Positions 1-47,242 of a DNA stretch of 47,242 nt are shown in pieces (positions within the stretch are counted from its first letter, which is position 1; the number at the start of each line of letters is the position of its first letter). The DNA is from Bacteroidales bacterium (GTDB lineage Bacteria; Bacteroidota; Bacteroidia; Bacteroidales; VadinHA17), in NCBI GenBank assembly GCA_021157415.1, contig JAGGWN010000116.1:1-47242 (forward strand). Direction: 5' to 3'. Below the pieces are notes generated by a model. It was not told the DNA's origin. It saw only the letters and a list, made by a program, of their open reading frames with translations, and did not search any database. The position numbers were made by a program, and so were the translations under genes.

Positions 1-1157
1 ACAACAACTTATACAGCAACAGCGACCGTTTTATATACACCGACCGCTGGGTAACCGATCTGGCCGACTGGCGTTCGGCTTACGGCAAAGACCAACACTC
101 TTTCAGTGTGGATCCGCGTTTCTTCTCTGCCGACTCCCTCCATACGACAGCACCCCAGCTCAACGGCACCGCCACTCCCGTAACAGAGGTGACTACCGAT
201 ATTACAGGAGCGACGCGGGACGCCATCCACCCCGACATGGGCGTCTATGAGTTTGACGGGATTTATACTTTAGGCAATGACACAACCATCTGCAACAATA
301 CCCCCATTACGCTGGATGCCGGCACCGGATACAACGCCTATCTCTGGAATACAGGTGCTACCACCCGGACCCTCGAGACCACGCCGGCCATTAATACAGA
401 GAACTGGTATAAAGTGACTGTGACAGTGGGCGGCATGAGTTACAGCGACAGTGTGAAGGTCACCTCCACAGCGCCCGTGGTTGATCTCGGTGCCGACACC
501 TCGATCTGCGAGGGCAGCACGCTGACCCTCGACGCCGGCGCCGGTGATTACAGCTACCTGTGGTCGGACAACAGCACCGGACAAACCCTCGGAGTTGCCT
601 CGACAGGTACTTATTCTGTCACGGTTACAGATGTCAACGGATGTCAGACGAAAGACACGATCACGGTCACGGTCAATACACCTGCCAATGTTACACTGAC
701 TTACGCCAACGACCAGTTGCAGGCTGATTACCAGAACGGAACGCAATATACCTGGTATCTGAATAACAATGTATTATCTACCGGTACGGATTATTCCATC
801 ACCCCGGCTACTTCCGGTGACTATTTTGTGGAAATCGTGGATGAGAACGGTTGTACCACGGTTTCCGATACGCTGCATGTCTCCCTGACAGGCATGCATG
901 GATACCCCCTGAACGGTCTTGCTATTTACCCCAATCCCTCCAAAGGAAAAATTACCCTGCTGTTTGACAAACCTGCAAACAACATTCAGGTAGCTGTTTT
1001 CGACCTGTTAGGGAACAAAGTGTATGAGACCACGCCGGAGAATCCGGGAACGATACAAAAAACTCTGGATCTGCAGGAACTTCCCGCCGGGCTCTATTTC
1101 CTGAAGATAAAAACAGACGGCAAAATCATCACACGGAAAATCATGATCCGGCATTGA
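1..1157 (+). CDS. Secreted beta-helix/Ig-like protein with T9SS type A sorting tail (5' partial)
   Basis: The reading frame (codons from base 3) is open to the window edge, so the start lies upstream; the GTG at 108 is internal. The first ~60 residues (pattern W..GxDxHS...DPxF) look like the last turns of a right-handed parallel beta-helix. Two Ig/PKD-like modules follow, each starting with an LGxDTxIC...TLDAG pattern, common in Bacteroidota surface proteins. The last ~80 residues, from LAIYPNPSKGKI to the terminal KIMIRH, form a type A T9SS sorting domain, so the protein should be carried over the outer membrane and processed or anchored there. Exact function (polysaccharide binding or lyase-like) cannot be read from the fragment. 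A bidirectional terminator follows directly. Confidence 0.85.
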   Translation, partial: NNLYSNSDRFIYTDRWVTDLADWRSAYGKDQHSFSVDPRFFSADSLHTTAPQLNGTATPVTEVTTDITGATRDAIHPDMGVYEFDGIYTLGNDTTICNNTPITLDAGTGYNAYLWNTGATTRTLETTPAINTENWYKVTVTVGGMSYSDSVKVTSTAPVVDLGADTSICEGSTLTLDAGAGDYSYLWSDNSTGQTLGVASTGTYSVTVTDVNGCQTKDTITVTVNTPANVTLTYANDQLQADYQNGTQYTWYLNNNVLSTGTDYSITPATSGDYFVEIVDENGCTTVSDTLHVSLTGMHGYPLNGLAIYPNPSKGKITLLFDKPANNIQVAVFDLLGNKVYETTPENPGTIQKTLDLQELPAGLYFLKIKTDGKIITRKIMIRH

Positions 1158-1165
1158 TCCTCTAC

Positions 1166-1199
1166 AAAAAGAAACGGGCCTGCCGGTCCGTTTCTTTTT
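1166..1199. terminator. Bidirectional intrinsic terminator
   Basis: Fifteen-base arms (1166-1180 and 1185-1199) pair with a single G:T and a four-base TGCC loop. The stem base is A5 on one side and T5 on the other, so it works as a terminator in both directions, between the convergent beta-helix gene and fabI. Confidence 0.85.
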
Positions 1200-1213
1200 G
1201 CATGATCTTTCAA

Positions 1214-2041
1214 TCAGTCACAGTTAAAGCTCTTGTCATACTGGCTCATGGCCCGCAGGCTCATTCCCATACTGGAGAAGCCGCCGTCGTGGAAGAGGTT
1301 CTGCATGGTCACTTTGCGTGTGAGGTCGCTGAAGAGGGTGACGCAGTAGTTGGCACACTCTTCTGCCGTAGCGTTGCCCAAAGGCGACATACGCTCGGAA
1401 AAGTCCATGAGCGAGTCGAAGCCTTTGATGCCGACGCCGGCGGTGGTCATGGTGGGGGACTGCGAAATGGTGTTCACCCGCACGTTTTTCTCACGTCCGT
1501 AAATATAGCCGAAGCTGCGGGCGATCGACTCGAGCAGGGCCTTGGCATCGGCCATGTCGTTGTAACCATACAGGGTACGCTGCGCCGCCACATAGGTGAG
1601 CGCCACCACCGACCCCCACTCATTGATGGCATCCATCTTGAAGGCCGTCTGCAGGATCTTGTGAAAGCTCAGGGCACTAATGTCCAGCGTCTGATGAAAA
1701 TAATTATAATCCAGATCCGAGTAGGTTCTCTTCTTACGTACGTTCGGAGACATTCCGATAGAATGCAGGATGAAGTCAACCTTACCCCCGAAATGCTCCA
1801 GTGTACGTTTGAACACTTCCTCAATATCATCCAGTTTGGTGGCATCGGCAGGGATTACAATGGTTTTGCATTTTTCAGCCAGTCTAGGAGTATCCCCGAA
1901 GCGCAGCGCTGCCGGAGCATTCGAGAGCGTGAACTCAGCTCCCTCGGCATACGCCTTCTCTGCCACCTGCCAGGCGATCGACTTGTCGTTCAGCACACCG
2001 AAGATAATGCCTTTTTTCCCTTTTAATAAATTATGACTCAT
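1214..2041 (-). CDS. fabI: Enoyl-[acyl-carrier-protein] reductase (NADH), FabI
   Basis: Reduces trans-2-enoyl-ACP in the last step of each fatty-acid elongation cycle, in the cytosol. The 275-residue length is typical of the short-chain-dehydrogenase-type FabI. Visible marks: the FabI-style nucleotide site GVLNDKSIAW near residue 15, HSIG around 93-96, the catalytic Tyr160-x6-Lys167 (YNDMADAK), and SQSPTMTTAG after it, the form usual in Bacteroidota in place of the Proteobacterial SAAG version. An AGGAG-like ribosome site lies just upstream of ATG 2041 and a TATCTTTG -7 box 24 bases upstream. It stands alone, convergent with the upstream-window gene and downstream of a separately terminated lipoprotein gene. 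Confidence 0.97.
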   Translation of the reverse strand: MSHNLLKGKKGIIFGVLNDKSIAWQVAEKAYAEGAEFTLSNAPAALRFGDTPRLAEKCKTIVIPADATKLDDIEEVFKRTLEHFGGKVDFILHSIGMSPNVRKKRTYSDLDYNYFHQTLDISALSFHKILQTAFKMDAINEWGSVVALTYVAAQRTLYGYNDMADAKALLESIARSFGYIYGREKNVRVNTISQSPTMTTAGVGIKGFDSLMDFSERMSPLGNATAEECANYCVTLFSDLTRKVTMQNLFHDGGFSSMGMSLRAMSQYDKSFNCD

Positions 2042-2064
2042 AATTTTCTCCTGTTGATCCGCTG

Positions 2065-2072
2065 CAAAGATA
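2065..2072 (-). promoter_or_regulatory. fabI promoter, -7 box
   Basis: TATCTTTG on the minus strand fits the Bacteroidota -7 consensus TAnnTTTG exactly and lies about 24 bases before the fabI ATG. No TTTG -33 element is at normal spacing; the nearest is 28 bases away. Confidence 0.5.
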
Positions 2073-2104
2073 ACATTTTATTTAGAATGGTTTTAAAATA
2101 CAAA

Positions 2105-2127
2105 GGGCCGAAAAAATTTCCCGGCCC
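2105..2127 (-). terminator. Intrinsic terminator after the lipoprotein gene
   Basis: On the minus strand GGGCCG and CGGCCC pair around an 11-base loop, followed by a T-rich run (TTTGTATTTT). It ends the 2149-2685 transcript before the fabI promoter. Confidence 0.6.
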
Positions 2128-2148
2128 CTCTTTCCAATACTTTCCAGG

Positions 2149-2685
2149 CTATTTCTGCAAGGTACCGCTGAATTCTACGGGATCGCCCACCGGCTGAAGG
2201 TTTTTATCAATTTTTTGGGCTTTTCCGGTGAATGTCCCTTTCATCGATTTGCAGCCGATACCCAGGGGCACACCATACGAATTTTTCCGTTTCCCGGTAA
2301 CAAACTCATCCAGTTTCAGATCAAACTCCAAAACCTTATACCCGTCAATACTGCAGGAAGCACCTTTCAGTGAGGCAGGATCCTTCGCCTCAAATTCCAC
2401 TCCTATGAAAGATCCGGAGTCTCCCTCCTTATAACCGGAAATGCTCCATTCATAGTTAACATCCGCAGGTGTCGTTCCTCCGTTCAACATGGAGGTTTCG
2501 GTTATCGGCACCTCTTCTCCATTAATCTTCAGCGTTATCGAAGGCTCCTTCTTCACCTTTTTCTCCTTCTTCACCTCCGTTTTGGTCTCTCCTTTGGCAG
2601 CAGACTCTTTTTTACCGGCATTCCCGCCACATGACCACAGCATCACTGCAGCAGCCATTGCAAATAGCAAAACTGATCTTTTCAT
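2149..2685 (-). CDS. Small lipoprotein of unknown function
   Basis: 178 residues with a type II signal sequence: positive start, hydrophobic core and a lipobox ending LWSC at Cys19. After the Cys there is a Lys/Glu-rich linker (about residues 24-48) and then a ~130-residue globular beta-rich domain with two cysteines in the SCSID and IGCKS regions. No family recognised with certainty. The domain looks like small secreted proteins that bind something rather than enzymes: no catalytic motif is visible. It is transcribed alone, divergent from the CotH-like gene, and ended by the hairpin at 2105-2127. Likely faces the periplasm or sits on the outer membrane. Confidence 0.8.
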   Translation of the reverse strand: MKRSVLLFAMAAAVMLWSCGGNAGKKESAAKGETKTEVKKEKKVKKEPSITLKINGEEVPITETSMLNGGTTPADVNYEWSISGYKEGDSGSFIGVEFEAKDPASLKGASCSIDGYKVLEFDLKLDEFVTGKRKNSYGVPLGIGCKSMKGTFTGKAQKIDKNLQPVGDPVEFSGTLQK

Positions 2686-2904
2686 TTTTGATTTTTTTAT
2701 GGGTTTGGATTAAAATTTCTGTAAAAATACCGGAAAAACCGTAAGAAAGTTTTATTTTCTCTACTGTTCTTGAACATATCCGTATCTTTTCCCCGTAGAT
2801 TTTTTTTATTCTTTTTCATATATTATCATTCAGTTTACTTACTTTGCACGGAAATGGAGAGAATCCAACCGCGAAAACAGATGCACAACAGGAAATATTC
2901 ACAC

Positions 2905-4602
2905 ATGCGATATATCACCCGATGGACCAGAGGAATGTTTCCGGCTGTTCTGATGCTCCTCCTATTTTCCTCTCTCAGGGCTCAGGATGTCGACTTCACC
3001 TCATCCAACCTCCCGATCATCGTCATTGACACGCACGGTCAGGATATCCCTTATGACAATCCCCGCATCCGGGCCGATATGGGCATTATATACAACGGTC
3101 CGGGCGTACGGAATGAAGTTACGGATACTTTCAACAATTATTCGGGACTGGTCAGCCTGGAAATCCACGGATCCAGCTCGTCGGGATGGGCAAAAAAATC
3201 CTATAACCTGGAGACAGAAAATGCCGATAGCAGCAATAACAACGTCTCTCTGCTGGGGATGCCCCCGGAGAACGACTGGGTGTTATATGCTCCTTACTAC
3301 GACCGGTCACTAATGCGTAATGTCCTTGTTTACAGAATGGTGGAAGAATGGGGCTGGTATGCTCCCCGTACCCGTTACTGTGAGTTGATATTGAATGGCC
3401 AATACAAGGGGGTTTATGTGCTTACCGAAAAAATCAAAAGGGATAAGCACCGGGTGAACATCAGCAAGCTGACCTCTACGGATAATTCCGGCGACCAGGT
3501 TACCGGAGGGTATATCCTGAAAGTGGATAAGGAACCATGGAAACCGGGGTTTGACTCACAATACCCCTCTTCACCCCAATCGTCCATGACCATACGTTAC
3601 CAATACGGGTATCCAAAAGCCGACCAGATTACCCCAGCCCAGGAATATTATATCAGTTCTTATGTATGGGACTTTGAAAATGCCATATCCGGTCAAAACA
3701 TGGAAGATACGACAATCGGTTACCCGCGGTACCTGAATATAAGCTCATTCGTAGACAATTTTCTCATCAATGAGTTGTCAAAGAACGTGGACGGTTATCG
3801 TCTGAGCAGCTATTATTATAAAGACCGGGACAGTAAGGGAGGGAAACTGACAGCCGGAGCGGTATGGGACTACAACTTCAGTTTTGGAAATATCGCTTAC
3901 TATCAAGCACAATACTATACCGGCTGGGAGATATTTTATTTCTTTTCCGACGATTTCTTCAGTAAAAACGATGCTTTTCAGGTTCCTTTCTGGTGGTCAA
4001 AACTCATCCATGACTCTTTGTTTATCAGCCGGGTAGCGGAACGCTGGCAGGAGTTGCGGAACACCCTGGTTACTCCCGACAGGCTGCATGAGATCATCGA
4101 CGCTCTCGCTGACACCCTGGATGAAGCCAAAGACCGTAATTTCACCGTCTGGATCGGGCCCGGAGACCCCAAATTGCCTAGCGACGGATGGTTTCCTCCT
4201 TCCGGTCCTATCGATAATTTCCATAGCTATGCCGATGAAATCAATTACCTGAAAAGCTGGACCGACCAGCGTATCGCATGGATGGATGATAATATGGATG
4301 ATCTGCTGGCCTCGACCGAGATCCCTAAATCTGCCGCACGCAAATTTATCTTAAATCAGAATAAGCCGAATCCCGTAATCACCCAAACCACGATTACTTA
4401 CGAAATACTCTACCATACTCAGGTACAACTTGCCATATATAACCTGGCCGGGCAAAGGATACAGGTACTGGTAAACGAATATCAGGGGAATGGGAAATAT
4501 TCGGTTGACTGGACTCCTTCCGGATTACCTTCCGGTGTGTATATCTATGAGCTCCGGGCCGGACCGTACCGTGCCACGAAAAAACTAACCGTGATAAAAT
4601 AA
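2905..4602 (+). CDS. CotH kinase-like secreted protein with T9SS type A sorting tail
   Basis: The frame is open from 2770, but ATG 2905 is preferred: AGGAAA lies nine bases upstream and it gives a clean signal peptide (MRYITRW... ending SSLRAQ), whereas earlier Met codons overlap a possible -7 box at 2839-2846. ATG 2881 is an alternative. The mature part matches the CotH family (spore-coat CotH and secreted relatives, an atypical protein-kinase fold): SLEIHGSSSSGWAKKSYNLE near the front, NDWVLYAPYYDRSLMRN, a long central region with LIN...KNVDGYRLSSYYYK and the AVWDYNFSFGN segment. The last ~80 residues (NQNKPNPV... to LTVIK) are a T9SS type A sorting domain. In Bacteroidota these proteins are extracellular; substrate unknown. 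Confidence 0.9.
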   Translation: MRYITRWTRGMFPAVLMLLLFSSLRAQDVDFTSSNLPIIVIDTHGQDIPYDNPRIRADMGIIYNGPGVRNEVTDTFNNYSGLVSLEIHGSSSSGWAKKSYNLETENADSSNNNVSLLGMPPENDWVLYAPYYDRSLMRNVLVYRMVEEWGWYAPRTRYCELILNGQYKGVYVLTEKIKRDKHRVNISKLTSTDNSGDQVTGGYILKVDKEPWKPGFDSQYPSSPQSSMTIRYQYGYPKADQITPAQEYYISSYVWDFENAISGQNMEDTTIGYPRYLNISSFVDNFLINELSKNVDGYRLSSYYYKDRDSKGGKLTAGAVWDYNFSFGNIAYYQAQYYTGWEIFYFFSDDFFSKNDAFQVPFWWSKLIHDSLFISRVAERWQELRNTLVTPDRLHEIIDALADTLDEAKDRNFTVWIGPGDPKLPSDGWFPPSGPIDNFHSYADEINYLKSWTDQRIAWMDDNMDDLLASTEIPKSAARKFILNQNKPNPVITQTTITYEILYHTQVQLAIYNLAGQRIQVLVNEYQGNGKYSVDWTPSGLPSGVYIYELRAGPYRATKKLTVIK

Positions 4603-4651
4603 CAACCTCCAAACCGGAGTATAGTTTCTCCCGTCATGCGTGGCAGCAACT

Positions 4652-5395
4652 TCAGGACAGTAATTGTCCCCTGGAAATTTTTTGTTCGGCTTCTGCGATT
4701 ACCCGGGGTTTCCCCACATCATACCAGTAGCTCATTGAAGGAACGGATATTCTTACCAGTCGGGTACGGGCCAGTTGCAGAAAAAAAGGAGTCAGAGAAA
4801 AAACCTCCTGCTCCGGCAACAAAAATAAAACCTCCCTGCTCAATACCGCTACCCCCGAATAGCCCCATTGGGTAATCCGTCCCTCCGATGCTTTCGCCAT
4901 GATCTTTTCCCCGGTAGCGATATTCTCCCAACCGCACAAGCGGCTCGTCTCGTCGGCCAGCAGATAACGGGTCGTCTTCCGGCGGCTCACCGCCAGGGTA
5001 GCCACAGCACCGGAATTAAGATGTTCTTTTACCAGCTCCTGCAAATCCATATCCGACAGGATATCCACATTATGGATCAGAAAAACAGGAGCATCCAGCA
5101 ACAGCTCACGGGCATAGCGTATGCCTCCGCCCGTTTCGAGAGGCTGTTCCTTTTCTTCGGATAAGGCAATCGTCATGCCTTGGGCAGGATATTCTTTCAG
5201 AAATTCACGGATCATCTCCGCATGATGATGCACATTAACCACAATATCCTGAAAGCCCTGCTTTTCCAGCTTTCTCAGGATAATCTCCAGCAAAGGCACT
5301 CCGTGTACCTCAAGTAAGGCTTTAGGTCTCGACCTGGTAACCTCACCCAAACGGGTACCCAGTCCTGCTGCCAGTATCATCGCCTTTCCCGTCAT
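4652..5395 (-). CDS. murU: Sugar-1-phosphate nucleotidyltransferase, probable MurNAc-1-P uridylyltransferase (MurU-like)
   Basis: A 247-residue NTP transferase. The N-terminus has the family signature AMILAAGLGTRLGEVT..RPKALLEV, followed by ETGGGI and HNVD (metal-binding Asp) motifs. Family members move a nucleotide onto a sugar-1-phosphate; MurU makes UDP-MurNAc from MurNAc-1-P and UTP in cell-wall recycling. The MurU call rests on the adjacent kinase gene of AmgK type on the same strand; from sequence alone a different sugar is possible. An upstream TTG (5410) is in frame, but a TATATTTG -7 box at 5408-5415 overlaps it, so ATG 5395 is used, giving a very short leader. The promoter box is at the edge of a 48-bp repeat. 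Confidence 0.8.
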   Translation of the reverse strand: MTGKAMILAAGLGTRLGEVTRSRPKALLEVHGVPLLEIILRKLEKQGFQDIVVNVHHHAEMIREFLKEYPAQGMTIALSEEKEQPLETGGGIRYARELLLDAPVFLIHNVDILSDMDLQELVKEHLNSGAVATLAVSRRKTTRYLLADETSRLCGWENIATGEKIMAKASEGRITQWGYSGVAVLSREVLFLLPEQEVFSLTPFFLQLARTRLVRISVPSMSYWYDVGKPRVIAEAEQKISRGQLLS

Positions 5396-5407
5396 TGTTC
5401 CCAATTC

Positions 5408-5415
5408 CAAATATA
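5408..5415 (-). promoter_or_regulatory. Promoter -7 box for the MurU-like gene
   Basis: Minus-strand TATATTTG fits TAnnTTTG exactly, 12 bases before ATG 5395. Most of the box is supplied by the end of the 48-bp repeat; the final G comes from flanking sequence. No TTTG -33 box is visible in the A/T-rich repeat. Confidence 0.45.
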
Positions 5416-5456
5416 AATATTTAAATATGTATTTAATTATTTATTTAAATACATAT
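5409..5456. repeat. 48-bp A/T-rich dispersed repeat, copy 1
   Basis: Identical over 48 bases to 45388-45435, about 40 kb away. It contains the palindrome ATATTTAAATAT and a 12-base inverted repeat (ATATGTATTTAA ... TTAAATACATAT) with an eight-base loop. This copy lies between the kinase-RapZ gene and the MurU-like gene. Confidence 0.85.
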
Positions 5457-5615
5457 ATTATATTCTCTCTGCAGGCAAGGTTGAGCTTTGTCTTCATCTT
5501 CAGATCATCATATTTCATATACTGTCATGACTGTTTTTCCGCACCATACCATATTTTGCACCCCGGCCCTACCAAACCGTATAACAGTCCACATACACCC
5601 TTAAATATGCTACGC

Positions 5616-7043
5616 TCATTCTTCCCTCTCCCTATGCTGCAGCACCACCTTCACATTATACTTATCCTGCAGATACTTTGCAAGTTTCTCAGCCATATAT
5701 ACCGACCGGTGCTGTCCGCCCGTGCAACCGAAACTGATCATCAGATGATGAAAATTACGTTGCAGATAGTTGTTCACCGACCGGCTGACCAACTCTTTCA
5801 CATTGGCAAAGAATGCCTGTACCTCTCTCCGTTCGTCCAGAAATCTGATCACCGGCTCGTCTTTGCCGGTCAGTTCCCTGTACTGTTCCAGTCGTCCCGG
5901 GTTAGGCAGGGCACGGCAGTCGAACACAAAACCACCGCCATGGCCGGTCTCGTCCATCGGAATACCGTTTTTATAGGAAAAACTGATGATTTTCACCGTC
6001 AGGCCCGGATAAGCCTGCGGAAAGCTTCTGAGATTTTTATTGTTGACGATATCTTTCCAGACTTTAGTCAGGGCCGGCAGGTCCACCGGCAACGATATCC
6101 GTTCCAGCAGATACTCCAGATTCTGCACAGCATAGGGGATACTCTGAAGAAAATGGGCTTTCTGTTCATAGAAACCACGGAAGCCATAAGCCCCCAGTGC
6201 CTGCATGATACGGATCAGCACAAAACCTTGAAAATATTTCACAAAAACATCCGGGTCGATCTGTATCTTTCCCCGTATGCTTGCCAAATAATAATCCAGC
6301 AGATGTCCCCTTACCTCCTCGGGCAGATCAGCCTTGGCGTCATACAACAGGGAAGCCAGATCGTAATACAATGCACCCCGCCGTCCCCCTTGATAATCAA
6401 TAAAAAAAGGTTCTCCTTTGATCAACATAACATTGCGTGACTGGAAATCACGATATAGAAAATACTCCTGACCTGCCGAGACCAGATAATCGGAAAAACG
6501 ATGAAAGTCATCCTCCAGCAGTTGCTCGTCAAAGGCTACTTTTGCCAGTTTCAGAAAATAATATTTAAAATAGTGCAGATCCCACAACATGGATTGTTTG
6601 TCAAAGGATGCCCTGGGATAACAGACCGAGTAGTCCACCGACGGGCCGGCCTCTATCTGAAAACGCACCAGATGATCCAGCACCTTCTCGTAAACACGGA
6701 TGATCTCCTCTGTAAAACCTTCCTGCTCCCTAACCTCCGTCAAAAAGCTAAACAGTGTTACATTGCCCAGATCCTCTTCCAGGTACAACAGACCGTCTTC
6801 CGATTCGGCATACACCGCCGGCACCGGCAATCCGTAGTCTATAAAATGCTTTGAAAAAGAGAGAAAAGCACGGTTTTCTTTCCGGTTGGGGTTAAAGACT
6901 CCGATCGCGGTATCCTTGGGGCCGAAAATGCGCACATACTCCCGGTTGGAACCGGAGGGAGGCAACTCCTCCATCCGCAGGACATCCTGCCCCGACCAGA
7001 ACATAAACAGGGAAGCCAGCTGTATTTTATAATGATCCGTCAA
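5616..7043 (-). CDS. AmgK-type amino-sugar kinase fused to RapZ C-terminal domain
   Basis: 475 residues, two domains. Residues ~1-330 are an aminoglycoside-phosphotransferase-fold kinase with catalytic loop YRDFQSRN (Asp199, Asn204) and metal site FIDYQ (Asp216), then GALYYDLASLLYD; this combination is characteristic of AmgK, which phosphorylates MurNAc/GlcNAc at C1. Residues ~348-475 are the RapZ C-terminal domain: FDCRALPNPGR (374-384), LTGKDEPV, and GCTGGQHRSVYMAEKLA (439-455). In E. coli RapZ this domain binds glucosamine-6-phosphate; the RapZ P-loop domain is absent here and replaced by the kinase. Fusions of this kind occur in Bacteroidota. The gene starts 2 bp after the NagX-like stop and precedes the MurU-like gene, supporting a role in MurNAc recycling. 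Control of the kinase by an amino-sugar phosphate is inference. Confidence 0.88.
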   Translation of the reverse strand: MTDHYKIQLASLFMFWSGQDVLRMEELPPSGSNREYVRIFGPKDTAIGVFNPNRKENRAFLSFSKHFIDYGLPVPAVYAESEDGLLYLEEDLGNVTLFSFLTEVREQEGFTEEIIRVYEKVLDHLVRFQIEAGPSVDYSVCYPRASFDKQSMLWDLHYFKYYFLKLAKVAFDEQLLEDDFHRFSDYLVSAGQEYFLYRDFQSRNVMLIKGEPFFIDYQGGRRGALYYDLASLLYDAKADLPEEVRGHLLDYYLASIRGKIQIDPDVFVKYFQGFVLIRIMQALGAYGFRGFYEQKAHFLQSIPYAVQNLEYLLERISLPVDLPALTKVWKDIVNNKNLRSFPQAYPGLTVKIISFSYKNGIPMDETGHGGGFVFDCRALPNPGRLEQYRELTGKDEPVIRFLDERREVQAFFANVKELVSRSVNNYLQRNFHHLMISFGCTGGQHRSVYMAEKLAKYLQDKYNVKVVLQHREREE

Positions 7044-7045
7044 GG

Positions 7046-8158
7046 TTATATCTTTATAAATATTTTTTTCTTATACATTCCGTATGCCACCAGCCAGAAC
7101 AGGACGGCATGGGTAAAAGCAAAAAAGAAAGAGCCCAGCTCGTTGTTTCCTGCCAGTGCAGCAAATAAATGTTGATATATCCAGGCATACAGGCTGATCC
7201 CGCCGGCATGGGTCTTCAGCAAGAAGATCGCCCAAAAATCAGCTAGCACATAAATAAACAAAGGGTTCATCCCCACCACCATAAACGGGTTAGACCAGGT
7301 TTTCCATCCTTTCACGTCGATCATCCACAGCAGCAGCCCCAGCAACACCGAGGCCCATCCGGAGGTATAGAGCACATAAGAACTGCTCCAGATCGGTTTA
7401 TTGATGGGGAAATACGGGTTCCACAGCAATCCCAACACAATACCCACAGCACCAAAGCCCAGAAGCTGCAGAGACACTTTTCTGTGGTTGGCAGAAGTAC
7501 CGATCATCTCACCCATCTGGTACCCGATCAACACATTTACCGTGGCGGTAAAAGTACTGAGCAGTCCTTCAGGATCAAACGGGATCTTATGGTTCGAGTC
7601 GAGTGGGAAACCATGCCATACATGATTAGGTCCGAAAACGGAGAGATCAATCTTTCGCACCAGGTTGGTCATCAGATCGAGGGGATGCTCTCCGCCGAAC
7701 AGAATCAGCACACCCCAGTATCCCAGCAAGATAAAAACCGCCAGCGCCCAGCGCCAGTTTCTCTTCAGTAACAACACCAGGACTGATGCCAGTCCATATG
7801 CCAGGGCGATACGTTGCAACACCCCAAGGATACGCAGGTGTGAAAGATCGAAGTTCTCTCCCGCAAAATTGATGAGTAATCCGATGAAGAAAATCCCAAG
7901 CACACGCCGCAGGATACGCCAGCCGGCCTCTCCGGTCAGACGGTGACCATATTTTCTGAACGAAAACCACATGGCCACTCCGACGATATACAGAAAAAAC
8001 GGAAAGACCAGATCGGTGGGTGAACAACCGTTCCACGGTGAGTGCTCCAAAGGTCTCCACACATGGGCCCACGTACCGGGTGTGTTGACAATGATCATAA
8101 AGAGAATGGTCATACCCCGGAAGACATCCAGTGCAATCAAACGTTTTGTTTTTTCCAT
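7046..8158 (-). CDS. NagX-like membrane acyltransferase (heparan-alpha-glucosaminide N-acetyltransferase family)
   Basis: 370 residues with about ten hydrophobic segments and the family opening RLIALDVFRGMTILFMIIVN, then GCSPTDLVFPFFLYIVGVAM. This membrane family includes human HGSNAT and bacterial NagX-type proteins, often encoded beside amino-sugar use genes. A His conserved in the loop after TM segment 1 of the family may be that in THVW-like context (TWAHVWRPLEHSPWNG here). It probably acetylates or moves an amino sugar across the inner membrane; which one is not visible. First gene of the leftward recycling arm, followed at 2 bp by the kinase-RapZ gene, and divergent from murQ across a 360-bp control region. 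Confidence 0.8.
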   Translation of the reverse strand: MEKTKRLIALDVFRGMTILFMIIVNTPGTWAHVWRPLEHSPWNGCSPTDLVFPFFLYIVGVAMWFSFRKYGHRLTGEAGWRILRRVLGIFFIGLLINFAGENFDLSHLRILGVLQRIALAYGLASVLVLLLKRNWRWALAVFILLGYWGVLILFGGEHPLDLMTNLVRKIDLSVFGPNHVWHGFPLDSNHKIPFDPEGLLSTFTATVNVLIGYQMGEMIGTSANHRKVSLQLLGFGAVGIVLGLLWNPYFPINKPIWSSSYVLYTSGWASVLLGLLLWMIDVKGWKTWSNPFMVVGMNPLFIYVLADFWAIFLLKTHAGGISLYAWIYQHLFAALAGNNELGSFFFAFTHAVLFWLVAYGMYKKKIFIKI

Positions 8159-8179
8159 AACGATAGTTTTTTAACGCTC

Positions 8180-8187
8180 CGAAGATA
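8180..8187 (-). promoter_or_regulatory. Possible -7 box for the leftward recycling arm
   Basis: Minus-strand TATCTTCG differs at one base from TAnnTTTG and lies 21 bases before ATG 8158. The nearest TTTG is 28 bases upstream, too far for a normal -33 box. Confidence 0.3.
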
Positions 8188-8455
8188 CAGAAAAAACAGA
8201 GCTCTGTCTTAATACCAAACACAATTTTTCAGGAGAGATTTCAGATTTGTGGAATCATAAACCCAAATGATGCATTAGGCTGTTTTCTCACTCTTTCAGG
8301 ATCCCGGCGGGACAAGGAAAGCGTGTAGGGCATAAATAACCTGTTTATTTTTCTGAAGGAAGAGAAGGAATGAAGCTCCCCACCGCTGCAAGCAAACCCG
8401 ATATCATCATGGAATTATGGGCATGGCATTTCCCCCCGGTCCGCTTACCGGCGGA

Positions 8456-8507
8456 TTGTCCGTCCACTCTAGGACTTGTCCGTCCACGGTAGGACTTGTC
8501 CGTCCAC
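8456..8507. repeat. Three 20-bp direct repeats upstream of murQ
   Basis: Units at 8456-8475 and 8476-8495 differ at two bases; a third partial unit is 8496-8507. Core is TTGTCCGTCCAC followed by nnTAGGAC. Each junction forms the inverted repeat GGACttGTCC (8472-8481 and 8492-8501). A 20-bp period puts the sites on nearly one face of the helix, as expected of an array of repressor or activator sites. Confidence 0.75.
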
Positions 8508-8521
8508 TGACGGATAAAACA

Positions 8522-9442
8522 ATGAAAAAAGAAAGCCGGGAAGTTTTTTTTATTAATTTTACCGTCTCAAACCAAACCCTGCATTCTGTGGCAAATATCA
8601 CCGAACAACCTTCCCGTTTTGATCATCTCGATAAAATGACGGTGCGGGAGATCCTGATAAACATCAACAAGGAGGACGAGACCGTCCATCTGGCAGTGCG
8701 CCAGGTCATTCCTCAGATAGAGAAACTGATCCACGGCATTGTGGAACGGATGAAGGAAGGAGGCCGTCTCTTTTATATCGGAGCGGGCACCAGCGGTCGT
8801 CTGGGCATCCTCGATGCCTCGGAGGTGCCTCCCACGTTCGGCATGCCGGACGATATGGTCATCGGCCTGATCGCCGGCGGCGATTCGGCCATACGCAAAG
8901 CAGTTGAGTCGGCCGAAGATGACTTTACCCAAGCCTGGAAAGACCTGATGATCTATGACATCAACGCCAAAGATACCCTGGTGGGCATCGCCACCTCGGG
9001 CCGCACCCCTTACGTCATCGGCGGGGTACGCGAGGCCCGCAAACACGGCGTGCTGACAGCCTGCATCACTTGTAATCCCGACACACCCCTGGAGAAAGAA
9101 GTGGATATTCCCATTGTAGCTGTCGTCGGCCCGGAATTCATCACCGGCAGCACACGCCTGAAAGCCGGCACCGCCACCAAAATGATCCTCAATATGATCA
9201 CCACCGGCACCATGATCAAACTGGGCCGTGTCAAAGGCAACAAAATGGTGGACATGCAGCTTACCAACCAGAAACTGATCAACCGTGGCACGCGCATCAT
9301 TATGGAAGAGACCGGCCTGCCCGAACAGGAGGCACACGAGCGGCTGCTGAAGTACGGATCGGTGCGAAGGGTACTGGAGGAGTATGCGAGGGAAGGCGCA
9401 GAGCGCAGGGCTCAGAAGGACGATGATGAGATGATGAGATGA
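8522..9442 (+). CDS. murQ: N-acetylmuramic acid 6-phosphate etherase MurQ
   Basis: Cleaves the lactyl ether of MurNAc-6-P to give GlcNAc-6-P and D-lactate, in the cytosol. Family marks: NITEQPSRFDHLDKMTVREI at the start of the conserved part, SIS-fold GAGTSGRLGILDASEVPPTF with the catalytic Glu, and GGDSAIRKAVESAEDD with the second active-site Glu. The frame is open from 8417, but the direct repeats lie inside that extension. ATG 8522 is given here; GTG 8588, immediately before the conserved start and downstream of a TAATTTTA box (8554-8561), is a serious alternative that would shorten the protein by 22 residues. The C-terminus is charged (AERRAQKDDDEMMR). The kinase that would make MurNAc-6-P is not in the window. 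Confidence 0.92.
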   Translation: MKKESREVFFINFTVSNQTLHSVANITEQPSRFDHLDKMTVREILININKEDETVHLAVRQVIPQIEKLIHGIVERMKEGGRLFYIGAGTSGRLGILDASEVPPTFGMPDDMVIGLIAGGDSAIRKAVESAEDDFTQAWKDLMIYDINAKDTLVGIATSGRTPYVIGGVREARKHGVLTACITCNPDTPLEKEVDIPIVAVVGPEFITGSTRLKAGTATKMILNMITTGTMIKLGRVKGNKMVDMQLTNQKLINRGTRIIMEETGLPEQEAHERLLKYGSVRRVLEEYAREGAERRAQKDDDEMMR

Positions 9443-9487
9443 GGCGATAATGCGATAAGCTAACAGGAGGCGGGCAACTTTAAGGGG

Positions 9488-9515
9488 ATTGCTTCGTCCC
9501 TGCGGGACTCGCAAT
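9488..9515. repeat. REP-like imperfect hairpin
   Basis: ATTGC..GTCCC and GGGAC..GCAAT pair around a TGC loop with small internal mismatches. Sequences of this form (ATTGCTTCG...CGCAAT) recur between genes in many bacterial genomes. It lies in the 112-bp gap between murQ and the GH3 fusion gene. Confidence 0.5.
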
Positions 9516-9554
9516 GTCCATTTTCTATTTGATACGCAGAACTAAGAATAAATC

Positions 9555-12509
9555 ATGAAAAAACTCTTTCAAATATTGACAGCGATCATGCTGGCACAGC
9601 CATTCACGCCTGCACAGGACAATCCTTTTGCTGACCTCTCCGCACCAGCTTCGCCGGAAGAGCAACACTGGGTTGACTCGGTGTTTTATTCCCTTACGCC
9701 GCAGGAACGTATTGGGCAGTTGTTTATGGCAGCTGCCTATTCCAACCGCGGGCCGGAACATACCGATGCGCTGTTGAAGCTGATCCGCCAGCAACATATC
9801 GGGGGACTTATCTTCTTTCAGGGCACGCCGGAACGGCAGGCAGAAATGACCAATTATTTCCAGTCACAATCCAAGGTACCCTTACTCATCGCCCTTGACG
9901 GGGAGTGGGGTCTGGGCATGCGCCTCGAGGGAACGATAAAATTCCCATACCAGATGACACTGGGTGCCATACGGAATGACTCGCTGATCTATGAGATGGG
10001 AACAGAGATCGCCCGTGAGTTTGAGCGCCAGGGCATACAGATGAACTTTGCCCCCGTAGTGGACGTCAACAACAATCCCCATAATCCGGTTATCAATTTC
10101 CGGTCGTTTGGGGCGGATCGTGTCAACGTCACCCGTAAAGGCAGTCTTTATATGCTGGGCATGCAGGATCACGGCATCCTGGCCACGGCCAAACATTTTC
10201 CCGGCCACGGCGATACGGACACTGATTCACACCTGGGACTTCCGGTGATCCGTCACTCCCGCGACCATCTCGACAGCCTTGAGTTATTCCCTTTCCGGAC
10301 CATGATCAGCCACGGGGTAGCCGCCATCATGGTAGCACACCTCAGCATACCCTCCCTGGACAGTACCCCCAATCAAGCCTCCACCCTCTCTAAACCCATC
10401 GTTACAGGTCTTTTAAAAAATGAACTGGGCTTCAAAGGAATTGTCGTGACCGATGCCATGAACATGAAAGGGGTGGCAGACTATTACCCCCCCGGCATTG
10501 CAGACGTAAAAGCCCTTGAGGCCGGCAATGACCTGGTGGAGTTTTCCAAAGACATCCCCAAAGCTATCCAGGAGGTACTGCTTGCACTGAAAAACGGACA
10601 GCTCAGGCAGGATGACATGAACCGGCGGGTTAAAAAGATCCTGCGCGCCAAGTACCGGGCAGGACTGAATCATTATCAGCCTGTCAGTCTGCACAATCTG
10701 CGGAAGGATCTCAACACTCCGGCAGCCCGTATGCTCAACCGCCAACTCTCGCAAGAGGCTGTCACCCTGCTGCAAAACCAAGACAGTATTCTGCCTGTAC
10801 AGCATCTGGAAAAACAAAAGATCGCAGCAGTGGTCGTTGGCAGCGATACCCTCACCCGTTTTCAGAATTATCTGAAGAAATATACCCGGATGGATTTGTT
10901 TGTCGTACCGAAAGATACGGCTGCCCGGAAAAAGATGTTGGATCGTCTTAGTAACTATTCATTGGTCGTCCTGGGTGTTCAGGGACTGGACCAGCGGCCA
11001 TACCGGCATTTCGGGCTGAGCACAGACGAGATCTCCCTGATCGATACGATCGTACGGAGCCATCCTGCCATCACGGTCTTCTTCGGCAATCCTTATGCCC
11101 TGGGTCTGATCCCCGGCATCCAAGAGAGCAAAGCGTTGCTTATCACGTACCAGGAAACACCCGTCATGGAAGAACTGGCGGCACAGATGGTTTTCGGAGC
11201 TTATGGGATCAAAGGGAAGTTCCCTGTCGCCGTAAACGGGCTCTTCAAAGTGGGTGACGGAATGATCACCACAGCCACAGGCCGGTTGCGTTACGACGCC
11301 CCTGAAGCAGTGGGCATGGATTCCCGACAGCTGGAGCATACCATCGACTCGATAGCCCGCACCGGCATTGACTCGAGTGCTTATCCCGGTTGCGAAATAC
11401 TGGTAGCACGGAATGGTACGGTGGTCTTTCATAAATGTTACGGTTACTTCACGTACGCCCGGCAGTCGCCGGTCACACCGGAGGTGTTGTATGACTTTGC
11501 CTCCGTCACCAAGATCACCGGATCCCTGCCGGCGCTGATGCGTTTGCACGACCAGGGAAAGTTCAAACTGGATGTGCCCCTGAGCACTTACTGGCCTGCT
11601 TTCAGACATTCCAACAAAAAAAATGTCATAATCCGGGATGTGCTGGCACACCAGGGACGTCTGCAGTCGTGGATTCCTTATTGGCGGAACACCGTCAATA
11701 AACACGGAGATCTCAGAAGGATTTATTACTCGCTTGATTCCACCGACAGGTACACCTACTATGTTGCTCCCAGGATATTCCTGAAAAAGAGCTATCGCAA
11801 AAAGATATACAGAGCCATCAAAAAATCCCCCCTTCTGCCGGAGAAAAAATATCTGTATTCAGGTCTTAGTTTTTATCTCTGGCCGCAGATCATCGAGAAC
11901 CAAACCCGCATAGATTACGAGACCTATGTAAAAGATTCTGTTTACCGGCCTCTGGGTGCTTGGGATCTCACCTACAACCCTTACAAGCACTATCCTCTTT
12001 CACGCATCGTCCCCACCGAGAACGACACTTTCTTTCGCAAGGAACAATTGCAGGGGTGGGTACATGACGAGGGAGCTGCCATGATGGGCGGAGTGTCGGG
12101 CAACGCCGGCCTCTTCGGCACAGCCAACGACCTGGCCAAGCTGATGCAGATGTATCTCAACATGGGCACATTCGGCGGGCGCCGCATCATCTCAGACAGT
12201 ACAATGCATGAGTTCAGCCGCTGGCAGTTTCCGGAGAACGGCAACCGCCGTGGTTTGGGCTTCGACAAACCTTATCCCGACAATGACCAGCGACCCCCCG
12301 ATAAAGTTTACCCGTGTCCCGCCGCCGGTCCCAACAGCTTCGGCCATTCGGGATATACCGGAACCTTCACCTGGGTAGATCCCGACAAAGGCCTTCTTTA
12401 TATCTTCTTCTCCAACCGTGTCTATCCTACCCGCGAAAATCACAAACTGATCGACATGAACATCCGCACAAACATCCTGGAGGAGATCTATCATTCGATA
12501 AAAGAATAA
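9555..12509 (+). CDS. Secreted NagZ-like GH3 beta-N-acetylglucosaminidase fused to class-C beta-lactamase-like domain
   Basis: 984 residues. A signal peptide (MKKLFQILTAIMLAQPFTPAQ) directs export. Residues ~40-370 are GH3 of the NagZ type with KHFPGHGDTDTDSH (213-226), which carries the His/Asp acid-base pair specific to NagZ enzymes, and nucleophile Asp300 in VVTDAMNM. A second GH3-associated alpha/beta domain follows (~400-580). Residues ~600-984 are a serine beta-lactamase/penicillin-binding-like domain: SVTK (Ser650, Lys653), YSG at 768 where YxN is usual, and HSG at 931 in place of KTG. Such fusions are common in Bacteroidota. Predicted roles: release GlcNAc from muropeptides, while the second domain acts on peptides, D-amino-acid esters or beta-lactams. 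Its position after murQ supports wall recycling. Confidence 0.92.
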   Translation: MKKLFQILTAIMLAQPFTPAQDNPFADLSAPASPEEQHWVDSVFYSLTPQERIGQLFMAAAYSNRGPEHTDALLKLIRQQHIGGLIFFQGTPERQAEMTNYFQSQSKVPLLIALDGEWGLGMRLEGTIKFPYQMTLGAIRNDSLIYEMGTEIAREFERQGIQMNFAPVVDVNNNPHNPVINFRSFGADRVNVTRKGSLYMLGMQDHGILATAKHFPGHGDTDTDSHLGLPVIRHSRDHLDSLELFPFRTMISHGVAAIMVAHLSIPSLDSTPNQASTLSKPIVTGLLKNELGFKGIVVTDAMNMKGVADYYPPGIADVKALEAGNDLVEFSKDIPKAIQEVLLALKNGQLRQDDMNRRVKKILRAKYRAGLNHYQPVSLHNLRKDLNTPAARMLNRQLSQEAVTLLQNQDSILPVQHLEKQKIAAVVVGSDTLTRFQNYLKKYTRMDLFVVPKDTAARKKMLDRLSNYSLVVLGVQGLDQRPYRHFGLSTDEISLIDTIVRSHPAITVFFGNPYALGLIPGIQESKALLITYQETPVMEELAAQMVFGAYGIKGKFPVAVNGLFKVGDGMITTATGRLRYDAPEAVGMDSRQLEHTIDSIARTGIDSSAYPGCEILVARNGTVVFHKCYGYFTYARQSPVTPEVLYDFASVTKITGSLPALMRLHDQGKFKLDVPLSTYWPAFRHSNKKNVIIRDVLAHQGRLQSWIPYWRNTVNKHGDLRRIYYSLDSTDRYTYYVAPRIFLKKSYRKKIYRAIKKSPLLPEKKYLYSGLSFYLWPQIIENQTRIDYETYVKDSVYRPLGAWDLTYNPYKHYPLSRIVPTENDTFFRKEQLQGWVHDEGAAMMGGVSGNAGLFGTANDLAKLMQMYLNMGTFGGRRIISDSTMHEFSRWQFPENGNRRGLGFDKPYPDNDQRPPDKVYPCPAAGPNSFGHSGYTGTFTWVDPDKGLLYIFFSNRVYPTRENHKLIDMNIRTNILEEIYHSIKE

Positions 12510-12569
12510 CTCCGATGGGATTTTGAGAAAGTGACAGTCCTTTCAAAACTGTTTTCTCCGATACTTTTC

Positions 12570-12625
12570 ATTCTATAATTCGGCACCATTCCTGGATTGC
12601 TGCCATATTATAGAATTTCTTTTTA
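12570..12625 (+). terminator. Probable terminator of the murQ arm
   Basis: Arms ATTCTATAATtcGGCA and TGCCatATTATAGAAT (12570-12585 and 12601-12616) form a long stem with one small internal loop and a 15-base loop, followed by TTCTTTTTA. The A/T-rich base also resembles a small mobile repeat. Confidence 0.55.
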
Positions 12626-12633
12626 ATGAATTT

Positions 12634-12864
12634 ATGATCCATCAACCGGGTCGTTGCTATATTCTGATTGAAGTGGAGAAAGATGCCACACAACCGGTCT
12701 TTTATTTTTTAAAGGAAACCGGATACTCCGTTTTCATTGAACCTACAAAAGATATAATTGAAAAGTATATTCCTGATGAAAAGGAGACGCTGATCGTTAA
12801 GCCACTGGTCACCGAAGCTCCGTGGCAGAATATCGAAGAGGTCAGTACGGTAACTTTAGAATAA
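12634..12864 (+). CDS. Hypothetical 76-residue protein
   Basis: An open frame of normal amino-acid composition in the 470-bp gap between the recycling locus and the GH3 gene. The product is acidic, with no signal peptide, membrane segment or cysteine pattern; segments such as RCYILIEVEKDATQPVFYFL and EKETLIVKPLV look like alternating beta strands. No ribosome-binding site is evident and no family is recognised. It could be a real small gene, a remnant, or chance coding. The rest of the gap (12865-12975) shows only a weak hairpin. Confidence 0.4.
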   Translation: MIHQPGRCYILIEVEKDATQPVFYFLKETGYSVFIEPTKDIIEKYIPDEKETLIVKPLVTEAPWQNIEEVSTVTLE

Positions 12865-12975
12865 ATGCTGGTGGATATCTTCTGCGATGCGATCATCTTT
12901 TCAGCGCAACACGGATCTGAAAGGAGAACGATCTCTCCCGGCCGACCCAGGACAAAACCATAAGCATAAATTAAT

Positions 12976-15255
12976 CTAATTTTTCAGATAAAATACGGCT
13001 TCTTTGTTCCCCAGTAACACAGCCATCTTCCCTGCTTCAATGCGCGGTTCCAGGGTAGAATCGATAAACGACCAGTCTTCGTCCGTCAGGGTAAATCTTA
13101 CTTTTTTCGTTTCACCGGTTTTCAGTGCAACACGGGTAAACTTCCTGAGTTTTCGCATCGGAGGAGCCACGGTAGCTGTCATATCTCTGACAAACAGGTC
13201 CAGTGCTACCTCTCCGTCGCAGGATCCTGAATTCTTAACTACGGCAGTAACCAGAAGGGTATCTCCGGCCTGCAGGGTATCCTTATCCGCTTTCAGGGAA
13301 GTTATCTCGAACGAGGTATAGCTCAATCCGAAGCCGAAAGGCCATTGCGGACGGTAATACCGGGCTGCCCTGACAGGCATATCATAAGTCATAAGGTTTC
13401 CGGTATAACGCGGATAGGTGTAAGGCAATCTCCCCGAAGGGTTTACTTCTCCGAAAAGGATATCTGCTATGGCTGGCGCTCCTAAATTTCCAGGACGATA
13501 TGCCAACAAAATCCCATTCATGGAAGGAACAATGCCGTTTATTATACGGGGTCTGCCTTCGGTGAGTACCAGGATAACCGGTTTGCCCGTTTTGGCAGCG
13601 GCTTCAGCCAGTCGTAGCTGATCCTGCGGCAAGGTAAGATCATCGATGCTGCCCGGGCTCTCGGCATAACTATTTTCACCCAGACAGAGGACAATGGCAT
13701 CTGCCTGAGAGGCAAATTTCCGGAGTTTGTTGATCTGTTGCGGGGAAACATTCTGAAACCCTTCGGGAGCGATGTTTATCACCTTGTTTTTCCCGATTTT
13801 TTCTTCTATGGCCTGCCGGATAGTACGGACACTCTCAGGATACAAAGATTCGTCCTGGCCCTGCCAGGAATAAGACCAGCTGCCATTCAGGGTTGCTCTG
13901 GAATTTGCTCCGGGGCCGGCCACAAGCAAGCGCATCTTTTTAGACAACGGCAATACGGGTTTGCCCTGCAGGGTATCGTTCTTCAACAAGGTAATTGCCT
14001 CCCTGGCTGCCTGCAAAGCTACCTCTTTATATTCCGGCTTCTCATAATACTCTTCGGTTCCGTCTTCCGGAAAAGGATTGTCGAACAGGCCGAGGCGAAA
14101 CTTAAGCCGTAATATCCGGCTCACTGCATCATCAATCCGGGACATGGGCACTTTACCTTCCTGCACCAAAGCGATCAGATCATGATAAAACGAAAGATCA
14201 TACGGCACCATACTCATATCTATACCTGCATTCACAGCCATCATCACAGCTTCTTTATTATCTTTAGCCACATGATGCTGCTTATATAATGCGATAATGT
14301 CCTCCCAGTCTGTCACCACCAATCCCGTAAAACCCAGTTCGTTCTTCAACACGTCTGTAATCAAATACTTACTGGCATGTACCGGAATGCCATTGATAGA
14401 GCCGGAGTTGATCATAGCTGTGGAAGCACCTGCATCAACCGCAACTTTATATGGAGGCAGGAAAATCTGTCTTAAGACAATCTCCGGGATATAAGCCGGC
14501 GTCCTGTCTTTGCCGGTAAGAGGGACCGTATAACCCAGATAATGTTTCATGCAGGAAGCCACGGCGGTAGGTTTATCCAGTCCGTCTTCTTCATAACCCC
14601 GGATGACGGCTTCCCCCAGTTCTCCAACCAGATAAGAATCTTCGCCGAAGGTTTCTTCAAAACGAGACCACAGAGGCTGACGCCCCACCCCCAACACCGG
14701 GTCGAAGTTCCAGCGTATGCCACAGGCACGCACCTCTTTTGCCGTGATCTTTGCCGCCGCATGCACCACTTTCGGATCGCGTGCAGCCGCCAAAGCAATA
14801 TTCTGAGGAAACAGAGTGGCTCCTTTCAGATAAGTCACTCCATGGATGGCATCTATGCCATAGAGTATAGGTATCTTTAAACGGGACTCCCCGGCATATC
14901 GCTGGATCATGGTCTGCAGATCCCGCCATTCCTGCATTGATAAAGCTACCGTCATACCACTCTTATCATGATGAGAATTAAGAATAGACCCCAACCCGTA
15001 CTTTACAATGTACTCATGTAACATAGTAGTATCCAGGGTTTCTTTATAGAACTTATCCAGCGTGATCTGGGTCATCTGTCCCACTTTCTCCTCCAGGGTC
15101 ATCCGGGATACCAACGCAGAGACCTTTTTGTCTATTTCTGTTTTCTGCTTTTTAACACTTTCTTTTTTTGACGATATGTCCTGGCAGGAAAAAGAAAAGA
15201 GCAGCACCAAGGCAGCTAAAGCTGTTAAAAAAATATGTTTTTTCATTTTTCCCAT
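12976..15255 (-). CDS. GH3 beta-glucosidase, lipoprotein
   Basis: 759 residues. Lipobox ending SFSC at Cys24, so anchored to a membrane and facing the periplasm or surface. Domains: GH3 N-terminal barrel (~45-385) with nucleophile Asp316 in GLVVTDWEDI and the substrate motif KHYLGY (~238); GH3 C-terminal domain (~415-640) with probable acid/base Glu532 in GENSYAES, a layout like glucan exo-hydrolases; fibronectin III-like tail (~670-755). It releases terminal beta-glucosyl (or related) units from oligosaccharides. It follows the GH29 gene by 78 bp on the same strand, so the pair likely forms one transcript. ATG 15246 is another possible start. No SusC/SusD genes are adjacent. Confidence 0.92.
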   Translation of the reverse strand: MGKMKKHIFLTALAALVLLFSFSCQDISSKKESVKKQKTEIDKKVSALVSRMTLEEKVGQMTQITLDKFYKETLDTTMLHEYIVKYGLGSILNSHHDKSGMTVALSMQEWRDLQTMIQRYAGESRLKIPILYGIDAIHGVTYLKGATLFPQNIALAAARDPKVVHAAAKITAKEVRACGIRWNFDPVLGVGRQPLWSRFEETFGEDSYLVGELGEAVIRGYEEDGLDKPTAVASCMKHYLGYTVPLTGKDRTPAYIPEIVLRQIFLPPYKVAVDAGASTAMINSGSINGIPVHASKYLITDVLKNELGFTGLVVTDWEDIIALYKQHHVAKDNKEAVMMAVNAGIDMSMVPYDLSFYHDLIALVQEGKVPMSRIDDAVSRILRLKFRLGLFDNPFPEDGTEEYYEKPEYKEVALQAAREAITLLKNDTLQGKPVLPLSKKMRLLVAGPGANSRATLNGSWSYSWQGQDESLYPESVRTIRQAIEEKIGKNKVINIAPEGFQNVSPQQINKLRKFASQADAIVLCLGENSYAESPGSIDDLTLPQDQLRLAEAAAKTGKPVILVLTEGRPRIINGIVPSMNGILLAYRPGNLGAPAIADILFGEVNPSGRLPYTYPRYTGNLMTYDMPVRAARYYRPQWPFGFGLSYTSFEITSLKADKDTLQAGDTLLVTAVVKNSGSCDGEVALDLFVRDMTATVAPPMRKLRKFTRVALKTGETKKVRFTLTDEDWSFIDSTLEPRIEAGKMAVLLGNKEAVFYLKN

Positions 15256-15333
15256 TTCGGTAATTTTTTAAATATTTTAATATCTGAAAAATAATAATTT
15301 TTTTTAGACCTCTCCGTTCTTATCTACTTATAG

Positions 15334-16821
15334 CTACTTTTCGATTTCCTGAAAATATTTATCCGGTATCCTGTATAATTCGACATTATTAATTACGGGG
15401 CAGGCCCGGGCATCAAGGATAGTCAGGCGGATTTTGTCCGTTTTTACCGTCGGAAAACGAAACATCCTTTTGAAGCCGATTGTCGTCCCGCGGGCCAGTT
15501 CTACCCATTTTCCGTCTTTCAGGGCTTCCGCTTTCCATGCTTTTACCCGTTGCCCGAGAGGAATGTATTCCTGCACCAGCAACAGGTTCACCTCCTGTCT
15601 TTTACCCATATCGATGGTTAACATTCCGGTTTTAACCGAATCATCCGTACACCAGTAAGTATCATAACCTGCATCGGTAATATGATCAGGCACAAACTGT
15701 TGATTTCTGCCCCTCCAACTGCCGGCATGCACTTTTTTCCCGGCAGCCAGATTGACGGCAAAGATGGCATTCAGAGCGTTACGAAATTCTTTCAAGCGCT
15801 GCACATCATGTTCGTTGATTTTTCCGGTCCGGTCAGGTGGAACATTCAGGTTCAGGGTAGCATTGCGTCCGACCGATTTGAAATAGATGTCCAGTAACTG
15901 ATCAACGGTCTTTACCTGTTCATCCTCTTTCCTGTGGTAAAACCAGCCCGGTCGTATGGATACGTCACATTCGGCAGGGACCCAGTCTTTCCCGTTTTCC
16001 AGCCCATGATTCAGCACTTCCTGTTTAGCCACACCCGGCGCAAATTCATTCTTATTGATCATAGACCAATTGGTTTCGCCGGCGATCCCTTTTTCATTAC
16101 CTACCCAACGCACATCCGGACCGGCATCACTAAACATCACGGCCTCAGGTTGCAGATCCCTGACAATCTTACGGGTGTTTGGCCAGTCGTAATAGGTTTT
16201 GCGATCTATTTTCCTGTTTTCACGGGCACCTCCGTAATATCCGGTTCCACCGTTGGCACCGTCGAACCACACCTCATACACAGGACCGTAATCAGACAAC
16301 AACTCCTGTAATTGGTTGCGGTAATAAGTAATATATGCAGGCGTACCATATAATGCGCTGTTGCGATCCCAGGGTGAAAGATAAAGACCCATCTTCAACC
16401 CGTACTCCTTGCAGGCATCAGAAAGCTCTTTTACCATATCTCCTTTACCGTTTTTCCAGGGGGAATTTTTCACGGAATGTTCAGTATATTTCGAAGGCCA
16501 CAGACAAAAACCGTCATGATGTTTGGCGGTCAGGATGACCTGTTTCATCCCGGCTGCTTTAAATACACGAACCCACTGCCGGCAGTCAAGATCGGTCGGG
16601 TTGAACCGTTTGGGTGACTCATCTCCATAACCCCACTCCTTGTCGGTGAAAGTGTTCATATTAAAGTGTACGAAGGCATAAAACTCCATCTTCTGCCAGG
16701 CCAGTTGCCGGGCCGAGGGCACCGGATCAACAGGCGCCGGAAGATTTGTGTTCTGAGAACAGGAAACACTCCCTAAAAAAATCATTGTCAGAAAGAAAAA
16801 CAAGCCTTTTATACGTAACAT
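15334..16821 (-). CDS. GH29 alpha-L-fucosidase, lipoprotein
   Basis: 495 residues with a type II signal sequence (GSVSC, Cys21). The GH29 barrel (~35-345) has AKHHDGFCLWPS (99-110), GLYLSPWDR, and VWFDGANGG with the expected nucleophile Asp187. A C-terminal beta-sandwich (~360-485) resembles an F5/8-type discoidin/CBM domain. The ~500-residue length and sequence style suggest the 1,3/1,4-specific GH29 subgroup acting on branched fucosides, but that is inference. Together with the downstream GH3 gene it would trim fucosylated glycans outside the cytoplasm. Confidence 0.92.
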   Translation of the reverse strand: MLRIKGLFFFLTMIFLGSVSCSQNTNLPAPVDPVPSARQLAWQKMEFYAFVHFNMNTFTDKEWGYGDESPKRFNPTDLDCRQWVRVFKAAGMKQVILTAKHHDGFCLWPSKYTEHSVKNSPWKNGKGDMVKELSDACKEYGLKMGLYLSPWDRNSALYGTPAYITYYRNQLQELLSDYGPVYEVWFDGANGGTGYYGGARENRKIDRKTYYDWPNTRKIVRDLQPEAVMFSDAGPDVRWVGNEKGIAGETNWSMINKNEFAPGVAKQEVLNHGLENGKDWVPAECDVSIRPGWFYHRKEDEQVKTVDQLLDIYFKSVGRNATLNLNVPPDRTGKINEHDVQRLKEFRNALNAIFAVNLAAGKKVHAGSWRGRNQQFVPDHITDAGYDTYWCTDDSVKTGMLTIDMGKRQEVNLLLVQEYIPLGQRVKAWKAEALKDGKWVELARGTTIGFKRMFRFPTVKTDKIRLTILDARACPVINNVELYRIPDKYFQEIEK

Positions 16822-16908
16822 GATACAAGCATTTTATAGTGCTTTCCAAGACGTCAGCAATATAAGAAAATAACCGTTAACTTTAACCCAACCCTCCTGA
16901 AATAATAC

Positions 16909-18042
16909 TCAGGTGATATCGAATGCTGAGACATATACTGGCTTTTCATGATACAGGCGTATATGCCCGGGAGTCATTTTCAGAAACCGCATACGCACAT
17001 CCGCCGGAACAGCAGTTACCAATTTCCCGAAGAGTCCTTTTCGCGGCATTCTTCGCATGATTTCCACCAACGGACTTTTAATATCATGCCAGAAAATACC
17101 CAGCGAAAGACCGAAGCGACAAAGTGCTGACTCAAACAAAACCGATAACACATGCTCGTATCCTCTCTCATAAAAAAGGCCTTCAAAAGCCACAAACCGA
17201 AACCCGTGACCATCATAAAACTTTCTCAACAGCGGAATGTAAGGAAGCACTTTCAGAAAAAACCAACCTGTAATTCCGGGCATCTCCACAATCTCCCAGT
17301 TAACCTCGAATGCTTGTATCCCGGCGACAATCTCTCCCTGCTGATTGCGATATACCAGGTATCCATTCCGGTAAAACAGCGGTTCTTCCTGGAACAAGGT
17401 ATAATCCTTATAAAAATCACGGATTTTTTGCAGTACTACAGACTTCTCCTCTTGCCGAACCGCGAAAACATCCGGATGTTGCTTCGGAAAAAAACGACTG
17501 AAATAGGTTTGGCTCATCTGACAAACCGTAACATATCCCATCCTTTTACTCATCTGCATGGAAGGAATGTTTTCTTTTTCAATATATGCATATAAAATGG
17601 AAGGGGTCTCATTTACTCCTTTCAAATGTTGTTCAACCTGCCCCATAAACTCTTCCACCTGCTCTTTAATAATACTACCCCGGGGGGTTTTTTTCTTAGT
17701 TAATTCTTTTTTGCTTTTACCTGATTTGCTTTTTTTTACCTGAGAAAACTTAATCGAAAAATAACGGATGTAGTATGTATTTATCTTTTCCTTACCATTA
17801 AATGCCTGTCGCCTGACAAAACCAACTGTTCCCAATAGTCGGCCATATTTTCTCAATGACATAAACCATGTCTCCCGGATGGCAGCCAACCTGTCTCTGA
17901 TATCCAGTTGCCGGTAACGAAGTTTACCTTCTGTTCCAAGGATATAGTCTGTCAATAAAGTAAAGATATCTTTCGTAGGTCTTTCGCTGATATCCACTTC
18001 CAGATCAAGATACTGCAGGAATTTTTTCTTTTTTTCTTCCAT
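16909..18042 (-). CDS. Putative GNAT-fold protein, function unknown
   Basis: 377 residues, cytosolic (no signal or membrane segment). Residues ~55-185 resemble an acetyltransferase fold, with YIEKENIPSMQMSKRMGYV near 155-173 like the last conserved part of GNAT domains (N..S..M...GY). A Lys/Ser-rich insertion (about 102-120) interrupts this domain. The second half (~200-370) may be a second, diverged GNAT domain. Substrate unknown. It is divergent from the zinc-ribbon operon and shares its 140-bp promoter region; a one-mismatch -7 box (TAAGTTCG, 18056-18063) with a TTTG 17 bases upstream could drive it, so co-regulation is possible. Confidence 0.65.
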   Translation of the reverse strand: MEEKKKKFLQYLDLEVDISERPTKDIFTLLTDYILGTEGKLRYRQLDIRDRLAAIRETWFMSLRKYGRLLGTVGFVRRQAFNGKEKINTYYIRYFSIKFSQVKKSKSGKSKKELTKKKTPRGSIIKEQVEEFMGQVEQHLKGVNETPSILYAYIEKENIPSMQMSKRMGYVTVCQMSQTYFSRFFPKQHPDVFAVRQEEKSVVLQKIRDFYKDYTLFQEEPLFYRNGYLVYRNQQGEIVAGIQAFEVNWEIVEMPGITGWFFLKVLPYIPLLRKFYDGHGFRFVAFEGLFYERGYEHVLSVLFESALCRFGLSLGIFWHDIKSPLVEIMRRMPRKGLFGKLVTAVPADVRMRFLKMTPGHIRLYHEKPVYVSAFDIT

Positions 18043-18123
18043 TCTTTCCTATGCTCGAACTTACCGATAAAAACGCCTGCCAAAATTTGCAAAAAACTAC
18101 GGGATAAAAAAATTGGCATGTAT

Positions 18124-18154
18124 TTTGTTTGTGAACATATGTTCATTATATTTG
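18124..18154 (+). promoter_or_regulatory. Consensus Bacteroidota promoter of the zinc-ribbon/DUF89 operon
   Basis: TTTG (18124-18127), a 19-base spacer and TATATTTG (18147-18154) match the -33/-7 consensus perfectly. An AAGGAGG ribosome site lies ahead of ATG 18183. A second TTTG occurs at 18128. Confidence 0.8.
18132..18145. promoter_or_regulatory. 14-bp palindromic operator inside the promoter spacer
   Basis: TGAACATATGTTCA is a perfect palindrome located wholly between the -33 and -7 boxes, where a bound protein would block polymerase. The TGAAC...GTTCA form resembles operators of ArsR/SmtB-type metal- or redox-sensing repressors (core TGAA-N6-TTCA). No regulator gene of that family lies in the window. 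Confidence 0.65.
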
Positions 18155-18182
18155 TAAAAATAAACATAAGGAGGATAAAATT

Positions 18183-18410
18183 ATGACACATGGAAATGGA
18201 TTATTCGGACAGGGAAAAGGATTGGGACGTGGTGGTGGTCGCGGACGCAATAACGGTGGAGGATACGGTTCCGGAGGATATTGTATCTGTGCCAAATGCG
18301 GTACCCGTGTACCACATCAGCAGGGAACTCCCTGTACAGAGATGAAATGTCCCAAGTGCGGACATGTCATGGTGAGGGAGGAATTGCTGGAAGACCGCAG
18401 AAAGAAATGA
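18183..18410 (+). CDS. Small zinc-ribbon protein with Gly/Arg-rich N-terminus
   Basis: 75 residues. The first ~33 are Gly/Arg/Asn-rich with a GRGGGRGR stretch, likely disordered and possibly nucleic-acid binding. The rest has six Cys: YCICAKCG (34, 36, 39), PC (51) and KCPKCG (56, 59), a rubredoxin/zinc-ribbon-like metal site using probably four of them. Similar small proteins exist in anaerobic bacteria and archaea, but I know of no assigned function. Strong ribosome site (AAGGAGG). Its stop overlaps the next start (ATGA), so translation of the DUF89 gene is coupled. First gene of a four-gene operon under the palindromic operator. Confidence 0.85.
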   Translation: MTHGNGLFGQGKGLGRGGGRGRNNGGGYGSGGYCICAKCGTRVPHQQGTPCTEMKCPKCGHVMVREELLEDRRKK

Positions 18411-19255
18411 AAACATACCTGGACTGCATTCCCTGTTTCATGACACAGGCCTTGCGGGCGGGACGCACCGCAGGGCTGGAAGATAAACAGATCAAAACAT
18501 TACTGGACGAAGTCGGTGCCATGATCCGTGATCTTCCGATGGGAAACACCCCGCCCGAAACCGGAGCTGTTATTTATCAGAAAATCCGGGAAATAACGGG
18601 AATTGATGATCCGTTTTTATCCATCAAGCAAAAGAACACCCGGGAAGCATTGGATATGTATCCTGAGCTCAGGCAATTGGTTCGTCGTTCGGACGATCCT
18701 TTGCTCATGGCCATACGACTGGCCATAGCAGGCAATGTGATAGATTTTGGAGTAAACAGAACATTCGATCTGAAAAAAGACATTAAACAGATCTTAAAAC
18801 AGGATTTTGCCATTTTTGATTATGCGGCTTTCCGCAACCAACTGGAAACAGCAAAAAATATTTATTATCTGGGTGACAATGCAGGAGAATCTGTTTTTGA
18901 CCGTATTTTGATCGAAGAAATCAAAAAAACCGTTATATTTGTTGTACGCGGCATTCCGTTAATCAATGATGTTACTTACGAAGATGCCATCATGGCAGGA
19001 CTGGACAAAGTTGCAGAAATTGTTTCCTCCGGCTCCACAGCTCCGGGGAATGTACCGGCATTATGTGATCTTTCATTTATGGAAAAGCTGTCCCGGGCCG
19101 ATATGATCATCAGCAAAGGACAAGGAAATTATGAGGGTCTTTCAGAGGAGCCTCTCCCGGTTTTCTTCCTTCTAAAGGTAAAATGCCAGGTTATAGCAAG
19201 AGACCTGGGTGTAACAGAAAACAGCATCATTTTGAAGCAACAAAAGAACCAATAA
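18407..19255 (+). CDS. DUF89 / ARMT1-like metal-dependent phosphatase
   Basis: 282 residues from ATG 18407, which overlaps the previous stop by 4 bases; an upstream in-frame ATG at 18281 lies inside the zinc-ribbon gene and is rejected. Belongs to the stand-alone prokaryotic DUF89 group (AF1104-like). Motifs: N-terminal CIPC (7-10), GNVIDFG (109-115), GDNAGESVFD (156-165) with the metal-binding Asp-Asn, IPLINDVTYEDA, and KGQGNYEGLSE (237-247). DUF89 proteins are Mn/Co/Ni-dependent phosphatases proposed to remove damaged or excess phosphometabolites; the substrate of this group is unknown. Neighbours rich in cysteine suggest a metal or redox setting. Confidence 0.88.
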   Translation: MKTYLDCIPCFMTQALRAGRTAGLEDKQIKTLLDEVGAMIRDLPMGNTPPETGAVIYQKIREITGIDDPFLSIKQKNTREALDMYPELRQLVRRSDDPLLMAIRLAIAGNVIDFGVNRTFDLKKDIKQILKQDFAIFDYAAFRNQLETAKNIYYLGDNAGESVFDRILIEEIKKTVIFVVRGIPLINDVTYEDAIMAGLDKVAEIVSSGSTAPGNVPALCDLSFMEKLSRADMIISKGQGNYEGLSEEPLPVFFLLKVKCQVIARDLGVTENSIILKQQKNQ

Positions 19256-19271
19256 CAAACCAACTCTCATC

Positions 19272-19724
19272 ATGGTCATGAAAACAACAAAAATCGGGAT
19301 TATTATTTGCGATCGTTATAAAAATTGCGCCGGGGGAAAATGTTTCAGGGCATTACACAACCGGGAAGGAGCCTTTAATATCTATTCCCCCGACGATAAT
19401 GTGGAAATCGTGGGATACACCACCTGCGGGGGATGTCCCGGCAGCAATATTGAATACGCACCCGAAGAAATGAAAAACAACGGGGCCGAAGTCATTCATC
19501 TTGCCACCGGTTTTGTCGTGGGATATCCCCCTTGTCCGTATATCAAACATTTTAAAGATTTTATTGAAGAAAAATACGGATTAAAAGTAATTATAGGGAC
19601 TCATCCCATTCCGCAAAAATATTATCTCACTCACCGGGCACTCAATACCTGGAATACAAAAGAGTGGAAAGAATTTATCCAACCCACACTTTCTGATGAA
19701 AAAACAAGGCTCTCCTACGACTAA
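19272..19724 (+). CDS. CGGC domain-containing protein
   Basis: 150 residues; ATG 19278 is an equally good start. Named for the CGGCPGSN motif (Cys52, Cys55). Other conserved Cys: Cys13 in the IIICDRYKNC segment, Cys19, Cys24 (AGGKC), and Cys88 in GYPPCPYI. The family is small, found mostly in anaerobes, and is thought to bind metal or act in redox chemistry; no reaction is known. Opens with a KIGIIICDRY strand like a Rossmann or thioredoxin-like fold. Lies 16 bp after the DUF89 gene and 38 bp before the RecA-like gene, in the same operon. Confidence 0.85.
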   Translation: MVMKTTKIGIIICDRYKNCAGGKCFRALHNREGAFNIYSPDDNVEIVGYTTCGGCPGSNIEYAPEEMKNNGAEVIHLATGFVVGYPPCPYIKHFKDFIEEKYGLKVIIGTHPIPQKYYLTHRALNTWNTKEWKEFIQPTLSDEKTRLSYD

Positions 19725-19762
19725 CAAATCAATAACATTAAAATATCACGGGAGTTTTGATC

Positions 19763-20512
19763 ATGAAAACACTAAAACTTCAACAGGAATGGTTACAGAA
19801 CATTTTGCCGGATGGTTTCCCTTATCCTTCTTCCACCCTGGTGAGCGGACCGGGAGGATCGGGAAAACCGCTTGTAGGATACATGTTCGCCAAAGAATGG
19901 TTAGAACAGGGAGGCGCTGTGGTCTTTCTTCTTACCAGCACTACCTTTGAATATTTTAAAGATACTATGCGAATGCTGGATATAGATATTGAAAGATTCA
20001 ATGATCATATTTTATATATAGAGTTGGATACCACACAGAAACAGATTATAAAAACAAAAGATAACTATTTGCAGGCCAACTTTGTCATACCGGAAATCTG
20101 GATACAAATGATCAAAGAAATCGACCGGTTCGGAAAACCTTTTGACGATCCGGGGGTAATGGTATCAGGTTCCGCCTTAAACCTTTTATTCTTCTCTGAC
20201 ACATACAAAGAAAAGATTCAGTCCCGTATTCTGGAAACACTGACTGAAAACCGGCGTCATACCTGGCTGTTCACCGTTAACAGTGATGCTTTCAAAGAAC
20301 TGATTACACCCTTGGAAGAAGCGGCAGACAACCTGATGATGAGTCACATGGAAAAGCCTATGCAACTATTTCAGAAAATCATCAACATGAAAGGAGTCTC
20401 TTTTAAGCAGGAAACCGTTAAGGTTCCCCTATCACAGGAAATCCTGAAAAGTTTACGGGAAGAAGCCGAAAAAGGAAAACGGAATCTGATCCCGATGATC
20501 AAAAAACTGTAA
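19763..20512 (+). CDS. RecA/KaiC-like protein with degenerate Walker motifs
   Basis: 249 residues from ATG 19763, with GGGAG eight bases upstream (an in-frame TTG lies 6 bases earlier). Overall fold resembles RAD55/KaiC-type ATPases: N-terminal LVSGPGGSGKPLVGYMFA (27-44), then AVVFLLTSTTFEYF as in the strand after the P-loop. Two departures are plain: the P-loop ends GKP instead of GK[S/T], so the Mg-binding hydroxyl is missing, and the expected Walker B strand reads VMVSGSALNLLF (132-143) without the acidic residue. It may bind a nucleotide without hydrolysing it. Last gene of the operon; convergent with tyrA. Confidence 0.72.
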   Translation: MKTLKLQQEWLQNILPDGFPYPSSTLVSGPGGSGKPLVGYMFAKEWLEQGGAVVFLLTSTTFEYFKDTMRMLDIDIERFNDHILYIELDTTQKQIIKTKDNYLQANFVIPEIWIQMIKEIDRFGKPFDDPGVMVSGSALNLLFFSDTYKEKIQSRILETLTENRRHTWLFTVNSDAFKELITPLEEAADNLMMSHMEKPMQLFQKIINMKGVSFKQETVKVPLSQEILKSLREEAEKGKRNLIPMIKKL

Positions 20513-20536
20513 AGAGCACGGGTAATTGTCACTTAT

Positions 20537-21358
20537 TTATTTTAGCCCTATATTATCCCTTAACTCCAATAAAAATTCATGGATCCCGGCACTGTCCCGC
20601 TTTCTGATCAACTCCATCAGTCCGGCTAGGCTGTCGTGGATCCTTTCCAGTTGAGGTAGGGTAAACGGATTCAATAAAATTTCCGAGAGCAGGTACTTAT
20701 CTTCTGACAACAGACCTGTAGCAATGTTCAGGTGTTTCCTGAAGGTTGTCCCAGGCACCTCCATTTTTACCATACAGGCAGCAAAAACCATGGTCGAGGC
20801 AAAAGGAACCGACAGGGAATAGGCAATGGTTTGATCGTGCTGATCAAAAGAATACTCAAAGATATGCAAGTGCAGGCTTTCATAAAAAGACCTGTAAAAT
20901 GCCTTTCCTTCCTCGCACGATTCCGAAATAATCACTGCATTTTCATTTTTTAGATCTTTGACATTCCCGAAAGTAGGTCCGAACATAGGATGGGTTGAAA
21001 CAAAGCGGTGTGCACATCCGGCATAATATTTTTTCAGTCCGTTTTTCACAGAGGCGATATCCGAGAGGATCGTTTTTTCGGACAGAAAAGGGATCACCCA
21101 ATCATAGACAGCCACGGTTTTTTGCAGGTTGACAGCATTGATGAGCAGATCCGGATCGAACTCCGTGATCTCTTCCGGATTGTTAATGCGTACGGTACGA
21201 AAGACATATTTCATCTTTTCGGGAATCTGGTCATAGATAGCCACATCATAATCCAGGCACAAAGATTCGGCGAGCCAGAGTCCCATTTTTCCGGCCCCGA
21301 GGATCAGAATCTTTTCAATATTCCGTTTTTCCTTTTTCTGTTTTTGTATCTCACTCAT
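20537..21358 (-). CDS. tyrA: Prephenate dehydrogenase family protein (TyrA)
   Basis: 273 residues. Oxidises and decarboxylates prephenate to 4-hydroxyphenylpyruvate for tyrosine. N-terminal Rossmann fold with ILGAGKMGLWLAE (18-30), then INAVNLQKT, DIASVK and STHPMFGPTFG, the last being a family signature containing the active-site His. A helical C-terminal domain follows with a second His in FDQHDQTIAYSLS. Last gene of the aromatic operon, separated from aroC by 120 bp, longer than the other gaps, so it could also have its own start site. No ACT domain is present, so Tyr feedback at this enzyme is not obvious. Confidence 0.9.
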   Translation of the reverse strand: MSEIQKQKKEKRNIEKILILGAGKMGLWLAESLCLDYDVAIYDQIPEKMKYVFRTVRINNPEEITEFDPDLLINAVNLQKTVAVYDWVIPFLSEKTILSDIASVKNGLKKYYAGCAHRFVSTHPMFGPTFGNVKDLKNENAVIISESCEEGKAFYRSFYESLHLHIFEYSFDQHDQTIAYSLSVPFASTMVFAACMVKMEVPGTTFRKHLNIATGLLSEDKYLLSEILLNPFTLPQLERIHDSLAGLMELIRKRDSAGIHEFLLELRDNIGLK

Positions 21359-21478
21359 TCCCGATATTTTAATAAGCCAGCAGTGCTTTTTTAACCTTCA
21401 TCTTTCCTCGTGTTCTTTGTGAATTTCTTATGATTTCTGTGCTTCTGCGTAAAGTTTTCAGGACAGGAACAATGTTCA

Positions 21479-22480
21479 TCAGGTTTCATACCGGTTATTT
21501 ATTTTATACGCATTATACACCAGCCACAGGTCAGCCAGGGTAATGGCAGTCACTGCTTCAAGTACCGGAGGCACCCGCAGGGCGATGCAGGCATCGTGCC
21601 GGCCTTTGATCAGCAGATCTTCCGTCTTTCCGGTTTTCACATTCAGGGTATGTTGTATTTTCCCGATACTGGAGGTTGGTTTCACCACGACACGGAACAC
21701 CAGTTCGTTGCCGTTGGTAATACCTCCGTTGATCCCTCCGGCATGGTTGGTCGCTGTTTTCCCGGTCTCATCCACGATCAGGTCATTGTGTTCGCTGCCC
21801 TTCATTTTAGCCGCAGCAAAGCCCGCTCCGAACTCTATCCCCTTGATGGCCGGGATGGAAAAAACAGCATGGCTGAGTAGTGACTCTGCCGAGTCAAAGA
21901 AAGGCTCTCCGAGGCCTACAGGCAAACCGTTCACCCGGCATACTACGATCCCTCCTATCGAATCCTTTTCATCCACAGCCTTTTGAACTGCAGCTTCAAT
22001 ATCTGCGGAACCTCCGGCTTCTGTCAGCAACGCTTTGATCTCCACACCGGTCAATATTTTTTTTGCGATCACGCCGGCAGCCACGAGAGCGGAAGTCAAC
22101 CGGCCGGAAAAATGACCTCCTCCACGATAGTCATTAAATCCTTTGTATTTTTTCATCGCCACAAAATCGGCATGTCCGGGTCGTGGCATTTCAATCTGCC
22201 GATCATAGTCTCCGGACCGCACATTTGTGTTTTCTATCAGGATTGTTAACGGCGCTCCGGTGGTTTTATCCTTAAACACCCCACTGCGTATCTCCGGCAC
22301 ATCCGGTTCGCTACGTGGTGTAGTCCCTTTGGCACCACTACGGCGGCGGGCCATATCCTCCCGGAAATCCTCCGGGACGAGTACAATCCCCGGCGGGACG
22401 CCATCGATCACGATGCCAACGCCGGCACCATGCGATTCGCCAAAGATCGTCACTGAAAATAATCTGCCGAATTTATTCAT
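21479..22480 (-). CDS. aroC: Chorismate synthase
   Basis: 333 residues. Converts 5-enolpyruvylshikimate-3-phosphate to chorismate with reduced FMN. Starts with the family signature FGRLFSVTIFGESHGAGVGI, then RRRSGAKGTTPRSEPD, FNDYRGGGHFSGRLT with the catalytic His, and HAGGINGGITNGNELVFRV. Slightly shorter than E. coli AroC (361) but with all main motifs. Its start overlaps the aroA stop by 8 bases, so the two are translationally coupled. Confidence 0.97.
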   Translation of the reverse strand: MNKFGRLFSVTIFGESHGAGVGIVIDGVPPGIVLVPEDFREDMARRRSGAKGTTPRSEPDVPEIRSGVFKDKTTGAPLTILIENTNVRSGDYDRQIEMPRPGHADFVAMKKYKGFNDYRGGGHFSGRLTSALVAAGVIAKKILTGVEIKALLTEAGGSADIEAAVQKAVDEKDSIGGIVVCRVNGLPVGLGEPFFDSAESLLSHAVFSIPAIKGIEFGAGFAAAKMKGSEHNDLIVDETGKTATNHAGGINGGITNGNELVFRVVVKPTSSIGKIQHTLNVKTGKTEDLLIKGRHDACIALRVPPVLEAVTAITLADLWLVYNAYKINNRYET

Positions 22481-23723
22481 AGACGTTTCCTCCTAGTTTT
22501 TTCAGATCTTGAAAGAAGTCCGGATAGGATTTACTCACACACTCTTTTCCGTGTATCGTCACGGGATTTTCTGCACGAAAGGCCATGGTGGCGGCAAACA
22601 TGGCTATGCGATGATCCTGATGAGCATCACTCTCACCGCCTGTGACACGGCCTCCATGGATTACCATCGTATCACCCTTCAGATCGATACGCACGCCCAG
22701 CTTGCCGGCTTCTTCCTGCAAGGTGAGCGCACGGTTACTTTCTTTTTCGTACAGGCGGCCGGCACCCCGGATCACGGTCTCCCCCTGTGCATAAGCCGCC
22801 AAACATACCAGTGGTGGAGCGAGGTCGGGACAATGGGTAATATCAAAAAAGAAAGGATGTATGTCACTTTTTTTTACGTACACATACCCCTGTGTCATAT
22901 CGGCTTCCACCCCTGCTGCACCAAGGGCTTCCATAATCCTCCGGTCGGCCTGGCGGCTTTCCGGGTCGAGGCCTGTCACCTTCAGCTCTCCGGCGATGGC
23001 AGCCGCCACCAGCAGAAAAGCAGCCCCGCTCCAGTCGCCTTCAATATCCATTTCCGCAGCTTGATATTCCTGGTTTGCAGGAACAAAAAAACGTTCGTAA
23101 CCGGAGTGTTCGCATTTTACACCAAAGTGCTCCATCACGCGCAAGGTCAGGTCAATGTAAGGCACACTTCTAAGCTTATCAACCCGGATGGTCGAATCCT
23201 TTTCTGCCAACGGCAGGCTCATAAGCAGGCCTGTGAGAAATTGCGAACTTTTGGAGCCGTCCACCCGGATATTTCCTCCCCGGAGTGGCCCATGTACCGT
23301 AACAGGCAAATAGCCTTTGTTTGTTTCCACCGTCACACCAAGGTGTTGCAACGGTTCAGTCATCATACCCATGGGACGTTTCATCAGGGACCCTCTGCCT
23401 GTTATGGTCATGGGTTGTGACAACACCGCTGCCAACGGTGTAAAAAGACGTGCCGTAAGTCCCGATTCGCCAACATCCAGCACATCTTCCAGCAAAGAGA
23501 TCCCTCCTTTTATCAGCCATTCATTGTCCCCTTCCGACACCTCCGCCCCGAGGGACCGGATGACCTGGCGAGCTGCCAGGGCATCGTCACAGGTGCTGGG
23601 ATAACGGACCCGTGTCTCTCCCCTGCTCAGCAATCCGGCAGCCAGCACCCGTATCATCACACTCTTGGAAGCCGGGGCCCGTATCGTGCCTTTCAGAAAA
23701 GAACTTTCTACCGTGATGTCCAT
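22473..23723 (-). CDS. aroA: 3-phosphoshikimate 1-carboxyvinyltransferase (EPSP synthase)
   Basis: 416 residues. Transfers the enolpyruvyl group of PEP to shikimate-3-phosphate. Marks: APASKSVMIRVLAAGLL at the N-terminus (Lys and Ser of the substrate site), GESGLTARLFTPLAAV in place of the usual GNAGTxxR, a known variation in some bacterial groups, DGSKSSQFLTGLLMSLPL, GDWSGAAFLLVAAAI, and DHRIAMFAATMAFR near the C-terminus. Sits 3 bp after aroB and overlaps aroC. The changed PEP-site loop is compatible with class II-like enzymes. Confidence 0.95.
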   Translation of the reverse strand: MDITVESSFLKGTIRAPASKSVMIRVLAAGLLSRGETRVRYPSTCDDALAARQVIRSLGAEVSEGDNEWLIKGGISLLEDVLDVGESGLTARLFTPLAAVLSQPMTITGRGSLMKRPMGMMTEPLQHLGVTVETNKGYLPVTVHGPLRGGNIRVDGSKSSQFLTGLLMSLPLAEKDSTIRVDKLRSVPYIDLTLRVMEHFGVKCEHSGYERFFVPANQEYQAAEMDIEGDWSGAAFLLVAAAIAGELKVTGLDPESRQADRRIMEALGAAGVEADMTQGYVYVKKSDIHPFFFDITHCPDLAPPLVCLAAYAQGETVIRGAGRLYEKESNRALTLQEEAGKLGVRIDLKGDTMVIHGGRVTGGESDAHQDHRIAMFAATMAFRAENPVTIHGKECVSKSYPDFFQDLKKLGGNVYE

Positions 23724-23726
23724 AAT

Positions 23727-24767
23727 TTATATTGTAAACAACTTTATATTTTCCAACAGATCCATAATCTCATCCGGCGACAACGGCCTGATGACTGTCT
23801 TTCCGGCATCTTTCAGTAACACAAAAGGAATTTCCTCTCCTTTCTTTTTCTTATCATGACTGATCAGCTCCATCACTTTGTCCCGGTCAGGTTTAATATG
23901 CGGCAATAACCCCAGGTTTTTCAACAAGGTAAAGATACGTTTTCCAAGCCTATCCTCAGCCAGACCCAGTTGTATGGAAATATCCACTGCCACCACCATG
24001 CCATACGCCACTGCTTTTCCGTGTGGCAGCTCATATAACCGTTCTATCCCGTGCCCATATGTATGTCCGAAATTCAGGATACGTCGCAGACCACGGTCTT
24101 CTTCATCCTGACTGACCACCGCCACTTTAACCCGAACACTTCGCCCGATCAGTTCAGCCAGCAGATCCTGATCTCCGGATATTTCCCGGGGAGTTTTCCC
24201 CTCAATGAGTGTCAGAATTCCGGGGTCACTAATCAACCCGTATTTCACTATTTCTGCCAGTCCTGAAACAAACTCATCTTCCGGTAAGGTTTTCAGAAAA
24301 GCCGGGTCAATCATTACAAAAGACGGTTGTCTGAACGTACCTACCATATTTTTATACTCCCCCAGGTTGATCCCGTTTTTCCCGCCTATGGCAGCATCCA
24401 CCTGTGCCAGCAAAGTAGTCGGCACAAACGATAGGTCCATGCCTCGCTGAAAAGTTGTGGCAACAAATCCCCCCAGGTCACAGATCACCCCTCCGCCGAC
24501 GGCTACCAACATATCAGAACGATTCGCTCCAAGGCGAATAAGCTCCTGATAGAGCAATGCGGCCCTTCCGAGTGACTTGGCCTGTTCTCCCCGGGGAATC
24601 CGTATTACGGGAACATCAGGGAAAGCTTCTCCGTGCAGGGCATAGATCTGATCATCGGTAAGCATTACGATCCTTTTCCCGGCAGTATACTCCTGCAGTT
24701 TCTCAAACGATTCACCGATCAGGATATCCGATGATCCCGTCGCGGCATGCAGCTGATATGTTTTCAT
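23727..24767 (-). CDS. aroB: 3-dehydroquinate synthase
   Basis: 346 residues. Closes DAHP to 3-dehydroquinate using NAD and a divalent metal. Marks: ALVGGGVICDLGGF-type motif (VAVGGGVICDLGGFVA), FVPTTLLAQVDAAIGGKNGIN, and NFGHTYGHGIER with metal-binding His, then LPHGKAVAYGM. Follows the DAHP synthase gene by 14 bp. The later shikimate genes aroD/Q, aroE and aroK are not in the window. Confidence 0.97.
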   Translation of the reverse strand: MKTYQLHAATGSSDILIGESFEKLQEYTAGKRIVMLTDDQIYALHGEAFPDVPVIRIPRGEQAKSLGRAALLYQELIRLGANRSDMLVAVGGGVICDLGGFVATTFQRGMDLSFVPTTLLAQVDAAIGGKNGINLGEYKNMVGTFRQPSFVMIDPAFLKTLPEDEFVSGLAEIVKYGLISDPGILTLIEGKTPREISGDQDLLAELIGRSVRVKVAVVSQDEEDRGLRRILNFGHTYGHGIERLYELPHGKAVAYGMVVAVDISIQLGLAEDRLGKRIFTLLKNLGLLPHIKPDRDKVMELISHDKKKKGEEIPFVLLKDAGKTVIRPLSPDEIMDLLENIKLFTI

Positions 24768-24781
24768 GCTCCCCGGATAAT

Positions 24782-25867
24782 TTATTCGTTCATAATCTTA
24801 TTCTGTTTCTTGATAGACTCCTGGTGAATGGCACGGAACACTTTATCCACAAATTCTTCACTCAGTCTTTTCTCCACTGCCTGTATCAATCTCTTTCCGA
24901 CAATTTCATTCCAGCGTGTAGTCTGGAAAATGGTGATATCGTTCTCTTTCTTGTACTCTCCGATCTTTTCAGCGATTCTCATCCTTTGCTCCAGCACATC
25001 CATCAGTTCATCATCCAGCATGTCTATTTGTTTTCTGTAACGCTGCAGCTTACTTAACAGATTTTTATCAAGGATTTCCTCTTTTCTGATCACCAGTTCT
25101 TTCAGCATTTTTTTCAGATCATCCGGCTTCAGTTGTTGATTTTTGTCGCTCAATGCCACATCAGGGTTGATGTGCGATTCAATGAACAAACCGGTAAAGT
25201 TAAGGTCCATGGCTTCCTGAGACACTTCTTTCAGCAGATCACGCCGGCCGCAGATATGGCTGGGATCCGTCAGAATGGGCAGTTTAGGCATTCGTCGGTG
25301 CAGTTCGATGGGGATTTCCCATTGAGGCACATTTCTGAATTTCGTCAGGCCGAAGTAAGAGAAACCCCGGTGGATGGCAGCCAGTTTTTTGATCCCGGCA
25401 CGGCTGAGTCGTTCGAAAGCGCCGATCCACAGATTCAGGTCGGGATTAACCGGATTCTTAACGAAAACCGGATTGTCCAGACCTTTCATGGCATCGGCCA
25501 GATCCTGCACAAAAAACGGGTTGACCGTCGTCCGGGCGCCAATCCAGAAAATATCAATGTCGTATTTCAGCGCTTCAAATATATGCGCAGGCTGTGCGAC
25601 CTCAATGGCAATTTTCATACCCAGTTCCCTTTTCACTTTTCTGAGCCATGGCAGTGCTTTCGGGCCCATTCCTTCGAAGCTTCCGGGTCGTGTCCGTGGC
25701 TTCCACACTCCGGCGCGATAGATGGAGACTCCCATCTCTTTCAGTTTATCAGCCGTCTCCATGACCTGCTTCTCCGACTCAGCACTACAGGGACCTGCAA
25801 CGATAACCGGTTTCTCATCCAGTTCTTTCGTGCAATCCAGTTCTTCCAGTTCAATGTCGTATTCCAT
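24782..25867 (-). CDS. Bifunctional DAHP synthase / chorismate mutase
   Basis: 361 residues. Residues ~1-265 are a KDO8P/AroG-beta-type DAHP synthase (condenses PEP and erythrose-4-P): VIVAGPCSAESEKQV near 20, GVWKPRTRPGSFEGMG, FWIGARTTVNPF, KNPVNPDLNLW, and LTDPSHICGRRDLL with the metal-binding His. Residues ~267-361 are an AroQ chorismate mutase: KLQRYRKQIDMLDDELMDVL with its Arg, then QRMRIAEKIGEYK. The fusion of mutase to the C-terminus, as in Porphyromonas and other Bacteroidota, lets prephenate bound to the mutase domain inhibit the synthase; that control is known from the family, not seen here. Lies between the aminotransferase gene (11-bp gap) and aroB. Confidence 0.95.
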   Translation of the reverse strand: MEYDIELEELDCTKELDEKPVIVAGPCSAESEKQVMETADKLKEMGVSIYRAGVWKPRTRPGSFEGMGPKALPWLRKVKRELGMKIAIEVAQPAHIFEALKYDIDIFWIGARTTVNPFFVQDLADAMKGLDNPVFVKNPVNPDLNLWIGAFERLSRAGIKKLAAIHRGFSYFGLTKFRNVPQWEIPIELHRRMPKLPILTDPSHICGRRDLLKEVSQEAMDLNFTGLFIESHINPDVALSDKNQQLKPDDLKKMLKELVIRKEEILDKNLLSKLQRYRKQIDMLDDELMDVLEQRMRIAEKIGEYKKENDITIFQTTRWNEIVGKRLIQAVEKRLSEEFVDKVFRAIHQESIKKQNKIMNE

Positions 25868-25878
25868 GATCCTATAAA

Positions 25879-27030
25879 TTAAATAATATTTTCAATTCTT
25901 TCCAATGCTTCCTGCAATACAGGAACCTCCTCACAAAGGGATACCCGGACAAAGCTCTTTCCATTATTTCCGAAGATGCCGCCGGGGGTGACAAATACCC
26001 GGGCATCATACAAAATTCTGTCCGTAAAATCATAAGCATCTACACCTCCGGGGGTCTTTGCCCACACAAATAATCCGTTGGATTCCGTCTCGTAGGTGCA
26101 CCCCAATGCGTCAAACAGGGCAAATACCCGTTCTCTCCGCTTTATATATTCCTTGTTCAGTGCTCCGAACCATTCAGTCGGGGCTTGAATCGCCTCGACA
26201 GTAGCCAGTTGCAACGGTTTGAATATTCCGGACTCAACATTGCTCAACACTGTAAACACCGGATCCAGAAATTCAGGAGCGCCGGCCAGCATTCCCATGC
26301 GCCACCCCGCCATATTGTATGTCTTACTCATGGAATTCAGTTCTATGGCTGTTTTCCGGGCTTCGTGCACCGAGAGAATGCTCAGGGGCCTGTCATTCAA
26401 GATAAAACTATAGGGATTGTCATGACAGATCAGAATATCATGATCCATTCCGAAATCCACCAGCCTCCGGAACAGTTCCCTGTTAGCCGGTTTCCCGCTG
26501 GGCATATTGGGATAATTAATCCACATGAGCTTCACCCCTGTCAGATCCAGTTGTTCCAATTCCCTGAAATCGGGATACCAACCGGTTTTTTCTGAAATAT
26601 TATACGTGACAGGTATGGCTTCCACCATTTCTGTAACCGACCGGTAGGCGGGATACCCCACATCGGGCACCAGTGCCTTGTCCCCGGGGTTAAGAAAGGC
26701 CATGGAAAGGTAAAATACCCCTTCCTTGGAACCTACCAGAGGGATTACTTCGTGATCGGGATCCAACGACACATTATAGAAATTTCCATACCAGTTGGCA
26801 TACGCTTTTCTCAAAGCCGGGAGCCCCCGATAAGACTGATACCCGTGTACATCCGGCATGACAGCTATCTCCAGCAATTTCCGGATCACTTTTTCCGGAG
26901 GAGGCAGATCAGGGTTGCCTATCCCCAGGTTGATCACCGGTGTGCCGGTCTCCGACATCCTTCTTATCTCCTCCAGTTTTCGTGAGAAGTAGTATTCCTT
27001 TGTTTTTTGCAAACGCCTGGCCCGTTCCAT
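25879..27030 (-). CDS. PLP-dependent class I aminotransferase, probable aromatic/prephenate aminotransferase
   Basis: 383 residues, fold type I. Marks: NLGIGNPDLPPPEKVI at the front, GSKEGVFYLSMAF, INYPNMPSGKPANRELF (the usual NPxNPTG site), CHDNPYSF with the PLP-binding Asp/Tyr, and NSMSKTYNMAGWRMGML carrying the Schiff-base Lys, and RVSL near the end binding the substrate carboxylate. Between pheA (2-bp gap) and the DAHP synthase gene, so it most likely makes Phe and Tyr from their keto acids. Related enzymes make LL-diaminopimelate, which cannot be excluded from sequence alone. Confidence 0.88.
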   Translation of the reverse strand: MERARRLQKTKEYYFSRKLEEIRRMSETGTPVINLGIGNPDLPPPEKVIRKLLEIAVMPDVHGYQSYRGLPALRKAYANWYGNFYNVSLDPDHEVIPLVGSKEGVFYLSMAFLNPGDKALVPDVGYPAYRSVTEMVEAIPVTYNISEKTGWYPDFRELEQLDLTGVKLMWINYPNMPSGKPANRELFRRLVDFGMDHDILICHDNPYSFILNDRPLSILSVHEARKTAIELNSMSKTYNMAGWRMGMLAGAPEFLDPVFTVLSNVESGIFKPLQLATVEAIQAPTEWFGALNKEYIKRRERVFALFDALGCTYETESNGLFVWAKTPGGVDAYDFTDRILYDARVFVTPGGIFGNNGKSFVRVSLCEEVPVLQEALERIENII

Positions 27031-27032
27031 GA

Positions 27033-27884
27033 TCAGATAATTTTCTTGCCTACAGGATATATCCCCAGTTCCCCCAACTCGCCCGTAAAAGGTTTAATGG
27101 CATGATAAGCCTGCTGATACAATTCAAAATCATCAAATACCAGATCTATATAAAACTGATACTCCCATTCTTTTCCGATTACCGGCAGGGATTGTATCTT
27201 CGTCAGGTTCATATTATAAAAAGATAAAATGGAAAGGATCTTTGAGAGGCTTCCTATTTTGTGGGATAATGTAAAATAAAGGGATGATTTATAGTCAACA
27301 TTTTCATGAAGCGTATGGTTTCCGTTTTCACTTACCACTAGAAAACGAGTATAATTCACCGGGTTGGTCTCAATTCCGGAGGCCAGGATGTCCAATGCAT
27401 ATTTTTGTGCTGCCAGCTCACTGGCGATAGCACCTATGCCACGTAATTTTTTTTCATGGATATCCCTGGCCGATAAGGCTGTATCAACGCTTTCGATCAA
27501 ACGGATTCCGGGATATTTCTCAAAATACGCCTGACATTGCAGAATGGCCATCGGATGAGAATACACTTCATGGAGGTCTTCGATTTTCTGGCCGGGTAAA
27601 GCCACCAGGTTATGACGGATCCGCAGAAAGATCTCTCCCACAATCTTTTTACTGGATTCACGGAGCAGGTTATAATTAGGCAGGATACTCCCCGCAATGG
27701 AATTCTCAATAGCCAGAATCCCATAGTCGGCCTGCCGTTCCTTCAAAGACTTCAACAGATCATCAAACGTATTGCGAGGAATAACCTCTATCTCCTCAGG
27801 CTCAAAATAATAGATAGCCGCCATTTCGTGAAAAGCTCCGAAACCGCCTTGTATTGCAATTCTCTTTTTCCATTTTGTTTTCAT
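27033..27884 (-). CDS. pheA: Prephenate dehydratase with ACT domain
   Basis: 283 residues from ATG 27884 (GAGGG six bases upstream; an in-frame ATG at 27890 is too close to that site). Makes phenylpyruvate from prephenate. Marks: RIAIQGGFGAFHEMAA at the start, GILAIENSIAGSILPNYNLL, VALPGQKIEDLHEVYSHPMAI, the AAQKYALDILASGIE segment and NYTRFLVVS, with the catalytic Thr. The C-terminal ~90 residues (SSLYFTLSHKIGSLSKILSI..., ESL-like region replaced by IQSLPVIG) are an ACT domain, which in this family binds Phe for feedback. No chorismate mutase is attached; that activity is in the downstream DAHP synthase fusion. First structural gene after the attenuator. Confidence 0.95.
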   Translation of the reverse strand: MKTKWKKRIAIQGGFGAFHEMAAIYYFEPEEIEVIPRNTFDDLLKSLKERQADYGILAIENSIAGSILPNYNLLRESSKKIVGEIFLRIRHNLVALPGQKIEDLHEVYSHPMAILQCQAYFEKYPGIRLIESVDTALSARDIHEKKLRGIGAIASELAAQKYALDILASGIETNPVNYTRFLVVSENGNHTLHENVDYKSSLYFTLSHKIGSLSKILSILSFYNMNLTKIQSLPVIGKEWEYQFYIDLVFDDFELYQQAYHAIKPFTGELGELGIYPVGKKII

Positions 27885-27895
27885 GATCATCCCTC

Positions 27896-27924
27896 AAAAA
27901 AAAATCCCGGCTGTGACCGGGATT
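27896..27924 (-). terminator. Leader terminator (attenuator) before pheA
   Basis: On the minus strand AATCCCGG and CCGGGATT form a perfect 8-bp stem with a six-base loop, followed at once by nine T. It lies between the promoter and the pheA ribosome site, so it would stop transcription before the operon unless prevented. Confidence 0.9.
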
Positions 27925-27946
27925 GTATTTCATTATAACATATAAA

Positions 27947-27969
27947 AATCCCGTCAGATTATCAATCTG
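27947..27969 (-). promoter_or_regulatory. Antiterminator segment and 1:2 hairpin of the Phe/Tyr attenuator
   Basis: CAGATTgatAATCTG (27955-27969) can fold as a pre-emptor hairpin at the end of the leader peptide. The overlapping GACGGGATT (27947-27955) can pair with AATCCCGGTC of the terminator's 5' arm with one bulge. The two pairings are mutually exclusive with each other and with the terminator. Confidence 0.75.
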
Positions 27970-28004
27970 TGGTAAAAATAAAAATATGTAAAATCAAAAG
28001 CCAT
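27954..28004 (-). CDS. Phe/Tyr leader peptide of the aromatic operon
   Basis: A 16-residue ORF, MAFDFTYFYFYHRLII, with four Phe and three Tyr codons within residues 3-11, then a UGA stop that lies inside antiterminator segment 2. It starts about 18 bases after the -7 box and ends 30 bases before the terminator stem. Known leader peptides of phe attenuators are similarly rich in the regulated amino acid. A ribosome stalled on the aromatic run would cover segment 1 and free segment 2 to pair with the terminator arm; one that reaches the stop would block segment 2 and let the terminator form. Confidence 0.85.
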   Translation of the reverse strand: MAFDFTYFYFYHRLII

Positions 28005-28022
28005 GAAAATTCTTTTACACTG

Positions 28023-28054
28023 CAAACATATTTAATAATCCTTTTTTAAGCAAA
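28023..28054 (-). promoter_or_regulatory. Consensus promoter of the aromatic operon
   Basis: Minus-strand TTTG (28054-28051), a 20-base spacer and TATGTTTG (28030-28023) match the Bacteroidota -33/-7 consensus perfectly. Transcription should begin near 28017, just ahead of the leader peptide. Confidence 0.85.
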
Positions 28055-28160
28055 GAAAAATCGTTTTTTTTTATTGTGTATCTTAAATTTATCATATTTC
28101 TTTCATTGCTATGATCGCCCAGAGTCATCTTTTTGACAAGGATAATACATGAACATTCGT

Positions 28161-28168
28161 TAATTTTG
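28161..28168 (+). promoter_or_regulatory. Possible -7 box for nth-selD
   Basis: TAATTTTG matches TAnnTTTG and lies 17 bases before ATG 28186. A TTTG at 28132-28135 is 25 bases upstream, longer than usual. Confidence 0.4.
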
Positions 28169-28185
28169 GGAAATTTTTTTTAACC

Positions 28186-28833
28186 ATGACCCGTAAAGAG
28201 AGATTTGAGAGGATCATTGCCTGGTTTCAGGAGCACCGTCCGGAGGCTACCACCGAGCTACACTACGATAATGCGTTTCATCTGCTGATAGCCGTCATTC
28301 TTTCGGCCCAGTGTACCGATAAACGTGTCAACCTGATCACTCCTAAGCTTTTACAGAGATATCCGACTCCGGAAAAAATGGCACAGGCCAGGCAGGAAGA
28401 GATTCTGGAGTATATCAAAAGCTGTTCATATCCCAACAGCAAAGCCCGTTATCTAAAGGGCATGGCCCGGGGGCTGGTCGAGCACTTCGGAGGCAAAGTG
28501 CCCAGTTCGGTAAACGATCTCCAAAAATTACCCGGGGTAGGGCGGAAAACCGCCAATGTCATTGCTTCGGTCATTTTCAACCAACCGGCCATGGCTGTAG
28601 ACACCCATGTCTTCCGGGTATCAGCCCGCCTGGGACTTACCCGCAACGCTAAAACACCGGAGGAAACAGAAAGACAGCTGGTTCAATACATCCCGGAGGA
28701 TCTGATCCCTAAGGCTCACCACTGGCTTATCCTTCACGGCAGATACGTCTGTCTGGCACACAAACCCAAATGTGAAGCATGCGGGTTAAAAGAATTTTGT
28801 AAGTACTATATTAAAAATCATAAAAATGACTAA
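28186..28833 (+). CDS. nth: Endonuclease III (DNA glycosylase/AP lyase)
   Basis: 215 residues. Removes oxidised pyrimidines and cleaves AP sites in base-excision repair. Helix-hairpin-helix LPGVGRKTANVIASV with the catalytic Lys, then AVDTHVFRVSARLGL with the catalytic Asp. The C-terminal [4Fe-4S] site is C-x6-C-x2-C-x5-C (CLAHKPKCEACGLKEFC). Normal length. The stop overlaps the selD start by 8 bases, so the two are co-translated although their functions are unrelated. Confidence 0.97.
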   Translation: MTRKERFERIIAWFQEHRPEATTELHYDNAFHLLIAVILSAQCTDKRVNLITPKLLQRYPTPEKMAQARQEEILEYIKSCSYPNSKARYLKGMARGLVEHFGGKVPSSVNDLQKLPGVGRKTANVIASVIFNQPAMAVDTHVFRVSARLGLTRNAKTPEETERQLVQYIPEDLIPKAHHWLILHGRYVCLAHKPKCEACGLKEFCKYYIKNHKND

Positions 28834-29890
28834 AAAAGGCCCGGAAAATATTTCCACAACGATCCGTCTGACCCAGTTTACTACGGGAGGGGGATGTGCC
28901 TGTAAGCTCCGTCCCCAGGATCTGGAAAAAGTACTGGTACAAATCCCGGTCATCCACAATGATCACGTACTGGTGGGACCTGACCACCACGATGATGCCG
29001 CTGTATATAAAATCAACAATGAAACCACACTGGTGGAAACCGTGGATTTTTTTACGCCGGTGGTGGATGATCCGTATTGGTTTGGGGCCATTGCTGCAGC
29101 CAACGCTCTCAGTGACATCTATGCTATGGGTGCCAGGGCTCTGTTTGCTCTTAATATTGTGGGGTTTCCTTCCAAAACGTTACCTATGGAGATACTGAAA
29201 GAGATCCTTACCGGCGCACAGCAAAAATGTGAAGAAGCCGGTATCCCCATCCTCGGAGGACATACCATTGATGATGAAGACCCTAAATACGGACTGGTTG
29301 TCACAGGAAGGATCCATCCGGACAGAATCCTCACCAACGGCAATGCCAGCCCCGGAGATTTGCTTATCCTGACCAAACCCCTCGGCACAGGGATCATTAC
29401 TTCGGGTATAAAAAAACAACTCACCCCGGAAAATGTCAAAGATAATGTCATTCGACAAATGGCCACTCTCAACAAACATGCTTCGGAAATCATGCTTAAG
29501 TACCCTGTCAGCAGTTGCACGGATGTTACCGGTTTCGGTTTACTGGGTCATCTCAGTGAGATGACCCGCGCCAGTAAAACAGACGCCACCGTCAGGTATG
29601 AAAAAATACCGGTCCTTCCCTACACGGAAAAACTGGCCAAGAAAAATGTGATCCCGGCAGGAACAAAAAACAACTATGATTATACCTTCCCCTTTGTCGA
29701 TTACGCCGAAAATCTTGCCTATTATCAAAAAATAATCCTCAATGACGCACAGACATCCGGCGGGCTGCTCATTACCATACCCGGGAAACACGCGCATCTC
29801 CTGCTCGACGATTTTATTAAAAAGAATGTAAATGCACATATAATCGGAGAATTTACCCAAACAGGCACAGGAAAAATCCATGTTAGATAA
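28826..29890 (+). CDS. selD: Selenide, water dikinase (selenophosphate synthase)
   Basis: 354 residues. Makes selenophosphate from selenide and ATP for selenocysteine or 2-selenouridine in tRNA. N-terminal TTGGGCACKL contains the active-site pair Cys24 and Lys27; the codon is TGT, so this SelD is a Cys form, not a selenoprotein. Further marks: HHDDAAVY, VETVDFFTPVVDDPYWFG, ALSDIYAMGA, GGHTIDDEDPKYGL, and DVTGFGLLGHL. Overlaps the nth stop. No selA, selB, selC or mnmH lies in the window, so the use of the product cannot be told here. Confidence 0.96.
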   Translation: MTKKGPENISTTIRLTQFTTGGGCACKLRPQDLEKVLVQIPVIHNDHVLVGPDHHDDAAVYKINNETTLVETVDFFTPVVDDPYWFGAIAAANALSDIYAMGARALFALNIVGFPSKTLPMEILKEILTGAQQKCEEAGIPILGGHTIDDEDPKYGLVVTGRIHPDRILTNGNASPGDLLILTKPLGTGIITSGIKKQLTPENVKDNVIRQMATLNKHASEIMLKYPVSSCTDVTGFGLLGHLSEMTRASKTDATVRYEKIPVLPYTEKLAKKNVIPAGTKNNYDYTFPFVDYAENLAYYQKIILNDAQTSGGLLITIPGKHAHLLLDDFIKKNVNAHIIGEFTQTGTGKIHVR

Positions 29891-29900
29891 AAAATTAAAT

Positions 29901-29908
29901 TATATTTG
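29901..29908 (+). promoter_or_regulatory. Probable -7 box of the histidine-kinase gene
   Basis: TATATTTG matches TAnnTTTG and lies 31 bases before ATG 29940 in the 49-bp gap after selD. No -33 TTTG is evident at normal distance. Confidence 0.5.
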
Positions 29909-29939
29909 CAATTATAGGGAACAGATGCCCTATTAGCTA

Positions 29940-32900
29940 ATGATGACTGTAGCTTCAAATCGTAGTAAGAAAGAAAATACCCCAGGAAAAGATATTTCCC
30001 TGCATACTTTTCATCACAGTCCCTGCAATAATCTGTTGTATATTCCTTCTACCGGCATGGTAGCAGATGTAAACAAATCATTTCTCAGACTTACCGGATA
30101 CAAACGCAAGGACCTGACAAACCGCCCGTTGTGCGATCTGCCGGTTTTCAAAAACCTGCTTGAAATAAAGGAAGTCAAAGAGAAAATACGGGATAACCAA
30201 GAATTCCTAAATGTCCGGGGACTTCTTTTGTCTCAAAGCAATAAAGAACATACGGTTCTCCTTTCCTATATCCCGATTAAAGGGGAACGCGACTTGTCGT
30301 TGATACAGGTCCAGAATATCACGAAAGAAACAATACTATCCGGTTCTTATGAAGATCTGTATAACCGTTACCAGAATGTTGTCCGTCATATCAATACATG
30401 TATGGTCATCTATCAGGTCAGGGATCACGGAGAAAAGTTTATATTCATCGATTTCAACAAGGCTGCTGAAAAAACGGAAAATATTAAAAAAGAAAATGTA
30501 ATTGGAAAAGATATCAGGGAAGTTTTTCCAAGCGTGGAGAAGTTCGGTCTGCTTGATGTTCTCAGGGAAGTGTATCGTAACGGCCGCCCAAAAAAACATC
30601 CTGTAACCTTATATCAGGATGACAGGATCTCGGGATGGAAAGAAAATTATGTTTACAAGCTGTCGGAAGAGGAGATACTGGTAACGTATGAGGACCGTAC
30701 CAGGGAAAAGCAATATGAAGAAAAGCTCCGGGAAAATGAAAAAAAATTCCGGGAGATGACTGACCTGCTACCTGAAGTTATTTTTGAGACCGATGCAGAA
30801 GGATATTTTACTTATGTCAATAAAATGGCATTGAAATCTTTCAGATATCCTCATAAGGAATCCTTGCACAAAGTACGGTTGTATGACATGATCGCTCCCG
30901 AAGACCGGCTCAGGGCACGCCGTGAGATTCTCCGCCAGCTCAGGGGAAAATTCCCCATACGCCCCGAAGAATTTAATGCTTTACGCAAAGACGGTTCCCT
31001 TTTCCCGATCTCTTTCAGGGTAAGTCCGATCATCAAAAAAGGTGAACTTCAGGGCATGCGCGGCATTATGACAGATCTGACCAATCAGAAAATCATCGAG
31101 GAACACCTGAAAAGAGATAAAAGCTATCTGGAACAACTGATCCAACTGGCACCTGAAGCCATTGTCCAGACCTATAAAGACGGTACTGTGCTGAATATAA
31201 ACAATGAGTTCACCCACTTGTTCGGGTATGAAGAGAAAGAGATAAAAGGGATGGTCCTGGATGAAGTTGTTTCGGGAAAGAATGCCGAAATCCTGAAAGA
31301 AGCTGTTCATATCAGGGATGCCGTTTCTAAAGGGAACAAAATTGAAAAAGAAACCATCCGGTACCGTAAAGACGGGTCCCCGGTAAATGTGTCACTGCTC
31401 TCTTCCCCGATTATCTTTGAAGGACGACGGATCGGATCCTATGTCATTTACAGGGATATCTCCGAGCAGAAAAGAAATGAAAAGGTTACCGAAGTAATTC
31501 TGAATATTTCCACCGCAGCCCTCGTTGCCCCCTCACAGGAGCATTTCTTTCGGGTCATTAAAAATGAGCTGGAAAAAATAGTAACTGCCAGAAACATTTT
31601 CATAGCCATGTATGATAGGGAGAATAACATGCTTCATTTCCCCTATCATGTTGACGAAAAAGACGGAAAAGAAATATTCAGAGAAGTCTCAGCCGATGGA
31701 ACCATTTCCGGTTATGTAATCCGCCATGGAAAACCTCTCCTGCTGAAAACAGAAGACATAAAGAATCTGGAGAAACAGGGAAAAATTGAAATGATCGGAA
31801 CCCCTGCAAAAGTATGGCTGGGCGTCCCCCTGATGGTAGATCAGGAGGTCATAGGGATCATCAGCGTTCAGGATTACGAACATGAAAACACCCTGACAAA
31901 TCAGGATCTGGACATCCTGAAAATCATCTCCAACCAGATCTCACTGGCAATCAAACATATCCGGGCAAATGAAATGTTACGCATTGCCAAAGAAAAAGCA
32001 GAAGAAAATGCCCGCTTCAAGGAACAGTTTCTCTCCACCATGAGTCATGAGATCCGGACCCCGTTGAATGCAGTTATCGGCATATCCAGACTGCTCTCCA
32101 AAACGGATCCCACGGATACCCAGAACGAATATATTAAGGCTCTGATAATCTCAGGAGAGAATCTGCTTCGCCTGATAAACGATATCCTGGATTTCAGCAA
32201 GCTGGAAGCCGGTAAAATGGCTACGGAGAATATTGAGTTTAACCCGAAAGACCAAATAAAAGGGCTGGTAAAAACCTATGCTTTCAGCGCCAAAGAAAAA
32301 GGACTTTCCCTGAACCTTGATATGGATCCGAATATTCCTGACAATGTAATCGGGGATCCCACCCGGATCAACCAGATCCTTACCAATCTGATTGGAAATG
32401 CTATAAAATTCACCCGGGAAGGGAGTGTAACGGTCGGCGTCAAACTCCTTAGGGAGGATAAGGAAAATATCTTTCTGGAATATTCGGTCAGCGACACAGG
32501 CATCGGTATCCCAAATAAAAAACTTCATTCTATTTTCGAAAATTTTACCCAGGCTGAAAAATCCACAACCCGTCAGTTCGGGGGCACGGGACTGGGGCTT
32601 GCCATAAGCAGGAAAATTGCCAAATTGCTCCACACTGATATACATGTAAAAAGCACTGTCGGCAAAGGGGCAACCTTTTCATTTACCCTTCCGCTTAAAA
32701 AGGGTCCTCCACCGGATATGGAAGAAAAAGAAACCGCTTATAACCCCGCATTTCTGGCAGGGAAAAAAGCCCTCATTGCAGAAGACAACATGCTGAACCG
32801 GTTAGTAGTCAAGCAGAACATGAAAGAATGGGGGATTATTGTTGATGAAGCAGAAGACGGACAGGAGGCGGTGGATAAAGTCAGTCAACAGGATTATGAC

Positions 32901-33137
32901 ATCGTACTGATGGATCTGCAGATGCCGGTCATGGACGGATACAAAGCAACCCGTCTCATACGACAGCTCCCGGATAAAAAGAAAAGTCAGGTACCTATTA
33001 TTGCCCTGACAGCTTCCGCCTTGCTGGATATACGTTCACAGGTATATGAATACGGCATGAACAATATCCTGATGAAACCCTTTAAACCCGATGAGCTGCA
33101 AAAGATGATCTACGATCTAACGGTAAATAATAAATAA
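29940..33137 (+). CDS. Cytosolic hybrid sensor histidine kinase (PAS x4-GAF-HisKA-HATPase-REC)
   Basis: 1065 residues, no membrane segment or signal peptide. Likely order: PAS-like (~20-130), PAS (~140-255), PAS (~268-385), PAS (~395-510), GAF (~515-675), HisKA with phospho-acceptor His703 in FLSTMSHEIRTPLNAVIGIS, HATPase with N box LTNLIGNAIKFT, DTGIGI and GGTGLGLAIS, and a C-terminal receiver with acidic EDN, Asp992 in LMDLQMPVMDG, and Lys in LMKPF. It would sense internal signals and pass phosphate within itself. No HPt or DNA-binding partner lies nearby, so the output is unknown. ATG 29943 is an alternative start. Own -7 box; convergent with the TPR gene. Confidence 0.93.
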   Translation: MMTVASNRSKKENTPGKDISLHTFHHSPCNNLLYIPSTGMVADVNKSFLRLTGYKRKDLTNRPLCDLPVFKNLLEIKEVKEKIRDNQEFLNVRGLLLSQSNKEHTVLLSYIPIKGERDLSLIQVQNITKETILSGSYEDLYNRYQNVVRHINTCMVIYQVRDHGEKFIFIDFNKAAEKTENIKKENVIGKDIREVFPSVEKFGLLDVLREVYRNGRPKKHPVTLYQDDRISGWKENYVYKLSEEEILVTYEDRTREKQYEEKLRENEKKFREMTDLLPEVIFETDAEGYFTYVNKMALKSFRYPHKESLHKVRLYDMIAPEDRLRARREILRQLRGKFPIRPEEFNALRKDGSLFPISFRVSPIIKKGELQGMRGIMTDLTNQKIIEEHLKRDKSYLEQLIQLAPEAIVQTYKDGTVLNINNEFTHLFGYEEKEIKGMVLDEVVSGKNAEILKEAVHIRDAVSKGNKIEKETIRYRKDGSPVNVSLLSSPIIFEGRRIGSYVIYRDISEQKRNEKVTEVILNISTAALVAPSQEHFFRVIKNELEKIVTARNIFIAMYDRENNMLHFPYHVDEKDGKEIFREVSADGTISGYVIRHGKPLLLKTEDIKNLEKQGKIEMIGTPAKVWLGVPLMVDQEVIGIISVQDYEHENTLTNQDLDILKIISNQISLAIKHIRANEMLRIAKEKAEENARFKEQFLSTMSHEIRTPLNAVIGISRLLSKTDPTDTQNEYIKALIISGENLLRLINDILDFSKLEAGKMATENIEFNPKDQIKGLVKTYAFSAKEKGLSLNLDMDPNIPDNVIGDPTRINQILTNLIGNAIKFTREGSVTVGVKLLREDKENIFLEYSVSDTGIGIPNKKLHSIFENFTQAEKSTTRQFGGTGLGLAISRKIAKLLHTDIHVKSTVGKGATFSFTLPLKKGPPPDMEEKETAYNPAFLAGKKALIAEDNMLNRLVVKQNMKEWGIIVDEAEDGQEAVDKVSQQDYDIVLMDLQMPVMDGYKATRLIRQLPDKKKSQVPIIALTASALLDIRSQVYEYGMNNILMKPFKPDELQKMIYDLTVNNK

Positions 33138-33166
33138 TGCGTCGAGTCTGAAAACGAACTGGACAA

Positions 33167-34381
33167 TCAATACCCGCAATATTTCTGGAGATAAGGTACG
33201 ACCTCTTTCTTGCCATAGTGCAAGGCCTGGCGCAGATCAAAGCAGGCATTTCTGTTGTCACCCATCTTCAGATAAGCTTGTGCCCTGCTAAAATAAATAT
33301 CCCCGTTGGTAGGATCCAGGTCCAGGGCCATGGCATAGTCATCCACGGCATAGCGATAGGTATGTACCCTGACATACATATCGGCACGAGCCACAAAATA
33401 CACCGGTGTGGAAGGATCCTTCGCGACGGCAACAGACAGATATTTCAGGGCATTTCTGTAATCCTTCATTTTGCCGGCCAGTTCACCAGCCCGGAATACG
33501 GCCTTTATATCCTCAGGGAAGTATCTCATATATTCCAGCAACGGGTTCATCGCCTCTTTATAGCGTCCGGCCTGCGCCCAGGCATCCGAGCACTTCAATA
33601 ACAAGGAAAACCGTGCAGGCACTTTCCGGTAGAGTTTCAAAAGATATCCGGCACTCTCTGCATACTTTCCTTTTTTCAGGGCCAATAGGGCAGCAGAATA
33701 AAGGGTAACGGTATCTTCAGGCTGCAGGGCCATCGCTTTGTTGATATCCTGTTCTGCTTTCCGTAAATCCTCATTGAAAAGGTGCGTTCTTCCTCTCAGA
33801 GCCCACAGTCTGACTTCATCCGGATATTGATCCAACAAACGGGACAGACCGTTCAGGGCCGTTTCGGGTGTGCCCCTTTTCATCTCATAGCGGGCTTCCG
33901 ATATCCCTTTCTCAAGGTTACCGTACCATTCCTTTTTCCAAAGTGTCCTCCAGGCTGATGTATTTTCCAACGGCCGAAGGAGGGTATCCAGTCTAATCTC
34001 GCTTTCCGGCCGGCGAAAGGATGACTTCAGATGCTCTTCAAGCGCCCGGACCGCTTTTTCAGCATCCCCTGTCTGTGAATAAGTCCGTGCGATCCACAGA
34101 GAAGCCATTCCTGGTTTTTTCTGCTCCACACGGTAAAAGTCCATCAGGGCTTTATCATAATCTTTTTGAAAAAACAAAGCCTCACCCCGTAACATAAGCA
34201 TTTCCATATTATCCGGTTGCTGCCGTACCATGCCGGTAAACAATATCTCAGCCTGCCGGTATTTTTTCTGTTTCAGGTCAGCCAGACCCCGGTTCAGATT
34301 GTCTCCCGTCTGTGCTGCCGCCGGCAATCCCGATACCGCGGCCATCCATATACATATCCCTATAAACCTAATTTTCTTCAT
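33167..34381 (-). CDS. Secreted tetratricopeptide-repeat protein
   Basis: 404 residues. Signal peptide MKKIRFIGICIWMAAVSGLPAAAQ. The remainder is a run of TPR units (for example around LADLKQKKYRQAEILFTGMV, ALQPEDTVTLYSAALLALKKGKYAESAGYL, DLDPTNGDIYFSRAQAYLKMGD), a protein-binding scaffold in the periplasm. Its ATG overlaps the stop of the upstream gliding-type protein gene by 4 bases, so the two are translated together, and it may help fold, secrete or anchor that large surface protein. Function inferred from context only. Confidence 0.85.
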   Translation of the reverse strand: MKKIRFIGICIWMAAVSGLPAAAQTGDNLNRGLADLKQKKYRQAEILFTGMVRQQPDNMEMLMLRGEALFFQKDYDKALMDFYRVEQKKPGMASLWIARTYSQTGDAEKAVRALEEHLKSSFRRPESEIRLDTLLRPLENTSAWRTLWKKEWYGNLEKGISEARYEMKRGTPETALNGLSRLLDQYPDEVRLWALRGRTHLFNEDLRKAEQDINKAMALQPEDTVTLYSAALLALKKGKYAESAGYLLKLYRKVPARFSLLLKCSDAWAQAGRYKEAMNPLLEYMRYFPEDIKAVFRAGELAGKMKDYRNALKYLSVAVAKDPSTPVYFVARADMYVRVHTYRYAVDDYAMALDLDPTNGDIYFSRAQAYLKMGDNRNACFDLRQALHYGKKEVVPYLQKYCGY

Positions 34382-37029
34382 TTCCCTATTGTTTCAGTAG
34401 AAACCTTGGCTCTTTTTTCTGTGATCACATGAATAAATCCGGTAATATTCCTGACTTCCGTACCGGTAAGCCTTTTCTCATATACATCGCACAGATAATA
34501 ATACACACCGGGGGGCACCAATGAGTTTTTGCCCATATACTTACCATCCCATTTGATCAGGGGATCATCGGTCTGATAAACCAGCATCCCGTACCTGTTG
34601 TATATCTGCATATTTACCCTTTCCACAAAACGGTGCGTTTTAGCACGTAGTACATCGTTGATATTATCCCCGTTTGGAGTAAAGACATTAGGGATCTCAT
34701 AATAGGAACAATTATCCACACAGACGACAGCGGACAAATCACTCACATTCCCCACTTTGTCAGTAGCAGACACAGCATAACATCCCGCCATGGAACTTTC
34801 AGGAAAATGCAAAAAGGATGTGTCATTCGGGTCCTGAATGTCCGTGAGTTTCTGCAATTCGCCGTCAATCGTTGATTTGTAGTAAACAGTGTAATAAGCT
34901 ACATCGTCATCCCCACAGGTGTGTTGGGGATTGGTCCACATGAGTTGATTGTACAGGCTGTCACAGAATGAAATCACCGTCAGGTCAGGAGAGCAGGGAG
35001 GTGTAAGGTCCACCGGCACACCGCAGTTATCATGAGACACGTTGACAATGGGATCCGGTAAACCGGATTTGTTGTAAGACCCATAACTGATCACACGGTA
35101 ACAGTATTCTTCCCCGTTGATCAGGCCGGCATCGGTAAACAGGCTGTCACTGGTGACGCCGAGAGAATCAAACTGCATCGTGTTTTTATTCTGGCGGTAA
35201 ACCACGTAAGACTTGTTGATCCACGGAACATTTTTCCGTATATGCAGTGTGATGCGCCGGTCATTGGGTTCGGGATACAGAAAGACAGAGGAAGCCTCAT
35301 CAGGGGTACCGATTAAAAAACGGTTGCCCGGTTCATCATTGTACAACTCCACCCTGTAGGTATAAGCAAAATCTTTTGTATTAAACAAAGAATCGATGAA
35401 GGTAGTATCATTAAGGTCGGCAGTAGCAAAAGAGAATATCTCCTTAAAATCCTCTCCCCATATACCCGTAGAACGGTAAATCTTATATTCATAAGGTCCG
35501 TTAGCCGGGATCGTATCCAGATGGGTAGGTTTGGCCCAGGAAACATAAATCTTTCCATCGACGGGATCCGTTTCCAAAACACTTACATGAATCAGCACCG
35601 GCGTACCCTGTATAAGGGTGCCACACACTTCGTCGGAAGGAACACTCTCGGAGTTATCTGGGTAAACCCCAACAACCATATAACAATAATCGGTTCCCTG
35701 CAGAAGACCCTGTCCGTTATTGTCATCAATAAACAAGGTATCGGTGGGAGCATTGGTTTTTCCTACCAACTGATAACCTACCTCGGGGGGGATCCCCGCC
35801 ACACAACTGTCGGGGCTGTATCCGGAATATCCTGTTTTACGATATATCCTGTATCCGATAACGGCCGTATCACAAACCCCCGGAGACCAGGTCACTCTGA
35901 TAAAATTGCTGGATGAACGCAGCCTTACATTCTCCGGCGGAGGTCCCAGGACACGAATGTGAAAGTTGGTCATATCCACCAGGCTGAGCTGAGCATTGTT
36001 GTCCCATGACTTTATCACAACCTGATAAGGCTGTTTGCGCACATGCATGCAAGTCGTCTGCCACGCAAACAAAGACCTGGAAAATCCCGTATCGGCAGCG
36101 ATACGGGTAAAAGTAGCTTTATGATCCTCCACGGCGAAGGGTCCTCCGAAGGCATGCTGGTAAACCGAATCCATATCCACATCTGTGCTTGTCACTTCTA
36201 CATGGATCGAATCACCTGCCATAACACACATATCAGGCACCGGCTGGTTCTGGGGGGCGTGGTTATCAGTGGTGTAAACATTCACCTGCATATCCCTTTC
36301 GATATTCCCGATTTTTATCCCGTCACGCCATTCACTGATATTGATAGCCAGGTTATAAATCCCACTGTCCACAGGTGAGTCCCAAACAAGATCCCCGGTT
36401 ACCGGGTTCACATACAAAGTATCACTGGCCGGGGGAAAAGTATAACCTTCAATAGGATCCCCGTTTTCTTTGCGGCATACGGTCAGACTGTAGGAAAGGC
36501 TGTCTCCGTCAGGGTCGTAAGCGGTGGGATTATGAATGAAGATATGCCCAATGGCAGCCTTGTCAAAAGGAGGATTTAACAATATGGGTGTACTGTTCTG
36601 TCCCAAAGCCGGATTAATCATCAGCACCGTTTGTATGGAAAAGATCACATTGACAGAATTCGGGATATTCCGTACCCCGAAATTACGGTTCGGATCCTGA
36701 ACAACAATTTTGTACACGCCCGGTCCCGGGTAAGTATGCCGGGCAATGTATGTGTTCCGGCGATAATAATTCGGCAGTTCCACCTTCCCGACACGGTTTA
36801 CTATGGATGTGGTATTATCCCCCCACTGCACTTCCAGTTGCGGGCGGTCGGCCATGCTCAGGGTATAGGTAAACGTCGTTACCGTAACCTCATAGGTAAA
36901 ATCCGAGATTTGTTTGCAAGTGATCTCCCCTGCCCTGTTGTGCGTTGCATTTGCCGGAACCACAATCAACATCCCCATTAGTAACAATATCCATCTTATC
37001 CCTCTCATTTGCCACGAGATGTCCTTCAT
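34378..37029 (-). CDS. Large secreted protein with fibronectin III-like modules and gliding-motility (T9SS type B) C-terminal domain
   Basis: 883 residues from ATG 37029; an in-frame TTG lies at 37035 and ATG 37008 is also possible. Signal peptide ending VPANA. The N-terminal part has TYPGPGVYKIVVQDPNR and PTAYDPDGDSLSYSLTVC, like PKD/cadherin-type modules; the middle has several FN3-like repeats (for example RVTWSPGVCDTAVIGYRIYR, YVSWAKPTHLDTI). The last ~90 residues, IPNVFTPNGDNINDVLR ... GVYYYLCDVYEKR, are the gliding-motility-associated CHU_C domain that targets proteins to the type IX system. Likely a cell-surface adhesin or structural protein. Coupled to the downstream TPR gene. Confidence 0.9.
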   Translation of the reverse strand: MKDISWQMRGIRWILLLMGMLIVVPANATHNRAGEITCKQISDFTYEVTVTTFTYTLSMADRPQLEVQWGDNTTSIVNRVGKVELPNYYRRNTYIARHTYPGPGVYKIVVQDPNRNFGVRNIPNSVNVIFSIQTVLMINPALGQNSTPILLNPPFDKAAIGHIFIHNPTAYDPDGDSLSYSLTVCRKENGDPIEGYTFPPASDTLYVNPVTGDLVWDSPVDSGIYNLAINISEWRDGIKIGNIERDMQVNVYTTDNHAPQNQPVPDMCVMAGDSIHVEVTSTDVDMDSVYQHAFGGPFAVEDHKATFTRIAADTGFSRSLFAWQTTCMHVRKQPYQVVIKSWDNNAQLSLVDMTNFHIRVLGPPPENVRLRSSSNFIRVTWSPGVCDTAVIGYRIYRKTGYSGYSPDSCVAGIPPEVGYQLVGKTNAPTDTLFIDDNNGQGLLQGTDYCYMVVGVYPDNSESVPSDEVCGTLIQGTPVLIHVSVLETDPVDGKIYVSWAKPTHLDTIPANGPYEYKIYRSTGIWGEDFKEIFSFATADLNDTTFIDSLFNTKDFAYTYRVELYNDEPGNRFLIGTPDEASSVFLYPEPNDRRITLHIRKNVPWINKSYVVYRQNKNTMQFDSLGVTSDSLFTDAGLINGEEYCYRVISYGSYNKSGLPDPIVNVSHDNCGVPVDLTPPCSPDLTVISFCDSLYNQLMWTNPQHTCGDDDVAYYTVYYKSTIDGELQKLTDIQDPNDTSFLHFPESSMAGCYAVSATDKVGNVSDLSAVVCVDNCSYYEIPNVFTPNGDNINDVLRAKTHRFVERVNMQIYNRYGMLVYQTDDPLIKWDGKYMGKNSLVPPGVYYYLCDVYEKRLTGTEVRNITGFIHVITEKRAKVSTETIGK

Positions 37030-37059
37030 GTTCAAATTCTTTACGAAGTTACAATTTTT

Positions 37060-37563
37060 TTACTTCAGTTTCAGATTAATTTCATAATGTTTTGTATTCA
37101 GCAATATCCCTCTTTCGAACGTTCCGTACTTGAAAATCACCAGGTCGGTCTGATCACCAAACATATCCATCATCACCGTGTTATAAATGTAAACTTTCTG
37201 TACCAGCTCCTCACAAGATCCTTTAAAATATAACCAGATAGCAGTCTCATTGATCTTTTTATGATCATAAACCAACTGAATCTCCCGGTCTTCGTTCACC
37301 ACAAACCTGAAATTTTCTCCAATATATTTATCCAGTAACTTTTTTTCTTGCGGATTCTCATCCGATTTTTCTAATTTTAGGTCCACATTATATTTTTCAG
37401 CAATGACTTTTTCCAGATCATCCCAGAATATTTTAAAAGCCACATTAAATTCACGATTCTCGTTCCGGTATTCTATAGACGTCAGTGCCACATGTACCGG
37501 GTGGGCCGGAGGCGTAAAAAACAAAGCAATAAACCATAAGAAATGAATTGTCAACATCATCAA
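37060..37563 (-). CDS. DUF6702 family exported protein
   Basis: 167 residues with an N-terminal signal (IHFLWFIALFFTPPAHPVHVA) and a small beta-rich domain: SIEYRNENREFNVAFKIFWDDL is typical of this uncharacterised Bacteroidota family, which is commonly encoded next to HupE/UreJ-like permeases and M1 peptidases. Here the permease gene starts only 15 bp away on the other strand. First Met codons at 37563, 37560 and 37557 are all possible. Likely periplasmic; function unknown. The gliding-type gene follows 30 bp downstream. Confidence 0.75.
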   Translation of the reverse strand: MMMLTIHFLWFIALFFTPPAHPVHVALTSIEYRNENREFNVAFKIFWDDLEKVIAEKYNVDLKLEKSDENPQEKKLLDKYIGENFRFVVNEDREIQLVYDHKKINETAIWLYFKGSCEELVQKVYIYNTVMMDMFGDQTDLVIFKYGTFERGILLNTKHYEINLKLK

Positions 37564-37578
37564 ATCCGTTAATCCATT

Positions 37579-38160
37579 ATGAATTTCTTTTCCTTATACT
37601 TAAATCTGGGCATTCACCACATCATCAATTTTGAAGCTTACGACCATATTCTATTCATTATCACCCTGGTTGCCGTTTACCAGTTAAAGCACTGGAAAAA
37701 GATCATCATCCTTGTCACGGCTTTTACCCTGGGACACACTACCACACTGGCTCTGGCTACCCTGCGCATTATCAATGTTCCTTCCGCATTGATAGAGTTT
37801 CTGATCGCCGTAACCATTTTTCTGACCGCCATTACAAACTTACTGCAAAAATCGGACAAATTCAGTCCCGGAGTTCATCTTTTTAAGTATTCCCTGGCAT
37901 TATTTTTCGGACTGATTCACGGGCTGGGTTTTTCCAATTACCTGCGTTCCCTGCTGGGTACAGAGTCCTCTATCATAGTGCCGCTTTTTTCTTTTAACCT
38001 GGGTGTGGAAATCGGACAGCTTGGCATCGTAACGCTGATCATCCTGCTGAATTACCTGCTCATCCGTTTCTTTTCCATGAAACAACGCGATTGGAAGCTG
38101 ATACTTTCCGGCGCCGGCATAGGGGTGTCACTGATCCTGATGGGGTCAAGATGGCCGTAA
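37579..38160 (+). CDS. HupE/UreJ-like metal permease
   Basis: 193 residues, about six membrane segments. His-containing motifs inside or next to the segments, GIHHIINFEAYDHILFI, TLGHTTTLALA and GLIHGLGFSNYL, match HupE/UreJ proteins that move nickel or cobalt through the inner membrane. The substrate here is not shown; no urease or hydrogenase genes are nearby. Divergent from the DUF6702 gene with only 15 bp between starts, convergent with the LolA-like gene. Confidence 0.85.
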   Translation: MNFFSLYLNLGIHHIINFEAYDHILFIITLVAVYQLKHWKKIIILVTAFTLGHTTTLALATLRIINVPSALIEFLIAVTIFLTAITNLLQKSDKFSPGVHLFKYSLALFFGLIHGLGFSNYLRSLLGTESSIIVPLFSFNLGVEIGQLGIVTLIILLNYLLIRFFSMKQRDWKLILSGAGIGVSLILMGSRWP

Positions 38161-38173
38161 GGAAGGATTCCCA

Positions 38174-38968
38174 TCATTTCTGCAGATAAGTCAGCGTAAA
38201 GTACTCCGGATTGACCTGAGGATTGTATTGTACCTGCAACATTTTGATATAGGATTTCCGTCCGTTTAGTTTATTCACCATAGACATCTCCCGGGCTATA
38301 TATTTTTTGTGTACCGGGTCCAGTTCGGCCACATCGCCGGCCGTAAGCACCTTATGAATCTCTCCGTCACGGTCAAAATAGACCGCTTTCCGCATCACGA
38401 AATCCTTCTTCCCGATCCATACTGTTTTTTTGGCAAAAGCATATTCGCGTACCAATACATTGCTGAGAGGCGTCATTTCAATTTTATAACAATCCACCCC
38501 GCCGGCTTGTTCATCCGGCAGTCTTTTCAGCATAAAATCCGGAAGATTGGGAGCGGCCATATCGGCATTGCTAAATTCCGATCCCATAAAGTTTCTGCCT
38601 TTTTCCGAGCTGACGATCTTCCGGGTTTTCCGCAGGGCCGGCATATATAACCACATCTCATCATTTTTATGCTCATAATCGAATACCAGCAATCCGGTAC
38701 CTTTCACATCTGCAGGCTCCAGAAATTTGATAATTCTCTTTTCCACATTGCCTTCGTCGCGGGAAGCCATGGTTATTTTCCGGATTCTTTCCCGACCCTT
38801 GGCATCCACGATGCGCAGTTGCGTCACTGATTCCATCCCGGCCATTTTCGACATATCCCTTGATTTTTGCATAATTTCTTCTGCACTTAGGCCATCCTGT
38901 GCATACCCCGGCATCCCCATCAAGAAGAGGCAGGCCATTCCTGTAATCCAATAATTCAACTTTTTCAT
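38174..38968 (-). CDS. Outer-membrane lipoprotein-sorting (LolA-like) protein
   Basis: 264 residues with signal peptide ending PGYAQ. Sequence of the LolA/LppM-like family paired with RND transporters: LSAEEIMQKSRDM, KITMASRDEGN, RIIKFLEPADVKGTGLLVFDY, MWLYMPALRKTRKIVSSEKGRNFMGSEFSNADM, and YKIEMTPL. Such proteins have a hydrophobic groove for acyl chains. Last gene of a three-gene set with the MMPL transporter and an outer-membrane barrel, so it may carry a lipid through the periplasm. The 183-bp gap to the transporter has no gene. Confidence 0.88.
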   Translation of the reverse strand: MKKLNYWITGMACLFLMGMPGYAQDGLSAEEIMQKSRDMSKMAGMESVTQLRIVDAKGRERIRKITMASRDEGNVEKRIIKFLEPADVKGTGLLVFDYEHKNDEMWLYMPALRKTRKIVSSEKGRNFMGSEFSNADMAAPNLPDFMLKRLPDEQAGGVDCYKIEMTPLSNVLVREYAFAKKTVWIGKKDFVMRKAVYFDRDGEIHKVLTAGDVAELDPVHKKYIAREMSMVNKLNGRKSYIKMLQVQYNPQVNPEYFTLTYLQK

Positions 38969-39151
38969 CTGTATGATTTTTTCATGAACGTTTCATAATT
39001 TTATTCTATCTCATTGTTTCATAGTTATTTCTATTTCCTATGAGCTCTTCTGAGTTTATAATAAAAGCCCAGAAGACACAGAGCATGTTTAACCTTTACA
39101 GGCAGGCACAGAGCACGCGAAGTCCCGTTTGTCTTGTTTTCCAATCATCTT

Positions 39152-41473
39152 TCAACATTCCAACACCGGTTCTTTTCTCTTCATTTTTAGCCTTTTTCCC
39201 TTTCTTGCCGTTCTTTGTTTTTCTTCCAGAAATGCCGGCTTAAACTGCAGAATCAATGCCGGAACCAACACCATGGCACCTGCCAGACAGGAAGCGATGG
39301 AAACCACGACGAGGAAGCCGAAAAACCGTATGGGGGTAAACGAGGAAATCAGCAGGGCCATAAAACCCACCATTACAGAGAAGGCATTAAAAGTGATTCC
39401 TCTGCCTGTAGTGGTGATCGTCGTGTACACGGCATCCTCATAAGATTTTCCCGAAGCTTTCTCCAGTCTGTATCTCCAGAGAAAGTGTATGGTATAATCC
39501 ACTCCTACGCCGATCATGATGGAAGAGAGCATGGCGGTAGCTGTATCCAGATAGATGTGGGCATAGCCCATCAAACCGAACAGGATGATCATTGCACCTG
39601 CCAGAGGGATAGAGATGAATATCCCCGACCGTACCGACCTGAATATCAACATTACCAGCAGGGCTACCACGATTACCGCCAAAGCCAGGGATCTTTTCTG
39701 TCCCTGGATGATAAGACCGGAAAGACGTGCATTTATATATCCGTAGCCTCCTATCCCGGCAAAGGCCGGGTCGTTATTGGTCAGTGCCCTGATCCGGCGT
39801 ACCACATCATTAATAACTGCCGTACTCCCGCTCTTCACCCGTACCAGCATCTGGGTGTTCCGGTAATCAAAATCCACGATCTGCTCAAAATCTTCCGGAT
39901 CGCCTCCCATATTGTATAACTCAAACAGCTGGGCAATCGCATTCCTGTCGGCCGGGATCCGGTTATAATACGCTTCTCCCGGATTGTAAACGGCCTTGCT
40001 CATTTCTTTCACTACATCGGCCAGAGAGATCACATGGCCCACGTCCGGTTCCATTTTCAGGGTATTTGCATACCTGTCCAGTCGGTTCAGCAGAGCCGGG
40101 TCCTTACAGTCGCCGGTAAACCAAACCGAAACAGCCTCCGACCCCCCGAAATGATTATTGATCAGATCGGCACTTACCCTGACAGGATTCTTCTTTGGAA
40201 AGAAATTTTCTACATTAGCGTCAACCTTCAGAAACAGGATCCCCACTCCGGAGATCAGAAAAAGAATGACAAAACCCAGAATGACTCTTTTGGGATGCCG
40301 CACCACTCCCCGGGCCACAACCTCCAGCCTGTGTTCCAAAAAATGTTTTTCCCCTTTTCCTTTGGCCAGTTTCGGCGGGGGCATCTTCAACAACAACATG
40401 ATAGCCGGGATCAGCAGAAGACTCATCATCAGGGCAAAAGCGACCCCGAAAGCAGCCAGTACGCCCAGTTGTTTGGCCGGAATCAGAACATGAGACAACA
40501 ATCCCAGAATGCCCGCTACGGTGGTCAGACCGGTAAGCAATACCGGCCGGTACAGCCGGTGAAAGATCATCCCCGCCAACTCTTTCCGTGAATGACACTT
40601 GCCTTCTGCGTTCAGCTCCTGGTACAGGGCCACCAGATGGATCCCGTAGTTATTGGCAATGGCAATCATCATAACAGGCAACAATACCGTTATGATGGTC
40701 ATCTTCCATCCCATTACGGGGATCATACCCATCGTAACCACGATGGTCATGGTCACCACCAGCAGGGGCAACAGCACGCCCCTGAACTGGCGGAAAAATC
40801 CGAAAAGCATCAGGATCATCAACAATATTGCCACCGGCATCAGAATACTGATATCCCGGTTGATATACATGGAAATCTTTTCCATCAGTACAGGCATCCC
40901 CCCAAAAAAGACCTTTGCCTCCCCCGGATTATTTTTTACCACTTTTTCTATCTCTTTCACTACCTGATTCGGGTCAGCTTTCTCTGCGATCGTAACATAC
41001 ACTGCCGTCATGGAACAATCGGGCGTTAAGACAACATCCTTCACCCCGTCATTGGACAAGAGAGACTTCCGCAGTTTCTCAATTTCAACAGGGGTCTGTG
41101 GTATCTCAGGGATAGCCGGATCCACAACGATGGTTCCCTCTTCTCCCCGAATATTTTTTGCATCAAACAGCGACATGGTTCGTGTCACGCCGTCCAACTG
41201 CTTAACCTCCCGTATAATCTTTCGCACACGAACAAGTGTAGCCGGTTTCAACACGTCATCATCCCTGAACAGAAGGATCACCATCTTCGTGCCGCCAAAC
41301 ATGCTGTTGATGGTGTCGGTATTAATGCGTGCCTCCATATCCGACGGGATCATCGTGGTTACATCCGGGTCAATTTTCAGCTTCGGCAACCAGGCGGCAA
41401 AAAACAAAGTTATGAACGCCGACAAACCGATAATCCACCACTTGTATCTGTCCAGAAATTCTCCGTCACGCAT
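39152..41473 (-). CDS. RND/MMPL family transporter
   Basis: 773 residues, about 12 membrane segments in two halves, each with a large periplasmic loop. The first loop follows WWIIGLSAFITLFFAAWLPKL; the membrane bundles (LMPVAILLMILMLFGFFRQF, VVALLVMLIFRSVRSGIF) and GVGVDYTIHFLWRYRLE are typical MMPL/SSD features, with an Asp in the fourth-segment region likely carrying protons. Family members export lipids, hopanoids or drugs. Start 41473 lies 12 bp after the barrel stop, so barrel, transporter and LolA-like gene form one unit. Sizes and lack of a membrane-fusion protein argue for lipid export rather than tripartite drug efflux. Confidence 0.92.
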   Translation of the reverse strand: MRDGEFLDRYKWWIIGLSAFITLFFAAWLPKLKIDPDVTTMIPSDMEARINTDTINSMFGGTKMVILLFRDDDVLKPATLVRVRKIIREVKQLDGVTRTMSLFDAKNIRGEEGTIVVDPAIPEIPQTPVEIEKLRKSLLSNDGVKDVVLTPDCSMTAVYVTIAEKADPNQVVKEIEKVVKNNPGEAKVFFGGMPVLMEKISMYINRDISILMPVAILLMILMLFGFFRQFRGVLLPLLVVTMTIVVTMGMIPVMGWKMTIITVLLPVMMIAIANNYGIHLVALYQELNAEGKCHSRKELAGMIFHRLYRPVLLTGLTTVAGILGLLSHVLIPAKQLGVLAAFGVAFALMMSLLLIPAIMLLLKMPPPKLAKGKGEKHFLEHRLEVVARGVVRHPKRVILGFVILFLISGVGILFLKVDANVENFFPKKNPVRVSADLINNHFGGSEAVSVWFTGDCKDPALLNRLDRYANTLKMEPDVGHVISLADVVKEMSKAVYNPGEAYYNRIPADRNAIAQLFELYNMGGDPEDFEQIVDFDYRNTQMLVRVKSGSTAVINDVVRRIRALTNNDPAFAGIGGYGYINARLSGLIIQGQKRSLALAVIVVALLVMLIFRSVRSGIFISIPLAGAMIILFGLMGYAHIYLDTATAMLSSIMIGVGVDYTIHFLWRYRLEKASGKSYEDAVYTTITTTGRGITFNAFSVMVGFMALLISSFTPIRFFGFLVVVSIASCLAGAMVLVPALILQFKPAFLEEKQRTARKGKRLKMKRKEPVLEC

Positions 41474-41485
41474 AACCTTTCCTTT

Positions 41486-42820
41486 TTAAAACGTTAACCT
41501 GCATTCCAGAAACACACCATTCATCAAAGGTCTGACCATATCATAGAGGGTGTTTCTTTTGCCATGAAAAAGATTCCCGCCCAGTGACAACCGGATCATG
41601 TCGGATGCATTCCATTGCACTTTGGGATACATGAGATATTCTTTTGTGGTAAAGTTGTATTCTCCGTACACTTCCGCCTGTAATTCGTCATGGAGCAAAG
41701 ACACCGAAGGATGCAGAGTGATCAGGTGACTCACCCGATCCAGTTGCCGGAACATCATACGGTTAAAATATTGTATAAGCAACACCGGCGAAGCGTTCGG
41801 ATCCTCGGGATCTGCCGGTTCGGTAAATTCCAGGACATAATGCCCCACATACTGCAGAAGAATAGTAACGGAACCAAAGGTACGGTCCACACCGACCACA
41901 TACCGCAGGTCGGGCCAGGCCCTGTTGTAATTTTCCTCATGATTCACAGTTCGTCGCCAGGCGAATTCCCCCCGCCAACCAAAAGATCCCAGTACCGTCT
42001 CAAAATCCAGTCCGGCCACCTGTTCCCGGAAAGGCACCGGAGCAATATCCACCCTAAAATTACCTTCCCCGTCTTGTGAGATCCCGTCGAACTGTAACCC
42101 CGGATACGGCTCAAAGCCGTCAAACCACGACAGGGAAATGCCGCCGGCAGGCCTGTCCAGGTTCAGCCGGAAAGCATATCCGCTGTTTTTCAGTTCAAAA
42201 GAAGGTGGCTGCGTCTCCATAAAGTTCACACGAGGATCCATATTTCTGTTTACCGGCAGCACAGATTCTTTATACACAGGTATCCACACCCCCTCCAGTG
42301 AAAGGCTCCGGGTAAACGGAATCGTCCCCTTAAACAGAAAGTTCCCCAGTCGCATATCATCGGGATTGGGAGAATGGAACAAAGGATTCACCGGCGTGAT
42401 ATTATCAGTCGGGTTGTAGCTGTCTGCACGGCCCCACACATCGATCTGTTGACCTACCCGAAAACTCAGCCTTCCAACATAGAGGTTTACGTAAGCTTCC
42501 CACAGATCCAGGCCGTTGTCCTCAATGGATCCGGGCAGTCCGGCCCGAAAACGTAGATCCACATATGCATCCCCCGTTTTTCCCAGTCCTGCTTCCAGTT
42601 TCAGGGTCCCTTCGGCAAACAGGCTTTTCTGCTCCCACGCCGACGATCCGGTTTTTTCTCCCACCCACTCCATACCCCGTACATACCCGTTCAACCCATA
42701 CCCTTTGGTTTCTACGCGGCCAACCGACTGCTCAAACAAACCCTGCGAAAACAACGGAACAGGCCCTGCCAGCCAGATTCCTACCATCAACCATTTCCAT
42801 CTTTTTTTTCTTAGAAACAT
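41486..42820 (-). CDS. Outer-membrane beta-barrel protein, DUF1302-like
   Basis: 444 residues from ATG 42820 (AAGGA nine bases upstream); a GTG at 42850 is in frame but lacks a ribosome site. Signal peptide ending VPLFSQ. The rest alternates polar and aromatic residues as in a barrel, with AYVNLYVGRLSFRVGQQIDVWGRADSYNPTDNITPVNP, very like DUF1302 proteins found with MMPL transporters. The chain ends in ECRLTF, a terminal Phe as common in outer-membrane barrels. Probably the outer-membrane part of a lipid- or small-molecule export pathway. Confidence 0.85.
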   Translation of the reverse strand: MFLRKKRWKWLMVGIWLAGPVPLFSQGLFEQSVGRVETKGYGLNGYVRGMEWVGEKTGSSAWEQKSLFAEGTLKLEAGLGKTGDAYVDLRFRAGLPGSIEDNGLDLWEAYVNLYVGRLSFRVGQQIDVWGRADSYNPTDNITPVNPLFHSPNPDDMRLGNFLFKGTIPFTRSLSLEGVWIPVYKESVLPVNRNMDPRVNFMETQPPSFELKNSGYAFRLNLDRPAGGISLSWFDGFEPYPGLQFDGISQDGEGNFRVDIAPVPFREQVAGLDFETVLGSFGWRGEFAWRRTVNHEENYNRAWPDLRYVVGVDRTFGSVTILLQYVGHYVLEFTEPADPEDPNASPVLLIQYFNRMMFRQLDRVSHLITLHPSVSLLHDELQAEVYGEYNFTTKEYLMYPKVQWNASDMIRLSLGGNLFHGKRNTLYDMVRPLMNGVFLECRLTF

Positions 42821-42889
42821 ATTGTTTTTTCCTTCAATAATACCGTACACGTCCTGCTGCGTCGTTCAACCCACGCGGATTGTACGGTT

Positions 42890-42956
42890 TACTGGTGCAA
42901 GCCGCTAAACCCGGACGTAGAAACTCCTCTTATTTTTCGGGGGCAAATCACCAGTA
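42890..42956. repeat. Inverted repeat in the divergent barrel/AKR region
   Basis: TACTGGTG (42890-42897) and CACCAGTA (42949-42956) face each other across 51 bases in the region between the divergent barrel and aldo/keto reductase genes. Could be paired sites for one regulator; no consensus promoter was found here. Confidence 0.35.
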
Positions 42957-43056
42957 GATCTATAATTTATAACCATTCTAATTTTTTTTGTAAGTTGGTC
43001 GGTTGTTATTTTTTTCCTATTTTTAAAGCTGCCGGATTTTATTAATTATACCTATC

Positions 43057-44274
43057 ATGAAAACACAGGGACACGTCAATCGCAGAGGGTTTCTTCGCAC
43101 CACACTATTAGGGGCAGCCGGTTCTGTAGCGGCTACCGGATTGGTTCGTGGAAACCCGGTCCTCCTGAAAAAGGACCAGGAAGACAAACAACCATTCATC
43201 ACCCGCAAGCTGGGAAAAACGGACATCGTTGTACCGGTTGTCAGTATGGGGGTGATGCGTGCCGACAACCCCAACCTGGTAAAGGCCGCCCTCGACAACG
43301 GCATGAAACTTCTGGATACTGCTCATGTTTATCAGGGAGGCCGAAATGAAGAGATGCTGGGAAAATTGCTGAAAGATTATCCCCGTAACTCTTATTACAT
43401 AGACACAAAAATAAAACCCGACGGGTATGACAAAAATAAAGGGACGTTTACACATGCGGAAAAGGTAAGATCTTCTTTTCTGAACAAGTTCAACAGCAGC
43501 ATGAAACGGCTGGGACTGGAGTATGTGGACATCCTCTATCTACATGCCATCTCCACCCGCGAAGCCACCCTTTCCAAACCGGTACTGGAAGTGATGCAAA
43601 AGCTGAAAAAAGAAGGACGCACCCGCTATCTGGGGGTCTCCACCCACAGCCATGAGCCGGATGTAATACAGGCAGCCATAGACAGTGGCGTATATGACGT
43701 GGTGCTGGTAGCATACAATTTCCAGCAATCGCATCGTGAAGATATGGATAAAGCCATTGAAAGAGCGGCCCAGGCAGGACTGGGGGTCATCGCCATGAAG
43801 ACCATGGCCGGCGGGCGGATGAATAAAGACAAAAAACACCCGGTAAAAGCCGGAACGGCCCTGAAATGGGCTTTACAGAATCCGAATGTCACCACCAGCA
43901 TCCCCGGATTTACAACTTTCGACCAGTTGGAAGAAGATCTGGCTGTGGCCCGTGATATTACCTTATCGGAAGAAGAAAAAAATGAACTGGCCCTGGCTAC
44001 CCGTGATACACTCTATTGCGACGGGTGTGCCCGTTGTGTGGCACAATGCAAAAAGTCTCTGCCTATCCCCGACCTGATGCGTGCTTACATGTACACATAC
44101 GGCTATCGGGAAACCCGTAAAGCCCGTGATCTCATTGACGAGCTGGCCATTACAACCGATGCCTGTGCTACCTGTGATGAATGCACCGTTACCTGCGTCA
44201 AGGATTTTGCCGTTGCCGAGAAAATTACCGATATCACCCGGCTGTCAGAAGTTCCGCAGGAATTCTTAACCTAA
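43057..44274 (+). CDS. Tat-exported aldo/keto reductase with C-terminal iron-sulfur sites
   Basis: 405 residues. Twin-arginine signal NRRGFLRTT (8-16). AKR barrel (~48-310) with tetrad Asp87, Tyr92, Lys118 and His163 (LLDTAHVY, DTKIK, LYLHAIS). The C-terminal part has two Cys sets: CDGCARCVAQC (321-331) and CATCDECTVTC (370-380), spaced as for two [4Fe-4S] clusters. Family members of this layout are common in Bacteroidota; export through Tat fits a cofactor-loaded enzyme working in the periplasm, where NADPH is absent, so the electron donor is likely another carrier. Its stop is 3 bp before the next gene. Confidence 0.92.
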   Translation: MKTQGHVNRRGFLRTTLLGAAGSVAATGLVRGNPVLLKKDQEDKQPFITRKLGKTDIVVPVVSMGVMRADNPNLVKAALDNGMKLLDTAHVYQGGRNEEMLGKLLKDYPRNSYYIDTKIKPDGYDKNKGTFTHAEKVRSSFLNKFNSSMKRLGLEYVDILYLHAISTREATLSKPVLEVMQKLKKEGRTRYLGVSTHSHEPDVIQAAIDSGVYDVVLVAYNFQQSHREDMDKAIERAAQAGLGVIAMKTMAGGRMNKDKKHPVKAGTALKWALQNPNVTTSIPGFTTFDQLEEDLAVARDITLSEEEKNELALATRDTLYCDGCARCVAQCKKSLPIPDLMRAYMYTYGYRETRKARDLIDELAITTDACATCDECTVTCVKDFAVAEKITDITRLSEVPQEFLT

Positions 44275-44277
44275 CAC

Positions 44278-45177
44278 ATGAATTCAATTACCGCCATGAT
44301 ACCCAAACATTTTTCCTCTTCCGGCGCCGCAGTATGCCTGTTCCTTTTGCTCGTTTTTTCCCCGGCCATTCTTGCTGCACAGGACAGTATCCGGTTCCCG
44401 GAAATGAAAGGGTACAATCTGCATTTTGATTACCCCGTATATTTTCCGGACAACCTGTGGGATTATATTGACGGCGCTGCAGACAATTATCTGAACTATC
44501 ATTTTGTAAATCTGCACATTGCCGAATATTACAAGGGAAATAATAAGGTTTTTTTCAAGGTAGAAATATACCGTCATGAATCTCCTTTGTATGCTTTTGG
44601 GATTTATAGCTCGGAACGGTCGCCGGATTATCATTTCATCAACCTTGGCGTTCAGGGTTTCCAGGAAGAGTCTCTGATCTATTTTCTGAAAGGACCTTAT
44701 TATGTAAAGATTCTTACCCAGCAGGAAGGCAGAAGAGCCGGACGGGATATTGAGGTACTGGCACATAAATTAGAAACCATGCTTGCAGGGACAACCCGTT
44801 TCCCTCCGGAGCTGGCGCTGTTTCCGGAAAAAAACAAAATCGCCAATTCCGAACGCTTCATCGCTTCCGCCTTTTTGGGGCATGAATTCTTCGACAGTGT
44901 TTTTACCACCCAATACCAAACCGGGGATGTCTCCTTTTCGATGTTTCTCACCCACCGTGCAACGGTTGAAAACACCAAAAAGCTTCTTGAAACATTCTGT
45001 AAAAACGCTACCGGACAAATACCCCAACCGCTAAAGGAAGGAGACCGTGTCATCAAGGACGGGTACAACGGAGACATATACCTCATCTGGCAGGGTAATA
45101 TTATTTTCGGATTCAGGAACCTTAAAGATCAGGTGCTCATGCGGCAAATGGCTGAAGAAGTATTGAGTAAACTATGA
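44278..45177 (+). CDS. Exported protein resembling DUF6599 family
   Basis: 299 residues with a signal peptide ending ILAAQ. Contains WDYIDGAADNYLNYHFVNLHIAEY, KVEIYRHESPLYAFGIYSSER and YFLKGPYYVKILTQQEG, a pattern of an uncharacterised secreted family that I recognise only approximately. No catalytic or metal motif is evident. Begins 3 bp after the aldo/keto reductase gene, so both are made together and may act on the same substrate in the periplasm. Confidence 0.65.
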   Translation: MNSITAMIPKHFSSSGAAVCLFLLLVFSPAILAAQDSIRFPEMKGYNLHFDYPVYFPDNLWDYIDGAADNYLNYHFVNLHIAEYYKGNNKVFFKVEIYRHESPLYAFGIYSSERSPDYHFINLGVQGFQEESLIYFLKGPYYVKILTQQEGRRAGRDIEVLAHKLETMLAGTTRFPPELALFPEKNKIANSERFIASAFLGHEFFDSVFTTQYQTGDVSFSMFLTHRATVENTKKLLETFCKNATGQIPQPLKEGDRVIKDGYNGDIYLIWQGNIIFGFRNLKDQVLMRQMAEEVLSKL

Positions 45178-45308
45178 CCGGTCATCGCTGCATGATCAAC
45201 ATCTGTCCGGATCATCCCTGCATTACACGATCTGTGTTAATCTTCCAACTCTGCCAGGAAAAAATATTTTAATTTCTTTATCCCAGAATCCACAATAGAA
45301 AAACATAA

Positions 45309-45364
45309 TCCCAAATGAAGCCATAGAGCCATTTACAATAACTCTACTATGGCGCAATTTGGGA
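45309..45364 (+). terminator. Imperfect inverted repeat, possible terminator of the AKR operon
   Basis: Left arm begins TCCCAAAT and contains GCCATAG; right arm contains CTATGG-like sequence and ends ATTTGGGA, with a ~13-base loop and short internal mismatches. A run of T (45369-45375) follows. May instead be the remains of a small inverted-repeat element. Confidence 0.45.
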
Positions 45365-45387
45365 TACATTTTTTTCATGGCGGATTA

Positions 45388-45435
45388 AAATATAAATATT
45401 TAAATATGTATTTAATTATTTATTTAAATACATAT
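45388..45435. repeat. 48-bp A/T-rich dispersed repeat, copy 2
   Basis: Same 48 bases as 5409-5456, same orientation. Flanks differ, so only this core is shared. Here the edge reads TATATTTTA on the minus strand, not a -7 box. Confidence 0.85.
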
Positions 45436-45544
45436 TTTTCCCCCTAAACAACTTCTTTCCTTATTGCCTTCCTACCGGCAGGCGCAGGAGCCTGGGGATT
45501 ACCTCTCCCGGAATGCCCGGGGTTCCGGTATTTCCGAAATCTTT

Positions 45545-46810
45545 TTATCCCCCCAGCAGAAATCCCGTAAAAATCCCCAGGTAATTCCCGACCACGTATC
45601 CGATAATACCGGTCGTAAGTCCCGAAATAATGATATCGCGATTTTTCAGGGCGGCGGCCACCACCGGCACGAACGGCGGAGAATAGATCATAGCTGTTGA
45701 GGTGATAATGACCGTATCAGCATCCAGCCGGAAGATCATAGAGAGCAGGATGTGTATAAAGAGGGATCCGAAATATACCAGTGCCACATACAACAGCAGG
45801 TCCAGGTATTCTACATTGATCATCCCCCGGAGGTCGGCCATGGAAGAAACCACCAAACAGAACACAATAATCAGGTACATGCCCGTCTGGAAAGTTTTTT
45901 TGATTTTGTTGACATAAGGGATCAGGGAGAAGAGAATGCCCAGGGTGGTGATGGTCAGGATCACGACAGCCATCATGGATCTTTTAGGCACCAACATACC
46001 CAGGCCGGCACCTATAGCCAGAATGAGAACTGACAAAAGAATAGCCAACAGTAACTTTGGCAATACTTCCCGTGAAAAGATTCCTTGGTAACTATCCATC
46101 TCCTGTGCTTCCCGGGTAAGACGCTCGGTGGTTTCTTTATCGGCAAACTGCCGAAAAGGAGGCAGAAACAATAGAAAAAACCGCTGGGCCACGGTCAGCA
46201 GGAACAACAGGCAGATAGCGCCGATCACCAGATCGGCCGTATGGGTCATGATGAAGATATCCGGATCCACATTCAGGGCCTCCTTGATAGATGCCAGATT
46301 GGGAGTCCCGCCCGAATAAATACCGATCAACATCCCTGCGATCTTCCCCAATTCGGGGATCTTATCCTTAAAAATAAAAAAGCCCGCAACCACCACCACA
46401 AAAACCGAAGTGAGAGCCAGTACCAGTGAAAGAAAAGTACTCCCGGCCAGGCGGAACCATTTTTTCACATTCAGGGAAAACAACAGCAAAGGAATAGCCA
46501 GCGGGATGGTGATGGTGGTAATCATATCCTGCACGGAAGCAACTTTGTTATGCACCAGATCACCGGCCGTGATCTTTCCCTGTTCGAACAATGCCTGTGC
46601 CTGATCGGCAGGAAGAGCCACATTCCCCTGCACCAGGAAGTGATAAGCATCTGTCATCCCCGGCAACACACCGATGTTACCCATCAGCAAACCTACGGCA
46701 TAGGCGATTACTACCGAGCCGATCCGGTTTAGCAGCGTATTGTTACAGGTTGCATAGATGATCAGAACAGGAAACAAAATATAAAAAAGAATCAGCAGTA
46801 CAATCGTCAT
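45545..46810 (-). CDS. DUF819 family membrane protein
   Basis: 421 residues, about ten membrane segments: ILFYILFPVLIIYATC, VVIAYAVGLLMGNIGVL, a loop, then repeating hydrophobic stretches in two halves, with GIYSGGTPNLASIKEAL and MIYSPPFVPVVAAALKN as the conserved family segments. DUF819 (YjcL-like) proteins are transport-like but uncharacterised; substrate not evident. Own -7 box (46842-46849) although it directly follows the channel gene. Confidence 0.85.
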   Translation of the reverse strand: MTIVLLILFYILFPVLIIYATCNNTLLNRIGSVVIAYAVGLLMGNIGVLPGMTDAYHFLVQGNVALPADQAQALFEQGKITAGDLVHNKVASVQDMITTITIPLAIPLLLFSLNVKKWFRLAGSTFLSLVLALTSVFVVVVAGFFIFKDKIPELGKIAGMLIGIYSGGTPNLASIKEALNVDPDIFIMTHTADLVIGAICLLFLLTVAQRFFLLFLPPFRQFADKETTERLTREAQEMDSYQGIFSREVLPKLLLAILLSVLILAIGAGLGMLVPKRSMMAVVILTITTLGILFSLIPYVNKIKKTFQTGMYLIIVFCLVVSSMADLRGMINVEYLDLLLYVALVYFGSLFIHILLSMIFRLDADTVIITSTAMIYSPPFVPVVAAALKNRDIIISGLTTGIIGYVVGNYLGIFTGFLLGG

Positions 46811-46841
46811 AGAGTATCAGGTTGTATGGTTTTCGGTTGCC

Positions 46842-46849
46842 CAAAAATA
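46842..46849 (-). promoter_or_regulatory. Probable -7 box of the DUF819 gene
   Basis: Minus-strand TATTTTTG matches TAnnTTTG, 31 bases before ATG 46810 in the 49-bp gap after the channel gene. No TTTG at normal -33 distance. Confidence 0.45.
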
Positions 46850-46859
46850 AAAAAAATTT

Positions 46860-47242
46860 TTAACGAAGTATTTTACGTACAAAAGCCACTGTAAAATAAG
46901 ACATCATGAACAACCCGATAAATCCCTCAATACCGGAGATCCACCGGATAGCGCCCGACGGATAATAGTCTCCGTATCCGATGGTCAGAAAAGTGATAGC
47001 GCTGTGGTAAAAAGCCACCGCAACGCGGGAAAGTTTATCGGGATCCCCCAGTGATGACACGATCCGCGTATTGGCAACAAAAGGGAGCACATAATAAATC
47101 AATGAAAATATCACGTAAGTCACGATCATCGAACCCAATACCCGCACCGGGTCGGTGGCATACAGGCCAATTTTATCAAACACCACCCACTTGAAAGCAT
47201 ACTGCAGATAAGCCCACAGGGCCGGGAAAAAGCCTTTGTTCT
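46860..47242 (-). CDS. Potassium-channel-like protein (5' partial)
   Basis: The frame is open to the window end (NKGFFPALWAYLQYAFKWV precedes the GTG at 47186), so the start is outside. About 127 residues are visible: membrane segment VLGSMIVTYVIFSLIYYVLPF, a linker with DPDKLSRVAVAFYHS, pore helix and filter FLTIGYGDYYP, and a second segment FIGLFMMSYFTVAFV. This is the two-segment pore of the Ion_trans_2 family; TIGYGD is the K+ selectivity filter. What lies at the N-terminus (more segments or other repeats) is not visible. No C-terminal regulatory domain follows; the chain ends soon after the last segment. Confidence 0.85.
   Translation of the reverse strand, partial: NKGFFPALWAYLQYAFKWVVFDKIGLYATDPVRVLGSMIVTYVIFSLIYYVLPFVANTRIVSSLGDPDKLSRVAVAFYHSAITFLTIGYGDYYPSGAIRWISGIEGFIGLFMMSYFTVAFVRKILR

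Follow-up and report, generated by a model that had tools for sequence, protein, structure and literature searches.

A candidate ribosome-mediated attenuator with mixed Phe and Tyr codons before pheA of a Bacteroidales bacterium, and its occurrence in the class Bacteroidia

The seven genes from pheA to tyrA in a Bacteroidales genome (VadinHA17 lineage) are preceded by an element that is very probably a ribosome-mediated transcription attenuator and would respond to the availability of charged tRNA-Phe and tRNA-Tyr. It occupies positions 28054-27896 on the minus strand of the DNA analysed, a stretch of 47,242 nucleotides (contig JAGGWN010000116.1 of assembly GCA_021157415.1) that is called the window throughout. 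The sequence contains a run of codons for products of the operon, an intrinsic terminator and a putative antiterminator exclusive of this terminator, which are among the features by which such attenuators are recognised. A preliminary description of the window had claimed that all parts follow one another in order on the minus strand, and each of them was found in its place:

28023..28054, minus strand: promoter TTTG-N20-TATGTTTG (TTTG at 28054-28051, TATGTTTG at 28030-28023)
27954..28004, minus strand: leader peptide MAFDFTYFYFYHRLII with stop codon (ATG at 28004, TGA at 27956-27954)
27955..27969, minus strand: 1:2 hairpin CAGATT-GAT-AATCTG, 6 bp, ending at the leader stop codon; putative pause hairpin or weak competitor
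27946..27957, minus strand: segment A, 5' strand of the antiterminator, CTGACGGGATTT, spanning the leader stop
27913..27925, minus strand: segment B, 3' strand of the antiterminator, CAATCCCGGTCAC, overlapping the 5' arm and the loop of the terminator
27896..27924, minus strand: intrinsic terminator, a AATCCCGG/CCGGGATT hairpin followed by T9, from the sequence and a terminator scan

The observation was thereby confirmed as genuine, and its first reading is supported in essence. This holds for the perfect TTTG-N20 promoter, the leader of 16 codons with Phe or Tyr at seven of nine positions (the block FDFTYFYFY), the hairpin at the end of the leader, the antiterminator strand over its stop, and the terminator, whose nine T end close to the pheA start and on which sequence and scan agree. 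Shuffling the 450 nt upstream of pheA 100 times never produced an ATG leader equally rich in these codons. The promoter, which we take to be of the Bacteroidota -33/-7 consensus type, is the single minus-strand match to TTTG-N18..21-TANNTTTG in the window, both strands together having two matches where 0.71 are expected. The arms AATCCCGG...CCGGGATT of the terminator lie at 27924-27903, and the hairpin sequence (AATCCCGGTCACAGCCGGGATT) runs into nine T at 27904-27896, shortly before the start of pheA at 27890.

The downstream genes were named by profile search, in which AroB, AroA and AroC passed the curated cut-offs and the other four were assigned by best match:

27033..27890, minus strand: pheA, prephenate dehydratase (below curated cut-off, best match)
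25879..27030, minus strand: class I aminotransferase (below curated cut-offs; best match to LL-diaminopimelate aminotransferase models)
24782..25867, minus strand: aroF-aroQ, DAHP synthase / chorismate mutase (below curated cut-off, best match)
23727..24767, minus strand: aroB, 3-dehydroquinate synthase (over curated cut-off)
22473..23723, minus strand: aroA, EPSP synthase (over curated cut-off)
21479..22480, minus strand: aroC, chorismate synthase (over curated cut-off)
20537..21358, minus strand: tyrA-like prephenate dehydrogenase (below curated cut-off, best match)

Judged from their spacing, the seven genes would be read as one transcript. Within the 120-nt gap between aroC and tyrA, scans found neither a TTTG/TANNTTTG promoter nor a terminator; one weak sigma-70-like match is present there. 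Leader sequence and profile names agree with the earlier claim that the codons mix Phe and Tyr and that the controlled unit includes the shared shikimate genes. Upstream of the element lies nth, divergent, from 28186 on the plus strand. Thus the terminator is not needed by any transcript from a gene upstream.

From the parts, their conservation, the covarying pairings and the geometry we infer the following course of stalling and termination. RNA polymerase would start about 7 nt after TATGTTTG, and a ribosome would load on the leader at once. When charged tRNA for Phe or Tyr runs low, the ribosome would stall in the FDFTYFYFY block with its leading edge at about the start of A; free A could then pair with B before the 3' arm of the terminator (C) is made, which would block the terminator and let pheA-aat-aroFQ-aroB-aroA-aroC-tyrA be transcribed. 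If both tRNAs are plentiful, the ribosome would reach the stop and cover A, B would pair with C, and transcription would end at about 27896.

The preliminary description had proposed to look in related genomes for conservation of the leader and its alternative stems. In this comparison the leader and the terminator/antiterminator pair turned out to be conserved across the class, with compensating change. PheA is present in 40 of 60 relatives and in 337 of 392 genomes across the phylum. The DNA before pheA was read in 118 of the 119 loci retrieved; these were chosen from the better PheA matches, which leaves distant PheA types under-represented, and a further 12 genomes whose PheA is divergent were included deliberately. 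An ATG ORF in which six or more of ten codons specify Phe or Tyr occurs in 91 of the 118 upstream regions, as against 1.0% of 11,800 dinucleotide shuffles and none of the 118 reverse strands. With GTG starts allowed and 700 nt upstream considered, a Phe/Tyr leader precedes pheA at 33 of the 34 usable loci of the same order (window included), at 55 of 59 in other orders of the class, at 5 of 25 in other classes and at 71 of 77 named loci; named and unnamed loci partly overlap (L121 = L017, L129 = L019, L160 = L022), hence the sets are not independent, and the counts carry no correction for relatedness. Leader and terminator together were found, by a strict rule that overlooks some visible terminators (e. 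g. at L018), at 27 loci of the same order, 52 of other orders, 4 of other classes and 63 named ones. The background, taken from the remainder of the same loci, is 3 leader-terminator pairs in 2.32 million strand-bases.

Four loci (L020, L154, L183, L195) were excluded because they have too little upstream sequence. Five that had first been scored as leaderless (L085, L147, L165, L193, L198) have a leader with a GTG start on re-reading, and L171 has a weaker one; L029 has only five Phe in ten codons. Leaders are also present in gut Bacteroides, namely B.xylanisolvens (L187) and B.finegoldii (L180), which like Dysgonomonas hofstadii are culturable carriers. None of the 12 genomes with divergent PheA has a leader in the 548-700 nt read upstream of the located gene. 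Taken by class and by PheA type, these counts show that the element tracks one PheA type and, with few exceptions, the class Bacteroidia, in which such predicted Phe/Tyr leaders are common rather than exceptional. In one family of the class (L055, L074, L089), pheA lies 3' of an aroA-like gene and no leader was found there.

The promoter motif is conserved as well. TANNTTTG was found before the leader in 104 of 150 elements (16.6 expected), in 68 of these 104 at a distance of 18-28 nt from the leader ATG, and 72 of the 150 have TTG-N18..22-TANNTTTG no more than 110 nt ahead of the leader (1.2 expected).

The pairings were compared in 152 distinct leader-terminator elements, a set that omits leaders without a terminator by the rule, repeats, and cases with less than 15 nt for A. 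The A:B pairing is stronger than in dinucleotide shuffles (p<=0.05) in 121 of them, a count that carries no correction for kinship and compares with 7.6 expected, and these 121 have 110 distinct B strands. Mean A:B energies are -15.8 kcal/mol for the elements' own pairs, as against -10.3 for mixed pairs, in which strands of different loci are combined, and -8.5 in shuffles. An element's own pair ranks above the mean of its mixed pairs in 146 of 152 cases and within the best 5% in just 66. The terminator arms have diverged with both pairings kept, so that there is change on both sides. The window's own A:B pairing is borderline (p 0.05), and that of four further members of the genus (L002-L005) is not significant (p 0.06-0.255), as the strands hardly vary there. 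The strength of the case for A:B is therefore comparative and would not follow from the window sequence alone.

According to the preliminary description, three pairings are mutually exclusive. This holds for A:B and B:C, since both use B and the antiterminator hence excludes the terminator, but not for the 1:2 hairpin and A:B, which in the window form together both in a fold of the whole leader and in a shorter transcript that still lacks the 3' arm. A local hairpin between the aromatic block and A exceeds shuffles in 43 of the 152 elements (p<=0.05), and a pairing of A with the upstream leader does so in 29 (within the genus in L003-L006, but not in L001 and L002). The 1:2 hairpin, weak against shuffles and in the window compatible with A:B, is not supported as an obligatory competitor. 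It looks more like a pause hairpin or a partial competitor than like the third state known from enteric trp.

When the elements were folded with no ribosome, B was mostly paired upstream in 113 of 152. Thus the predicted default of most untranslated elements is readthrough, and loss of leader translation should lead to readthrough, whereas the untranslated default in the enteric trp scheme is a different one. With a ribosome placed on the aromatic block, B was sequestered in 150 of 152 elements, and with the ribosome at the stop in 2 (both with a 10-nt edge), a contrast that is in part trivial because covered sequence is omitted from the fold. In a control with shuffled spacers, sequestration of B reached 0.5 in 56% of the trials, and folding with ribosome positions is therefore not relied upon here. 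In the fold with a stalled ribosome, 91 of the 152 elements exceeded 95% of their 20 shuffles; the window was not among them. A control fold favoured the terminator at equilibrium even in the stalled state, which implies that the switch would have to be kinetic; this depends on the ends chosen, as the longer fold of the whole leader has A:B instead.

In the 121 elements with a supported A:B pairing, the last aromatic codon is followed by the start of A at a median distance of 8 nt (IQR 6-10, sd 3.2, as against sd 14.1 in shuffles), and this spacing is nearly constant from leaders with 0-3 further codons up to those with at least 10. Measured from the stop codon, the start of A spreads more widely (sd 11.1); A lies wholly within the ORF in 63 elements, across the stop in 44 and after it in 14. 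The leading edge of a ribosome is about 10 nt after the codon in its A site. With this footprint and a spacing of about 8 nt, a ribosome on the aromatic block would just free A, and one a few codons further would cover it. By the same measure, A lies 6 nt after the last control codon in E.coli K-12 pheL, 5 nt in thrL and 13 nt in trpL; hisL (40 nt), ilvL (0 nt) and leuL (0 nt) gave no clear value. A fixed spacing from codons to antiterminator is a rule that could aid the annotation of further leaders.

The leaders contain on average 5.2 Phe and 3.5 Tyr codons, and at least two of each in 161 of 166. An alternative reading is that the ORF encodes a functional hydrophobic micropeptide, for example of the membrane, and that the terminator serves only to adjust its amount or to end a short RNA unconnected with it. 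The conservation of ORF and terminator and the hydrophobicity of Phe/Tyr-rich peptides would fit this. However, the peptides vary in length, order and tail, whereas their aromatic content is kept and RNA strand A stays at its fixed distance, often within the peptide tail; moreover, the genus has runs of Trp codons before trpE and of His codons before hisG. We therefore regard a micropeptide as very improbable. The window's genome itself has a leader with three Trp codons (MNRTYTCWWWLNENRMLS) and a terminator before trpE (L234, contig 67, leader starting at about base 1323 of the reverse complement), and a Trp-rich leader was found at 11 of 12 trpE loci. His-run leaders precede hisG in the genus and family (L203-L208, e. 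g. MYGKHHHHHHFVSCQKAWQG), with MIHHHHHYFVSCR as an example from the genus; a search of the window's own assembly yielded no hisG. Upstream of ilvB, 11 loci scored for Val/Ile/Leu codons had no clear leader.

A 5' element switched without a translating ribosome, i. e. a riboswitch, a T box or a protein-bound leader with an incidental ORF, would show a similar terminator and antiterminator, and the passage on amino-acid operons in PMC9723704 calls the pheA element of Flavobacteriaceae structured, naming no mechanism for it there. Yet Rfam 15 covariance models (amino-acid leaders, T box and others) gave no match at gathering score in the window and 12 further loci of relatives, the leader RNA is just about 120 nt long with 51 nt taken up by the ORF, and a switch of this sort would explain neither the aromatic block nor its distance from A. 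We give this possibility very little credence, and ribosome-mediated attenuation remains the preferred reading. Chance, i. e. TTY/TAY runs in AT-rich intergenic DNA beside an ordinary terminator, is practically negligible as an explanation: runs of five TWY codons are common (194 in the window's genome, 322 for the reversed pattern), but neither the position-specific conservation against the low background given above nor the covariation of terminator and antiterminator arms is to be expected from it. A search for such five-codon runs in the window's genome and two relatives was swamped by chance occurrences and could not single out further aromatic leaders.

The closest known system is pheL-pheA of E.coli K-12 (L280), where a Phe-rich leader directly precedes pheA, with an A:B antiterminator, a B:C terminator and the short spacing given above. 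It differs in that pheL contains Phe and no Tyr codons, whereas the leader in the window mixes both, and in that pheL precedes pheA with tyrA beside it in inverted orientation, whereas the set in the window includes tyrA and the shared shikimate genes. In a comparative study of 2004, Vitreschak and co-workers reportedly listed Bacteroidetes among the groups with candidate attenuators. For Flavobacterium psychrophilum, a paper of 2021 describes clues to leader-peptide attenuation before amino-acid operons and reports that in Flavobacteriaceae pheA and hisG are preceded by structured 5' elements that are conserved (PMC9723704). The pheA element described there concerns the same gene, the same phylum and likewise a transcribed 5' region; the account of it gives no leader sequence, codon content, geometry or tandem copies and no distribution outside Flavobacteriaceae, whereas here leaders were found across many genomes of the class. 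The Bacteroid-trp motif (RF01692), listed as a candidate regulatory RNA in Bacteroidetes and named after trp, concerns another operon, the account of the motif in PMC2864571 gives no mechanism, and it has no Rfam match in the window and the 12 loci. Long 5' UTRs of B.thetaiotaomicron hold short ORFs reminiscent of attenuation leaders (from a passage in PMC7366714), and the part of PMC8305728 that concerns his attenuation mentions it for enteric bacteria only.

The earlier statement that leader-peptide attenuation is seldom described in Bacteroidota has to be modified: the leaders are common in the class and clues to them are in print (PMC9723704), but a mixed Phe/Tyr leader was not found described in the mainly open-access literature searched on leader peptides and attenuation in Bacteroidota or at pheA. 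Ribosome-mediated attenuation is known as a kind, and the element, which very likely works by ribosome stalling, is of interest for the putative joint reading of Phe and Tyr, the breadth of its occurrence and its serial copies.

Serial copies were found at about ten loci in total. Two leader-terminator units precede pheA by the rule at L010, L017 (= L121), L030, L036, L057, L060 and L155, and two Phe/Tyr units in series are visible by eye at L028, L099 and L173. Both copies have a supported A:B pairing (p<=0.05) in L017, L030, L057 and L060. The carriers belong to five families, to which records from Saprospiraceae (L155) and Paludibacteraceae (L173) are to be added. In the tandem pheA loci each of the two copies is a Phe/Tyr leader, whereas the two ORFs in the leader region of Salmonella mgtCBR sense different signals. 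What the two cases share is a pair of short ORFs within a single leader region, described for Salmonella as tandem attenuators (PMC3641672).

A possible interpretation, which we put forward tentatively, is that an old attenuator of the Bacteroidia measures the aromatic amino acids jointly and was duplicated in tandem several times, in which case polymerase would pass two like switches and control would be steeper. Joint measurement in this sense might be seen in the presence of Phe and Tyr codons nearly throughout and in the addition of Trp codons in some leaders from outside the order. If the attenuator works as proposed, its spread would mean that in Bacteroidota the ribosome stays close behind RNA polymerase over roughly the first hundred nucleotides. 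The element offers a widespread, ready-made test of whether transcription-translation coupling is tight in Bacteroidota, gut Bacteroides included, and it is a candidate for a codon-reading sensor of two amino acids at once.

As to Trp, the 56 leaders from other orders of the class contain 27 TGG codons in total, the 38 leaders of the same order 3 and the 67 named ones 8. Whether Trp codons go with a particular operon content was considered, and no such link was established. In a number of leaders from other orders (L041, L051, L056, L059, L064-L067, L083, L087, L091, L097), Trp codons stand within or beside the Phe/Tyr block; perhaps Trp is a third amino acid sensed there, which we mention as a lead only.

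Two records titled Lentisphaeria/Lentisphaerae (L178 and L132) contain a PheA that resembles that of Bacteroidales, either through transfer or through mis-binned contigs. One of them, L178, also has a Phe/Tyr leader with a terminator.
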